Shown here: one piece after another, positions 1 to 64,000 of the stretch | Layout of the letters: every line of letters starts with the position of its first letter | How positions within the stretch are numbered: position 1 is the first letter of the stretch | Assembly: GCA_016215705.1 (NCBI GenBank) | Contig: JACRIR010000150.1 | Span: forward strand, 1-64,000 | Reading direction: 5' to 3' | Length of the DNA: 64,000 bases | Source: Candidatus Poribacteria bacterium | GTDB lineage: Bacteria > Abyssobacteria > SURF-5 | Made by a program: the position numbers and the translations under genes | Notes under the pieces: model-generated | The model's input: only the letters and a program-made list of their open reading frames with translations | What the model was told of the DNA's origin: nothing | Database searches by the model: none

Positions 1-1
1 C

Positions 2-151
2 CGGTATCGGGGTATTAACAAGACCCGGTTACAAAGTCACATGATCGCCGCTGCCTGCAACATCAAACGATGGTGGAGGCGCGTAGCGTGGGAACTACGA
101 GAGGCAATGAAAGCGATCATGAACGGGCAATTTGCAGTTGCTCCGACCTGA
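2..151 (+). pseudogene. C-terminal fragment of a DDE transposase (IS1182/IS5-like DDE_Tnp_1 type), cut by the window edge
   Basis: Frame 2 reads RYRGINKTRLQSHMIAAACNIKRWWRRVAWELREAMKAIMNGQFAVAPT*, resembling the conserved 'RYRG..K..LQ..L.AAA.NIKRW' end of DDE transposases; not in the ORF track because the start lies outside the window. Confidence 0.65.
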
Positions 152-387
152 AATAGATGGCTGGCGGTCTCATTGCTGTATGAAACTGAATAAGAAAAGG
201 AAGCTATATCTCGTGCCACCCTAATCCTTGAGGAGATTCTTCAGTCCCGCTTTGAGCGGAATCGGACTTTAACGAAATTCTCTGACGATGGATTATAGGT
301 GCGGCAGAAAAAGAGGGGTTCTGCAGCGGAATCAAGGGTAAAAATGTGACCCCTAATTGACTTTGACCCTACGCGTTCTTGCTGCGA

Positions 388-2673
<2,286 letters not shown>

Positions 2674-2730
2674 TTATGGTGTTAGGACTGTGTCATAAAT
2701 TAGGACATTCGGCAAATTGATCTTTTCGCT

Positions 2731-2999
2731 CAGACGCTCGCCCGGAGGCTGTTCTCGCAAGGGCAGCCAAGGCGCTCGGGAGCCCCCAAAGCGATCTGTT
2801 TGCGGCACGGGAGCGGAGCATCGAGCGAGGGATGGTCATGGAGGCGCTTCACCGGGCATGCGGTCTTACGCAACCTGAGATTGGCATATTGTTCCGGGGA
2901 CTCGATTACTCGAGTGTGAGCGTCAATCGGAAGAAGTTTCTTCTCTGTGCGGAGCGTGACCCCGCCTTAAACACAAGCTTGAGGCAATCATGCAAGTGA
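2731..2999 (+). pseudogene. Remnant of a REP-associated/IS200-like (Y1) transposase C-terminus with a DnaA-C-like HTH tail
   Basis: Open frame without a start: ...GSPQSDLFAARERSIERGMVMEALHRACGLTQPEIGILFRGLDYSSVSVNRKKFLLCAERDPALNTSLRQSCK*; 'GLTQPEIG.LF.GLDYSSVSV.RK' is like RAYT C-terminal HTH tails. Confidence 0.55.
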
Positions 3000-3175
3000 G
3001 TAAAGAGTAAAGATGTGACCCAGTTGTCGCTGTTAATCTTGCACGTTGGGAAAACCCTTCCTGGGCTTTCAATCTTTCTTGACATTGCCATAGCGCAGAG
3101 CATAATATTGCGTAAGAGCTTACATTGGCGTTAAATACAGCAGTTAGAGGTAGGAAACGGAAGATCGGAGCGCCG

Positions 3176-3517
3176 ATGTCGGATACGCGAATATTGCCGG
3201 ACGAACCGTTGGCATTCATAAAGAACTGCGTTGCACAGAGGCGCATAATGTGGACATATCACGTCAATATGCGCATGAAGAAACGGTTCATTCCGAGAGA
3301 GATGATCGTCAATTCAGTTGAAACTTATGAAATCGTCGAGGCATATCCAGAAGATAAGTATTTGCCGAGCTACCTGGTCTATGCCGAATATGAAGGTGTT
3401 ATTATTCACATACTTTTCGGAGCGGATGTCGAAGACAAGAATGTCAGGGTCGTAACTACCTATCGCCCAAACCCGGATGAATGGATTGAAGGAAGAAGAA
3501 GGAGAAAGGGACAATGA
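3176..3517 (+). CDS. DUF4258 domain protein, putative toxin-like partner
   Basis: MSDTRILPDEPLAFIKNCVAQRRIMWTYHVNMRMKKRFIPREMIVNSVETYEIVEAYPEDKYLPSYLVYAEYEGVIIHILFGAD...VRVVTTYRPNPDEW; overlaps the downstream YgiT-like gene by 4 nt. Confidence 0.75.
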   Translation: MSDTRILPDEPLAFIKNCVAQRRIMWTYHVNMRMKKRFIPREMIVNSVETYEIVEAYPEDKYLPSYLVYAEYEGVIIHILFGADVEDKNVRVVTTYRPNPDEWIEGRRRRKGQ

Positions 3518-3735
3518 AGTGCCATATTTGCGGAGCGAGGCTGGAGAATATCGTCACCGATCTTCCTTTCAAGGTGAGTGAAACCGCTATTGTTATTTTG
3601 AAAGGCATGCCGGTTCTGCAATGCGAGAACTGTCGAGAGTATCTGATCGAAGATAAGGTGCTGGAGAAAGTGGACCGGCTCCTCGAAGGAGCGAGCAAGA
3701 ATGCGGAATTGGAAGTAGTTCGGTATGCGGCATAA
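3514..3735 (+). CDS. YgiT-type zinc finger protein (MqsA N-terminal-like)
   Basis: MKCHICGARLENIVTDLPFKVSETAIVILKGMPVLQCENCREYLIEDKVLEKVDRLLEG; two CxxC motifs as in YgiT zinc fingers. Confidence 0.8.
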   Translation: MKCHICGARLENIVTDLPFKVSETAIVILKGMPVLQCENCREYLIEDKVLEKVDRLLEGASKNAELEVVRYAA

Positions 3736-4825
3736 CCGCAACCGAAGAAGATGACTTGGGCCACAGAGAGCGCCGAGTTCACCGAGGCGCAAAGGGAAAA
3801 AAATAACAACAACCATTGGAACCGCCGATGAACGTGGACAAAGAAGAAGCATCTCACCACCAAGTCACAAAGACAAGAGAGAATCACTCATTGATTTGAC
3901 TCGTGAGACGCAGTATCTCACTGCGCGGCGCAGCCGCAACCAACCAAAAAGAAGAAGCTGAAGCCACAGGGCGCACAGAGTTCTCAAAGAAACAACATGA
4001 GAAAAAGGAGTGGGCAGACTGGTTTGACTCGCGAGACGCAACGCCTGACGAATCATTTGGCAGCAGGGAACTTTGATATTTAATGATTGGGCCAGATTTG
4101 GAGAGAAAATCAAGATGTTTGGATACAATCTGGTCTGTCAATGTGTATGACCCCTATGCTTTCCAATTTTTGTGGGGCCGAATTCATTCGGCCTTCTCTC
4201 CACCTCCACCCTCGGGGTAGGGGGGATTTATCCACTGCACTACTGCGATGCGTTTCTCCCACAACTAACCACGCCCCGCCGTGATCACGCACTCCTAAGG
4301 AACTGCCTTCCTCTTATCATTCCCGCGCAGAACCTGCCCCCGACCTGATCGGGGGCGGGAATCCATTCTTCTTCTTTTTCTTCCTCTTTATTCCCCCTTT
4401 GCAAAGGGGGGGTAGGGGGGATTTTTCCGCTCTGCTGTTCAAGGTTTTTCCCCTTTCGCCTTGCGCCCTGAGGCCTCTGAAGTCCCGCGCCTCGAGGGAT
4501 TGTTTCTTTCCCTTTTCCTTCCCCGACGAGGGTAGGGGGTGCATGAGAATTGGGGGAATTCCGGGGACATAATACTGATATTTATCATAACACAATATAG
4601 TTTATACATTCTGCGCGCCCATCATTTCCCCCCTCTGAGGCTTCCGAAGTCCGGCGCCTGGTGGGATTCCGATTCCCTACTTTATTTCGTTCAATCCGCA
4701 ATCCCAAATCCGAGATTCCAAATCGGGGCGCCCCCTCATTGATGTCCGCGTCCATCCGTACTACTCACATTCGAAATCTTGAATTCCTGTCGCGATTCTC
4801 ATGACACACCGTATGAAACTCACAC

Positions 4826-4894
4826 GGGCGCAATGAATTGCGCCCCTACAGGAGCATACGAGGGATTTCTGTAGGGGCGCGATTCATCGCGCCC
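4826..4894. repeat. Composite 69 bp palindromic repeat, type 1
   Basis: gggcgcaatgaattgcgcccctacag...ctgtaggggcgcgattcatcgcgccc; its reverse complement matches 8985..9053 in both arms and has the same length. Confidence 0.8.
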
Positions 4895-5107
4895 GATATG
4901 GCGATTCGGTTGCGGCTACGCCGCGCTGTGAAATCCGTGGCTAAGCCTCGTGGGTTCTTTCGTGTAATTCGTTTCATTCGTGATCCAATTCTTCTTGTCT
5001 CTTCTTGCGCTCTTTGCGCCTTTGCGGTGAAACGGGTGCTTCTTTACTCCGTGACGCAGTGCGTGATATAATATGCCACAATGGATAGGTTTATCACACA
5101 ATCGTGA

Positions 5108-6586
<1,479 letters not shown>

Positions 6587-6689
6587 TAGAATCGGGTTCA
6601 TAGTTCATGGTTTATGGTTCATGGTCCAGGAATGACAAAAAGAAGTGCAGAAACGACAAAATAGGACAGGAAATAAGAAAAGAAAATAA

Positions 6690-8240
6690 ATGAATCCTGA
6701 CCCGCATTCACAACTTATCATAGTGCTCGATTTCGGCTCGCAATACAGTCAATTGATTGCGCGCCGCATACGCGAGTGCCACGTCTATTGCGAGATACAT
6801 CCTTTTGACATCACAGCCGCCAAAATCGAGAAGATGAAGCCGAGCGGAATCGTGCTGTCAGGTAGTCCATCGAGCGTTCCGATCGACGGTTCCCCTATGC
6901 CGGATCCCGGCATATTCGATCTTAACATTCCAATACTCGGGCTTTGCTACGGAATGCAACTTATCGGACAGATGATGGGCGGCTCCGTTGTTCATTCGGC
7001 GCATAGGGAGTACGGGAAGGCCGTCATCAAGCAGTTCGATCCACAGGGATTGTTCCATGGACTCGAGGCCGAATTGACCGTGTGGATGAGTCACGGCGAC
7101 AAGATAGCGGTTTTGCCGCCTGATTTCATCAACATCTGCGTTTCCGACAACTCGCCCATTTGCGCAGTGAAACACGTGAGCAGGCCGATATACGGCCTGC
7201 AATTCCATCCGGAAGTTGTGCATACGCCGCGCGGGACGGATATCCTCCGGAATTTCCTGTTCCGCGTTTGCAAATGCCAGCCCACATGGGATATGGGTTC
7301 GTTTATCGAAGACACGATCCTGCGGATTCGGGCGAAGGCAGGCAACGAAAGAGTGCTATGCGCCTTGAGTGGCGGCGTCGATTCGTCGGTGACTGCGGCC
7401 TTACTCCATCGCGCGGTTGGTGACCGGTTACACTGCATCTTTGTCAATAATGGTTTGCTGCGAAAGAATGAACCTCAGCTTGTCGAAGAAGTATTCCGAA
7501 AACATTTCTCGATCAATCTCGACGTCGTTGACGCCGAGAATTGGTTCCTCGATAAGCTAAGGGGAGTTGAAGACCCCGAAGCAAAGCGAAAGATAATTGG
7601 AAACGAGTTCATACGAGTGTTCGAGGAAGAAGCGGGCCGGCTTGGCAAATTCAAGTACCTCGCGCAGGGCACGCTCTACCCCGACGTGATCGAGAGCCGC
7701 TCGACACGCGGGCCGTCGGCCACAATAAAGACTCATCATAACGTCGGCGGACTGCCTGAGAAGATGAACTTTGAACTCATCGAGCCTTTGAAAGAACTCT
7801 TCAAAGATGAAGTCCGCGAAGTGGGCGCGCAGTTGGGTATTCCCGATGAAATTCTCTGGCGACATCCATTCCCGGGACCGGGTCTGGCGGTGAGGGTGCT
7901 TGGCGAAGTGACCAAAGAAAGACTCGACGTGCTGAGGGAAGCCGACCATATTGCTATTGAGGAGATCAAGAAGGCCGGCCTATATGGCGACATATGGCAG
8001 GCGTTCGTGGTGCTGCTGCCCGTTCGCAGCGTCGGCGTGATGGGCGACGACCGGACGTATGAGAACGTAGCAGCGATTCGCGCCGTCACGAGCCTGGACG
8101 GCATGACAGCCGATTGGTTCCGTTTCCCCAATGAAGTCCTCGCCAGAATTTCCAACCGGATCATAAATGAGGTCAAGGGTGTCAACCGCGTTGTCTACGA
8201 CATAAGCTCGAAACCTCCAAGCACGATCGAGTGGGAGTAA
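6690..8240 (+). CDS. guaA: GMP synthase (glutamine-hydrolysing)
   Basis: [29 protein letters not shown]-terminal KPPSTIEWE. Confidence 0.98.
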
Positions 8241-8433
8241 CCCTACTATTTTGGATTTTGGATTTTAGATTTTGGATTCAAATCCCCCTCTTTCCCCCTT
8301 TAAGAAAGGGGGACGAAGAGAATGTCCGGTAATGATATCAAGAAACTCGAAATGCCATTGCAGGGCGCAGCACGCTGCGCCCATACCAACCAAAAAGACG
8401 ATCGCGGGACGGCTTCCGAAGGGGGATTTGTAG

Positions 8434-8451
8434 GTGCGAATTTATTCGCAC
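8434..8451. repeat. Single palindromic repeat arm (gtgcgaatttattcgcac)
   Basis: Inverted repeat of the same family as 4826..4894, preceded by gtag. Confidence 0.6.
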
Positions 8452-8512
8452 GATTTCCGTGATAGGCATCGCATGAAACCACGGCATCGATTCAAGAGAT
8501 CAAATCTGAGCA

Positions 8513-8785
8513 GTGCAAATGGTGACCGATCAAACGCCTAAGTGCGCGAGTTGCGGCGCTCAAGTTTCCGCCGAAGTCCCCGAATACTACATCGAGCTCG
8601 AGAGCTTTCGCCTCATGAGCGAGGAGGGAAAGAAATTGCCCCGGCGCGGCTCGAAGGAATATCACGAGGCGATGGAGGGGTTGATGCCGCAGATACGACG
8701 CGGCTATTTTCAGAATCCCGAACTGTATGACAACGGGCACCGTTGGTGTCCGGTGTGCGGAAGCAGGCTGATGCAGGCACAATAG
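8513..8785 (+). CDS. Small zinc-ribbon protein
   Basis: CASCGAQ...WCPVCGSRL, 90 aa, two CxxC pairs. Confidence 0.55.
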   Translation: MQMVTDQTPKCASCGAQVSAEVPEYYIELESFRLMSEEGKKLPRRGSKEYHEAMEGLMPQIRRGYFQNPELYDNGHRWCPVCGSRLMQAQ

Positions 8786-8984
8786 AAGCGGCATTCGCCA
8801 AAATGTCATTCTGAGCACAGCGAAGAATCTTGAAGAAAAGATTGGTTCTGTGTAGCTGGGCCAAGAGATCCTTTGCTTCGCTCAGGATGATATTGTGGTC
8901 GATCTGTGAAAGCCCCCCTGCCCGTTTAAGAAATGGACAAAAGGGAATCGTAGCACGACCATGACCGCAACCAAAGAGAAGATT

Positions 8985-9053
8985 GGGCGCGATGAATCGC
9001 GCCCCTACGACATTTCTTGATTTATGCTCGTAGGGGCGCAATTGATTGCGCCC
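8985..9053. repeat. Composite 69 bp palindromic repeat, type 1
   Basis: gggcgcgatgaatcgcgcccctac...gtaggggcgcaattgattgcgccc; same family as 4826..4894. Confidence 0.8.
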
Positions 9054-9207
9054 TTGAAGGTGCGAATTCATTCGCACGGAATTGCATGAATCGCATAGAA
9101 GACAGCATCGGGACATGTATGGCCGAATAAATTCGGCCCCACGGCGTTGGGCATGATCTGGTTGTAGTCGCCAAGATATTCACACAGGGTTGCATGGAAA
9201 AGAAAAT

Positions 9208-9912
9208 ATGATTTCGGTCGTCATACCGGCCTATAACGAGGCCGAGTGTTTGCGGCCTTTGACGGATGAAGTACTCGGCGTGATGCGCGGCCTCGGGCAG
9301 GAATTCGAGATTCTGTTTGTGGACGACGGCAGCAGCGACGGCACTCGTGAACTCATGCGCCAACTTGCCAAGGAGCACTCCGAGGTTCATTTCGTCGGCT
9401 TCAAGAAGAACCGTGGGCAGACAAGCGCGATGGCGGCCGGGTTCAAACATGCGAAGGGCGACATCATTGTGACGCTCGACGCCGACATGCAGAACGACCC
9501 GCGCGATATTCCGCGACTGATGGAGAAGCTCGATCGATACGATGTTGTGTGCGGCTGGCGCAAGAAGCGGCACGACAGCCTCTTGCGGAAGGTCTCGAGC
9601 CGGATCGCCAATTATGTGAGAAACAAGTTGAGCAATGAAGAAGTCGTGGACGTCGGCTGCTCGCTCAAAGTTTACAAGAGAAAATGCGTGGATGACCTGA
9701 AACTTTTCGAGGGGATGCATCGTTTTCTTCCGACTCTGGTCAAGTTAGCGGGCTACACTGTTGTCGAGGTTCCCGTCAACCATCGTCCGCGCAAGCTTGG
9801 CACGTCGAAATACGGCGTTTGGAACAGAGTGTTCAGGGCGTTCGGAGACTTGCTCGCCGTCAGATGGATGAAGAAGCGATACATACGCTATGAAATAGAG
9901 GAAGAGCGGTGA
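9208..9912 (+). CDS. Glycosyltransferase family 2 (DPM1/ArnC-like)
   Basis: MISVVIPAYNEAECLRPLTDEV...ILFVDDGSSDGT...VTLDADMQNDPRDIP. Confidence 0.9.
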   Translation: MISVVIPAYNEAECLRPLTDEVLGVMRGLGQEFEILFVDDGSSDGTRELMRQLAKEHSEVHFVGFKKNRGQTSAMAAGFKHAKGDIIVTLDADMQNDPRDIPRLMEKLDRYDVVCGWRKKRHDSLLRKVSSRIANYVRNKLSNEEVVDVGCSLKVYKRKCVDDLKLFEGMHRFLPTLVKLAGYTVVEVPVNHRPRKLGTSKYGVWNRVFRAFGDLLAVRWMKKRYIRYEIEEER

Positions 9913-9968
9913 GTTGGAATGATGAGTGCGGAATGCTGAATGATGAAACCTGAAATGGAGGAGGAGTG

Positions 9969-10328
9969 ATGAACCAGGTCGGGACAGCGATTCAAAACCT
10001 TGTGGAAAAACTCTGGTTCAACCTCACCCAGATGACCCCGACTCAAATCGCATGGTTTTGCGTCGGGTTATTCGCGCAACTCATTTTTTCGATGCGGTTC
10101 TTGGTTCAATGGATAGCCTCTGAACGGCGAGGGGAAAGCGTTATCCCAGTAACGTTTTGGTATATGAGCTTGGTCGGAACAACGTTATTATTTGCCTATG
10201 CAGTCTATCGTCGTGATCCCATCTTCATTCTAGGTCAGGCATTCGGGTCGGTCGTTTACACACGTAATCTGATGCTGATATACAAGCGGCGGACATCTCC
10301 GGTGAACGCAGGACACGGCTCAACTTGA
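9969..10328 (+). CDS. Lipid-A-disaccharide synthase N-terminal-domain (LAB_N) membrane protein
   Basis: AWFCVGLFAQLIFSMRFLVQWIASERRGESVIPVTFWYMSLVGTTLLFAYAVYRRDPIFILGQAFGSVVYTRNLMLI matches the LAB_N pattern. Confidence 0.88.
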   Translation: MNQVGTAIQNLVEKLWFNLTQMTPTQIAWFCVGLFAQLIFSMRFLVQWIASERRGESVIPVTFWYMSLVGTTLLFAYAVYRRDPIFILGQAFGSVVYTRNLMLIYKRRTSPVNAGHGST

Positions 10329-10615
10329 ATCTGTGAGGGGGGATTAGGATTAGCGCAGCGCGGAGAAACCGCAACCAAACAAGAAGAAGCAAGGGAATCC
10401 GCTGATTTCGCCGATTTGCACAGATTCTGGGAAGAAGAAAAAAGAGTTGGATCACAAATTACGAATCTTGCGAATTACACGAATAAAGAAGTCCGCCAAT
10501 CTAGACTGATTTGCGCAGATTTCAGGTAAAACAAGAAGAAATCACGATGGAAATTCATGATTTCGAACGTGAATGGTGTGGGGCGAACACAAGGTTACCC
10601 CCTACAATCAACTAG

Positions 10616-12283
10616 ATGCATTCGTTGATTTCAAAAACGCGTCCTTATTTTAACCTGCTGGTATTGCTTGCCGTTTGCTATTTCCTTTTTTCCTTCCGAA
10701 TAGGCGCACATGACTTATGGAGCCCCGATGAGCCGCGATACGCGCAAGTGGCGCGTGAGATGCTCGAGACAGGCGATTGGATAGTTCCTCATCTCAATGG
10801 CGAGGTGTACCAGGAGAAGCCGCCGCTTTACTTTTGGCTTGTCGCATATATCTCGAGGCCTTTAGGGGACGTGAATGAGACTACTGCCCGGTTTCCGTCC
10901 GCGATCGCGGCGACCTTGATTGTTCTTGGGACATATCTCTTTGGCCGCAGGATTCTGGGGGAACGCGAAGCGTTCTTGGGGTCTCTCATTGCAGCCACGA
11001 GCGCGCAGTATTTGTGGATCGGTCGTATCGGCGTCATCGATATGCTGCTGGCGCTCTCGATACTCGCCTCTCTCATTTGTTTCTATTTCGGCCACGCAAA
11101 GAGACGCCCTCCGCTTTATGTGGCAGGCTATCTGTTTCTGGTTCCAGCCGCATTGTCGAAAGGGCCTGTGGGAATCGCCGTCCCTGTCGTCGTAATGCTC
11201 ACATTCCTGGCGGTCGAGATAGTCTTGAGGAAAGAAAGCGGCAAGAAGCAGTTGGCGTGGTTCATGGGGTGCACGATTATCGGGTTGGTCCTTGTCGGAG
11301 TCTGCGTTGGGCCATGGTGGCGAGCAGCCTACGAACGGAGCGACGGAGTTTACGGCTCGCTGTCACTGCTCAAACAGCAAACCGAGGGACGGATGTTCCA
11401 GTCGTATTCGCATCGGCAACCGATATATTACTATTTGATGCAGATTCTTTGGCAACTCTTTCCATGGACCGTGTTTCTTCCTTTGTCCGCATATGCCATA
11501 AAAAGAGAGGGTAAGCTTCGGGAGAATCAGGGACTCCGCTTCCTTCTTGTGTGGTTTCTGAGCGTCTTCCTATTTTTCACGCTCATTTCGGGCAAGAGAA
11601 GCCAGTATATTCTGCCGTCGTTTCCTGCGGCGGGATTGATTCTTGGATGGGCGCTAGTGAATTCGAATCCGGACGAAGGCCGACTGAGTGAAAGGCGCAA
11701 ATTCGGGATTCCGCTGTTACTTCTCTCTTTGGGCTTTGCCGGCAGTCTCATAGCTGCAAGTGCGGCGGCATATCTGCGGAGGCCGGAGTATCTTACGACT
11801 GCATTGGGGACGCTCGTTGTCTCTACCGCAATCCTTGTCGTTTTGATCCGCCATTGTCTTAGTCGCCCACCGAGAACAGCCCTAGCCTGTCTCATTGGCT
11901 CCACAACCTTGCTTGTCGCGGTTCTCTTCGGCTACGGCGCGCCGCTCGCTGACAGGTACAATTCTGCGCGCCCATTTTGCAGCAGTGTGTTGGCGGCAAC
12001 AGGGGCAAGCGACAGTTTATTTTTCTACAAGATATATCGGCCGAATGTGCACTTTTATATGCATCGTCGTATGTCGCGGCTTGAATCCGGCGCCGACGTG
12101 AAAGAAGCGCTAGACAAATCGCGGAGAGTTCTGCTGATTCTTCAAAATAGAGACAGAGTTGCGCTCGACCTTGGGCCATCCTATAACACCGAAGAAGTCG
12201 CTCGTGCCCGAATAGGCAGCCGTGACCTGATTTGTGTCGCCGTCAAGCTTGCGCCCGCCATTGGACCAATTGCGATCAACTGA
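10616..12283 (+). CDS. GT39/ArnT-like GT-C glycosyltransferase
   Basis: GAHDLWSPDEPRYAQVAREMLETGDWIVPHLNGEVYQEKPPLYFWLVA, multi-TM. Confidence 0.88.
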   Translation: MHSLISKTRPYFNLLVLLAVCYFLFSFRIGAHDLWSPDEPRYAQVAREMLETGDWIVPHLNGEVYQEKPPLYFWLVAYISRPLGDVNETTARFPSAIAATLIVLGTYLFGRRILGEREAFLGSLIAATSAQYLWIGRIGVIDMLLALSILASLICFYFGHAKRRPPLYVAGYLFLVPAALSKGPVGIAVPVVVMLTFLAVEIVLRKESGKKQLAWFMGCTIIGLVLVGVCVGPWWRAAYERSDGVYGSLSLLKQQTEGRMFQSYSHRQPIYYYLMQILWQLFPWTVFLPLSAYAIKREGKLRENQGLRFLLVWFLSVFLFFTLISGKRSQYILPSFPAAGLILGWALVNSNPDEGRLSERRKFGIPLLLLSLGFAGSLIAASAAAYLRRPEYLTTALGTLVVSTAILVVLIRHCLSRPPRTALACLIGSTTLLVAVLFGYGAPLADRYNSARPFCSSVLAATGASDSLFFYKIYRPNVHFYMHRRMSRLESGADVKEALDKSRRVLLILQNRDRVALDLGPSYNTEEVARARIGSRDLICVAVKLAPAIGPIAIN

Positions 12284-12314
12284 CCAAGAAATACGAGGAT
12301 TAGAGGCAATTCAT

Positions 12315-14669
12315 ATGGAGCCGGAGAACTACAGAAGAAGTTGGTTAATCGTTGCTGTTCTCACCATTGTGCTGGCTTTTGCTTTTCAAGGTTCGCGGGG
12401 TTTGTGGGAGCCGGACGAGGGGCGCTACGTGCGGTGCGCATATGAGATGGTGAAGACGGGCGATTGGGTAACCCCTCAGATAAACTACCAGCCTCATTTC
12501 ACCAAACCGCCGATGACGTACTGGCTGATCGCAAGCGGTCTCTCTCTGGTCGGAATGAATGAATGGGGAGCGCGCGCGTTTCACGGGTTGACGTTTGCGC
12601 TCACGGCCCTGCTTGTGGGATTTCTGGGCAAGAAGATGTGGAATGACCGCGTGGGTATGATGGCGTGCCTCATTTATGCGACCACTGTTCTTCCATTCCT
12701 GGCGGCTAACACAGTGACGACGGACACAATCCTCGCTTTTTTCGAGACGCTGGCAGTCGTCTGTTTCTGGTTGAGCAGGCGCACACGTGAAGAGACTGTT
12801 ACCAGTTCGGTGTGGGCGCTTGCAATGTGGTTTGCTCTGGGCCTTGCGTTTCTGACAAAGGGGCCAGCGGGACTCCTTCCGCTTGCTGCAATCATCGTTT
12901 ATACCGTGACAGTAAGAGACCGGAAGCGATTGCCCGCTTTTGTCACGCTGATTGGAATAATGGTCTTTGCAGTTACCGCGCTTCCATGGTACGTTGCCGT
13001 TGTGCGACAGCATGAAGGTCTTCTATCGTATTTTTTCGGGCACGAAGTAGTCGGCCGGATCGTTACGGCGGAGCACAGGCGGAATCCGAGTTGGTTCGGG
13101 CCCATCAAGGCTTATCTGCCTACATTGACGATAGGCGCATTCCCATGGGCGGCGTACTGGCCCGTTCTTCTTCGGCGCAGCAAACCTCAAGTCTTTCGCC
13201 TTTCGTGGTGGAAAGGTCTTCGTGAGCGACCCAAAGCTCTGTTTCTCGTTCTGTGGTTCGGTATTCCTCTGACTCTGTTGAGTTTCTCGAGTTCGAGACT
13301 TCCATTCTACGTGCTGCCACTGTTTGCCGCGCTTGCTCTGGCGACAGCACGGGGCCTGAGTCTTTGTCTTCCGGAAAGAGTCTCCGAGATTCTGTCTTTC
13401 CGAGGCAGGGGTGGAATTGCCGTGGCTCTCTTGCTTGTTGCGCTGATCGGCTCAAAAGGCGTCGCCGCTCATATCGCATGGAAGAGGGACAGTCGGGCCA
13501 TGTGGAATGGAATCAAAGACGCCATTCATAGGCGGCCCGGGAACACACCCTATGAAATAGTGGTCGTTCACGAGAACTATGACGGGCTTGAGTTCTACAG
13601 CCACGCCAACGTGGAGTTTGTTACGACACGAGAAAGAACATCTCCGGCATTTGTGCATGACGAAACTTTGCGTGAAGAAATCGCTGAACTCGATGCGAGC
13701 CATTACGCGCCGATGTTTCTGGCAAAAGCAAAGCATATGTCGACGATTCTGCCGGAATTGAGAAGGCGAGGACTCGGCTACTCCGTTGCGGATGCCCCTT
13801 TCGAGCATAAGCTCATACTGTGCGAGATCGGCGCGCGGAGGGATGATGTTGTTCGTTTGGCGGCGATAGGGGATGCGGGAACAGGGGATTCGCGTCAAAC
13901 GATGATAGGGTCCGTTCTGTACCACGTCGATCAGGACACTTCGCTTGACGGGATTTTACTGCTCGGAGACAACATTGTCGGATGGAATGAAACCGGATTG
14001 CCGGAAGACGCCTACCGAGAATACTTCGAAGCTCCGTATGCGCCCCTGCTGAGCAGCGGGGTTCCTTTCTATGCAGCCCTTGGCAATCATGATACTCGCG
14101 AGGGAGGAACCTATCGTCAGACGCTTTATCCCTTGTTTAACATGGAAGACAGACGCTACTACTCGCGAGTTTTCGGAGACGAAATGGTGGAGGTATTCTT
14201 TCTGGATTCGAACACGATCAAAAGGGACCCGCAACAAGTCGCATGGGTGAATGACTCGTTGAGCCGGAGCCGCGCCGCATGGAAAGTTGTCGCTCTTCAT
14301 CACCCTATTTATTCTACAGCAAAGGAGTATCCTTCCGATCCTTCAATGATTGAGCTTCTCGAGCCGATACTGGTCAAGAATGGAGTTGATCTGGTTCTGT
14401 GTGGGCACAATCACATTTATGAGCGGCTTCGCCCCGTTCATGGTATTCATTACATTACGGCAGGCAGCGGCGGCAAACTGAGTCGCGGCGGTCTTGCGCC
14501 GAATTCTTCAATGAGGGCTGCGGGGAATGACGAGGAGAATGTTGCGCTTGTGCTTCAGTTCGACGCTGAAACCTGCCGTTTTACCGCCTATGGTCCAAAC
14601 GAAGAGGTTGTGGATCAGGGGAAGATAACACATGTCCTGCCCGCCAAAACCGCTGCTCAGTTGAATTGA
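12315..14669 (+). CDS. GT39/ArnT-like GT-C glycosyltransferase fused to a C-terminal calcineurin-like metallophosphoesterase
   Basis: N-terminus GLWEPDEGRYVRCAYEMVKTGDWVTPQINYQPHFTKPPMTYWL; C-terminus LAAIGDAGTG, LLLGDNI, AALGNHDTREGG, VALHHPIYS, LVLCGHNHIYER, one continuous ORF. Confidence 0.9.
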   Translation: MEPENYRRSWLIVAVLTIVLAFAFQGSRGLWEPDEGRYVRCAYEMVKTGDWVTPQINYQPHFTKPPMTYWLIASGLSLVGMNEWGARAFHGLTFALTALLVGFLGKKMWNDRVGMMACLIYATTVLPFLAANTVTTDTILAFFETLAVVCFWLSRRTREETVTSSVWALAMWFALGLAFLTKGPAGLLPLAAIIVYTVTVRDRKRLPAFVTLIGIMVFAVTALPWYVAVVRQHEGLLSYFFGHEVVGRIVTAEHRRNPSWFGPIKAYLPTLTIGAFPWAAYWPVLLRRSKPQVFRLSWWKGLRERPKALFLVLWFGIPLTLLSFSSSRLPFYVLPLFAALALATARGLSLCLPERVSEILSFRGRGGIAVALLLVALIGSKGVAAHIAWKRDSRAMWNGIKDAIHRRPGNTPYEIVVVHENYDGLEFYSHANVEFVTTRERTSPAFVHDETLREEIAELDASHYAPMFLAKAKHMSTILPELRRRGLGYSVADAPFEHKLILCEIGARRDDVVRLAAIGDAGTGDSRQTMIGSVLYHVDQDTSLDGILLLGDNIVGWNETGLPEDAYREYFEAPYAPLLSSGVPFYAALGNHDTREGGTYRQTLYPLFNMEDRRYYSRVFGDEMVEVFFLDSNTIKRDPQQVAWVNDSLSRSRAAWKVVALHHPIYSTAKEYPSDPSMIELLEPILVKNGVDLVLCGHNHIYERLRPVHGIHYITAGSGGKLSRGGLAPNSSMRAAGNDEENVALVLQFDAETCRFTAYGPNEEVVDQGKITHVLPAKTAAQLN

Positions 14670-14809
14670 CACCCCCTGGACGCTATGGTATCATCACGAA
14701 AGAAGGGGGAAAACGGCGAAAAGGGAAGAGAGAAGTAAAGGATCAAGTTTCTTAATCGTGAGAATCTGCGAAATCTGTGGATAGATGGTCCTATATAGTC
14801 CTGGTTATT

Positions 14810-15559
14810 ATGAAGAAATTCAGCTATGAGGGCGTGAACAAGCAGGGTCGCGTAGTGACCGGCTCGACTTCGGCGGCGAACGAGCAAGAGGTCAAGGCCC
14901 AACTCAAGAAATTCGGGTTCAGCAATGTGCGAGTTCAGGAGGAAGAGACAACTCCTGAGCAGACGATGTCCTCGGGGAAGGTGTCGGGGTCGATGACTTC
15001 TGCCGCTCGCGTAAAACAGCCCGCACAGCCAGCCGAGGCTCCGCCACAAGATTTGGTTCAGAAACTGGTGGATGGCGACATCGAGATCGGCGAGCCAATC
15101 ACGGAAGAAGAAGCCGAGCGCGATATGTGGTTCCGGGCCGAAGCGCTGGCCCGAATTCGAAAGGCGCGGCGGCGCGAGAGAATCGCGATGGTTTTCGCGA
15201 TCGTTCTTGTAGGCTCGATAGCAGCGTATTTCATTTATGACAAGGTCACTGAAATACCCGCCCCCCAGCCTCGAATAATCATGCGGACCAGCAGCGAGAT
15301 GTTGAGTTTCAAAGACGTGTACGTAAAGGGACCTGATCTCGTGTTCGTTGTTTTCTCTCGGAACTGGAACGGGAACGTCCGCGTGGATTTCCAAGCATGG
15401 GACGCATTTGACAACCGCATAGATTTCGGCACCGCGCGTCTGGGCTTTATCGGCGAACACTATGGGGGGGCGCCAGAGAAGAGCGGAACATTCAAGCTAA
15501 AGAAGTCCAAGTTCTACGAAAGAATAGAGCTTCTCGTGAGCGGAGACGAGGGAAAGTGA
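14810..15559 (+). CDS. Single-TM membrane protein with a GspF/PilC N-terminal-like segment
   Basis: MKKFSYEGVNKQGRVVTGSTSAANEQEVKAQLKKFGFSNVRVQEEE resembles the T2SSF N-terminal 'Y.G.d..G....G...A.s..ea...L...G'; one TM (IAMVFAIVLVGSIAAYFIY). Confidence 0.55.
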   Translation: MKKFSYEGVNKQGRVVTGSTSAANEQEVKAQLKKFGFSNVRVQEEETTPEQTMSSGKVSGSMTSAARVKQPAQPAEAPPQDLVQKLVDGDIEIGEPITEEEAERDMWFRAEALARIRKARRRERIAMVFAIVLVGSIAAYFIYDKVTEIPAPQPRIIMRTSSEMLSFKDVYVKGPDLVFVVFSRNWNGNVRVDFQAWDAFDNRIDFGTARLGFIGEHYGGAPEKSGTFKLKKSKFYERIELLVSGDEGK

Positions 15560-15677
15560 TGCGAAGAGCGAAGTGTGAAGGGGAAGAGTAAGGGGGAAAA
15601 GGGCCATCCAATTTTGGATTGAAGCACAGGAGAGGAAACTGAACAGAAATTCTGCAGGGTATGGGGAAAACTCTACC

Positions 15678-16109
15678 ATGATTAGCATGGATTCGAGAAG
15701 GAGTTTTGTCCGACTAATTGTTCTTTTGTGCGCTCTAGCTGTGACAGGCGGGTGCAGCCTGCAGGCGCGTGCGCATCGCTCCCTGAAGAACGTTGTTCAC
15801 AAAGAGGTTGAACAATTCAATAAGTACCATCAGCGCCAGGTGAAGCCCAACGTATATGAGAGCGGAGGCCAGTTCTATCGTATTTACCATGAAAGAACTG
15901 ACCCCACCGTGACCATGAGGCGCACCAATTCTATTGACACGCCTTACATAGCGACCCTCGTTTTCACGGAGAATATCTATCTGACGCGGCGTCACCCGAC
16001 CGGCAAGGAAAGCAAGCAAGACGTGCATTTCATTCTCAATAGCTCGAACAAGCGCGAGATCGTATATACTTTCGTGAACGGCATGTGGAAGAGAAAAGAA
16101 ACATATTGA
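15678..16109 (+). CDS. Putative lipoprotein
   Basis: Signal MDSRRSFVRLIVLLCALAVTGGCSLQ with a lipobox-like VTGGC. Confidence 0.6.
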   Translation: MISMDSRRSFVRLIVLLCALAVTGGCSLQARAHRSLKNVVHKEVEQFNKYHQRQVKPNVYESGGQFYRIYHERTDPTVTMRRTNSIDTPYIATLVFTENIYLTRRHPTGKESKQDVHFILNSSNKREIVYTFVNGMWKRKETY

Positions 16110-16203
16110 AGCAAGGGCGAAACGGGCAAAAGGGGAGACTGGGACGAAAGGAGCAAGAGGAAAGGGAATCGAAAAACACTCCAATCTCAATCTTGCCTCT
16201 AAC

Positions 16204-17829
16204 ATGACAGACTGCGGAATCGAACCAGATTCGACAACTCCCGAAAACCTGCCAAAGATTTTTGTGGCGGTCATGGTAATGGTTTTCACACTCTTTCTTT
16301 TCCGTATCGGCTCGAAGGATTTTTGGACCGCCGCCGAGGCGCGCACGGCTCTCATCGCACAGTCCATGATAAGCTCAGGCGATTGGGTTGTGCCGCGAAT
16401 CAATGGCGAACCTTACCTCACCAAGCCCCCTCTCTACCATTGGCTGGTCGCTCTTCTGGGCGCGGGAGGCAGAACAGTGACTGAGCAGGCGGCCGTCCTC
16501 CCCGCCGCGCTATCTGCAATTGCATGTATTGGCGCAACGATGTGGCTTGCCGCAAGAATCTTCGGGTCATCGGCGGGTCTATGGTCCGGCGTTGCGCTCG
16601 CCACGATGCCGCGTTTTTTCTGGCAAGGGCGCGTTAGCGAAATAGACATGACGCTCACGCTTTCCATCGTCCTGTGCATGCTGGCGTTTCATCACCTGCG
16701 CGCCTCGGCGACTTCGCGACAAAAGATATTGTCGACGATTTTCTTTTCTCTGGCGCTTTCGGCGACAGCCATGTTGAAGGGACCACCGGGGATTCTCGTG
16801 GCGCTGTTCACGGTTGTCGTCTACGGTGTTCTTAGACGCGAACGCACTATTTGGGGTATAGGCAGGTTTCTGCTTGGCCTCGCCATATTTCTCGCCCTGG
16901 TAATACCGTGGCCGGTCGCCGTGATTACACGGCTTCCGTCGGCCCTCGCCTTCTTCTTTCATGAGAGCACGGTTAAGATGTATAGCCCCGAGGCGCACCG
17001 CCACTGGATTTTCTATTATGTGCCGCAGATTATCGCCGGAGCGTTTCCGTGGGTATGCTTCCTGCCGGCGGCCCTTTGGTGGCCGCGACTGCGGGACAGA
17101 AGGTCGGAAGCGTTTTTGCCGGTGGTATGGGCCGGAGTCGTTCTCGTCTTTTTCACAATGGTGAAAACAAAACAGTCTCATTATGTCATGCCGCTCTACC
17201 CGGCGCTTGCGATCCTGGTTGGAGGCGCGCTTTCCTCGCTCACCGAAAGCGGCTCTGAATTCGGCAGAACGCGGCTTGGGCGATACACCATGGTAGTATT
17301 CCTGGCGGGGATTGTATCCATATCAATCGCTGTGCCCATTGGGATCGCGGTCAGGTTGTCGGCGTCTCCTGCGCAAATCGCATTGTGCTCGACGGGTGTC
17401 ATATTTGCGCTTGCATCAGTCATCCTTTACAAGAGAGGCAAGGTAACCGAATCCGTGTGTGTGGGCGCAATGTTCATGTTTGTGTGTTTGCTGTTCGCCA
17501 TAGTTATCGCCGTGCCGTTGGTGAACAAAGAGATGTCGCCGCGGCCTTTTGCGCACGAGGTGGCAAGGCGCGTGCCGGTCGACGCTTCGCTTGGAATGCT
17601 TGATGATGTGCGGCCCCACGTGCTGTATTATGTGGGCAGGGAAGTCAAGCCGGTGAGCGCATCCGCAGTTGAGGGCTTTCTGTCAGCCGGTGGAAGTGGT
17701 TCATATCTTGTTATACCCGAGAAGGCTTTTAGTCAGCTTGCGGAAAGGGAACGCCTGGAAGTCGTTGTTTCGTACAAGGATTTCAAGTATCAGAATCATA
17801 AGTACTTGTTGATTACCCATAAGAAATAG
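16204..17829 (+). CDS. GT39/ArnT-like GT-C glycosyltransferase
   Basis: SKDFWTAAEARTALIAQSMISSGDWVVPRINGEPYLTKPPLYHWLVAL, multi-TM. Confidence 0.87.
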   Translation: MTDCGIEPDSTTPENLPKIFVAVMVMVFTLFLFRIGSKDFWTAAEARTALIAQSMISSGDWVVPRINGEPYLTKPPLYHWLVALLGAGGRTVTEQAAVLPAALSAIACIGATMWLAARIFGSSAGLWSGVALATMPRFFWQGRVSEIDMTLTLSIVLCMLAFHHLRASATSRQKILSTIFFSLALSATAMLKGPPGILVALFTVVVYGVLRRERTIWGIGRFLLGLAIFLALVIPWPVAVITRLPSALAFFFHESTVKMYSPEAHRHWIFYYVPQIIAGAFPWVCFLPAALWWPRLRDRRSEAFLPVVWAGVVLVFFTMVKTKQSHYVMPLYPALAILVGGALSSLTESGSEFGRTRLGRYTMVVFLAGIVSISIAVPIGIAVRLSASPAQIALCSTGVIFALASVILYKRGKVTESVCVGAMFMFVCLLFAIVIAVPLVNKEMSPRPFAHEVARRVPVDASLGMLDDVRPHVLYYVGREVKPVSASAVEGFLSAGGSGSYLVIPEKAFSQLAERERLEVVVSYKDFKYQNHKYLLITHKK

Positions 17830-17958
17830 GCGAATGGGGAAAAAACCAAAAAGAAGAGAGATTGCTTCGCTCGGCTCGCAATGAGGGCTTATTTGAGACT
17901 CGTTTCTTTCACAATTAGCCTCGCCGCAGGCAGGGTCGGCTGCTCAGAATGACAACCA

Positions 17959-18720
17959 TTGTTGGAATCTTCAAGAGGGAAAATGGCCGGCAGAGAAAAT
18001 AAGAAACGCACAGGATTCTTTCGGGCCTCGTTTTATGTCGCGCTCATATTCCTGTACACGTTCGCGTTAGGAGTTCCGTGTCTCATAGTCACGCTTTTCC
18101 AGCCGCGCGGAGAAGTGAGTTACTGGTTCATACGCACGTGGGCGCGTCTTCTGCTGTGGACGTGCAGGGTGAGAATCGAGGTCAGGGGGCTCGAGAACGT
18201 TCCCCGCGAGGGTACTTTCATCATCATGTCCACCCACAACAGCCATTTTGACATACCAGTCTTAGTGAAAGAGATACCGAGACAATTCAGGATCGTGGCG
18301 AAGAAAGTGCTTTTCAAGATTCCGGTTTTCGGATGGATAATGTCGGCCGCCGGGTACGTGAGCGTGGACCGCGGCGACCAGAAGCAAGCTTTCGCGAGTC
18401 TTGACAGGGCGGCTGAACGCGTCAGGTCGGGAATGCCTCTTTTGATTTTCCCCGAGGGTACCCGGAGCGTGGACGGCTCGCTTGGCGCATTCAAAAAGGG
18501 GGGGTTCGTGCTCGCGACAAAAGCCAGAGTCCCGATTGTTCCCGTTGTGATCGAAGGAACATACCATGTGCTTCCGAAGACAACATGGCGCATATGCCCG
18601 GGCGCAGTGAAGGCAACGTTTGCCGAACCCATCGACACTTCAGCTTATTCCTACGAGACAAAAGAACAACTGATGGAGAGGGTTCGCGCAGCGATGCAGA
18701 GTGTGACGCCGCGCGAATAA
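17959..18720 (+). CDS. 1-acyl-sn-glycerol-3-phosphate acyltransferase (PlsC-like)
   Basis: IIMSTHNSHFDIPVL (degenerate HX4D: NSHFD), LLIFPEGTRSVDGSLGAFKKGGF, VPIVPVVIEGTY. Confidence 0.9.
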   Translation: MLESSRGKMAGRENKKRTGFFRASFYVALIFLYTFALGVPCLIVTLFQPRGEVSYWFIRTWARLLLWTCRVRIEVRGLENVPREGTFIIMSTHNSHFDIPVLVKEIPRQFRIVAKKVLFKIPVFGWIMSAAGYVSVDRGDQKQAFASLDRAAERVRSGMPLLIFPEGTRSVDGSLGAFKKGGFVLATKARVPIVPVVIEGTYHVLPKTTWRICPGAVKATFAEPIDTSAYSYETKEQLMERVRAAMQSVTPRE

Positions 18721-19169
18721 ATTCGCACCTGCAAGAGAGAGCATCGCGTCAAAGGTTCTTGCCGCGACAAAGCTTTCAGATGAATGCCTATTCGAGGACA
18801 CGACACCGCACGGTGTACCTGAATGAGCGCGGCCCGCTGATTCGAGACGCCACCTAATATCGCACGGCTTGGCCAGCGACAAGGCTGGCGAGAAGGCTTG
18901 ACTCATAGGGTTTAACCTGCTATGATACAATCGTAATTGCATTTTACTCTTTCCGATGTCGCCGAGCCAAAAACCTACACCCCACAATAAGTTGCGCAAT
19001 CTCGACAACATGGATTCCCGCTTTCGCGGGGATGACAAGATGATCGGGAATAGCAAATACTCAGGGTTCCGGAAATGGCTGGAAAATGTTCCCGAGATTA
19101 CGGATTGCCATTCCCCGCCTCTACGGGGGGCATGTTTCAGCAAACTGATAGAGACTTAGGGGTCCGGTC

Positions 19170-20471
19170 ATGATAGGAAGATATTCCAGACCAAGAATGA
19201 CGGCCATCTGGAGCGAGGAACATAAGCTCCGCACATGGCTGAAAGTCGAAATTCTTGCTTGCGAAGCCTGGGCGAAGCTTGGCAAGATTCCGGCTGACGC
19301 CCTTGAGACAATCAAGGCAAAAGCCGATTTCTCGGCGGAAAGGGTCGCCGAGATCGAGGAGATTACAAAGCACGACGTCATTGCCTTCCTTACGGCGGTT
19401 GGCGAAAAAGTAGGACCGGCGTCGCGTTTCATCCATCTCGGGCTCACCTCTTCCGATATGTTGGACACGGCGCTTGCGGTCAACCTGTGTGAGGCAAGCG
19501 ACATTGTCATTGAGGACTTGCATCAACTCATGAAGGTTCTCAAGAAGAAGGCGGTGGAGCATAAGACCACGTTGATGATCGGGCGCTCTCACGGTGTTCA
19601 TGCCGAGCCGATAACTTTCGGCCTCAAAATGGCCCTGTGGCACACAGAGACCAACCGCAACCTCGAAAGGATGAAAAGAGCGCGAGAGTCGGTAAGCTTC
19701 GGGAAAGTGTCGGGCGCAGTCGGCACATACGCCAATCTGGACCCGTTTGTCGAACAGTACGTTTGCGCGAGTCTGGGGCTCAGGCCCGCGCCGGTGTCGA
19801 CACAAATAATCCAGAGGGACCGCCATGCCGAGTTTATGATGACGCTTGCATTAATAGCGAGCTCGCTCGACAAATTCGCCACCGAGATACGCAGCTTGCA
19901 GCGCACCGAGATTCTGGAGGCGGAAGAATTTTTCGAGAAGGGGCAGAAGGGCTCCTCCGCGATGCCGCATAAGCGGAATCCTATCCGTTGCGAGCAGATA
20001 TCGGGGCTGGCGCGGGTGATACGCGCAAATGCGATGGCCGCGCTGGAGAACGTTCCTCTGTGGCACGAGCGCGACATCTCACATTCATCAGTCGAGAGAG
20101 TGATAATCCCGGATAGCTGCGTTCTTGTCGACTATATGCTGGCCCGTTTTGCCAATATCATGGAGAAACTGCTCGTATACCCCGAGAACATGCGGAAGAA
20201 TATGGAGAAAACGAAGGGCATGCTCTTCTCCGAGCGGATACTGCTTGACCTGATCCAGAGGGGGCTCTCGCGGGAAGACGCTTACAAGCTGGTTCAGCGG
20301 AATGCGATGAAAGTTTGGGAGGACGGCGCCGATTTCCGGAGCGCTCTGTTGGCGGACAGCGAGATTACTTCGCGCATGACGGAGAGGGAAATCGACTTGT
20401 GTTTTGATATGGAGCATCATCTGAGATTTGTCGGCGAGATATTTGAGAGGGCGGGGCTCGAAGATGCCTGA
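19170..20471 (+). CDS. purB: Adenylosuccinate lyase
   Basis: HLGLTSSDMLDTALA, IGRSHGVHAEPITFG, KGSSAMPHKRNPIRCEQISGLAR. Confidence 0.97.
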   Translation: MIGRYSRPRMTAIWSEEHKLRTWLKVEILACEAWAKLGKIPADALETIKAKADFSAERVAEIEEITKHDVIAFLTAVGEKVGPASRFIHLGLTSSDMLDTALAVNLCEASDIVIEDLHQLMKVLKKKAVEHKTTLMIGRSHGVHAEPITFGLKMALWHTETNRNLERMKRARESVSFGKVSGAVGTYANLDPFVEQYVCASLGLRPAPVSTQIIQRDRHAEFMMTLALIASSLDKFATEIRSLQRTEILEAEEFFEKGQKGSSAMPHKRNPIRCEQISGLARVIRANAMAALENVPLWHERDISHSSVERVIIPDSCVLVDYMLARFANIMEKLLVYPENMRKNMEKTKGMLFSERILLDLIQRGLSREDAYKLVQRNAMKVWEDGADFRSALLADSEITSRMTEREIDLCFDMEHHLRFVGEIFERAGLEDA

Positions 20472-21372
20472 GCGCGATAAAGCAACCACGGACGTCATTA
20501 CGACAACGAATTTTGACGGACTGAAGCTCCGAAGCCGCGGCAAGGTGCGGGACATTTATGAAGTGGACGGCAAGATACTGCTTGTGGCAACGGACCGCAT
20601 ATCAGCTTTTGACGTCGTGCTTCCGAACGGGATACCCAATAAAGGCAAGGTGCTGACCGGCCTGTCGATGTTCTGGTTCGAGTTCATGAAGCATATCATC
20701 GGAAATCATGTGATAACGATGAACGTCGATGAATACCCCGGCGCCGCCAGGTCTTTCAAACACTTATTGCGCGGCAGATCGATGCTGGTCAAAAAGGCGA
20801 ATCCATATCCGGTCGAGTGTGTTGTTCGCGGTTACCTGGCCGGCTCCGCCGTGAAAGAATACAGGCAGAGCCAGTCCGTTTGCGGAATCAACCTTCCGCC
20901 GGGCCTCAAAGAGTCTCAGAAACTGCCCGGACCGATATTCACGCCGGCTACAAAGGCAGATACGGGGCATGACCTGAACATAACGCACGAGGAGATGGCC
21001 GGAATACTGGGCAAAGAAAAGGCCGGGCTGCTACTGGAAAAGAGCCTGGCCATATTCAATGCGGCGAGCGAATACGCTTTCTCGCGAGGTCTCATACTTT
21101 CCGACACCAAGTTCGAGTTCGGCGAATACGACGGTGAGACGATACTGATCGACGAACTGCTGACGCCGGATTCATCTCGTTACTGGCTGGCGGAGACATA
21201 TGAGATCGGCAAACCGCAAACCAATTTCGACAAGCAGGAGGTCCGGGACTACCTCGATGCGTTGGATTGGGACAAAACCCCTCCTGCGCCCGAGTTGCCG
21301 TCTGATATAGTCGCGCGGACGGAGGAAAAGTATAGGAAAGCCTACAGGCTTTTGACGGGGAAGGATATTTGA
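20464..21372 (+). CDS. purC: Phosphoribosylaminoimidazole-succinocarboxamide synthase
   Basis: RGKVRDIYEVDGKILLVATDRISAFDVVLPNGIPNKGKVLTGLS; overlaps purB by 8 nt. Confidence 0.97.
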   Translation: MPERDKATTDVITTTNFDGLKLRSRGKVRDIYEVDGKILLVATDRISAFDVVLPNGIPNKGKVLTGLSMFWFEFMKHIIGNHVITMNVDEYPGAARSFKHLLRGRSMLVKKANPYPVECVVRGYLAGSAVKEYRQSQSVCGINLPPGLKESQKLPGPIFTPATKADTGHDLNITHEEMAGILGKEKAGLLLEKSLAIFNAASEYAFSRGLILSDTKFEFGEYDGETILIDELLTPDSSRYWLAETYEIGKPQTNFDKQEVRDYLDALDWDKTPPAPELPSDIVARTEEKYRKAYRLLTGKDI

Positions 21373-21447
21373 TTCCGGAACAGCGTCATCCTGAACAAAA
21401 TGAATGATATGTTTTCGGAGATTCTTCGCTTCGCTCAGAATGACAGA

Positions 21448-21491
21448 GGGTGGCTCAGTATGAAGTATAGGGTGGCTCAGTATGAAGTATG
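21448..21491. repeat. 22 bp tandem duplication just upstream of purF
   Basis: gggtggctcagtatgaagtat(a/g) present twice head to tail. Confidence 0.85.
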
Positions 21492-21507
21492 AGGAGCAAG
21501 AATATTC

Positions 21508-22980
21508 ATGATTAGTCGAGGTCTAGAAGGCGATCGTGTCGATTCTGCGACCTGTGAAGCCGATTTCATGAAACACGAGTGCGGCGTTTTTGGAGTTTTC
21601 GGACATCCGGAAGCCGCCAAGATCACGTATCTCGGCTTGTATGCGCTGCAGCATCGAGGACAGGAGAGCGCCGGGATCATATCCTGCCACGAGGGTCGTC
21701 TGCATGGCCATCGCGAGATGGGGCTGGTATATGATGTTTTCAAGAAGGACGTGTTGGACAATCTCGCCGGTGACATGGCAATCGGGCACGTTCGCTATTC
21801 CACCACCGGTTCCAGCCTTTTGAAGAATGCCCAACCGCTTCTCGTGGACTATGCGCGCGGCGCGCTGGCCATTGCGCATAACGGCAATCTGATAAACGCT
21901 CGAGTGCTCCGTTCCGACCTTGAGAGCCGCGGCTCGATTTTTCAGTCAACGAGCGACAGCGAAGTCATTGTTCACTTGATAGCGCGCTCGAAGAAAGAGA
22001 AAATCGAATCGACTTTGATTGACGCGCTGCGGCAGGTAAAAGGCGCGTACTCGCTGCTCGTGATGGATAACGAGAACCTTTTGGCCGTGAGAGACCCTTG
22101 CGGTTTCAGGCCGCTCTGCGTGGGGATGCTCAAAGGGGCGTTCATCGTCGCATCCGAAAGCTGCGCTTTTGATATTGTGGACGCGAAATATATCCGCGAG
22201 CTCGAGCCGGGCGAGTTGCTTTTAATAAATCGTTCCGGCATGCACTCACTCCAGACGGGGAGCGCAAAAGCGGCCGGCAACGGTGTGTGCATCTTCGAGC
22301 TCATCTATTTCGCCCGCCCCGACAGCCACGTTTTCGGCCGAGACGTTGACCGCGTCAGGCATAACCTCGGCGCAATCCTTCATGGTGAAGCGCCGGTTGA
22401 GGCCGACCTCGTGATTCCCGTTCCCGACTCATCAAACGCGGCTGCGCTCGGCTACTCGCACGAATCGGGCATACCCTTCGAGATGGGCCTCATCCGGAAC
22501 CACTATATCGGCCGGACCTTCATCGAGCCGTCGCAAACGATACGCGACTTCGGCGCAAAGATAAAATACAACCCCGTCAAGACGGCCTTGAAGGGCAAAC
22601 GGGTGGTTGTCGTCGATGATTCGATTGTGCGCGGAACCACGAGCCGGAAGATAGTAAAGATGATAAGGAACGCCGGGGCGAGAGAAATCCATATGCGCAT
22701 AAGCTCGCCTCCAATAGCGTATCCGTGCTTTTATGGTATTGACACGCCGACCCGCAAGGAACTCATAGCATCGACACACACACTTGAAGAAATCCGGAAA
22801 TATCTCAGGGTGGATACACTTCATTATCTCAGCCAGGAAGGCCTTGTGAGGTCGGCCGGCGGGAACCCCGACGAGTTCTGTCTTGCATGTTTCTCAGGCA
22901 AATATCCCATCAGCCTCGCGGTCGATTTCGACAAATTCTATCATGACCGCAAGCAAAGCGCCACCACGCTCAAGGTATAA
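21508..22980 (+). CDS. purF: Amidophosphoribosyltransferase
   Basis: HECGVFGVFG, GLYALQHRGQESAGI, VVVVDDSIVRGTTSRKIV. Confidence 0.97.
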   Translation: MISRGLEGDRVDSATCEADFMKHECGVFGVFGHPEAAKITYLGLYALQHRGQESAGIISCHEGRLHGHREMGLVYDVFKKDVLDNLAGDMAIGHVRYSTTGSSLLKNAQPLLVDYARGALAIAHNGNLINARVLRSDLESRGSIFQSTSDSEVIVHLIARSKKEKIESTLIDALRQVKGAYSLLVMDNENLLAVRDPCGFRPLCVGMLKGAFIVASESCAFDIVDAKYIRELEPGELLLINRSGMHSLQTGSAKAAGNGVCIFELIYFARPDSHVFGRDVDRVRHNLGAILHGEAPVEADLVIPVPDSSNAAALGYSHESGIPFEMGLIRNHYIGRTFIEPSQTIRDFGAKIKYNPVKTALKGKRVVVVDDSIVRGTTSRKIVKMIRNAGAREIHMRISSPPIAYPCFYGIDTPTRKELIASTHTLEEIRKYLRVDTLHYLSQEGLVRSAGGNPDEFCLACFSGKYPISLAVDFDKFYHDRKQSATTLKV

Positions 22981-22981
22981 G

Positions 22982-24019
22982 ATGCAAGAGAGCCCTTTCA
23001 CATATAAGCAGGCGGGAGTGGACATCGACGCTGCCAGCTCACTGAAACGCAGAATTGTTCCCCTCGTGCGCTCGACCTTTTCGTCCAATGTTCTCCAGGA
23101 CATAGGCCTTTTCGGAGGTCTTTTCAAGTTTGACTCCTCCCGGTTTCAGGAACCCGTTCTTGTCGCGAGCGTTGACGGCGTAGGAACAAAGCTCAAGATT
23201 GCGTTCGCGACCGGACGCCATAATACCGTCGGCATAGACCTCGTATCCCATTGTGTCAATGACATTCTCATGCAAGGAGCGGAGCCGCTCTTTTTCCTCG
23301 ATTACCTTGCGATGGGAAGACTTGACGTTGCGGTCGCCGAACAAGTTGTGGCGGGTCTGGCGGAAGGCTGCCGTAAGGCTGGTTGCTCGCTCATTGGAGG
23401 CGAGACGGCGGAAATGCCGGATTTCTACGAGCCGGGCGAATATGACCTTGCAGGCACGATAATCGGGGTTGTGGATAAGCACAAGGTTATTGACGGCTCG
23501 CATATTTCAGAAGGCGACTCGATAATCGCCCTGAAATCTTCGGGCTTGCACACGAATGGCTATTCTCTTGCGCGCAAACTATTGCTTGGACCGGGAAGAT
23601 ACGAACTCGAGCAACACCTTGACGGACTGGGAAGGACGCTGGCTGATGAACTGCTCTCGCCGCATAAGTGCTACAGAGAACCGATGCGAAAGCTCATGGA
23701 TACTACCGAGGTACGCGGGATGGCGCATGTCACCGGCGGAGGATTGACGGATAACATCCCGCGCATCCTGCCAAAGACTCTCGATGCCGAAATCCATCTC
23801 AACACGTGGCGACCACTTCCGGTCTTCCAGTTGATACAGCGCGCCGGCGACATCGAGCAAGCCGAGATGCTGAGGACATTCAATATGGGCGTGGGGATGG
23901 TGTTGATTGTTTCCCCGCCCGATGAAGCGAGCGCAATTAAGGCGCTGAGAAGCGCCGATGAAGAGCCCTGGCTGATAGGACGCATTTCCAAGGGGAACGG
24001 CGTCGTGAGATACGTTTGA
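22982..24019 (+). CDS. purM: Phosphoribosylformylglycinamidine cyclo-ligase
   Basis: YKQAGVDIDAASSLKRRI, ASVDGVGTKLKIAF, LIGGETAEMPDFYEPGEYDLAG; starts 1 nt after the purF stop. Confidence 0.96.
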   Translation: MQESPFTYKQAGVDIDAASSLKRRIVPLVRSTFSSNVLQDIGLFGGLFKFDSSRFQEPVLVASVDGVGTKLKIAFATGRHNTVGIDLVSHCVNDILMQGAEPLFFLDYLAMGRLDVAVAEQVVAGLAEGCRKAGCSLIGGETAEMPDFYEPGEYDLAGTIIGVVDKHKVIDGSHISEGDSIIALKSSGLHTNGYSLARKLLLGPGRYELEQHLDGLGRTLADELLSPHKCYREPMRKLMDTTEVRGMAHVTGGGLTDNIPRILPKTLDAEIHLNTWRPLPVFQLIQRAGDIEQAEMLRTFNMGVGMVLIVSPPDEASAIKALRSADEEPWLIGRISKGNGVVRYV

Positions 24020-24102
24020 AAAATAGTGACAACCCGCGATGCCGGGCGTCGCATGCCGCCCCCACTCGGATGGAACGGCATCAAGACAGACTTGGATAAT
24101 AG

Positions 24103-27081
24103 ATGTGCGCATTGCGAACTTATAGGATAGAAGTAGGTCTCCGACCCGAGTTTCTTGACGCGGCGGGTGACTCTGTCAAAAAGAACATCGTTGAAGACCT
24201 TTTTATTCCTCTCGACAGTGTCAGAATAATACGGGTCTATTCCATTCTCACCGATCTTCCTCGCAAAGACGTGGAGAAACTTCGACGCGCTCTTTTCACC
24301 GATCCGATCATCGAAATTTCGACGCTGGACAAGCCGCTTGCCGATGATTTCTCGTGGATAATCGAAGTCGGCTACAAGCCAGGCGTGACCGATAACGTAG
24401 GCCGGACATCGCGCGAGGCCATTGTTGATATTTTCGGCGATGAAGCGCGCGAGTGCGCGGTTTTCACTTCCAAACAGTACATAATCAAGGGCAAGATTGA
24501 TCGACGGCAAGCCGAAGCCATTGCCGGCGGTCTTCTGGCAAACGACTTGATCGAGCAGTGGCGCGCAGTGGACTGCAATGAGTTCAAGAAAGACCGGGGA
24601 ATATCGCTTCCTCTGCCGATCGCGGGAAAACAGGGGCGAGTCATCGTCAGGACATTTGATCTGGACGTTTCCGACGGCGAGCTTGTGCGGATCAGCAAAG
24701 AGGGAATCCTCTCGCTGAGCCTCGAAGAGATGCGCGAGATCCGCGAGCATTTTCACAATGAGACCGTTGGGCGCTCGCGCTCCCGTATCGGGCTTGCAGA
24801 CAAACCCACGGACGTGGAGCTTGAGTGTCTTGCACAGACGTGGTCCGAACACTGCAAGCACAAGATATTTAACGCATCCATAGAATATGAGGATGAAGAC
24901 GGCCGTGTCGAGCGCATAGAGAGCCTGTTCAGGACGTATATTAAAAAGGCGACCGATGAGATATCCGGGCGTGTGCCGTGGCTGGTGTCGGTCTTCCATG
25001 ACAATGCGGGCGTCATCAGGTTCAACGACAGATGGAACCTCGTAATGAAGGTGGAGACTCATAACAGCCCGTCGGCGCTCGACCCATATGGCGGCGCGAT
25101 AACGGGCATTGTAGGAGTCAACCGCGACCCCTTTGGAACGGGCAAGGGGTGTCGTCTCATATTCAACGTGGACACATTCTGCTTTGCGGCTCCCAATTAC
25201 TCGAAGCCGCTTCCGCCCCGCCTGCTGCATCCCAAACGAGTTTTCAAAGGAGTGCATCGAGGCGTGAAGGACGGCGCCAATCAGAGCGGCATTCCGGACA
25301 TCAACGGCAGCATCGTTTTCGACGAGCGCTACCTTGGCAAGCCTCTGGTGTTCTGCGGAACCGGCGGAATAATGCCGACTGAAATCCTTGGCGAGCCGGC
25401 GCACATCAAGAAGGCCAACCCGGGCGATTTCATTGTTATGACGGGCGGCAGAATCGGGAAAGACGGCATTCATGGGGCGACGTTCTCTTCAGAGGAACTT
25501 CACGGCGAGTCGCCCACGTCGGCCGTGCAGATAGGCGACGCAATAACCCAGAAAAAGATGACTGATTTTCTGCTTGAGGCCCGCGATCTGGGGTTATACA
25601 GAGCTATTACCGACAACGGAGCGGGAGGTCTTTCTTCCTCGGTTGGGGAAATGGCTCGGATGTCAAACGGATGTCAGTTGAGGCTCGACAAGGCGCCCCT
25701 CAAGTATCCGGGTCTTCAGCCGTGGGAAATACTTCTGTCAGAGGCGCAAGAGCGAATGACCCTTGCCGTCGACCCGAAGAAGCTCGAGCGGTTCCTGCAC
25801 CTGGCCGAGAGACGAGGGGTCGAAGCGACCGTGCTCGGGAACTTCACCGACAGCGGTAATTTCCAAGCGCTTTACAATGATAAGACCGTCGCCTATATAG
25901 ACATGGAATTCCTGCACGAAGGCGTCCCTGAGATGAGACTGCGCGCCGCATGGGAGCCGCCAAAACATGAGGAACCCGATATTCCGGAGCCTGACGATTA
26001 CAATGTGATGCTTGAAACGATGCTTGCGCGGCTGAACGTTTGCAGCAAAGAGTCGTTGGTGCGACAATACGACCACGAAGTCCAGGGCATGAGCGCGCTC
26101 AAACCATTTGTCGGCGCCATGAATGACGGTCCGGGTGACGCGGCCGTTCTGAAACCGCTGCCTGATTCCTACGAAGGTATCGTCATTTCGAGTGGCATAT
26201 GCCCCCGATACAGCGACATAGACACGTATCATATGACCGCGTGCGCCATCGATGAAGCTACACGAAACGCCGTATGCGTAGGCGGTCGGCTCGGCTCGCT
26301 CGCCGGACTGGATAACTTCTGCTGGCCCGACCCTGTGCAATCCGACAAGACGCCTGACGGTCAGTACAAGCTTGCGCAACTGGTCCGCTCGAACATGGCG
26401 CTCTATGACTATTGCACGGCATATGACCTGCCTTGCATTTCCGGCAAGGATAGCATGAAGAACGACTACATGATAGGCGGGGTCAAGATATCCGTGCCGC
26501 CGACGCTGCTTTTCTCCGTGCTCGGACGTATGGATGACGTGCGCAAGGCGGTCTCCATGGATGCCAAAAAGCCCGGCCACTTTGTTTACGTGGTCGGCCT
26601 CACAAGAAACGAACTAGGTGGGAGCGAGTATTTCGCGCATCATGGTTTCATCGGAAACAATGTCCCGAAAGTCGACGCGAGCCTCGCGAAGAAGACTTAT
26701 GTGGCGCTCGCCGAAGCAATCGACCAAAGGTTCGTCGCGTCATGTCACGACTGTTCCGACGGAGGGTTGGGCGTGGCTCTGGCGGAGACGGCGTTTGCAG
26801 GCGGTCTCGGCATCGACGCCGATATTTCGCTGATTACAATGGACGGCGCTTTGCGCGCCGATCTTTTGCTCTTCTCTGAGTCTCAGAGCCGGTTTGTTGT
26901 TACGGTAGCAGGCCGAAAGAGAAAAGAATTTGAAAGCGTAATGGGGAACGTGCCATGCGCCAGAATCGGTAAGGTGACAGAAGCGCCTGTGTTGAAGTTA
27001 TCAGCAGGCAGCAAGAGCCCCATAGTTTCCGCCGATGTATTCAAACTGAAACAAGCGTGGCAGAGGCCATTAAATTGGTAA
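24103..27081 (+). CDS. purL: Phosphoribosylformylglycinamidine synthase, PurS-like tandem N-terminus fused to PurL
   Basis: N-terminal ~165 aa with two PurS-like halves (YRIEVGLRPEFLDAAGDSVKKNI..., SWIIEVGYKPGVTDNVGRTSREAI...), then QTWSEHCKHKIF, VETHNSPSALDPYGGAITGIVGVNRD; no glutaminase domain. Confidence 0.94.
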   Translation: MCALRTYRIEVGLRPEFLDAAGDSVKKNIVEDLFIPLDSVRIIRVYSILTDLPRKDVEKLRRALFTDPIIEISTLDKPLADDFSWIIEVGYKPGVTDNVGRTSREAIVDIFGDEARECAVFTSKQYIIKGKIDRRQAEAIAGGLLANDLIEQWRAVDCNEFKKDRGISLPLPIAGKQGRVIVRTFDLDVSDGELVRISKEGILSLSLEEMREIREHFHNETVGRSRSRIGLADKPTDVELECLAQTWSEHCKHKIFNASIEYEDEDGRVERIESLFRTYIKKATDEISGRVPWLVSVFHDNAGVIRFNDRWNLVMKVETHNSPSALDPYGGAITGIVGVNRDPFGTGKGCRLIFNVDTFCFAAPNYSKPLPPRLLHPKRVFKGVHRGVKDGANQSGIPDINGSIVFDERYLGKPLVFCGTGGIMPTEILGEPAHIKKANPGDFIVMTGGRIGKDGIHGATFSSEELHGESPTSAVQIGDAITQKKMTDFLLEARDLGLYRAITDNGAGGLSSSVGEMARMSNGCQLRLDKAPLKYPGLQPWEILLSEAQERMTLAVDPKKLERFLHLAERRGVEATVLGNFTDSGNFQALYNDKTVAYIDMEFLHEGVPEMRLRAAWEPPKHEEPDIPEPDDYNVMLETMLARLNVCSKESLVRQYDHEVQGMSALKPFVGAMNDGPGDAAVLKPLPDSYEGIVISSGICPRYSDIDTYHMTACAIDEATRNAVCVGGRLGSLAGLDNFCWPDPVQSDKTPDGQYKLAQLVRSNMALYDYCTAYDLPCISGKDSMKNDYMIGGVKISVPPTLLFSVLGRMDDVRKAVSMDAKKPGHFVYVVGLTRNELGGSEYFAHHGFIGNNVPKVDASLAKKTYVALAEAIDQRFVASCHDCSDGGLGVALAETAFAGGLGIDADISLITMDGALRADLLLFSESQSRFVVTVAGRKRKEFESVMGNVPCARIGKVTEAPVLKLSAGSKSPIVSADVFKLKQAWQRPLNW

Positions 27082-27097
27082 GAGAGTGCGGTTTGGT

Positions 27098-27195
27098 AAA
27101 TCCCCCCTGCCCCCCCTTTGCAAAGGGGGGAAACGTAACTTTCCGATCTCCGCAAAGGGAGACGTTGTTTCCCTTTGTAAAGGGGGGACAGGGAA
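27098..27195. repeat. Long imperfect inverted repeat (CCCTGCCCCCCCTTTGCAAAGGGGGGAAACGT and its inverse)
   Basis: Left arm cccccctgccccccctttgcaaaggggggaaacgt; right arm acgttgtttccctttgtaaaggggggacaggga, inverse of the left with a few changes. Confidence 0.7.
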
Positions 27196-27230
27196 ACTGA
27201 TCCGTGAGTGGCGAATCGGCGTTGGATTCC

Positions 27231-27305
27231 GTAGGCGCCAACTTATTCGCATAATGTTTGGGGGCTCTTTCCGCATCGCGCCTGCGAATAAATTTGCGCC
27301 TACAG
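27231..27305. repeat. Composite 75 bp palindromic repeat, type 2, with ~21 bp terminal inverted repeats
   Basis: gtaggcgccaacttattcgca...tgcgaataaatttgcgcctacag; ungapped hand alignment to 36787..36861 gives about 61/75 identical. Confidence 0.8.
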
Positions 27306-27396
27306 AATTATGGGGCAGTCTTCAGGGGGATTTGCTCATCGAGATCATGCTTCACAAGCTTGCGCAGGAAAACGCAATCGCTGATCTATATTACTT

Positions 27397-28197
27397 ATGA
27401 AACCGCGTGTTTTGGTATTGACCGGATACGGCATCAACTGCGACTACGAGACCCAGTATGCCTTCAATATGCCTCGCGTCGGCGGCAGGGCTGAGAGGGT
27501 TCATGTCAATGACCTAATTGACGGCACGGCCGTCGGCAAATCGCTGGGTGATTACGACATACTGGCGATTCCGGGCGGTTTTGCGCATGGTGACGACATA
27601 GCCGCGGGAAAAGTGCTTGCCAACAAACTTCTCAATCATCTAGGCGAGCAGTTGTTGCGCTTCATCAAAGACGGCAAACTGATAATCGGAATATGCAACG
27701 GTTTCCAGGTTTTGGTGAAAATGGGCTTGCTTCCCGCCGTCGGCGGACGTTACGACGAACAGCAAGTCACGCTCACCTACAACGATTCCAACAAGTTTGA
27801 AGACCGCTGGGTGTACCTCTCAGCCAATCCGGAATCCCGTTGCATTTTTACAAGAGGTCTTGATAGAATATATCTGCCTGTCCGACACGGAGAGGGAAAA
27901 CTTGTCGCAAGGGACCCAGAGACGCTGAGGGAATTGCATGCGCGCGGTCACGTGGCGCTTCAATATGTGGATGAAGAGGGAAACCTGAGCGGTTATCCGG
28001 GTAATCCGAATGGGTCGCAGGACAATATCGCCGGGCTGTGCGATCCCACAGGAAGAATATTTGGACTAATGCCGCATCCTGAAGTCTACGTGTACCCCAC
28101 CAACCACCCACGCTGGACCCGCGAGAAAGTCCCGGCGGAAGGGATGGGCGTCGCAGTGTTCCGCAATGCGGTCAGGTTTATAAGAGAGAGTCTATAA
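27397..28197 (+). CDS. purQ: Phosphoribosylformylglycinamidine synthase glutaminase subunit
   Basis: LAIPGGFAHGDDIAAGKV, IIGICNGFQVLVKMGLLP, GLMPHPEVYVYP. Confidence 0.95.
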   Translation: MKPRVLVLTGYGINCDYETQYAFNMPRVGGRAERVHVNDLIDGTAVGKSLGDYDILAIPGGFAHGDDIAAGKVLANKLLNHLGEQLLRFIKDGKLIIGICNGFQVLVKMGLLPAVGGRYDEQQVTLTYNDSNKFEDRWVYLSANPESRCIFTRGLDRIYLPVRHGEGKLVARDPETLRELHARGHVALQYVDEEGNLSGYPGNPNGSQDNIAGLCDPTGRIFGLMPHPEVYVYPTNHPRWTREKVPAEGMGVAVFRNAVRFIRESL

Positions 28198-28268
28198 TCT
28201 GCGAGAGTGAGGGCAGACAGGAGTGGTTGCACATACAGAAGGACATCCTGCCGCAATGAGGAGAGACC

Positions 28269-28910
28269 ATGCCCAATGAAATACAGCGCGCTCTTATAAG
28301 CGTTTCCAACAAGACGGGCGTAGTTGAGCTTGCCCGTTTCCTTTCGGATACGGGTGTTGAGATTCTGTCGACGGGCGGCACACAGAAGGCGCTCGACGAG
28401 GCAGGCATCTCGGTCCGGTCTGTTTCGGACTATACCGGCTTCCCTGAGATGATGGATGGACGCGTGAAAACCCTGCACCCTAAGATTCACGCCGGGCTTC
28501 TCGCAATCAGAGACAATCTCGAACATATGCAGCAGGTGGACCGGCACGGGATTGAACTCATCGACATGGTCGTTGTGAATTTATATCCATTCCGCGAGAC
28601 CGTGAGCAAGCCCGGCATAAAACTCGAAGACGCGATTGAACAGATCGACATCGGTGGGCCTGCCATGTTACGGGCGGCAGCCAAGAACTACAGGGACGTA
28701 GTCGTCGTCGTCAACCCGACTCGCTATCCGCAGATTATCGAGGAGATAAAGAAGGGCGACGGATGCGTCTCGGACCGAATGAAGTTCGAGCTTGCATGCG
28801 AAGTGTTCGAGCATACAGCCACGTATGACCGCGCAATAGCGGACTATCTTGTTACAAAACAAACGAGCGACACTCAGAAGAATACGGGAATGCGCCATCT
28901 CGAGCGCTAA
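28269..28910 (+). CDS. purH: IMP cyclohydrolase domain (N-terminal half of PurH only)
   Basis: [73 protein letters not shown]; ends after [11 protein letters not shown], no AICAR transformylase domain. Confidence 0.92.
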
Positions 28911-28949
28911 GGCATCCCGGGCAGCACGAATAAAAAGGGGAGCAAGGTT

Positions 28950-30236
28950 ATGAAGTTACTTGTGGTCGGCGGAGGAGGACGCGAACACACTCTCACCTGG
29001 AAAATAAGCCGGAGTCCCCTTGTTGAGAAGATATTCTGCGCTCCTGGCAATGCCGGCATAGCCGAACACGCCGAATGTGTCAGCGTAGACACATCGGACA
29101 TTTGCGGGCTCGTTGAGTTTGCGGAAAAGGAGAAGATCGATCTCACGCTGGTCGGTCCCGAGGCGCCACTCGTCGAGGGCATCGTGGACAGATTCAATGA
29201 TCGCGGCCTAAAGATATTCGGCCCCGGCGCCGACGCCGCCATGCTCGAGGGCAGCAAAGGCTTTGCGAAGAAGCTGATGGCAAAGTTCAATATCCCCACG
29301 GGAACGTTTCAGATATTCAGCGACGCAGACGAGGCAATCGAGTTTATTCGCGACATGGGCGCCCCTATCGTCGTCAAGGCCGACGGTCTGGCGTCCGGCA
29401 AAGGTGTGACCGTCGCTTTCGATGAGGAGTCGGCCATCACTGCCGTCAAAAGGTGTATTTGCCAGGGCGCGTTCGGGCGAGCCGGCCACCGCGTCGTTCT
29501 GGAAGAATATCTGGACGGTGAGGAGGTATCCATCCTCGCATTCACTGACGGGAAAAACATATTAATGATGCCTTCGTCCCAGGACCATAAGGCGATTCAT
29601 GACGGGGACAAGGGCCCCAACACCGGCGGAATGGGCGCATACTCGCCCGCACCGGTTCTCACTGATGATCTTCGGGAGAGAATCGAGAAGCAAATCGTCC
29701 GGCCCACCATTGACGGACTCAGGAAAGAGAATTGTGAATACAGAGGCGTGTTGTATTGCGGGATTATGATAACTGATTCCGGTCCTAAAGTGTTGGAGTT
29801 CAACGTGCGCTTCGGCGACCCGGAGACTCAGGTTGTGGTCCCCCGCTTGAAGAGCGATATCGTGCCGATTCTGCTCGCGTGTCTTAACGGCGAATTGGGC
29901 AAGGTAGAAGCTGAATGGACGGATGAGGCCGCTGTCTGCGTCGTGCTGGCTTCAAAAGGCTACCCGGGAAAATACGAAAAAGGAAAACCCATCAGCGGGC
30001 TGGAAGAAGCCTCGAAGGTTCCGGGTGCGCTTGTATTTCACGCGGGCACCTCCATAAAGAACAGAAAGATCGTGACCGACGGAGGCCGGGTGCTCGGCGC
30101 CACGGCGCTTGCGAAAGATATTCCATCGGCGATACAGCGCGCATATGAATGCGCGAATGCAATCCAGTTCTCGAACAAATATTGCAGGACCGATATAGGC
30201 AAGAAGGCGCTTGCTCGCCTTGGAAAGCGCAATTGA
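28950..30236 (+). CDS. purD: Phosphoribosylamine-glycine ligase
   Basis: KLLVVGGGGREHTLTWKI, DGLASGKGVTVA, VLEFNVRFGDPETQVVVPRL. Confidence 0.97.
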   Translation: MKLLVVGGGGREHTLTWKISRSPLVEKIFCAPGNAGIAEHAECVSVDTSDICGLVEFAEKEKIDLTLVGPEAPLVEGIVDRFNDRGLKIFGPGADAAMLEGSKGFAKKLMAKFNIPTGTFQIFSDADEAIEFIRDMGAPIVVKADGLASGKGVTVAFDEESAITAVKRCICQGAFGRAGHRVVLEEYLDGEEVSILAFTDGKNILMMPSSQDHKAIHDGDKGPNTGGMGAYSPAPVLTDDLRERIEKQIVRPTIDGLRKENCEYRGVLYCGIMITDSGPKVLEFNVRFGDPETQVVVPRLKSDIVPILLACLNGELGKVEAEWTDEAAVCVVLASKGYPGKYEKGKPISGLEEASKVPGALVFHAGTSIKNRKIVTDGGRVLGATALAKDIPSAIQRAYECANAIQFSNKYCRTDIGKKALARLGKRN

Positions 30237-30760
30237 TGCCGAAGGGCGAAAAAAAATCTGCTGCCGTCTGGATATTCATGGGAAGCGAGAGCGATCATGC
30301 AATAATGAGTGAGTCCGCTGCGGTTCTCGATGAGTTCGGGGTTAGCTATGATCTGAAGCTTTCCTCGGCGCACAGATCGCCCAAGCGAACGATCTCGCTG
30401 GCAGAGAAATCTTTACGCAATGGCGCCAAAGTGATAATTGCCGGAGCAGGCGCAGCAGCCCATCTTGCCGGCGTTATCGCTGCGCATACGACGCTGCCCG
30501 TCATAGGCGTGCCAGTGGATTCGTCACCCCTGAAAGGGCTGGACGCACTGTTGTCCACGCTGCAGATGCCCGCAGGCGTGCCGGTGGCAACCATGGCCGT
30601 CGGCAAAGCGGGCGCCCGGAACGCCGGCATATTGGCGATTCAGATATTGGCGCTGAACGATTCGCGCCTGCGCGCCAAACTGGGCCGTTACAAGAAGAGA
30701 CTGGCAAGAACCGTCGAGGAGAAAGAGAAAGCTCTGAAGCAGTCTCAGGGAAAGCGATGA
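30236..30760 (+). CDS. purE: 5-(carboxyamino)imidazole ribonucleotide mutase
   Basis: IFMGSESDHAIMSESAAVLDEFGVSYDLKLSSAHRSP, AGAGAAAHLAGVIAAHTTLPVIGVPV; start overlaps the purD stop. Confidence 0.95.
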   Translation: MPKGEKKSAAVWIFMGSESDHAIMSESAAVLDEFGVSYDLKLSSAHRSPKRTISLAEKSLRNGAKVIIAGAGAAAHLAGVIAAHTTLPVIGVPVDSSPLKGLDALLSTLQMPAGVPVATMAVGKAGARNAGILAIQILALNDSRLRAKLGRYKKRLARTVEEKEKALKQSQGKR

Positions 30761-30872
30761 CTGTGGTCGGCAACAACATCATGGAAGCATTAGGCGAATA
30801 GAGATTTTCCGCTTCGCTCAGAATGATGGTGTCTGGGGAGACTGATGCAATGCTTTTGAGGAGACCGAGGCC

Positions 30873-31883
30873 ATGCTCAAGAACGCCATAAAGAAGCTCA
30901 CTGAACGTGAGAACCTCTCTTCTGAGCAGGCTGCCGCCGCCATGAACGAGATCATGAGCGGCGGCGCCACACCGGCCCAGATAGCCGCGTTTCTGATAGC
31001 TCTTCGTATGAAAGGCGAGACCGTAGAAGAGATTACCGGCTGCGCGCGGGTGATGCGCGAAAAAGTGACCCGGCTGAATCCGAAGCGGCGCCCTCTGGTC
31101 GACACATGCGGGACGGGTGGGGATGGAGCAAATACTTTCAATATCTCGACTACTTCCGCTTTTGTAGTAGCCGGAGCGGGCGTCGCAGTGGCAAAACATG
31201 GAAACCGGGGGGTTTCGAGCAAATGTGGAAGCGCAGACGTATTGCAGGAACTCGGTGTCCACATCGAGGCCGAACCATCGGCAGTGGAACGCTGCATAGA
31301 CGAGGTGGGACTCGGATTCATGTTCGCCCCCCTGTATCATGGAGCAATGAAATTTGCCATTGGCCCGCGCCGGGAGATAGGCGTGAGGACAATATTCAAT
31401 ATACTCGGCCCACTCGCGAATCCGGCCTTCGCCGAATCGCAGGTTATCGGAGTGTATGACCGGCGTCTTGTCGAGCCGATTGCGCACGTCCTGAAGAGCC
31501 TGGGCGCCCGTCATGGGTTTGTCGTCTGCGGCGGCGACGGCCTCGATGAAGTCACGACGACCTGCGCGACCACTATCGCGGAGATGAAGGATGCGAAGGT
31601 GAAGGTGTACGAGTTTGATCCTGCCGAGGTGGGCATCCCTCGATCAAAGCCGGAGGATTTGTCAGGCGCGGATCCGACGACCAATGCAGGAATCGCGAGG
31701 TCGATACTCGAGGGACAAAAGGGTCCGCGGCGCGACATCGTGATCCTGAATGCCGCCTTTGCCCTCGTTGCCGCCGACAGGGTAAGAGACATTCCTGAAG
31801 GAATCAAGGCGGCCTCACACTCGATAGATTCAAAGGCGGCCCTTGAGAAGATGGAGCGCCTCCGAGAGGTTTCGTCAAGTTGA
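30873..31883 (+). CDS. trpD: Anthranilate phosphoribosyltransferase
   Basis: DTCGTGGDGANTFNISTTSAFVVAGAGVAVAKHGNRGVSSKCGSADVLQELGV. Confidence 0.97.
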   Translation: MLKNAIKKLTERENLSSEQAAAAMNEIMSGGATPAQIAAFLIALRMKGETVEEITGCARVMREKVTRLNPKRRPLVDTCGTGGDGANTFNISTTSAFVVAGAGVAVAKHGNRGVSSKCGSADVLQELGVHIEAEPSAVERCIDEVGLGFMFAPLYHGAMKFAIGPRREIGVRTIFNILGPLANPAFAESQVIGVYDRRLVEPIAHVLKSLGARHGFVVCGGDGLDEVTTTCATTIAEMKDAKVKVYEFDPAEVGIPRSKPEDLSGADPTTNAGIARSILEGQKGPRRDIVILNAAFALVAADRVRDIPEGIKAASHSIDSKAALEKMERLREVSSS

Positions 31884-32656
31884 TACTCGATGATATAATC
31901 GAGCATAAATTGTACGAAGTCAAAGAAGCTAAGAGGCGTATCCCTTTGGCTGCCCTCCATGCGCGCGTGGAAACCCGCGACCGAGGCCGATTCGGCTCAG
32001 CCATCAGCAAAGCAAATCGCACCTGTCTAATCGCCGAAATAAAGAAGGCTTCGCCTTCCCGCGGAGTGCTTCGGCGGGACTTCCGTCCGGCCGAAATCGC
32101 CCGAACATATGCGGAGGGTGGGGCATCCGCGATTTCAGTCCTGACCGACGCCAGATTCTTCCACGGTGATGCGGCGCATCTGGCGGAGGCGAAGAAAGCT
32201 TCGCGGCTGCCTGCGCTGAGGAAAGATTTCATTATAGACGAGTACCAGGTTTGGGAAAGCGCCGCAATCGGGGCGGACGCAGTGCTGCTGATCGTAGCGG
32301 CTCTTTCAAGCGAGCAGTTGCGCGACTATCTGCATCTGAGCGCCGACGTCGGCCTGGACGCCCTGGTTGAGGTCCACGACAGGACTCAACTAGACTTGGC
32401 GATCGAAGCCGGCGCCGCCATAGTCGGCATAAACAATCGAGACCTCCAAACCTTTGAAGTAAACCTGGATGTCACGCTTCAGCTTGCGTCCCTGGCGCCG
32501 GCCGATCGGATAATAGTAAGTGAAAGCGGAATCCGTACGCGCGATGACGTGCTCAAAGTGGCACAAGCGGGCGTCAATGCCATCCTGGTGGGCGAAGCCT
32601 TGATGACCAGCGGCGACGTTTCCGGAAAAATTCATGAATTGATAGGAATGGGCTGA
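31880..32656 (+). CDS. trpC: Indole-3-glycerol phosphate synthase
   Basis: LIAEIKKASPSRGVLR, ALRKDFIIDEYQVWESAAIGADAVLLI, IVGINNRDLQTFEVNL. Confidence 0.97.
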   Translation: MILDDIIEHKLYEVKEAKRRIPLAALHARVETRDRGRFGSAISKANRTCLIAEIKKASPSRGVLRRDFRPAEIARTYAEGGASAISVLTDARFFHGDAAHLAEAKKASRLPALRKDFIIDEYQVWESAAIGADAVLLIVAALSSEQLRDYLHLSADVGLDALVEVHDRTQLDLAIEAGAAIVGINNRDLQTFEVNLDVTLQLASLAPADRIIVSESGIRTRDDVLKVAQAGVNAILVGEALMTSGDVSGKIHELIGMG

Positions 32657-32762
32657 TTGTTCCGGAATAGCTGCGGTGGATAATCTACGGGGCCGGTTCG
32701 CGAACCGCCCCCACAAAAGAAATCATTGCAGGAATTCAAGAAATAGAATAAGAGTAGTGGAG

Positions 32763-33389
32763 ATGATCAGAGTCAAGATTTGCGGAATCACTAATGCTGA
32801 AGACGCTTTGTGGGCCGTGCAGCAAGGCGCAGACGCAATCGGGTTCGTCTTCGCGCCGAGCCCGAGGCAGATCGACAATAATCGCGCCAAGGGAATCCGC
32901 GACCAACTGCCGCCCTTTGTTTCAGTCGTAGGCGTCTTTGTGAATCCGGACCCACACAGCGCCCGGGAAACATTCGAGCACGTGGGACTTGACTTCGTGC
33001 AACTTTATGGAAACGGCGAAAGGCGCTTCCTGCGCGAATCTGCTTTGAGACCCAAGAGTCTCATTCATGCGATTTCCGTTGGGTCCGCAGCCGATCTCTC
33101 CCTGATAGAAAAGTCTTCGGGGGGGATCATACTTCTGGACACGAAAGTTGCGGGCAAGACGGGCGGAACGGGCAAGACATTCGATTGGAACATTGCCGCA
33201 AAGGCGAGAGCATACGGCAAGCCGATTATACTCTCCGGCGGACTCGATGCGAACAACGTGGAGCGCGCGATACGGATTGCGTTGCCGCAAGCGGTTGACG
33301 TTTCGAGCGGCGTCGAGTCAGCGCCGGGCAAGAAAGACCCTGATAAGGTACGGGATTTCATTCGGAGGGCAAAGGGATATGTTGCCTGA
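32763..33389 (+). CDS. trpF: Phosphoribosylanthranilate isomerase
   Basis: [58 protein letters not shown]. Confidence 0.96.
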
Positions 33390-34569
33390 CGGCGGAGGCC
33401 ACTTTGGACAATACGGGGGCAAGTACGTGCCGGAAACACTGATGACCCCGCTGCGCGAGTTGGAAGACGCTTATTTGAGATATAAGGAAGACCCTGATTT
33501 CCGTCGTGAGCTCGACTATTATCTTGTACAGTATGCCGGTCGCCCCACTCCCCTCTTCTTCGCCGAACGCTTGACAAAGCATCTTGGCGGCGCAAAGGTA
33601 TATCTGAAACGCGAAGACCTTTGCCATACCGGCGCGCACAAAATCAACAACACGATAGGGCAAGCCTTGCTCGCTCGGAGAATGGGCAAGACTCGCATAA
33701 TCGCCGAGACCGGCGCGGGCCAGCACGGAGTAGCAACAGCAACAGTCGCCGCCCTCTTCGGTCTCGAGTGCGAGATTTACATGGGCGAAGAGGATATGCG
33801 GCGGCAGGCTCTGAATGTCTTCCGGATGCGGCTCTTAGGATCGAAAGTTACGCCTGTGAACTCAGGCAGCATGACGCTGAAGGACGCGATCAACGAAGCC
33901 ATGCGCGACTGGGTGACGAACGTGCGCACCACTCATTACATACTCGGTTCCGTCCTTGGCGCCCATCCATATCCTATGATGGTGCGTGATTTTCAGAAAG
34001 TAATCGGCGTCGAGGCACGAAGGCAAATTCTGGAAAAAGAAGGCGCACTGCCCTCGCTGCTCATCGCATGCGTCGGCGGCGGAAGCAACTCCATCGGCCT
34101 GTTCTACGAATTCCTCAATGATAAAGAAGTCGCGATGATCGGAGTGGAGGCAGGAGGACTTGGAATCGATACAGGAAAGCACGCAGCTCGATTTGCCTCA
34201 GGCGAACTGGGCGTTCTGCAGGGATGCATGAGCTTCGTACTTCAGACCAGTGACGGCCAGATAGAGCTCACTCACTCGGTTTCGGCCGGGCTGGACTACG
34301 CGAGTGTCGGCCCGGAACACAGTCGTCTGCGCGACGCAGGGCGCGTCAAGTACACAAACGCCACCGATGAGGAAGCGCTTGAGGCTTTTCAACTCTTAAG
34401 CAGGCATGAGGGAATAATACCGGCCCTCGAGAGCGCCCATGCGGTCGCGCATGCCGTCAAAGCGGCTCCTGCGATGAAACGGTCAGAACTCGTCATTGTC
34501 AATCTGTCCGGACGCGGTGACAAAGACGTTCAGGTGGTTTCCGAGATACTGTCGAAAAAGGCAGAATAA
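33379..34569 (+). CDS. trpB: Tryptophan synthase beta chain
   Basis: [47 protein letters not shown]. Confidence 0.98.
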
Positions 34570-35375
34570 TGGCGAACCGAGTTATCGAGAAATTCAAAGC
34601 TTTGGAGAGGTCGAAGCAGAAGGGATTCATCGCGTACATCGCGGCGGGTGATCCTGATTTCGAGGTTACCCGCAACCTCGTGATCGAGTTTGACCGCATC
34701 GGAGTGGACATAGTGGAACTCGGCGTGCCGTTTTCCGACCCGCTGGCCGACGGTGTAGTTAATCAACGCGCGGCGGAACGCGCTCTCAAAAGAGGCGCGA
34801 CTCTCCGGAAAGTGCTGGCCACGGTCAGGAAAATAAGAGAGGTTTCCGAGATTCCGATAATCCTCTTCACTTACTTCAACCCCCTTCATCATATGGGAGT
34901 CGAGCAGTTCGTGGCCGAAGCCCATGACTGCGGAGTGGACGGCGCCCTTGTGCTGGATTTGCCTCCCGAGGAGTCAGGTGAGTACAAACCGTTGATGGAC
35001 ATGAAAGGACTCTGCACAGTCTATCTGTTGGCGCCTACGAGCACGGACGAGCGGATCGATCTCATTTCGCGCCATAGCACCGGATTCATCTATTATGTGT
35101 CGCGTGAGGGTGTGACCGGCTTCCAGGAACGATTGGCGGGCGGGGTCGTTTCGATGGTGGCCAAAATAAGGACTCGTTCAGGCAGTCCCGTTGCAGTCGG
35201 CTTTGGAATATCCACCCCGCAGTTGGCCTCAGAGGCGGCCGCATACGCCGACGCGGTGGTAGTGGGTTCGGCCATCGTCAAGAAGATCGAGGAGTGCGGG
35301 GATTCGCCGGAAATCGTTCAGAAGGTTTCTCCTTTCGTCGCTGCCCTCGTGAAAGCAGTGAAGGGACGCAAATGA
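34569..35375 (+). CDS. trpA: Tryptophan synthase alpha chain
   Basis: FIAYIAAGDPDFEVT, VELGVPFSDPLADGVVNQRA, VAVGFGISTPQLASE. Confidence 0.97.
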   Translation: MANRVIEKFKALERSKQKGFIAYIAAGDPDFEVTRNLVIEFDRIGVDIVELGVPFSDPLADGVVNQRAAERALKRGATLRKVLATVRKIREVSEIPIILFTYFNPLHHMGVEQFVAEAHDCGVDGALVLDLPPEESGEYKPLMDMKGLCTVYLLAPTSTDERIDLISRHSTGFIYYVSREGVTGFQERLAGGVVSMVAKIRTRSGSPVAVGFGISTPQLASEAAAYADAVVVGSAIVKKIEECGDSPEIVQKVSPFVAALVKAVKGRK

Positions 35376-36712
35376 AATCAGATGAGAGGACGGTCCGGCT
35401 CGCGCTCGATGCCGCGGCTGCCGCCGGCGCAACCGCTGTGGAAGCTTTCTTTGGACGAGCCGGCTCGACGACGGTGGAAGTGAGCGCCGGCAGCGTCGAG
35501 GCGGTAAAGGTCCGCGACAGTTCCGGAATCGGCATTCGTGTCCTGGCCGGAACACGACTCGGGTTCGCACACACGTCTGATCTGAACGATGCCGGAATCC
35601 GTCGAGCAGCACAGGATGCCGTGGCAAACGCGGAATCCAGCTTCCCGGACGCATATAACCGACTTCCGTCTCCTGTGGATGCGTATACAAAAACGGAATG
35701 GTTCGACGCTGAGTTGGCGGCCCTGGGATTGGACGCAAGAATCGAGCGCGCGATGCGGATGGAGTCATGCGCGCGCGAGCATGATGAGAGAATCAAGAAA
35801 GTGCGCCAGTCGTCGATTTCGGACGTGACGTTCGAGGCGTGGCTCGCCAACAGCAACGGCATCTTGCTCTGTCACAGGGGGACTTCGTGCTCCGCGAGTT
35901 TACTCGCGGTCGCCGAGACGGGCGGAGAAGCCCAGATGGGGTGGGATTTCGCCCATGCATTCTCATTTCACGATCTGCAGGTCGAGCAAGTGGGGATGAT
36001 GGCTGCCCAGCGCGCAATTGATCTGCTTGGCGCCAGGCAGATTGACAGCACGTCCGTTCCGGTGATTCTCGATTCTCCAGTCGCCTCGGAGTTTCTCGCT
36101 GCAATCGGGCACGCGCTAATGGCCGACCAGATTCAAAAACGCAAATCTCTCTTTGCGGGCAAGGCCAGCCAGAAAGTGGCGAGTGAACACGTGACGATGA
36201 TCGATGACGGCGCATTCGAAAAAGGTATCTCGCCGGCGCCGGCGGACGGCGAAGGTGTTCCGTCCCAAAGAACGACGCTGATTGAATCAGGGACGCTCAG
36301 AAGGTTTCTTCATAACACGTACACTTCCGGCAAGGACGGCGTCGAATCCACGGGCAACGGAATACGCTCCTCTTACGCCTCCATCCCGGAAGTCGGAGCG
36401 TCAAATTTCTATCTCAGGCCGGGAACCGTCACAAGAGAGGACCTGATTGCCGGCTGCTCGCGCGCATATCTTGTTACGGACGCGATGGGAATGCACACCG
36501 TCGACATGGTTTCAGGCGATTTTTCCGTCGGCGCAAGCGGACTATGGATCGAAAGCGGCAAGGTCAAGTTTCCTGTCAGAGAGACGACGATTGCTGGCAA
36601 TATAAAGGATATCCTCGCCAATATTGAAACAGTGGCCGATGACCTGAAGTTCTACGGCCGATACGGTTCTCCGACGATTCTGGTCGGCAACGTCGTGGTC
36701 AGCGGGAAGTAA
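35372..36712 (+). CDS. TldD/PmbA-family metalloprotease-like protein
   Basis: AVEAFFGRAGSTTVEVSAGSVEAVKVRDSSGIGIRVLAGTRLGFAHTSDL, DGEGVPSQRTTLIESGTLRRFLHNTYTS, SGLWIESGKVKFPVRETTIAGNIKDIL. Confidence 0.9.
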   Translation: MKSDERTVRLALDAAAAAGATAVEAFFGRAGSTTVEVSAGSVEAVKVRDSSGIGIRVLAGTRLGFAHTSDLNDAGIRRAAQDAVANAESSFPDAYNRLPSPVDAYTKTEWFDAELAALGLDARIERAMRMESCAREHDERIKKVRQSSISDVTFEAWLANSNGILLCHRGTSCSASLLAVAETGGEAQMGWDFAHAFSFHDLQVEQVGMMAAQRAIDLLGARQIDSTSVPVILDSPVASEFLAAIGHALMADQIQKRKSLFAGKASQKVASEHVTMIDDGAFEKGISPAPADGEGVPSQRTTLIESGTLRRFLHNTYTSGKDGVESTGNGIRSSYASIPEVGASNFYLRPGTVTREDLIAGCSRAYLVTDAMGMHTVDMVSGDFSVGASGLWIESGKVKFPVRETTIAGNIKDILANIETVADDLKFYGRYGSPTILVGNVVVSGK

Positions 36713-36786
36713 TCTGTTCCTGCCACATGGGACTCTAAGAAGCGATGGGAGGCCGTCCCGCAATTGGCGAACCGGCTCAGATCTAT

Positions 36787-36861
36787 GCAGGCGCAAATTT
36801 GTTCGCATAATGTTTTCGCGCTCTTTTTGCATTGCGCCTGCGAATAGATTCGCACCTGCAG
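36787..36861. repeat. Composite 75 bp palindromic repeat, type 2
   Basis: gcaggcgcaaatttgttcgca...tgcgaatagattcgcacctgcag; homologous to 27231..27305. Confidence 0.8.
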
Positions 36862-36914
36862 AATTGCGAGACGGACTCGTAGCCCCTCTTGTTTCGGGAA
36901 GAACGCTTTCATTT

Positions 36915-38618
36915 ATGATCAAAAGTCGGAGAGAAGCAGGAGTCATCTGTTCGGTAGTAGTGGTCCTCCTGGCGTTTTCCAATATCCCCCTTCTTTACGG
37001 ATACATCCATAAGACGCCCGGCCTGAGATTCATGGGCATATTCGCGGGCGTACGAGACGCGAACGTGTATTTCATGATGATGATTCAGGGGATCGGCGCA
37101 TCGCCAATAATCGAGAATTATTTTAGGCCCGGCGAGCCGAACACTATCTATCACGGCCTTTTCTGGTTTTTCTTGGGAAAGCTGGCCTGTTGGTTCCACG
37201 CGCCGAACCTGGCCATGTACCACGCTTGCAGGATCGCCGCAACGATCACGTTTGTCCCGTTGTTCTACTGGGGAACGGCCCGCTTCCTCAGTTCAGCCGC
37301 TGAGCGTCTGACCGCACTCGTCGTGGTTTGCTTTGGGGCCGGAGCCGGATGGCTGTTAATGATACTGCGTCATCAGCAGTATAACCTTCCTTTCTTGCCG
37401 GCGGACGTGTGGACTCCTGAAGCGAGCGCTTTCTATTCACTCATGGCATTCCCGCACACCGCCATTTCGCTTAATTTGATCTTGCTGTGCATGGTGCTCG
37501 CATGGGACGCCATAGACTCAGAGAGGGCGAAGCCCGCCTGGGCCGCTGGTTTGTGCGGACTAATCCTCGGTTTCATCAATGCGTTCCAACTGCTCGTTGT
37601 ATGTTTCGGTCTAATGATATTCCTGCCCGCATCGACCCTGCTAAGATATGACAAAGCTTCCTTCCGACCCGGAATCATTTTCGGTTCGCTCGCGGTCTGG
37701 CCGCTTGGGTACTATACATTCATCTTGATTGCCAGGCCTGGAGCGCTTCCGGGCGCCGTGGTAAGGTCACCGACCCCTCTCGCCTATTTGGTCGGTTTTG
37801 GCCCAGTGATCCTATTGGGTTTGGTTCGCATTGTTTTCCTCCTGCGGTCCCGCAACCTTCCGAGGAGTGACCTTTTCTTGTTCTGCTGGATCATTGCGAG
37901 TTCAATTCTCATGTACTCGTATCCTGTTCTCACCCAGGAAGCGAGGGCGGTGCTTGGGATACAACTTCCACTTGGAATACTGGCAGTTCGATCCCTATTC
38001 CTTGATATTCTTCCCGCCTTCAGGTTGGATTTGCGCGGACAAAGACCTGGGCCGCGAAGGAAGATGGCCGCCGTCATCGTCTCTGCTTTTGTTATCTTTG
38101 CTCTTCCCAGCAGCTTTTACAATGTATTTGACCGGGTGGCGCGTTTGAAGAATTATCCGGAATCATTTTCATTGACGAACGATGAGTATGAGGCCCTTGA
38201 ATATCTGAGGGGTGTTCGCGGGAACGATATCGTGATTTCGGGGGAATGGGTGGGAATTTACGTTCCCCGCGTCGCGCGCAAGCGGGTGTGGGTGGGTCAA
38301 TATGATTATCCGTCATATAAGGAACGGATAGAGTTCATCAAGAAGTTCTTCGGGGGTTCGATCCCGGATATCCAGCATTACGAGATGCTCAGGGATCGCA
38401 ATATCCGATTTGTTTTCTATGGAAGCGATGAGAGGAGACTTGGCGGGTCCGAGTTGGGAAAAGCGCCCTATTTGGTCCGGCTCTTCAAGAAAGGGATTGT
38501 CGAAATCTACGAGGCGCCCATTTTGAACAGTCAAGGGCCTTCCGTTGAATCGCTGGAAAGCAGAGATCAATCATGGCGCCGGGGACAAGACAGACGACAA
38601 AGACCAGGAAAAACCTAA
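36915..38618 (+). CDS. Multi-TM membrane protein, GT-C-like
   Basis: Many hydrophobic segments, 568 aa; N-terminal extracytoplasmic loop then TM series as in GT-C proteins. Confidence 0.6.
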   Translation: MIKSRREAGVICSVVVVLLAFSNIPLLYGYIHKTPGLRFMGIFAGVRDANVYFMMMIQGIGASPIIENYFRPGEPNTIYHGLFWFFLGKLACWFHAPNLAMYHACRIAATITFVPLFYWGTARFLSSAAERLTALVVVCFGAGAGWLLMILRHQQYNLPFLPADVWTPEASAFYSLMAFPHTAISLNLILLCMVLAWDAIDSERAKPAWAAGLCGLILGFINAFQLLVVCFGLMIFLPASTLLRYDKASFRPGIIFGSLAVWPLGYYTFILIARPGALPGAVVRSPTPLAYLVGFGPVILLGLVRIVFLLRSRNLPRSDLFLFCWIIASSILMYSYPVLTQEARAVLGIQLPLGILAVRSLFLDILPAFRLDLRGQRPGPRRKMAAVIVSAFVIFALPSSFYNVFDRVARLKNYPESFSLTNDEYEALEYLRGVRGNDIVISGEWVGIYVPRVARKRVWVGQYDYPSYKERIEFIKKFFGGSIPDIQHYEMLRDRNIRFVFYGSDERRLGGSELGKAPYLVRLFKKGIVEIYEAPILNSQGPSVESLESRDQSWRRGQDRRQRPGKT

Positions 38619-39624
38619 CATACAAGTTATCAATTGTGGTTTGTCTCAGCAGTTCATACATGAATAACACAAAAGGGAAGTGAAACAGGAAGATACCCAA
38701 CGAATGCCTGCCCGGGAAAGCAAACGCCCGCAACCCAACAGGAGGCAGACAACCGACCAGGTTCCATAGAAACAAGAAAAGACCCACGCCCATCATTGTA
38801 TCTGATGCGGCGCTTGTGAATTTGAAACAGTGGAATAGTATGCCGGAAAGATAAAGCGGCAGGGCAAATTTGCTGAGCGTAGAAATCCAATTCTGACCTC
38901 CACCCCGCAATTGATAGGCGAAACACATGCCAAATACAAACTCGGTCAGGCGACATCCGAAAAAGACGCCTTCGGCAAACCGAGAGTGAAACCGATTGAT
39001 ATAATAAAGCCCTAGTAATCGAAAGAACACCGTGACCACAACGGAGCAAATAAAGATCGGGAGTGGGTCCCAACGCTTGAACAACTTGACCAACCACGGG
39101 AAAACGAGGTAAAACTGGAATAACAGACCTATGAACCAGACGGGGGAATTCAATCCAAACCCCTGAAAGAATCCTGGTATGAAGACGTGCAAGCCCAGGG
39201 CCTGAAGAACCAATGGCAGAACGAGAGAAGTCGGTGAAACTTTCTGGACGTACAGGGCAAGCAAGAAGAGAATGGCCAAGCTTGACCAATACATCGGCAA
39301 TATTCTTTTTGCCCGATTGCCGTACCACCCCGGAAGCTTGACGCCCTTCCGCAAGAAAGAGAGCGTCAGACCCAACCCGCTGGCGATGAGAAAAAGATTG
39401 ACGCCCTGATATCCGAAGCCACTCACGACACTTATGGATGCGTCGATAACGTCCTTGACGCTTTGGATTGACGGAATCAGGTAGGAGATGGGAGGGGTGT
39501 TCTGGGGAAGATGGAGACCGGCATAGCGCCATGCCGGCCATGTCGAGGGCATAACCAGCACCGAATGGTATGCCACCACTGAGAGGATGGCGATGCCTTT
39601 AACGGCATCAATTCTTTTGTCCAT
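38485..39624 (-). CDS. Acyltransferase family 3 (OafA/YrhL-like)
   Basis: MDKRIDAVKGIAILSVVAYHSVLV, multi-TM, NSPVWFIGLLFQFYLVFPWL, PGRHSLGIFLFHFPFVLF. Confidence 0.87.
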   Translation of the reverse strand: MDKRIDAVKGIAILSVVAYHSVLVMPSTWPAWRYAGLHLPQNTPPISYLIPSIQSVKDVIDASISVVSGFGYQGVNLFLIASGLGLTLSFLRKGVKLPGWYGNRAKRILPMYWSSLAILFLLALYVQKVSPTSLVLPLVLQALGLHVFIPGFFQGFGLNSPVWFIGLLFQFYLVFPWLVKLFKRWDPLPIFICSVVVTVFFRLLGLYYINRFHSRFAEGVFFGCRLTEFVFGMCFAYQLRGGGQNWISTLSKFALPLYLSGILFHCFKFTSAASDTMMGVGLFLFLWNLVGCLPPVGLRAFAFPGRHSLGIFLFHFPFVLFMYELLRQTTIDNLYVRFFLVFVVCLVPGAMIDLCFPAIQRKALDCSKWAPRRFRQSLS

Positions 39625-39696
39625 GCGGGGATACTAACACGACGCATCTATGAAGTCAAACATCGGAAAGGTCAGTCTGAGTGGCTCGGCATAGCG

Positions 39697-39731
39697 CAAA
39701 AAAGGCGCGGTCGCAGTTTCTCGACCGCGCC
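39697..39731 (-). terminator. Intrinsic terminator of the FecR-like gene
   Basis: Minus strand ggcgcggtcg-agaaactg-cgaccgcgcc hairpin followed by TTTTTT. Confidence 0.85.
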
Positions 39732-39749
39732 TAATCTCACATAGGCTGA

Positions 39750-42449
39750 TTACCGACGGCCTCTGCCACCTCGCCCGGAGGAGATGCCTCCACGCCGGTT
39801 ATCGCCGCCACGGTTGTCATCCCCAGTCTCGAATCTAGAACCGGAAGAGAATCCACGGCCATCGCCGCGCGAGTCAAACCGCATGTTCCTCGTTTCCAGT
39901 CTTTCCGTTTCCATCCTCTGAGGCGCTTGCATCAACCTCTGCTCGAACATCGGCGCAGGATTGCTTCGTTCGATCTGGGCCGGCACGGCCATTTGACGCG
40001 CTTCCATCTGCGGGAATCTATTAGGTTGCGGCTGTTGCTGTGGAATCGGAGGAATCGGGCCGCGACCAATGACCTCACGTCGTTCAGGACCGCGGTTTTC
40101 CTGCAATGACTCGCGGGTTATCCTCGTTTCTCGCTGAGACAACATCTCGTTGCGGCGGTCGGGCTCTCGCGCCTGATCGGGCCTCCTGTCCACTCTTGTG
40201 ATTTCGCGCGCTCTCATGATCTCCGGCCGCGACGCTTCGCGGGGTCCGGACTCGTTACGTCTCAGCGTTTCGCGTGCAGCAACCGTAGGTATATTGACTG
40301 TCGGGATTTGCGGGACTTCCCGACTTGTGCGCCCTTCCCCTCGCAGCAACTGTTCGCTATTGGGCTGCGCAAAGAGCTTCGATGGGCCATTAGAGTTCTT
40401 CACTTCCCCGCTTTCCCGCCCTCTCAGGTTCTCGGTGCGGCCCTTGTTTCCAAATGCGCCTTCAACTCCTTGCGCCTGAATATTATTCTGGCCAGCCACC
40501 GACCGGAAGACTTTCATTTCTCCTTTCTTGCCGTCGGTGACCCGCATCTGCAGACGGTCAGCTCTCGTGACAGCGCCCTCTGCGGTTGTCTGAGGAGACT
40601 GGTCTTTCTTGATCGTCACAGGAATTGATCTTTGATCCTCACTCCTTATGTTTTCAGGTAAGCGCTGAATGACCCTGTCTTCCCTGCCACTTCTCCTCGA
40701 GCTGTCAATCCGCTGATCCAGCGCCCGGATCGGAGTCGTCGTTTGACGGCGGTCCTCCCCTCTTCTGTCTGCGTCAAGCACGGCGGTGCGTCTCTCGACC
40801 GTTTGACCGCGAGTCACAGTCGATCCCTCTCTCCGCTCATTGACAAACTTCCGGAAGTCGAGCGTCCCAGCGCGGTCCCCTTCGCGTTTCCCGGGAAGGT
40901 CAGTAGTCAAGGAGGCAACTCGCATCTTTCCGTGCCCCGAACGAGAGACCTCAATTCTGGCTACTCTTTCCCTTAGCTCCGGATGTTTGTTGACATCGAG
41001 CATTTTTTGAAAATCGACTTTCCCCCGTATGCTCTCGCCCTTGCGAAGCGATTTCTCGATATTTAACTCCCTGCCGTCCTTCACGAAGCGAAGTTTGCCC
41101 TTTTCGATCTTTCCAATGTCGGCGGCGGTAAGACCTTTCACCGAGTCGCCTCCGACTCTGGTTCCACTAATCGTTCGGAGGTCGCTACGAGGAACTGATC
41201 GCATATCGAGCGATTGCGCGCGGTCATTGTGATGGTCCTTGCGGAAGTCGCCGTCATCATGGTCAAAATCGTGATCGTTATCATGGTGGCCATGATGATC
41301 ATGGTGATCGTCGTCATCAAAGTCATGATGGCCATGATGATCATGGAAGTGATGCCTATGGACGAACGTGAACGAGAACAGGTCAACATGACTTACAAAG
41401 ACAGTTGGGACATAGTATGGGTATGTGGTAATCACGGGATAGCCATATGGGTCAACCGGCACCCATCCGATATAATCGCCGTAGCCGACCCAACTTACAT
41501 AAGCAGGTCGCCACGTGTATCCGGGTACCCACAGCCAGCCATAATACGGGTCATAGACCCATGAGCCATAGTGATACGTTGCATAACCCCAAGGCTCATA
41601 GGGCACCCAGGTCCAACCGTAAAGACCGCTGTATACCCAATAACCGTAGGAATAAGGTCTCCACGACTGAGCTACGTATGGTTGCCATGCATAGGTGTTA
41701 TATTGATTGTTATAAACCCATGAGCCGTAACCGTTAAGGTCTTCCTGACCAACAATATTCTGGCTAAGTTGTGATGGACGCTTATACGTTGACAGCGCTA
41801 TATCGCGTTGTTCGTTCCATGTATCAAAGTCGTCGCCTCTCGAAGGACCGAAAGTGGCAAACTCAAACTTGCCTTCCGGACTGACAATTACCCACTCACC
41901 CGCCTGGAGCGTTTTGCGTGGGCTTGCCATCGCCTCGATATCGATAGCGCCACGGACAACCTTTACGTCGGCCTTGCCGCCTTCAAGCATATCGACGCGT
42001 ACAAGCGCCTTGTCGGCTGCATGCAGTTGTCCGGTCGGGAAAGTCAGTGTGATGGCCTCATTCGGAGACAGCCGGTCCGAAATACGAAAATATAGGCGTC
42101 CGCCATCCATGCCGACAACTCTGCCTTGATCCATTTCAACGACGGCTATGCGTGTGCCTTCGCCGATACGCAACAGCAGTTTGGGGTCAAACTGAACTTC
42201 TGCGCGACCGGTTTCGTTGGTCTGGAGTAAATCACCCTCTTCGACGATCAGGTTGGGCTCGGCATAGCCCCATTCGACGTCATTTTTCCCAAGGACAAAT
42301 GCGGTATCCACAACCGAGCTTATACGGGCCACATTCGGCGCATCTGCCGCAAGCGCTCGGGCCGGCATAACAAACGCCACAATAAGCGCAAACGCCAGCG
42401 CCGGCAGCGCTAATCCGACCTTCCCTTTCACTAATCTCTCCGCGCTCAT
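39750..42449 (-). CDS. FecR-domain / DUF6600-like secreted protein with Tyr/Trp-rich repeats and a His/Asp-rich stretch
   Basis: Signal peptide; NETGRAEVQFDPKLLLRIGEGTRIAV (FecR-like); YGSWVYNNQYNTYAWQPYVAQSWRPYSYGYWVYSGLYGWTWVPYEPWGYATYHYGSWVYDPYYGWLWVPGYTW (DUF6600-like); HHFHDHHGHHDFDDDDHHDHHGHHDNDHDFDHDDGDF. Confidence 0.8.
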   Translation of the reverse strand: MSAERLVKGKVGLALPALAFALIVAFVMPARALAADAPNVARISSVVDTAFVLGKNDVEWGYAEPNLIVEEGDLLQTNETGRAEVQFDPKLLLRIGEGTRIAVVEMDQGRVVGMDGGRLYFRISDRLSPNEAITLTFPTGQLHAADKALVRVDMLEGGKADVKVVRGAIDIEAMASPRKTLQAGEWVIVSPEGKFEFATFGPSRGDDFDTWNEQRDIALSTYKRPSQLSQNIVGQEDLNGYGSWVYNNQYNTYAWQPYVAQSWRPYSYGYWVYSGLYGWTWVPYEPWGYATYHYGSWVYDPYYGWLWVPGYTWRPAYVSWVGYGDYIGWVPVDPYGYPVITTYPYYVPTVFVSHVDLFSFTFVHRHHFHDHHGHHDFDDDDHHDHHGHHDNDHDFDHDDGDFRKDHHNDRAQSLDMRSVPRSDLRTISGTRVGGDSVKGLTAADIGKIEKGKLRFVKDGRELNIEKSLRKGESIRGKVDFQKMLDVNKHPELRERVARIEVSRSGHGKMRVASLTTDLPGKREGDRAGTLDFRKFVNERREGSTVTRGQTVERRTAVLDADRRGEDRRQTTTPIRALDQRIDSSRRSGREDRVIQRLPENIRSEDQRSIPVTIKKDQSPQTTAEGAVTRADRLQMRVTDGKKGEMKVFRSVAGQNNIQAQGVEGAFGNKGRTENLRGRESGEVKNSNGPSKLFAQPNSEQLLRGEGRTSREVPQIPTVNIPTVAARETLRRNESGPREASRPEIMRAREITRVDRRPDQAREPDRRNEMLSQRETRITRESLQENRGPERREVIGRGPIPPIPQQQPQPNRFPQMEARQMAVPAQIERSNPAPMFEQRLMQAPQRMETERLETRNMRFDSRGDGRGFSSGSRFETGDDNRGGDNRRGGISSGRGGRGRR

Positions 42450-42757
42450 CGCCAACTCCCCCTTTATCAAAGTTTGCATCAGAAAGCTTCAAATAGGCAA
42501 ATACTCTTCTTTCTCCCTGTTAGTCGCTTTGGCAAGCCGAAATATTCAAGAAAAAGACGGATTCTTCAAGAAAAACATTGAATTAAGCCACACGGCCGCC
42601 CGTTCGCACAGCATCAGGTTGCAGTTCCCGCCTCCACGCTATATAATTAACGACAAAGAATCTCTATTTCGGAGCCGACGGAGACCCGCTCTTATCGGCT
42701 CATTCTCATTATATGCCGGTCGGAGCGTCATTTCAAATGGCCGCGGCGGAGGCAACA

Positions 42758-44095
42758 ATGGAGGAAATGATGATGAGCCCATCATTTGATCGGACGATCA
42801 AGATCGAGGCTGACGTGGTTGTTGTGGGTACGGGCCCGGGTGGGGCAACCGTGGGGCGTGAGCTCGCGAAGGCGGGAAGACGCGTTGCGTTCGTGGAGCG
42901 GGGCCGCCATCCGGAACGGGTTGGCAACAGCCTTTCCGTCTTGAAGTATATAGACCGAGCGGGCCTCGTTTTTTCAAAAGAGGGTTTGAACGTTGTGCGT
43001 GCGCTCGCGACCGGCGGCTCGACACTGGTGTATACGGCTACTGCATGCCGACCCCCCGCATGGTTGAAGGAAAAATACGGCGTTGACATTACATATGAAG
43101 TGAATGAAGCGGAAGAGGAGCTGAAAGTGGGAACACTTCCCGATGAGCTTCTGGGACCCGCCAACTACAGGTTGATGTCTTCGGCCAACGACCTCGGTTA
43201 TGAGTGGGAGCCATTCAAGAAATTTATTGATCCCAAGAGATGCCTGCCGGGCTGTTCTGACTGCATTCTTGGTTGCAAGCGAGGCGCAAAGTGGACAGCC
43301 GCAGACTATGTGGCCGAAGCGGTCGGGCGGGGTGCCATCCTCCTAAACAGGGTCATGGTCAGAGAAGCCATTATCGAGGATGGCCGGGCGGTGGGAATCA
43401 GGGGAAGGGACGCCTCGAACACGCCTGTGGAAGTGCGCGCTCAGAGGGTCATCATTTCGGCCGGCGGTATGGGGACACCTGCGATCCTGCAGCGTTCCAC
43501 CATCTCTGAGGCTGGACAGGGATTCTTCTGTGACCCGCTGAGAATGGTTTACGGAGTTCCGCGCGACAAAGGAATCGGCACGGCATCGGCTCCGCAGATG
43601 TCCGTCGGCACCTACGAGCACCAGGCAGAAGACGGCTTCATACTCTCTCCGATAATCGAGCCGAAGGTTCTCTTCCCGCCCTCAGTAGGGCTGCGCAACC
43701 CGCGCTACCTGCCTAAGTGGATCAACTACGGGTCGATCCTGGGCATAATGGTCAAAATTCGCGACGACATGGGCGGGCGCATAAACCTCGACGGCTCTTT
43801 CTCAAAACCACTGACCCATGACGACCATCTGAAACTTGACAAAGGGACCCGCATCGCAGAGCGAATCCTCGAAAAGGCCGGGTGCGAGGTAAATGACATA
43901 TTCTACTCGATGGATAGAGGCGCGCATCCGGGAGGCACGGCGCGAATCGGCTTCGTCGTGGACAAGGATTTGAAAACCAGGATCGATAACCTTTATGTCT
44001 GTGACGCAAGTGTAATCCCCGAGCCGTGGGGGCTACCGCCGGTGCTTACCTGCATCGGATTGGGAAAGCGGCTTGCGCGACATCTCATGAATTAG
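42758..44095 (+). CDS. GMC-family FAD-dependent oxidoreductase
   Basis: ADVVVVGTGPGGATVGRELAKAGRRVAFVERG, C-terminal DNLYVCDASVIPEPWGLPPVLTCIGLGKRLA. Confidence 0.88.
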   Translation: MEEMMMSPSFDRTIKIEADVVVVGTGPGGATVGRELAKAGRRVAFVERGRHPERVGNSLSVLKYIDRAGLVFSKEGLNVVRALATGGSTLVYTATACRPPAWLKEKYGVDITYEVNEAEEELKVGTLPDELLGPANYRLMSSANDLGYEWEPFKKFIDPKRCLPGCSDCILGCKRGAKWTAADYVAEAVGRGAILLNRVMVREAIIEDGRAVGIRGRDASNTPVEVRAQRVIISAGGMGTPAILQRSTISEAGQGFFCDPLRMVYGVPRDKGIGTASAPQMSVGTYEHQAEDGFILSPIIEPKVLFPPSVGLRNPRYLPKWINYGSILGIMVKIRDDMGGRINLDGSFSKPLTHDDHLKLDKGTRIAERILEKAGCEVNDIFYSMDRGAHPGGTARIGFVVDKDLKTRIDNLYVCDASVIPEPWGLPPVLTCIGLGKRLARHLMN

Positions 44096-44106
44096 GTATC
44101 CAGATA

Positions 44107-44703
44107 GTGTCATTTAGTTCTTGCCTTTCTACGTCGAGATGGGCGTTTCTTGCAGACGACAAATGGTGCAGGACACTCCTGAAATACGGCCTATCTACGT
44201 GCATCGCAACAATACTACTCGCCTTGTTCGGCGGTGACCTCGCCAGATTAGCCGTGCTCGTCGGCTCTGCCGCTGCTTATGTGATTGTTCAAAGGAGAAG
44301 AGTCTACCCGTTTGGTCGCATCGGCGCATCCGGCGCCAAAGAAGAAGCAAGAGAGGACTCTTTCAGCGCGGAGTTGGAGCGGCATAAGAGGTCCGCCGCG
44401 AACATCGCCCTGGCCTGGTTTGCGCTCCTGCTGATGATAAGCGGGCTTCCCATGCTTATCTCTGACGCTCAAGGCTACTATTTCATCTTCGAGAGGGTTA
44501 CGAAGATATCAACTCTTGCTGTGCTTCTTGCGTCGTATCTTGGAAAGAATCAGGCTCTCTCCATGTATGGTCTCACATCGGCGTTGCGTGCAATTGACCA
44601 TGCAATCTTATCCTGTGTGTCCTTGTTCATGTCGATGACAGGAAGCGCATGCATGTACTGGCTCTTCATCCATTATCGAGCGGCTCGCGAGAAGGCTATG
44701 TGA
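44107..44703 (+). CDS. Hypothetical membrane protein (GTG start inferred)
   Basis: Open frame with four or more hydrophobic segments downstream of the GMC gene; the track start at 44026 overlaps GMC, in-frame GTG at 44107. Confidence 0.5.
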   Translation: MSFSSCLSTSRWAFLADDKWCRTLLKYGLSTCIATILLALFGGDLARLAVLVGSAAAYVIVQRRRVYPFGRIGASGAKEEAREDSFSAELERHKRSAANIALAWFALLLMISGLPMLISDAQGYYFIFERVTKISTLAVLLASYLGKNQALSMYGLTSALRAIDHAILSCVSLFMSMTGSACMYWLFIHYRAAREKAM

Positions 44704-44736
44704 ACATATTATGGGACGTCATGAAAGCAAAAAGGA

Positions 44737-46416
44737 ATGAATGGGGTCACTGACATCAACGTCGCCAGGATAAGAGCCGTCCACGTATTCGTGGTACCGC
44801 TTGTGCTTGCAGTGTTTGCCGTTCTCCACTTGCATGAGGAGTGGAAGGTCGCCGGCGCGTTCGGCTTCCCGCTCGATGACGCATGGATTCACTGCCAATT
44901 CGCGAGAAACCTGGCTCGCGGTCACGGTATGTCTTATAATCCCGGAGTCGCCATGTCAGGGTCAACTGCACCGCTCTGGACCTTTTTATTGGCGGGATCA
45001 TATTTTGTCAGTTCCAATCTCATCCTCACGTCGAAGGTGATGAGCCTCGTGCTCTATGCGCTAAGCAGCGTTCTGGTGTTCAAGATTCTTGTTTTCATTC
45101 TCGACGATGCACGCTTTGCCTTTCTTGGCGCGGTCTTTTTGGCGATGCTCGCCCGCCTGATGTGGGGAGCGCTTTCCGGCATGGAGATCATGCTATCGAC
45201 CTTTCTCACCGTGGGGGGAGTCTATCTTCATCTCATCTATCGCAGGGAAAGGGGGTTGAAACATTATGCGAGCACGGTGGCATTTGTCCTCGCTTCCCTG
45301 GCACGGCCGGAATCGATGCAATTAGTGTTTGTTGCGCTGGTTGACAGTTTCGTGCTCGGGCGTATCGAGAAAAGTGAGAGTATCGCCGAATTTGCCAAAC
45401 GGGCGGTGATCCACGTTCTTGTGTTTCTTCTTCTCTTGACACCGTATTTTGCTTTCAACTACGCCACGTCGGGCCAACCTTTCCCCAACACTTTCGCTGC
45501 AAAGACGAGCGCCGGACTGACGGTATTCCTGTCGCACCCGCAAGTGGGTGAACTCTGGAGAATGATTTTCCTGTATCCGCGATTGTATGTCGCAGGGCTC
45601 TTTAGTTTTTCATTCGACCAAAATATTCTCCTCTATTGGCTGATGTTCGTCGGGGCGACAAGAATCGTCATCAATTCATTCCGGCAAAAAACCGTGAACA
45701 AGGCGCTCATCGTTCCGCTTATCTTTGTTTCGTATCCTGTGTTCATGGGCATCGTCTCACCAAACCGGTCGACGATAACCTGGATGGTCAGGTACGTGGG
45801 GAACATGACTCCGCTCTACGTAATCATGGGAGTTGTCGGCTTGTATGAGTGTGTGCGCCTGCTGAAGACGGTGCTTGCGGAATTCTGGTTCAAGGAGGAA
45901 ACGGCGGAGAGAATCAAGCATGCGATTCTCTCGATCGCGGTCGTCATTCTGCTCATCTCGCTCTCGACCGAGGAGTATGTGAACTCGCGGTTTTATGCGC
46001 TCGGAGTGAATAATATCAACTCGATGCAGGTGAAGATCGGCAAATGGTTTCATGAAAACTCGCCGCCCGACACGCTCCTCGCCATCAACGACATAGGCGC
46101 AATCGCCTATTTTTCCGAGCGGGAGGTCCTGGATCTTGTGGGCCTTATTACGCCCGAAGTCTTGCCTTATCGAACAAAGCAAGACGGAATCTTCGAGTTT
46201 GTCGCTCTTAAGAAACCCGCCTACGTTATCATTTTCGACGAATGGTTCCCTGGCCTGTCCGACCACAAGGAGTTGACCCGGCTCTTCGATGTCTCGCTGG
46301 AAACCAATGCAGTATGCGGCAAATCGGTGATGGTTATATATGAGACTGAGTGGAGAAGGAAGCGACCTTCAACGACGGCAGAGGCGTCTTTGCAGGAGAA
46401 AGAGCATAGTTTCTGA
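44737..46416 (+). CDS. GT-C-like multi-TM glycosyltransferase-type protein
   Basis: FPLDDAWIHCQFARNLARGHGMSYNPGVAMSGSTAPLWTFLLA resembles the 'DDAYI..RYARNLA.G.G...NPGE...G.T.PLW' signature of GT-C proteins; multi-TM. Confidence 0.7.
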   Translation: MNGVTDINVARIRAVHVFVVPLVLAVFAVLHLHEEWKVAGAFGFPLDDAWIHCQFARNLARGHGMSYNPGVAMSGSTAPLWTFLLAGSYFVSSNLILTSKVMSLVLYALSSVLVFKILVFILDDARFAFLGAVFLAMLARLMWGALSGMEIMLSTFLTVGGVYLHLIYRRERGLKHYASTVAFVLASLARPESMQLVFVALVDSFVLGRIEKSESIAEFAKRAVIHVLVFLLLLTPYFAFNYATSGQPFPNTFAAKTSAGLTVFLSHPQVGELWRMIFLYPRLYVAGLFSFSFDQNILLYWLMFVGATRIVINSFRQKTVNKALIVPLIFVSYPVFMGIVSPNRSTITWMVRYVGNMTPLYVIMGVVGLYECVRLLKTVLAEFWFKEETAERIKHAILSIAVVILLISLSTEEYVNSRFYALGVNNINSMQVKIGKWFHENSPPDTLLAINDIGAIAYFSEREVLDLVGLITPEVLPYRTKQDGIFEFVALKKPAYVIIFDEWFPGLSDHKELTRLFDVSLETNAVCGKSVMVIYETEWRRKRPSTTAEASLQEKEHSF

Positions 46417-46471
46417 TACTGCGTAAAAGCGAAGTTTGTGGCACTGTTCCTTCCGCAACCGTAAAATGCAA

Positions 46472-46511
46472 CAAGGGGCTCAGTTCCGCAGAAGCGGGAC
46501 CGAACCCCTTG
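46472..46511. terminator. Hairpin between convergent genes, candidate bidirectional terminator
   Basis: caaggggctcagttccgc-agaa-gcgggaccgaaccccttg inverted repeat in the 150 bp gap between convergent CDSs. Confidence 0.7.
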
Positions 46512-46565
46512 CTAGTTTCTGATTCCAGTCAATTCAAGAGCGGGATGACTGATTCAAATGCGCGC

Positions 46566-48260
<1,695 letters not shown>

Positions 48261-48278
48261 GTGGACCTCCAAGAGTAT

Positions 48279-48566
48279 TTATTCCAGAATCGCAAGTATG
48301 TCTTTCTCGCTGAAAATCAGGTACTCCTCGCCTTCGATCTTGACCTCGTTTCCTGAGTACTTGCTAAACAGAATCTTGTCACCGACCTTCACGCTGAGAG
48401 GCGAAATTTCGCCGCTCTTCAGTCTTTTTCCGGTCCCGATTGCGACCACTTTACCTTCCTGCGGCTTTTCCTTTGCAGTATCGGGCAGGAACAGTCCGCC
48501 GGTAGTTTTTCCTTTGGCTTCGAGAACCTGGACGACGACATTGTCTTTGAGAGGTTTGAATTTCAT
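48279..48566 (-). CDS. groES: Co-chaperonin GroES
   Basis: MKFKPLKDNVVVQVLEAKGKTTGGLFLPDTAKEKPQEGKVVAIGTGKRL... full length 95 aa. Confidence 0.97.
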   Translation of the reverse strand: MKFKPLKDNVVVQVLEAKGKTTGGLFLPDTAKEKPQEGKVVAIGTGKRLKSGEISPLSVKVGDKILFSKYSGNEVKIEGEEYLIFSEKDILAILE

Positions 48567-48620
48567 CTTACGCTTTCCCTCCTTTGGCTATCATGGAGAT
48601 TAGTAGGGATATCGGGCCTG

Positions 48621-48647
48621 CTAGCACTCACCTTGATCGAGTGCCAA
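48621..48647 (-). promoter_or_regulatory. CIRCE operator (HrcA binding site) upstream of groES-groEL
   Basis: ctagcactc-N9-gagtgccaa versus consensus TTAGCACTC-N9-GAGTGCTAA, about 55 bp upstream of groES. Confidence 0.92.
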
Positions 48648-49282
48648 CGAGCGGCATAATAATACAATTCTGCCTGAAAATCAATCAGAACTATTCAGTA
48701 ATATAGCACTATAAAGAGATATTTCGCACTTATTAGCGTGTAACAGCCGTATTCCGATGTGACAACAGCCCACACGGCGCGGCATGGCCGCAACTAACCA
48801 AATCCCGGGGAAACAGTCTCCGCAGGGCAAAGGGAGCGATGACATGAACTGTGCACCCATAAGGTTTCTTGATCGGAGCCTGTCGGGGGACTCGTAATTC
48901 ATTGCTTCGCTGTAACTTACGTGCGCAAGGCTCGCCTAAGGAATCACGACAGAGATTCAAGAGGTTAGAGCAGCGAGCACGACAGAGTTATCCACATTAT
49001 CTTTTCCGATATCGCGCCAAGTATCGATGTTTTCCACATTATCCACCATCCGTAAGCCCAAAACGGGAAATAGGTCTCGATCCCATGTCGTTATCCTATA
49101 TCAACTAAGGATTTACACCAACCTTGTCGGCAAGCGACTGAGGGCTGGACTGCGGAAGAACTGTTGATTACACGGGGAAAACCGAATCTGCAGGGAATTG
49201 CGCCCCCGGTCGACTGATTGCCGGTGTGAGTTTATTTGCTAACAAAGACGTGCAATTGGCATTTACGCCAATCTGGATCAGG

Positions 49283-50137
49283 TTATCTGCCTTCGGCAAT
49301 AAGGAGTGTAAGTCGGATGAAGCCCTCGATGGGGATGACCTCAGCGCGAGAGTCAGGCGAGATGCCGCTGGTGCGAAGCACTTGTTCTAGAACCTCTTTG
49401 TCCGGGAGCGATGGGAATGTCCGGGCGAGCGCATTTATTACTTTTTTCCGGCGCTGGGCGAACGCTGCGTTGACTATTTCGAAGAAAACTATCCGTTCCC
49501 TTTGGCCGAGCAGTGGTTCCTTCCTGATTGCAAGGTGTACAATGGCGGATTTTACCTTGGGTTCAGGCTGGAAGCATTTGGGGGAAACCGTGCGCGCAAG
49601 GCGGGGGAACGCGTAGAGCTGGCAGGCTATGGACAGGATGCCATAGTTCTTGCCACCTGGCCGCGCAACGATTCGGTCCGCCACCTCTTTTTGCACCATG
49701 ACAGTGAGGGATTCAAATCGGGCGTCGCTCTCGAGGAAACGCATCAACACGGGTGAAGTGATGTAGAAAGGAAGGTTCGAGACCATCTTCAGAGATTCCG
49801 GCGGACGACAAAAGCGGCAGATAAGTTCATTGGCGCGATGGTTCAGGATGTCGCCAATGAATATTGTGACGTGTGGGCTGTTCTCGAATCTCTCGTGGAG
49901 AGCCGGCTCGAAGGCGCGGTCTGTCTCTATGGCGAGCACTTCGCGCGCCCTATCGGCGAGCACTTCGGTGAGATCCCCGAGCCCTGCGCCAACCTCAATG
50001 ACGGAGTCTTCGGAGCCGACGCAGGCTACGTCCGCCATCTTACGGTTGATGTTGGGATCGAGCAAGAGGTTTTGCCCGAGGGACCTTTTTAATCTGATGT
50101 CGTATTTCTTCAGGAGTTCTACGGAGCGCAGTTTCAT
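49283..50137 (-). CDS. rsmA: 16S rRNA (adenine1518/1519-N6)-dimethyltransferase
   Basis: KRSLGQNLLLDPNINRKMADVA, VIEVGAGLGDLTEVLADRAREVLAIETD, VSNLPFYITSPVLMRFL. Confidence 0.96.
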   Translation of the reverse strand: MKLRSVELLKKYDIRLKRSLGQNLLLDPNINRKMADVACVGSEDSVIEVGAGLGDLTEVLADRAREVLAIETDRAFEPALHERFENSPHVTIFIGDILNHRANELICRFCRPPESLKMVSNLPFYITSPVLMRFLESDARFESLTVMVQKEVADRIVARPGGKNYGILSIACQLYAFPRLARTVSPKCFQPEPKVKSAIVHLAIRKEPLLGQRERIVFFEIVNAAFAQRRKKVINALARTFPSLPDKEVLEQVLRTSGISPDSRAEVIPIEGFIRLTLLIAEGR

Positions 50138-50262
50138 TTGGACTCTCTTATTCTTATCATTTCCGAATAAGCGGGAATCCGGACAATCCGGCGTGGGAAC
50201 GACAAAGAAAAGCCCTTTCGCATTACATTTCTCTTTTTCCTATGACGAGAAACCAGAACTCT

Positions 50263-51246
50263 TTATTTGGAGAGCCGAACCGCGAGTTTGATTGCCTGAA
50301 CGAGGCTCTTCTCGGAAGCGATCCCCTTGCCGGCAATATCGTATGCCGTGCCATGATCAACGGAAGTGCGGACAAACGGCAGGCCGAGAGTGATATTCAC
50401 GCCTTCGTCGAAGGCAACCATCTTGAAGGGCGCGAGCGCCTGGTCGTGATACATAGCGACCACGAGGTCATAAGCGCGATTGTACGCCGAGTAGAAGAGG
50501 CTGTCGGCTGGAAGGGGGCCGTTCGCGTCGACGCCCCGCTTTCGCGCCTGTCTAACCGCCGGCTCCACAATGCGCGAGTCTTCGTCACCAAAGGCGCCGT
50601 CCTCGCCCGCGTGCGGATTCAGAGCAGTGACTCCGACGCGCGGCTTGGGAAAGCCTAACTTTTTAAGTGAGTCGTTCGCGAGGAGAATGACGGAAAGAAT
50701 CTGTTCGCTGCTAATCGCGAAAGCGACTTCTTTCAGAGGCAGGTGAGTAGTGACGAGAACAACCTTCAACCGCTTGCTCCAGAACATCATTGCGAAAGAG
50801 CGCGTGCTCGTCATTTCCGCTAGATACTCGGTGTGCCCGACAAAAGCGCGGAAACCCGCCATACGGATGGCTGCCTTGCTCACGGGGGCCGTCACAAGAG
50901 CATCTATTTCGCCCCGGAGGGCTGCCCGGGTCGCCCCCTCCAGATAAGCAAGAGCCGCTTTCCCCGAAGCCGCGCTCGTCTCGCCGACACGAATATGCGG
51001 CGAGGTTTCCACTTCGACGACATCGATCGTTCCGAACTTGAATGCGGCCTCGACGGGTGACCGAACGGAGTGGAATTGCCTCCCGATCGCGGCATGTAGA
51101 CTAAGACCGGTGAGAAAACCGGCAGTTCCGAAAACCAGGGGACTACACATCGCTTGGATTCGGGGGTTTCGGAGAGCCTTGTAGATGACCTCGGGGCCGA
51201 TTCCGGCGGGGTCGCCCATCGTAATTCCGATAACTGGCCTGGTCAA
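50263..51246 (-). CDS. pdxA: 4-hydroxythreonine-4-phosphate dehydrogenase
   Basis: MTRPVIGITMGDPAGIGPEVIYKAL, ALNPHAGEDGAFGDED, YHDQALAPFKMVAFDEGVNITLGLPFVRTSVDHGTAYDIAGKG. Confidence 0.97.
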   Translation of the reverse strand: MTRPVIGITMGDPAGIGPEVIYKALRNPRIQAMCSPLVFGTAGFLTGLSLHAAIGRQFHSVRSPVEAAFKFGTIDVVEVETSPHIRVGETSAASGKAALAYLEGATRAALRGEIDALVTAPVSKAAIRMAGFRAFVGHTEYLAEMTSTRSFAMMFWSKRLKVVLVTTHLPLKEVAFAISSEQILSVILLANDSLKKLGFPKPRVGVTALNPHAGEDGAFGDEDSRIVEPAVRQARKRGVDANGPLPADSLFYSAYNRAYDLVVAMYHDQALAPFKMVAFDEGVNITLGLPFVRTSVDHGTAYDIAGKGIASEKSLVQAIKLAVRLSK

Positions 51247-52001
51247 TTGGATTGCCTTCTTTGCGCAAACAGGGCGCGGACTCGTTCGAGATCGGCGAGG
51301 GTCTCGACGCTTATGGACTCATAGTTTGTTGTGAGCGCTTTGATGCGGACTCCGGCCTCGAGGGCGCGGAGTTGCTCGAGCCTTTCCGTCAGCTCGAGCG
51401 CGGACTGCGGCATTCTTGAGAACTCGAGGAGAAAATCGCGCCTGAACGAATACATCCCTACGTGTTTGAAAACCGGCCAGCATTTCCCGGGCGTCTCGAA
51501 TTCGGACCGGTTGAGATAAGGGATGGGCGCGCGGGAGAAATATAGCGCATAATCATCTTTGTCGCAGACCACTCGAGCGTTGTTTGGGTTCACAAAGCCC
51601 TCATACGAATCGATCTGTCTCTTCAGGGTTCCCATCTTTATCGAAGGATTTTCAAACATCATGTTTATCAGAAGATCGACCGCTGCCGGGTCGACAAAGG
51701 GCTCATCGCCTTGCACGTTTACGTACACATCGGCATCCGTTTTCAGCGCCACCTCGGCCATGCGATCAGTGCCGGAATTGTGTTGCGGAGATGTCATTAC
51801 TACCTTGCTCCCGAAGCGTTCGCATGCCTGCTTGATTCGCTCGTCGTCCGTCGCGATCAGGCAGTCGGATGCCTTCTGAGAGAGGCGGGCGCGGTCATAC
51901 ACATGTTGAACCAGCGGCTTGCCTTCGATCTCGGCCAGGGCTTTTCCCGGCAGACGGGTGGAGCCATAGCGTGCGGGTATGACAACAATTGCCTTTTGCA
52001 T
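51243..52001 (-). CDS. kdsB: 3-deoxy-manno-octulosonate cytidylyltransferase
   Basis: VIPARYGSTRLPGKALAEIEGKPLVQHVYDRA, NVQGDEPFVDPAAVDLLI, KHVGMYSFRRDFLLEF. Confidence 0.97.
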   Translation of the reverse strand: MQKAIVVIPARYGSTRLPGKALAEIEGKPLVQHVYDRARLSQKASDCLIATDDERIKQACERFGSKVVMTSPQHNSGTDRMAEVALKTDADVYVNVQGDEPFVDPAAVDLLINMMFENPSIKMGTLKRQIDSYEGFVNPNNARVVCDKDDYALYFSRAPIPYLNRSEFETPGKCWPVFKHVGMYSFRRDFLLEFSRMPQSALELTERLEQLRALEAGVRIKALTTNYESISVETLADLERVRALFAQRRQSN

Positions 52002-52166
52002 GTCAGAATCTCACCCATGGAATTGCGCAAACAAATTCGCACCTACAAAACAAGAGAAAAAGGGAATGACTGCTTCATGCTCAGAGTCTCTGCTTTTCCA
52101 ACCGGGAACCCTTCTGATCCCTTTTGACCTTTTCCTTATTGCTCCCTTGTTCTTTACCCTTTCGTC

Positions 52167-54023
52167 TCAGCTTTTCGCGACCTCGACCGACACGGGTTCG
52201 GGGGGAGCGAGGAATTGCTTGTCGTAGAGGCCTCTGTATATTGCGCTTGTCGCGTAAAGGCTCGCATGCGGGCCCACTGCCTCGATATGCCCCTTGTCGA
52301 GCACCACTATCTTGTCCGCGTTTTGGATTGTTGACAGGCGATGCGCGATTACAAAGGTGGTGCGTCCCTTGATCAGCCGCGCGATGGCCTCCTGAATCAA
52401 GGATTCGCTTTTGCTGTCAAGCGACGAGGTGGCCTCGTCGAGCACGAATATGGCCGGGTTCTTAAGTATTGTGCGCGCGATCGCAAGTCTCTGACGTTGA
52501 CCACCCGACAAGAGCATGCCTCTCTCTCCTATCATTGTGTCGTAACCGTCGGACAACTCTTCTATGAACTCGTGCGCATTCGCAGCTTTGGCCGCCTCGA
52601 CGATCTCCTCTCGTGAATAATCTCTTCTGCCAAAGGAGATGTTATTTGCGACTGTGTCGTTGAAGAGAATGGTCTCTTGCGTGACGAGCCCGATTTGCGA
52701 GCGAAGCGAGGACTGTTTGACCGACCGGATGTCCATGCCGTCGATGCGAATGCCTCCCTCAGAGACGTCGTAGAAGCGAAGCAGCAGATTGATGAGGGTT
52801 GTCTTGCCGGCGCCGCTGAAGCCCACGAGCGCGATAGTTTCACCCGGCCGAGTCTCGAAGTCCACACAATTGACAACCGTGTTCTTGCCGTCGTAGCTGA
52901 AACTGATATGATCGAAGACAACCTCTCCCCTGATGGGAGGCATATCCGCCGCGTCGGGAGGGTCTTTGATTCCCGGCAACTTATCCATGAATTCGAATAC
53001 GCGCACGGCTCCCGCAAGGCTCGCCTGTATCTCACCCACTGCCTTGGATAACGTCCGCAGAGGATTCAAGACCGAGCCGAGCGCCGCATAGAACGTAAGG
53101 AAACCGCTTATCGACATCTTGCCCGACAACACGTCGCGCCCGCCGAGAAGGATAAATAAGGCGACAGCGAGGGCAGCTATGATCTCGACGAGGGGCGCCA
53201 TGAGTTCGCGCGCCTGGACGGCGCGCATGGTGTTTTTCAAGAGCCGTCCGTTCTCGGCGCGGAACCGCTCGCGCTCGTAGTTCTCCATCACGAACGATTT
53301 TATTATTTTGATGCCGAAGAGCGATTCTTGAAGGAGGGAGAGAATATTGGCCGTGTTGCGGAGACTCTTGCGCGTATTCTTTTTGACGCGGCGCCCGAAC
53401 TGGCTGACGGCGTAGCCAAATACGGGCAATCCTACGACGGCTATGGTTGCAAGCCTGGGATTCAGGACGAAAGCGATAATGAGGGCCGCCGTTATGTTGA
53501 GCGGCTCAAGAACCATCTTGTCGAGGATAATCACGGCGCCGCGCTGAATCAAGGCGGCATCGTTATTCAAAACGGAAATCGTGTTGCCGACTCCCTGTTG
53601 CGTGAAGAAGGACAATGATTGGTTCATGATCCTATCATGTAACTGAACGACGATGTCCATGCGTATCCGATTTGCCAAGTATGCGGCAGTATAGCCCTGC
53701 ACGAATTTAAAGACGGCGCGAAGGCACGCGAGGACAACGATTACCAGCACAATCATGATGAGCAGATCAGATTTGTCGCGATCCAGCAGGCTCTGGATTC
53801 CGTTGAGCAACGCGCCGCCATACTCTGTGTTCATGAACGGCAAGTTCCGGTAGGCATCGAGGTCAAATTTGCCAAAGAGCAGGTCGCCAGCAGGCAGGAT
53901 GCCGCCGATGGCCCCGGCGAAGGAACTCGCCACGAGCAAAGAGCTGAGAACCGTCAGGAGAACCAGCCACTTGTATGGCTTGAGATACGAAAGGATTCTG
54001 AGATATTTTCTTAGGTCGTTCAT
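52167..54023 (-). CDS. msbA: ABC transporter/lipid flippase, MsbA-like
   Basis: ABC TM region plus VGFSGAGKTTLINLLLRFYD, LSGGQRQRLAIARTILKNPAIFVLDEATSSLD. Confidence 0.9.
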   Translation of the reverse strand: MNDLRKYLRILSYLKPYKWLVLLTVLSSLLVASSFAGAIGGILPAGDLLFGKFDLDAYRNLPFMNTEYGGALLNGIQSLLDRDKSDLLIMIVLVIVVLACLRAVFKFVQGYTAAYLANRIRMDIVVQLHDRIMNQSLSFFTQQGVGNTISVLNNDAALIQRGAVIILDKMVLEPLNITAALIIAFVLNPRLATIAVVGLPVFGYAVSQFGRRVKKNTRKSLRNTANILSLLQESLFGIKIIKSFVMENYERERFRAENGRLLKNTMRAVQARELMAPLVEIIAALAVALFILLGGRDVLSGKMSISGFLTFYAALGSVLNPLRTLSKAVGEIQASLAGAVRVFEFMDKLPGIKDPPDAADMPPIRGEVVFDHISFSYDGKNTVVNCVDFETRPGETIALVGFSGAGKTTLINLLLRFYDVSEGGIRIDGMDIRSVKQSSLRSQIGLVTQETILFNDTVANNISFGRRDYSREEIVEAAKAANAHEFIEELSDGYDTMIGERGMLLSGGQRQRLAIARTILKNPAIFVLDEATSSLDSKSESLIQEAIARLIKGRTTFVIAHRLSTIQNADKIVVLDKGHIEAVGPHASLYATSAIYRGLYDKQFLAPPEPVSVEVAKS

Positions 54024-55171
54024 CGATTCTTCAAGAGGTTCTGATAGACCGCGATTGTGCCCTCGACCATGCGGTCAGCCGTAAACCTGTTCATGACCAT
54101 CGCGCGTCCTGCGTCCGCCAGCCTCCGCGCTTTCTCCGGATTCCCGAGAAGGCCGACGATGGCTTCGGCCAATGCCGGCGGGTCTTTCGGAGGAACCAGC
54201 AAACCGGTCTTGTCGTTCACGATAATTTCCGGTATTCCACCCGCCGTCGTTCCAATCACCGGTCGCCGGAGCATCATGGCGTCCAGGATCGAGGTATTCA
54301 GGCCTTCCATATGAGACGGAACGACAAACACATCAAACGCCGAGATGTATTTGTCGGCATCGGGTCGAAATCCCGGAAACATTATAACATCCCCCACTGA
54401 CAATTGAGAAGCGAGTGACTTCAGCGAATCCCGCAGTTCGCCGTCACCCACAATGACAAATCTGGTTGAAGGGATTCGCTGAAGGACAAGCGGAACGGCT
54501 TCTATCAGGAACCGATGCCCCTTGTGGTCGACCAGCGCCCCCACGTTGCCGACAAGGCTGAGGTCCGCAGGAAGTCCGAGTGACCGCCTGATCTCGACGC
54601 CAAAACCGGGATGGTTGCGTGGCTCGACTCCGCTGTAGACGATGGAAACCTTTTCAATGCTCACTCCTCCGGATACGAGCACGCTCTTCACGGCTTCAGA
54701 AATGGCGATGTAGTGGTCTACACGCCACCGGTATTTCAGGGCGGGCAATCCGAACGGCTTCCGATTAATGGGGAAATCCACTCGCCTCGATACTACGCAG
54801 ACGGGTTTACGATTGAAAGCGCAAGCCATGCAGCCTAGAGCATGCGCATGGGCCGTGTGCATGTGAACGACATCGAAATGCCCATCGTTGACAAGTCCGG
54901 CTATTCGACGCGAAGCCGGCACGTCGATCTCCCCGCGCATCCGTACGGAATGGACGCGGATGCCTAATTCGCGGACGCGCTCACCAAGCGCGCTCTTAGG
55001 CTGAGCGACCAATTCGGCTCGATGGCCTCGCTCGTTGAGTCCTCTGAGGAGGTAATACACCTGTTTTTCGCCGCCGCGCCAGGTGGCCTGGTCGTTAATG
55101 TGAAGCGATGCGATGGAAGTCACGCCGGACTTTAACCCTTCTTCTTTCGTGCGCGCAGATGACGCGGTCAA
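54020..55171 (-). CDS. Glycosyltransferase family 4 (start uncertain)
   Basis: TWRGGEKQVYYLLRGLNERGH..., GMEGLNTSILDAMMLRRPVIGTTAGGIPEII-type C-terminal motif. Confidence 0.9.
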   Translation of the reverse strand: MTASSARTKEEGLKSGVTSIASLHINDQATWRGGEKQVYYLLRGLNERGHRAELVAQPKSALGERVRELGIRVHSVRMRGEIDVPASRRIAGLVNDGHFDVVHMHTAHAHALGCMACAFNRKPVCVVSRRVDFPINRKPFGLPALKYRWRVDHYIAISEAVKSVLVSGGVSIEKVSIVYSGVEPRNHPGFGVEIRRSLGLPADLSLVGNVGALVDHKGHRFLIEAVPLVLQRIPSTRFVIVGDGELRDSLKSLASQLSVGDVIMFPGFRPDADKYISAFDVFVVPSHMEGLNTSILDAMMLRRPVIGTTAGGIPEIIVNDKTGLLVPPKDPPALAEAIVGLLGNPEKARRLADAGRAMVMNRFTADRMVEGTIAVYQNLLKNR

Positions 55172-55313
55172 ACACGCCGGTTTCCAGCGGCCAGGGCGTC
55201 ACATTCAAGTCGTGTATTATGTCAGCATGGGAATACGGGTTGAAATCGATGCCTGTGGCCCCTTGAGCTTTCTTGGTTCCGCACCCGAGATGCAGTGTTC
55301 TGGAATCGCTCAT
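55164..55313 (-). pseudogene. Truncated class I SAM-dependent methyltransferase N-terminus
   Basis: MSDSRTLHLGCGTKKAQGATGIDFNPYSHADIIHDLNVTPWPLETGVFDRVICAH; motif I and following strands present, remainder absent. Confidence 0.7.
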
Positions 55314-56518
55314 GTTCGCAAGAAACCTTCCACCCGGTCGAGGAAATGACGTTGAGTAAACATCGCCTCAACTCTCTCCCTGCCGGCTCGCCCCATTCTT
55401 TGAATCCTTTCGGTATCATCCCACAGGGACGCAATGGCCTCAGCGACTTTTTCGGGGTCAAACGGATTGACCAGGAGCCCTGTTTGATTGTGCGAAACTA
55501 TCTCGGACACCCCTCCGTGATCTGAAACGATGGGCGGGACACGATGACTCATGGACTCCGCTGCGATCAGTCCGAAGGGCTCGTCGACAGGGATATAGAC
55601 AGTCAGCCGGGCCTTCTTGTATGCGTCTGCCAGCTCGAAGTCGTCGAGGAATCCAAGAAACTCAACTTGCGACGTGAGGTTCCTCTCCCTCACCAGCACT
55701 TCCAATTCAGCGCGGGAAGGCCCCTGCCCCGCGATCTTCAAGCGGATATCAGTGCGGCCCATTTTCGCAGAGAGCAGATGGAGAGCCTCGATAACGTTGT
55801 GAACGTTCTTTTTTCCTCGCAGAGGGGAGACGGTTAACAAATAGTCACCCGGCTGCGGCAGTCGAACATCCGGACACACAGGTATCCCGGGATAGCAGAC
55901 TTTGACCGGCGCTTCGAACGCTCGTGAAATGTTGTCTGCGCTGAATTCGCTGTTCGCCAATATGAGATCGATCTGTTTGACGGCATCTCTGTCCCATAAG
56001 ATTTGCCGGCGACTCTTCCAACTGTTCTCGCCACGAATGCGACTCTCAACACATTTGCGCAAATGTTCATTATACAAAGGATTCTGACAATACCTGGCAT
56101 GATCGACTATGTGACGGTCGGTTATCTTCCAATAATATTTCCGGGCAGGCTCTTGAAGGTACCAGATGATGCGACAGTTGACGCCTTTTCCTCTTCTTCT
56201 TGCGCGAGCGACCCAGAGATGGGTCGGAAAGAGGGAGCAGAAGACTACTTCATAGCCTGCGAGCAGACCTGATAACTGGTCACTGAAGTCGGCGACCTTC
56301 AACCGCTTGGAATTCACCATCCGCGAAAGAAAGCCGGGCTTGAGGAGAGATATGCTGAGCTGCACGCCGCCGTCTGCATTCCAAAGCTCCTCGCTGTAGT
56401 CAGTCGAAAAGAGGGTGACCGAGTAACCTCTCTCGGAAAGACCACGCGCCATCCAGACCATCAGATTTTCTGCGCCGCCTTTGATTGCCAGCGACGGATG
56501 CACAACTGCGACTTTCAT
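55310..56518 (-). CDS. Glycosyltransferase family 4
   Basis: MKVAVVHPSLAIKGGAENLMVWMARGLSERGY..., EPFGLIAAESMSHRVPPIVSDHGGVSEIV. Confidence 0.92.
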   Translation of the reverse strand: MKVAVVHPSLAIKGGAENLMVWMARGLSERGYSVTLFSTDYSEELWNADGGVQLSISLLKPGFLSRMVNSKRLKVADFSDQLSGLLAGYEVVFCSLFPTHLWVARARRRGKGVNCRIIWYLQEPARKYYWKITDRHIVDHARYCQNPLYNEHLRKCVESRIRGENSWKSRRQILWDRDAVKQIDLILANSEFSADNISRAFEAPVKVCYPGIPVCPDVRLPQPGDYLLTVSPLRGKKNVHNVIEALHLLSAKMGRTDIRLKIAGQGPSRAELEVLVRERNLTSQVEFLGFLDDFELADAYKKARLTVYIPVDEPFGLIAAESMSHRVPPIVSDHGGVSEIVSHNQTGLLVNPFDPEKVAEAIASLWDDTERIQRMGRAGRERVEAMFTQRHFLDRVEGFLRT

Positions 56519-56597
56519 ATTGACAAAGACCTCTCCCACTCGTCATTCCCCGGCTTGACCGGGAAGTCCATGACGGTCTCTTTGGGGAACACCTCGA

Positions 56598-57674
56598 TTA
56601 TTCATGATAGACCGCCAGAATTCTCTCCGCCATTTCCTTCCATGTCGGCACTGGATGGGCCATGACATTTGGTTTCTTTTGCCCGCACGCATTGTTTTGG
56701 CGGAGCATGCTGACGATTTCTTCAGCCATTCGTTCGGTGGACAGAGGGTCCACGAGCCGGGTCGCTCCCGGCGCTATCTCGCTCATGGCGGAATTGTTGG
56801 AGGTCAGAACCGGCGCGCCACAGGCGAGCGCCTCGAGAATGGGAACGCCGAAACCCTCGTAGAGAGTTGTGAAAAGAAACAATCGCGCCCCCGAATAAAG
56901 CGCCGGAAGCTCTGCATCCTGAACGTAGCCGGGCAGCAGAATCTCGCTTTCGCAATGATGCTCTTTCACGTATTCCAGAATCTGTTCCTTCCCGTACGCT
57001 AGCTTACCGGCAGCCACGAATTGCAGGTTTGCGCCCAATCGTTGTCGAGCCGACAAAAACGCATCGAACATGCGTAACATATTCTTTCGTATCGAGAGAG
57101 CGCCGACGAACAGAATGTAATCGGAAGCTATTCCGTATTTTGCTTTGATTTGCCGCACTTCAGCCTCCGGTCGGGGATAGAATTGGTCATCCACGCCCAA
57201 GTGAATCACGCAAATCTTCGATTCGGCCTTTGGGAAAAAGCGGACAAAATCGCGTCGTGTAGCATCCGAATCGCAGATAATGCGGTCAGCCCGCGCGGCG
57301 ATGTCTCGATAGTGCGTAATCTTCCTTTCCCGAAACTTGGCGTCTGCGAACTGGTCGGAAACAAGCGAGAACACGTCGTGCACCGTTGCCACGAGCTTAG
57401 GACCACGAATCCTGGGGATTCGGGCGTCCGGCCCATGAAACACATCGATTCCCCGGCCTGAGAAGACCGGCTCCTGGAATAACTTAATCGTGGTCGTTTT
57501 CTTTCTGGGCGCATAAAAGCAACCGCGCCTTTTCCAACGAGAAAGCCGATAGAGGACAACATACTCGTTTTCGGTGTCCAGTTCTTCAAGATTCTCAATC
57601 AAACGGTGGACGTATTTGGCGATACCCGTTTTCTGCGGAACGGCTGCTGAGCTGGCGTCGATCGCGATTCTCAT
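56598..57674 (-). CDS. Glycosyltransferase family 4/1
   Basis: FVGALSIRKNMLRMFDAF, YEGFGVPILEALACGAPVLTSNNSAMSEIAPGATRLVDP. Confidence 0.92.
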   Translation of the reverse strand: MRIAIDASSAAVPQKTGIAKYVHRLIENLEELDTENEYVVLYRLSRWKRRGCFYAPRKKTTTIKLFQEPVFSGRGIDVFHGPDARIPRIRGPKLVATVHDVFSLVSDQFADAKFRERKITHYRDIAARADRIICDSDATRRDFVRFFPKAESKICVIHLGVDDQFYPRPEAEVRQIKAKYGIASDYILFVGALSIRKNMLRMFDAFLSARQRLGANLQFVAAGKLAYGKEQILEYVKEHHCESEILLPGYVQDAELPALYSGARLFLFTTLYEGFGVPILEALACGAPVLTSNNSAMSEIAPGATRLVDPLSTERMAEEIVSMLRQNNACGQKKPNVMAHPVPTWKEMAERILAVYHE

Positions 57675-58807
57675 TTCCGGAAGCCCTCAATCGTTCGTCG
57701 GTAGACTTCCAGTGTCTTCTGAACGGAAATCTTCGCAGAAAATTCCTGCTCCACCCTTCTCCGGCCCGCTTTCCCCATCTGTTCCCGCATTTCCCTGGAG
57801 CGGCACAATTCCGCGATGCGCTCCCTCAGCGAATCAGAATCCCGCGGCGGAACGATGTAGCCCGTCACCCCATCCTCAGCAATCTCCTTGAGCCCTCCGT
57901 AGCTTGAACAGACGACGGGTTTCTGCATTGCCATGATTTCCTTCATGGAATAAGAGGAGGTATCGACTGCGATTGACGGCTGAACTCCGATGTCGAAGAT
58001 GGATATGATCTCTCTGATGTCATTCCGCTGTCCTGCAAATACGACATTGCGCGAGATGCGCAGTTGCTCGCAAAACTGTTTCAAACGCTCGAGTTCCTTG
58101 CCAAAGCCGACGGCGATTATCTTGATGTTCGCGAACTTCCCGTTGATCAAAGGCGCAGCCGCTTCGAACAGGTATTTGTGGCCTTTGTCCCAGTCGAGCC
58201 TGCCAACGAGCCCGATAACGATGTCGGTTTCGGAAATTCCAAGCTCTTTGCGAAGCTCCGGATCGGGTGGAATCGGGGCAAACTTGTCTGTGTCGACGCC
58301 GTTATGAATTACGCTGATCTCGCGCTTCTCGAAGACCGGAGACTCCTCAAGCATTTCCTTCACGTAGTTACATACCGAGATCGTTCCATGCGCACACTCG
58401 CGGTGCAAGTACCTGTTCAAGAAATGATTCTTGACCGGATTCGTATTGTGAAGCGTGCGCACAAGTGGGAGCTTTTCCCTTGAGAGAAGGTTTGCCGCCG
58501 CCATAACCCAATGGTCCCTGGAGCCGTTTGCGTGAATCAAATCAAGCCTATTCTCCGATCTGACCCTCAGAGCAAGCGCAACGTCCCTGGAAAAACTGAC
58601 CGGCGTGAACCCCCTTCCGAAATCGAATCTGTCAAGCGTCTCGATGCCGTCCTTGCGGCAATCACGCGCAAGGAAGCTGTCGCGCGGGCATGCCACAAGA
58701 GGACGGTGGCCGAAGCGAAGCAGATGACAGGCAAGAATATGCACATAGACCCGCTGGCCGCCTCCGTGACGATGAAAGTTTGATATGAGGATTGCGTACG
58801 ACATCAT
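57671..58807 (-). CDS. Glycosyltransferase family 4
   Basis: HRHGGGQRVYVHILACHLL..., GLVGRLDWDKGHKYLFEAA, AMQKPVVCSSYGGLKEIAEDGVTGYIVPP. Confidence 0.92.
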   Translation of the reverse strand: MMSYAILISNFHRHGGGQRVYVHILACHLLRFGHRPLVACPRDSFLARDCRKDGIETLDRFDFGRGFTPVSFSRDVALALRVRSENRLDLIHANGSRDHWVMAAANLLSREKLPLVRTLHNTNPVKNHFLNRYLHRECAHGTISVCNYVKEMLEESPVFEKREISVIHNGVDTDKFAPIPPDPELRKELGISETDIVIGLVGRLDWDKGHKYLFEAAAPLINGKFANIKIIAVGFGKELERLKQFCEQLRISRNVVFAGQRNDIREIISIFDIGVQPSIAVDTSSYSMKEIMAMQKPVVCSSYGGLKEIAEDGVTGYIVPPRDSDSLRERIAELCRSREMREQMGKAGRRRVEQEFSAKISVQKTLEVYRRTIEGFRK

Positions 58808-58912
58808 TTATCCTGTTCGGTCAGACCTCGGAGAGCATGAATGTTTCGAGCCTCCTCCCACTTCAGGTGGAAATTCCTTTGTATAGAAAAGAATATTCAT
58901 GCAAGGGTGGAG

Positions 58913-60064
58913 TTACCCGGTCATTCGCCCCATTTTCAGGACCTCTTCATAGATGCGCGCGACTTCTCTGGCCTGGCGATCCAGCCGAAACTTTTCACTT
59001 GCTTTCTTGAACGATTGGGCGGACATCGACCTGGCCACGTCGCGATTGCGGACAAGGTAACGGATGGCCTCGGCCAAAGCGTCCGGAGAATCCTCGATGA
59101 TCAGGCCGTTTCGGCCGTGATCCACGATTTCGGGAAGCATTCCCCGGCGGGCCGCTATTATTGGTTTACCCATCGCCATCGCTTCCCTTACTGCGCGGCA
59201 GGTGCCATCGGTTCCCGGCATAAGATATATCAAGGCATCGAGACACGCAAGCGTGTCCACATAATCCTGGCCAACCTGGTAGCCCGCGAATTTCACGAAG
59301 TTCTCGAGCCGCATCCGACGAACGGGTTCGACCGCAACCTCGCGCATGTGCGTGCCTCTTCCTGCGATGAGAAGCCTTACCGCAGGGTCTCTCCCCGACA
59401 CACGGCTTATCGCTTCGAGGATGACATTGAATCGACGATGAGGCTGGATTCTTGCCACCACTCCGAAAACGAAGTCTTCTTCGCAAAGCCCGAATCGCGA
59501 GCGCACACTCGGTGAGCCGTCAGCGCCATTGAATCGGTCGGTATCGACGGCGCCGCCCACGACCCAAATTCTTTCTTCGGGAAAATTGAATTGCTCGATA
59601 ATGGACAGCTTCGCGGACTCGGACGCAACGAGCAGGCCGTCAGTCAACTTACGCAGCAGGTACCTGGTGCGAAAAGAGGGCTTCATTCCCTCGCCGGAAT
59701 AGCTGCTTCGCACAACAACGGTCTTCTGGCCGGCTTTGCGCGCGGAGCGGCCACCCACAAGATGGTCGTTATCCATATGCGCATGAACAATTGTAGTACG
59801 GGCCTCTTTCAGGAAGGAGGGCATCCTGCGCAGGTCATACATGTTGTCCTTGATATTCAAATGCTTGTTGAGCCTGAACCGCGTAATGGGCTCAAGGCCG
59901 CGTTCAGCGGCTGTGGCAAGAACGCTCTTGCTGCCGGTCTTTGATGACGTGCAGCACGCAAACATCACCCTATAGCCAATTTTCTTGAGCGAAGCGCAGA
60001 GATTAATCGCCGGTTCGGCCGGCCCGGTTAATTTCGTGTTACTGAAGAGATGTAATATCCTCAT
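58913..60064 (-). CDS. Glycosyltransferase family 4
   Basis: MRILHLFSNTKLTGPAEPAINL..., AMAMGKPIIAARRGMLPEIVDHGRNGLIIE. Confidence 0.92.
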   Translation of the reverse strand: MRILHLFSNTKLTGPAEPAINLCASLKKIGYRVMFACCTSSKTGSKSVLATAAERGLEPITRFRLNKHLNIKDNMYDLRRMPSFLKEARTTIVHAHMDNDHLVGGRSARKAGQKTVVVRSSYSGEGMKPSFRTRYLLRKLTDGLLVASESAKLSIIEQFNFPEERIWVVGGAVDTDRFNGADGSPSVRSRFGLCEEDFVFGVVARIQPHRRFNVILEAISRVSGRDPAVRLLIAGRGTHMREVAVEPVRRMRLENFVKFAGYQVGQDYVDTLACLDALIYLMPGTDGTCRAVREAMAMGKPIIAARRGMLPEIVDHGRNGLIIEDSPDALAEAIRYLVRNRDVARSMSAQSFKKASEKFRLDRQAREVARIYEEVLKMGRMTG

Positions 60065-61808
60065 ATGCTTCTGATTCCTCGGGGTCAGGCCCCCGCAGAG
60101 CTTCGTCGATCCGCCGCGAAATCGCGACTCGCCGGCCGCTAATCAGGCGGATGATGGACAAGAACAGCCTGTGCCTGAGCGTAATGTTCTGAACCCCGAA
60201 ATACTCCTTGTAGAACCTGAGCCGATCGGTTGTCGTGATGCACGTCGGGAGGCCATTGAGCTGAGCCAGGTTCTTGATTCGGCGCCGAAATGAGACCCGC
60301 CACGGGAACTCGACGCTGTCGGAATCCACGCAGTAGAATCGGACTTTGCCGTCACCGTCATTACGAACGAGTACGTTCTTTGGCGACAGGTCTTTCTGGT
60401 AGATTCTTTTTGCATGGAATTCCCTCAGAGCATGCGCGCCCGCTCTGACAAAGCTCCTTTTTCTCAGAATTTCCTGATGAGCAAGGCGGCCTGAGATGCG
60501 GAAATATGAGCGCTGCAGGAAGACATCGAGACGGGCAGCGTCGGATATCTCTTTCATAAGAAGGTAGCTGGTATGAAGCAACCCCAGTTTTCTTTCCTCG
60601 ACAAGCGCGATGGGCTCAGCGCAGGGAACGTCGAGAATCCGGAGGAGATGACTCGCTTTCCACGCACGCCGACCGCGATGAATGTAGAACGTGTTTTCCA
60701 GGAATCTGATAATCCCGCGATTGGCGAACTGCTTGACATAAATACTTTCGCCCGCGCCGCGCGGCAATGAGAACGCCGTAAGCATGCTCTTTTTTGTCTC
60801 CTTGATGAAGCCGGGCCCTTTCGATGCGGTGATTTGCCTGTGGCAGTTGATCGCGTCAAGTATCATGGCTTCATCAACATCGCGTCTTCGATAGATTCTG
60901 CTATTCATTCGCTCCTCAACGACAAATCTTCCACTCGTCTTCAGGCATCGCATTGCCCGACTCTTCTGACGTCGTCTCCGAAGAGACGCGGCGGCGACTA
61001 GAAGCCTGGCGAGCATCTCACCGATTTTGGCCGCCGAGGCTTCCGGGCAGTAGCCTGTGAGCACCTTGCGCAACTGGGATTGGTCCAGAAAACCATCCAG
61101 CGAGAAGATCATCTTGGCGAGGTCTGCAATACGTCTGCGAGACGATAAATCGGATGCGTGACCTGCGGAATGAAGATCGACCAGCCATAGTTTCGGCGGA
61201 GCGGTCCCCGTTTCCACAAGGATGTTACCCGTGTGGAGGTCGGGATGCCAGAACCCGGCAGAATGCATTTGCCGGATTAGCCTGCCGAGAGAACCCAGGA
61301 ACGCATCAATGGCTTCCGAAACGAGAACGGACTCCTTATTGGTCAAGCGCGAAAGTTCCTTGACAATATATCCGCTCAACGTATCGCATTCAGGAAGCGC
61401 GCGTTGAATGAGCGCACAACCGGTTACGACACCCCCCGAACTGCGCTCGCCGAACGCCAGCGGCTCCGCAACCGGAAGACCGGTGTCGAACATTTGTCCC
61501 GACATTCTCCATTCCGCCTTCGCCTTTGAAGCGCGGAACAATGTCTTGAGTCGCTCGGCCGGTCGCTCGTATTTGTGGACTTTGACAAACATATCAGGAG
61601 AGGAGTCGCGAGATGAGATGATGAATGAATCACGAAGCAGTTTGTGTTTGATCACGCGCACTTCAGGCGAAGTCTCGCCCGATAGAGCAAGAGGAATGAC
61701 TCTTTCCTTGATGGCATGGGCGAATTCCGTCCTGGCGGTCCAGCGATACCCCAATAGGCCGAAACAGACATATCTCTCCATTACGGAATCAGCTCTTCCC
61801 TCGCACAC
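60039..61808 (-). CDS. Lipopolysaccharide kinase-like protein (WaaP/Kdo kinase fold) with two tandem kinase-like domains
   Basis: Domain 1: MFVKVHKY, GFWHPDLHTGNILVE, LVDLHSA; domain 2: SIYVKQF, IYQKDLSPKNVLVR, CVDSDSV. Confidence 0.83.
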   Translation of the reverse strand: MCEGRADSVMERYVCFGLLGYRWTARTEFAHAIKERVIPLALSGETSPEVRVIKHKLLRDSFIISSRDSSPDMFVKVHKYERPAERLKTLFRASKAKAEWRMSGQMFDTGLPVAEPLAFGERSSGGVVTGCALIQRALPECDTLSGYIVKELSRLTNKESVLVSEAIDAFLGSLGRLIRQMHSAGFWHPDLHTGNILVETGTAPPKLWLVDLHSAGHASDLSSRRRIADLAKMIFSLDGFLDQSQLRKVLTGYCPEASAAKIGEMLARLLVAAASLRRRRQKSRAMRCLKTSGRFVVEERMNSRIYRRRDVDEAMILDAINCHRQITASKGPGFIKETKKSMLTAFSLPRGAGESIYVKQFANRGIIRFLENTFYIHRGRRAWKASHLLRILDVPCAEPIALVEERKLGLLHTSYLLMKEISDAARLDVFLQRSYFRISGRLAHQEILRKRSFVRAGAHALREFHAKRIYQKDLSPKNVLVRNDGDGKVRFYCVDSDSVEFPWRVSFRRRIKNLAQLNGLPTCITTTDRLRFYKEYFGVQNITLRHRLFLSIIRLISGRRVAISRRIDEALRGPDPEESEAYEDITSLQ

Positions 61809-62646
61809 TTTCAGGCCGGGCGGCTGCGGCGGTTGGGCCTTGACGCTCGGGCTCTCCCACTTTCCGCGGCGCTTCCCTAACGCTCATTTCCCATAGCCTG
61901 GCATATTTGGTGAACACGCTGAAAGCGGCGAGCATGCTTAACACAAGTCCGTGTTTTCCATCGAGGAACCCGAGACGCATAACGTACATTTTCAAGAACC
62001 GCATACATGGCCGGATAGAAAGGTTAGTCCATGATGGGCTCCGTTCGCCGGACTTAAGGTCCCCCGCCGCCCACTTCGTATAGCGAAGAAACTTCTCGAA
62101 ATACTGATCGAGGTTTCTATAGGTATAGTGATAAAGGGGTCCATCGAGGTACCCCCTCTTGCCTTCGACTTCGATGCAGGCGTGCACTTGCCGGTCCTGG
62201 TATCGCCCACGCTCTTTATTAAACAATCTCAAAACGTAGTCCTTCTCCCAGCCGCCGTGCATGATGGGTTTTCCCAGGAAGAAGCTCTGCCGCTGGACAA
62301 AGAACCCGTCGAAGTCCTTCGGATTCTCAAGAACCCGGCATATTGATTGCCGGAGACGCTCGCTCACGCGCTCGTCGGAATCGACAATCATGACCCACTT
62401 ATGAGTGGCCTGCGGAATCGCCCAGTTTTTCTGCGCAGCCGAGTTGACGTACTCATGCTGGGCGATCCTGTCGGTGTATTCTCTGCATATCTCAAGCGTG
62501 CGATCCGTACTGAAAGAATCCACGACGAAGATTTCATCGGCCCACTTGACCGAATCGAGACATTCACGAATATTCCCCTCTTCGTTGTATGCGGGAATCA
62601 GGATTGTCAGCGGCTCACGCATCTTATTTCCTGCCTGAATTCGCAA
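61789..62646 (-). CDS. Glycosyltransferase family 2 (WaaE/KdtX-like LPS core)
   Basis: LTILIPAYNEEGNIRECLDSVKWADEIFVVDSFSTDRTLEICREY...IVDSDERV. Confidence 0.92.
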   Translation of the reverse strand: MRIQAGNKMREPLTILIPAYNEEGNIRECLDSVKWADEIFVVDSFSTDRTLEICREYTDRIAQHEYVNSAAQKNWAIPQATHKWVMIVDSDERVSERLRQSICRVLENPKDFDGFFVQRQSFFLGKPIMHGGWEKDYVLRLFNKERGRYQDRQVHACIEVEGKRGYLDGPLYHYTYRNLDQYFEKFLRYTKWAAGDLKSGERSPSWTNLSIRPCMRFLKMYVMRLGFLDGKHGLVLSMLAAFSVFTKYARLWEMSVREAPRKVGEPERQGPTAAAARPESVRGKS

Positions 62647-63106
62647 TCTTCTCGATAATAGCCGTGGATGAGTGCCGCTTTGCGTCGCCTACGATGGCTA
62701 TCTCACCGCCATAGGAAAGAACCGTCTCCCGCTCCGGCACGCTTTCCTGTGTGTAGTCGGTCCCCTTTGCGTGAACATGTGGTTTCATCTTCAGCAACAG
62801 CGAATCGACCGTAGGTTCATCGAACAACGTCAGGTAGTCAATCATCTCGAGAGATTCCAGAATCTCAACTCGCTCGTCATCCGACATTACCGGCCGGTTC
62901 GGTTTGCCGAGGCGAATCATCGATTTGTCGCTGTTAACCGCGACGACGAGCACGTCGCCTTCGCGTTTTGCGCCACGCAGATAGCGTATGTGGCCGACGT
63001 GGAGCACGTCAAAGCAGCCATTAGCCATGACGATACGTTTGCCCTGCTTCTTGAGGGTCTCGATCATTTTGACCAGAGTGTTGCGATTTCTTATCAGTTT
63101 GGTCAT
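62624..63106 (-). CDS. rfaE2: D-glycero-beta-D-manno-heptose 1-phosphate adenylyltransferase
   Basis: GKRIVMANGCFDVLHVGHIRYLRGAKREGDVLVVAVNSDKSM, RVEILESLEMIDYLTLFDE. Confidence 0.94.
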   Translation of the reverse strand: MTKLIRNRNTLVKMIETLKKQGKRIVMANGCFDVLHVGHIRYLRGAKREGDVLVVAVNSDKSMIRLGKPNRPVMSDDERVEILESLEMIDYLTLFDEPTVDSLLLKMKPHVHAKGTDYTQESVPERETVLSYGGEIAIVGDAKRHSSTAIIEKIANSGRK

Positions 63107-64000
63107 TGGTTTGGCCTGTGATGAGTTCCAGAATCTCCTCGCGTGTCGTCGTTGCCGTGCCGCTTTTCATGACGACGAGCGCAGCCGCAAAATTCGCCAG
63201 ATTGGCGGATTCCGCAAATGTGCCGCCGGCAAGCAGTCCAAGTGTGGCCGTTGCGGCAACCGTGTCGCCCGCCCCCGAGACATCGACTATATCTTCGCCT
63301 CCGCAGATGGGGATATCGACGGTCGGCGCATCTTTTTCAAAAAGCATCATGCCGCGGTTGCCGCGAGTTATCAGGACCGCCGCGTTTCCCGTGCATTCGA
63401 GAAGTTTCCGGCCCGCCCTGACGACGTCGGCCTCCGATGTAATCGCGATACCTGTCGCCGCCTCGGCCTCGGCCTCGTTCGGCGTAGCAAGCGCAACACC
63501 TGTGAGCTCGCAGAGCCGCGAACGCGAATCCACCACGACAACTTTCTCGCGGGCCAGTTTCTTGATCAATTGCATAAGACGCGGACACATTACGTCGTAG
63601 TCGTAGTCCGAGACGATGATTCCATCGATCTCCGGCACAATCGCATCCAGCCGCTCGACCAGAAGATTCTCCGTTGCGGGGGAAATCGGATTCGACGGCT
63701 CGCGATCAATGCGTATCACCTGCTGCTTTGTTGTGTGCAAGTCACCCGCCATGATTCGCGTCTTGGTGATCGTATGGCGGGTCTCATCCACAACAATCCC
63801 CATAGGTCGAGCGAGGCGTCCATCAAAAAACTGGATGACTGCGTGGCCCGGAGCGTCGTTGCCGACGACTCCGATTGGGTGGACAGTGGCTCCCAGTGCC
63901 ATGAGGTTGTGCGCCGTGTTGGCGGCGCTTCCGGGAACGAGCTTCTCGCTTTCATGGCGGACCACTATGACGGGCGCCTCGCGCGATAGTTTGTGTGGCT
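63021..64000 (-). CDS. rfaE1: D-glycero-beta-D-manno-heptose-7-phosphate kinase, N-terminus outside the window
   Basis: Frame stays open to the edge: ..LSREAPVIVVRHESEKLVPGSAANTAHNLMALGA; DVSGAGDTVAATATLGLLAGG. Confidence 0.92.
   Translation of the reverse strand, partial: PHKLSREAPVIVVRHESEKLVPGSAANTAHNLMALGATVHPIGVVGNDAPGHAVIQFFDGRLARPMGIVVDETRHTITKTRIMAGDLHTTKQQVIRIDREPSNPISPATENLLVERLDAIVPEIDGIIVSDYDYDVMCPRLMQLIKKLAREKVVVVDSRSRLCELTGVALATPNEAEAEAATGIAITSEADVVRAGRKLLECTGNAAVLITRGNRGMMLFEKDAPTVDIPICGGEDIVDVSGAGDTVAATATLGLLAGGTFAESANLANFAAALVVMKSGTATTTREEILELITGQTNDQTDKKSQHSGQNDRDPQEAGQTYRHG

Follow-up and report, generated by a model that had tools for sequence, protein, structure and literature searches.

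A GT-C glycosyltransferase fused to a purple-acid-phosphatase-like phosphoesterase: one phosphatase type with exchanged transferase heads

Surface charge is set by the phosphates of lipid A and of other envelope molecules. In the stretch of 64,000 nucleotides analyzed here (the window), which comes from an uncultured LPS-making bacterium, one gene encodes both a GT-C glycosyltransferase and a metallophosphoesterase (MPE), and this raises the question of whether the two reactions belong together and, if so, on which substrate. As a single protein carries both candidate activities, a swap of phosphate for sugar can be tested from a single gene. In the open-access literature that we searched, no description of a fusion between a GT-C/GT39 enzyme and a metallophosphoesterase was found; the architecture is thus not described there, the component families being known.

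Domains and conserved residues of the fusion protein

The gene occupies positions 12315–14669 of the plus strand as a single uninterrupted frame of 784 amino acids plus a stop codon. Upstream of the ATG at 12315 the frame is open back to a GTG at 12234 but, as this GTG overlaps the preceding gene, which ends at 12283, the ATG is the likelier start. Pfam families were found in both parts, all above their gathering cut-offs: PMT (1.7e-23, aa 14–229, 83.9 bits against 22.7) and PMT_2 (2.7e-16, 60.6 bits against 26.1) in the N-terminal part, and Metallophos, PF00149 (3.3e-15, aa 514–702, 57.5 bits against 21.5), in the C-terminal part. The central claim of the original prediction, namely that a GT-C enzyme and a phosphoesterase share one uninterrupted reading frame, is therefore confirmed. 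Its two-part layout also stands, although its border does not: the GT part, predicted at about 540 residues, ends near residue 505 with its periplasmic tail included, and the MPE starts near residue 512. The multi-TM, GT39/ArnT-like GT-C part thus covers aa 1–505 (12315–13829) and closes with a soluble, periplasmic tail like that of ArnT (about aa 390–505); a GT-only homologue in genome G043 ends at the equivalent point. The purple-acid-phosphatase-like MPE domain covers aa 512–772 (13848–14630). The Pfam scan and the AlphaFold2 model (23-row alignment, pLDDT 79, pTM 0.60) that had been suggested as checks recovered a GT39/ArnT fold and a PF00149 MPE resembling purple acid phosphatases (PAPs), and all of the predicted motifs could be located.

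The GT part matches ArnT (PDB 5ezm) over aa 9–354 with an E-value of 1.5e-31 in a PDB sequence search, and ArnT also tops the fold search with the model (5f15, Foldseek E 4.7e-16, TMt 0.66). When residue roles are taken from the ArnT literature (PMC7801869), ArnT D55/E56, K85, D158 and K203 align with the identical residues D34/E35, K64, D137 and K182 of the fusion protein. D34-E35, the counterpart of the catalytic pair that ArnT has in its first periplasmic loop, lies in the PDE motif (12414–12419), and K64 opens the KPP motif (12504–12512). By alignment and model, the N-terminal part is thus a complete GT39/ArnT-fold GT-C domain in which the key residues are kept. The protein shares with ArnT the fold, the catalytic Asp/Glu, the KPP lysine, the periplasmic soluble tail and a nearby gene resembling a GT2 donor synthase, but differs in the extra MPE domain and in the residue ahead of the KPP lysine, which is Thr63 here and Glu in ArnT. 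We rejected an assignment as ArnT proper, the enzyme that transfers L-Ara4N onto lipid A, as the protein scores 190 bits against the ArnT equivalog NF009784 (NCBIfam), far below the cut-off of 567.

The MPE part matches human TRAP/purple acid phosphatase (2bq8, 2e-15), and the model superimposes on rat PAP (1qfc) with a Foldseek TMt of 0.79. The motifs GDAG, GDN, GNHD, HHP and GHNH, from metal motif I to metal motif V (13869–14414), supply the expected ligands D520, D552, N591, H662, H698 and H700. Under the five-block definition of purple acid phosphatases (PMC6515233), four of the five blocks are present; in the remaining one, the tyrosine of GDxxY is replaced by valine (GDNIV). The G060-type fusions and the MPE of genome G001 have likewise lost this tyrosine, and all five unfused homologues that were checked keep it. 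The sequence of the domain is therefore PAP-like rather than that of a true purple acid phosphatase by this definition. In comparison to the mammalian-type enzyme (TRAP, ACP5), with which it has the MPE fold and four motif blocks in common, the fusion MPE differs in this Val for Tyr and in its membrane tether to a GT-C enzyme. The exported MPEs that Acidobacteriota and Cyanobacteria carry in unfused form belong to the same MPE family (about 31–45% identity) but lack the GT-C domain and, in the examples checked, keep the PAP tyrosine.

Gene neighborhood and occurrence of the fusion in other genomes

Envelope genes surround the fusion gene, in the order GT2, LAB_N, GT39, fusion, two proteins, GT39 and acyltransferase; the GT2, LAB_N and GT39 genes are, like the fusion gene, on the plus strand. 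The GT2 protein (9190–9912; Pfam GT2 2.3e-35; NCBIfam ArnC 7.5e-51, below the cut-off) resembles the ArnC/DPMS polyprenyl-phosphate sugar synthases and is the likely donor maker. It is followed by a small LAB_N membrane protein (9966–10328; PF07578 1.8e-32) and by an unfused GT39 paralogue directly upstream of the fusion gene (10616–12283); a further unfused paralogue, the third GT39 gene, is found at 16204–17829. Neither of the two proteins between the fusion and the third GT39 gave a significant Pfam match at 1e-3. Window positions 9190–18720 can be considered an envelope-glycan island comprising the GT2, LAB_N, three GT39 proteins and the acyltransferase, and this island is embedded in a cluster of purine-synthesis genes (guaB, guaA ... 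purB, purC, purF, purM, purL, purQ, purD). A 260-aa protein at 14777–15559, starting KFSYEGVNKQGRVVTGSTSAANEQEVKAQLKKFGF, has DUF7616 as its only, weak Pfam match (0.0012); by eye, we presume a resemblance to the N-terminal repeat of GspF/PilC.

The window organism's phylum is represented by three genomes in our collection, and the fusion is absent from both of the others. In G001 the gene order is as in the window, but there is neither a GT head nor a third GT39, and the MPE (50% identity) stands alone; its N-terminus is a signal anchor, that is, a single membrane anchor. As G001 carries a syntenic MPE without a GT, covalent coupling is not obligatory there. The original prediction had set the reality of the fusion against its absence from close relatives; the absence is what we found, both in the phylum and at the syntenic site of G001, and the fusion is nonetheless real, as it occurs in more distant genomes.

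Scanning the contigs of the genome collection with the whole protein gave no matches. A scan with a two-row MPE alignment yielded 138 relatives, of which 80 loci were kept: 78 unfused and two fusions, L045 and L071. L045, from G060, is a fusion of 783 aa with 42.6% identity to the window protein over 765 aa, and the same genome has a second full-length fusion of 820 aa, both being collinear with the window protein at about 41–43% identity. L071 encodes 755 aa with a degenerate head. Extending the search, as had been recommended for related genomes, we found the fusion in 4 of 14 genomes of the phylum of G060 (one frame-broken and one ended by a contig end), and polytopic GT-C–MPE proteins in 7 of 40 genomes of the phylum of G061, probably Sumerlaeota (some ended by contig ends). 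A sample of 386 genomes across the domain revealed no further fusion at E 1e-17, and two long MPE frames, in G411 (698 aa) and G273 (898 aa within the sequence examined), were rejected as GT-C fusions. In G064 the fusion gene (L140:5462–7917) is interrupted by one frame break where the MPE begins, owing to a draft error or a pseudogene; two natural genes were rejected as an explanation, as a single reading-frame break in the MPE accounts for the split.

Exchange of the transferase head

The MPE tree splits 13 of the 14 fused MPEs, together with that of G001, from 79 other MPEs (96/90). The one fused MPE outside this group is the degenerate L136, which has a very long branch; G001 falls within the window/G060 group (100/95). 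The GT tree, in contrast, separates the window/G060-type heads (100/98) from the Sumerlaeota-type heads (100/100), and a single clade for the GT39 heads is rejected by the AU test (p 1e-4, or 1e-11 without the long rows). Moreover, in G113 a GT87-type head (2.6e-21) sits on an MPE of the fusion type (L156:5431–8115), that is, the head has been exchanged. The transferase heads therefore have at least two GT39 origins and, once, a GT87 origin; as the MPEs group together while the heads have several origins, the MPE is the constant part and the GT-C head has been exchanged. That GT-only proteins of G043, G113 and G132 are nested among the window/G060-type heads, and that the G001 MPE stands alone, suggests that head and MPE can also come apart. 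The trees were midpoint-rooted and contain several long branches, and any count of gains and losses drawn from them would be provisional.

Most heads for which the N-terminal motif region is available retain the catalytic Asp and the KPP lysine. The heads of L071 and L153, however, have lost the PDE catalytic pair while their MPEs are intact, and in L136 (6794–9283, G061) degeneration affects the motifs of the head as well as the metal motifs of the MPE, although full length is kept; its product is possibly a non-catalytic paralogue. In one of the two G060 paralogues (L135:8233–10695), the GNHD motif of the MPE reads GNQD, so that the catalytic His is lost.

Proposed coupling of phosphate removal and sugar transfer

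We propose that the protein is a bifunctional enzyme of the inner membrane, with its active sites on the periplasmic side, which would remove a phosphate from, and add a sugar to, one envelope glycolipid. The GT domain would take the sugar from a polyprenyl-phosphate sugar, probably the product of the neighboring GT2, and the tethered MPE would hydrolyze a phosphate ester on the acceptor that it shares with the GT (or on the phosphorylated sugar); the loss of the phosphate and the capping with a sugar would then happen together. This proposal is tentative, and we give it somewhat less than an even chance. Both active sites are probably periplasmic, given the topology of ArnT, whose periplasmic soluble domain has its counterpart just ahead of the MPE, the anchored G001 homologue and the single N-terminal hydrophobic segment of most unfused homologues, and the predicted placement of both domains on the outer side of the inner membrane is, as an expectation, supported on these grounds. 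For the functional coupling that had also been predicted, it is the recurrence that argues: as one MPE type was repeatedly fused to different GT-C heads, the two reactions are suggested to belong together, and this repeated joining is a strong clue to partnership. LpxC is present in 12 of the 13 genomes searched, so that the hosts are able to produce lipid A; the acceptor would therefore most likely be lipid A or the LPS core, and lipid A, which the original prediction gave as an example, is our best guess. The donor context in the window consists of the GT2 and LAB_N genes. In G140, the neighbors of a fusion are a homologue of the GT2 (41% identity) and a VTT/DedA protein; as DedA proteins are undecaprenyl-phosphate (Und-P) flippases (PMC12893004), this neighbor fits a polyprenyl-phosphate sugar donor.

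Several observations count against coupling, namely the G001 MPE without a GT, the intact MPEs on the degenerate heads of L071 and L153, the degeneration of both parts in L136, the GT-only homologues nested among window-type heads and the fact that LAB_N is not universal in the hosts. Indeed, the main rival, which we consider somewhat unlikely, holds that the MPE is a general exported phosphatase, like its unfused homologues in Acidobacteriota and Cyanobacteria, anchored by whichever membrane protein joined it, the two activities being uncoupled on one substrate. It is favored by the single-helix anchor of the syntenic G001 MPE and by the heads that lost their catalytic pair under an intact MPE. 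A single hydrophobic segment at the N-terminus is found in most of the unfused homologues, and the available flanks of the 78 unfused loci are free of GT39-type genes; as a whole, this MPE family is therefore not tied to GT-C enzymes. An indifferent anchor is, however, at odds with the presence of a GT-C head, of at least two GT39 origins plus GT87, in every fusion examined, and with the conservation of catalytic residues in most heads. That the fusion itself arose from an assembly or frameshift artefact has a negligible chance: the genome is a draft of 270 contigs and both phylum relatives lack the fusion, but the frame is uninterrupted, and the collinear G060 homologues and further fusions in independent genomes refute a misjoin.

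Other readings change the substrate. As the original prediction had also allowed, the target of the MPE might be the lipid carrier, in the form of polyprenyl phosphate, polyprenyl pyrophosphate or a phosphorylated polyprenyl sugar; the MPE would then control carrier recycling or donor maturation. The G140 neighbors are consistent with this, as is the dephosphorylation of Und-PP by the lipid A 1-phosphatase LpxE (PMC6581854). Und-P is, however, already released by GT-C transfer, and its hydrolysis would waste the carrier. Moreover, the bacterial Und-PP phosphatases known to us are PAP2 or BacA proteins and none is a PAP-like MPE, so that we regard this reading as decidedly unlikely. It is still more improbable that the GT glycosylates exported proteins in a PMT-like manner, with the phosphatase trimming a phosphorylated glycan or unrelated periplasmic phosphoesters: the Pfam family is PMT and GT39 includes the protein O-mannosyltransferases, but ArnT is the only solved relative by sequence and comes first in the fold search.

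The proposed coupled reaction has a known logical counterpart. In rhizobial lipid A, separate enzymes remove phosphates and add GalA, whereas for Aquifex, whose lipid A is also capped with GalA, the lipid A phosphatases are unidentified (PMC7663294). The rhizobial pairing of LpxE/LpxF with RgtF/RgtD, a phosphatase and a GT-C transferase on the outer face of the inner membrane, is a logical analogue of the fusion, but its activities reside on separate proteins rather than on one. LpxE and LpxF belong to the PAP2 fold and not to the MPE fold, and no PAP2 domain, their hallmark, was matched among the Pfam hits of the fusion protein. A wider reading, which we think unlikely, is that uncultured LPS bacteria have a class of bifunctional envelope enzymes built from a single phosphatase module and interchangeable GT-C heads; these would swap phosphate for sugar on lipid A or another glycolipid, and would supply the lipid A phosphatase where LpxE/LpxF are missing.

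As to other partners, LAB_N was found in 8 of 13 genomes only and was thus rejected as an obligate partner of the fusion. In the Sumerlaeota genomes G112 and G113, a histidine kinase/response regulator pair adjoins the fusion (L154:1474–3710 and L156:8169–10285), the two response regulators being 68% identical.
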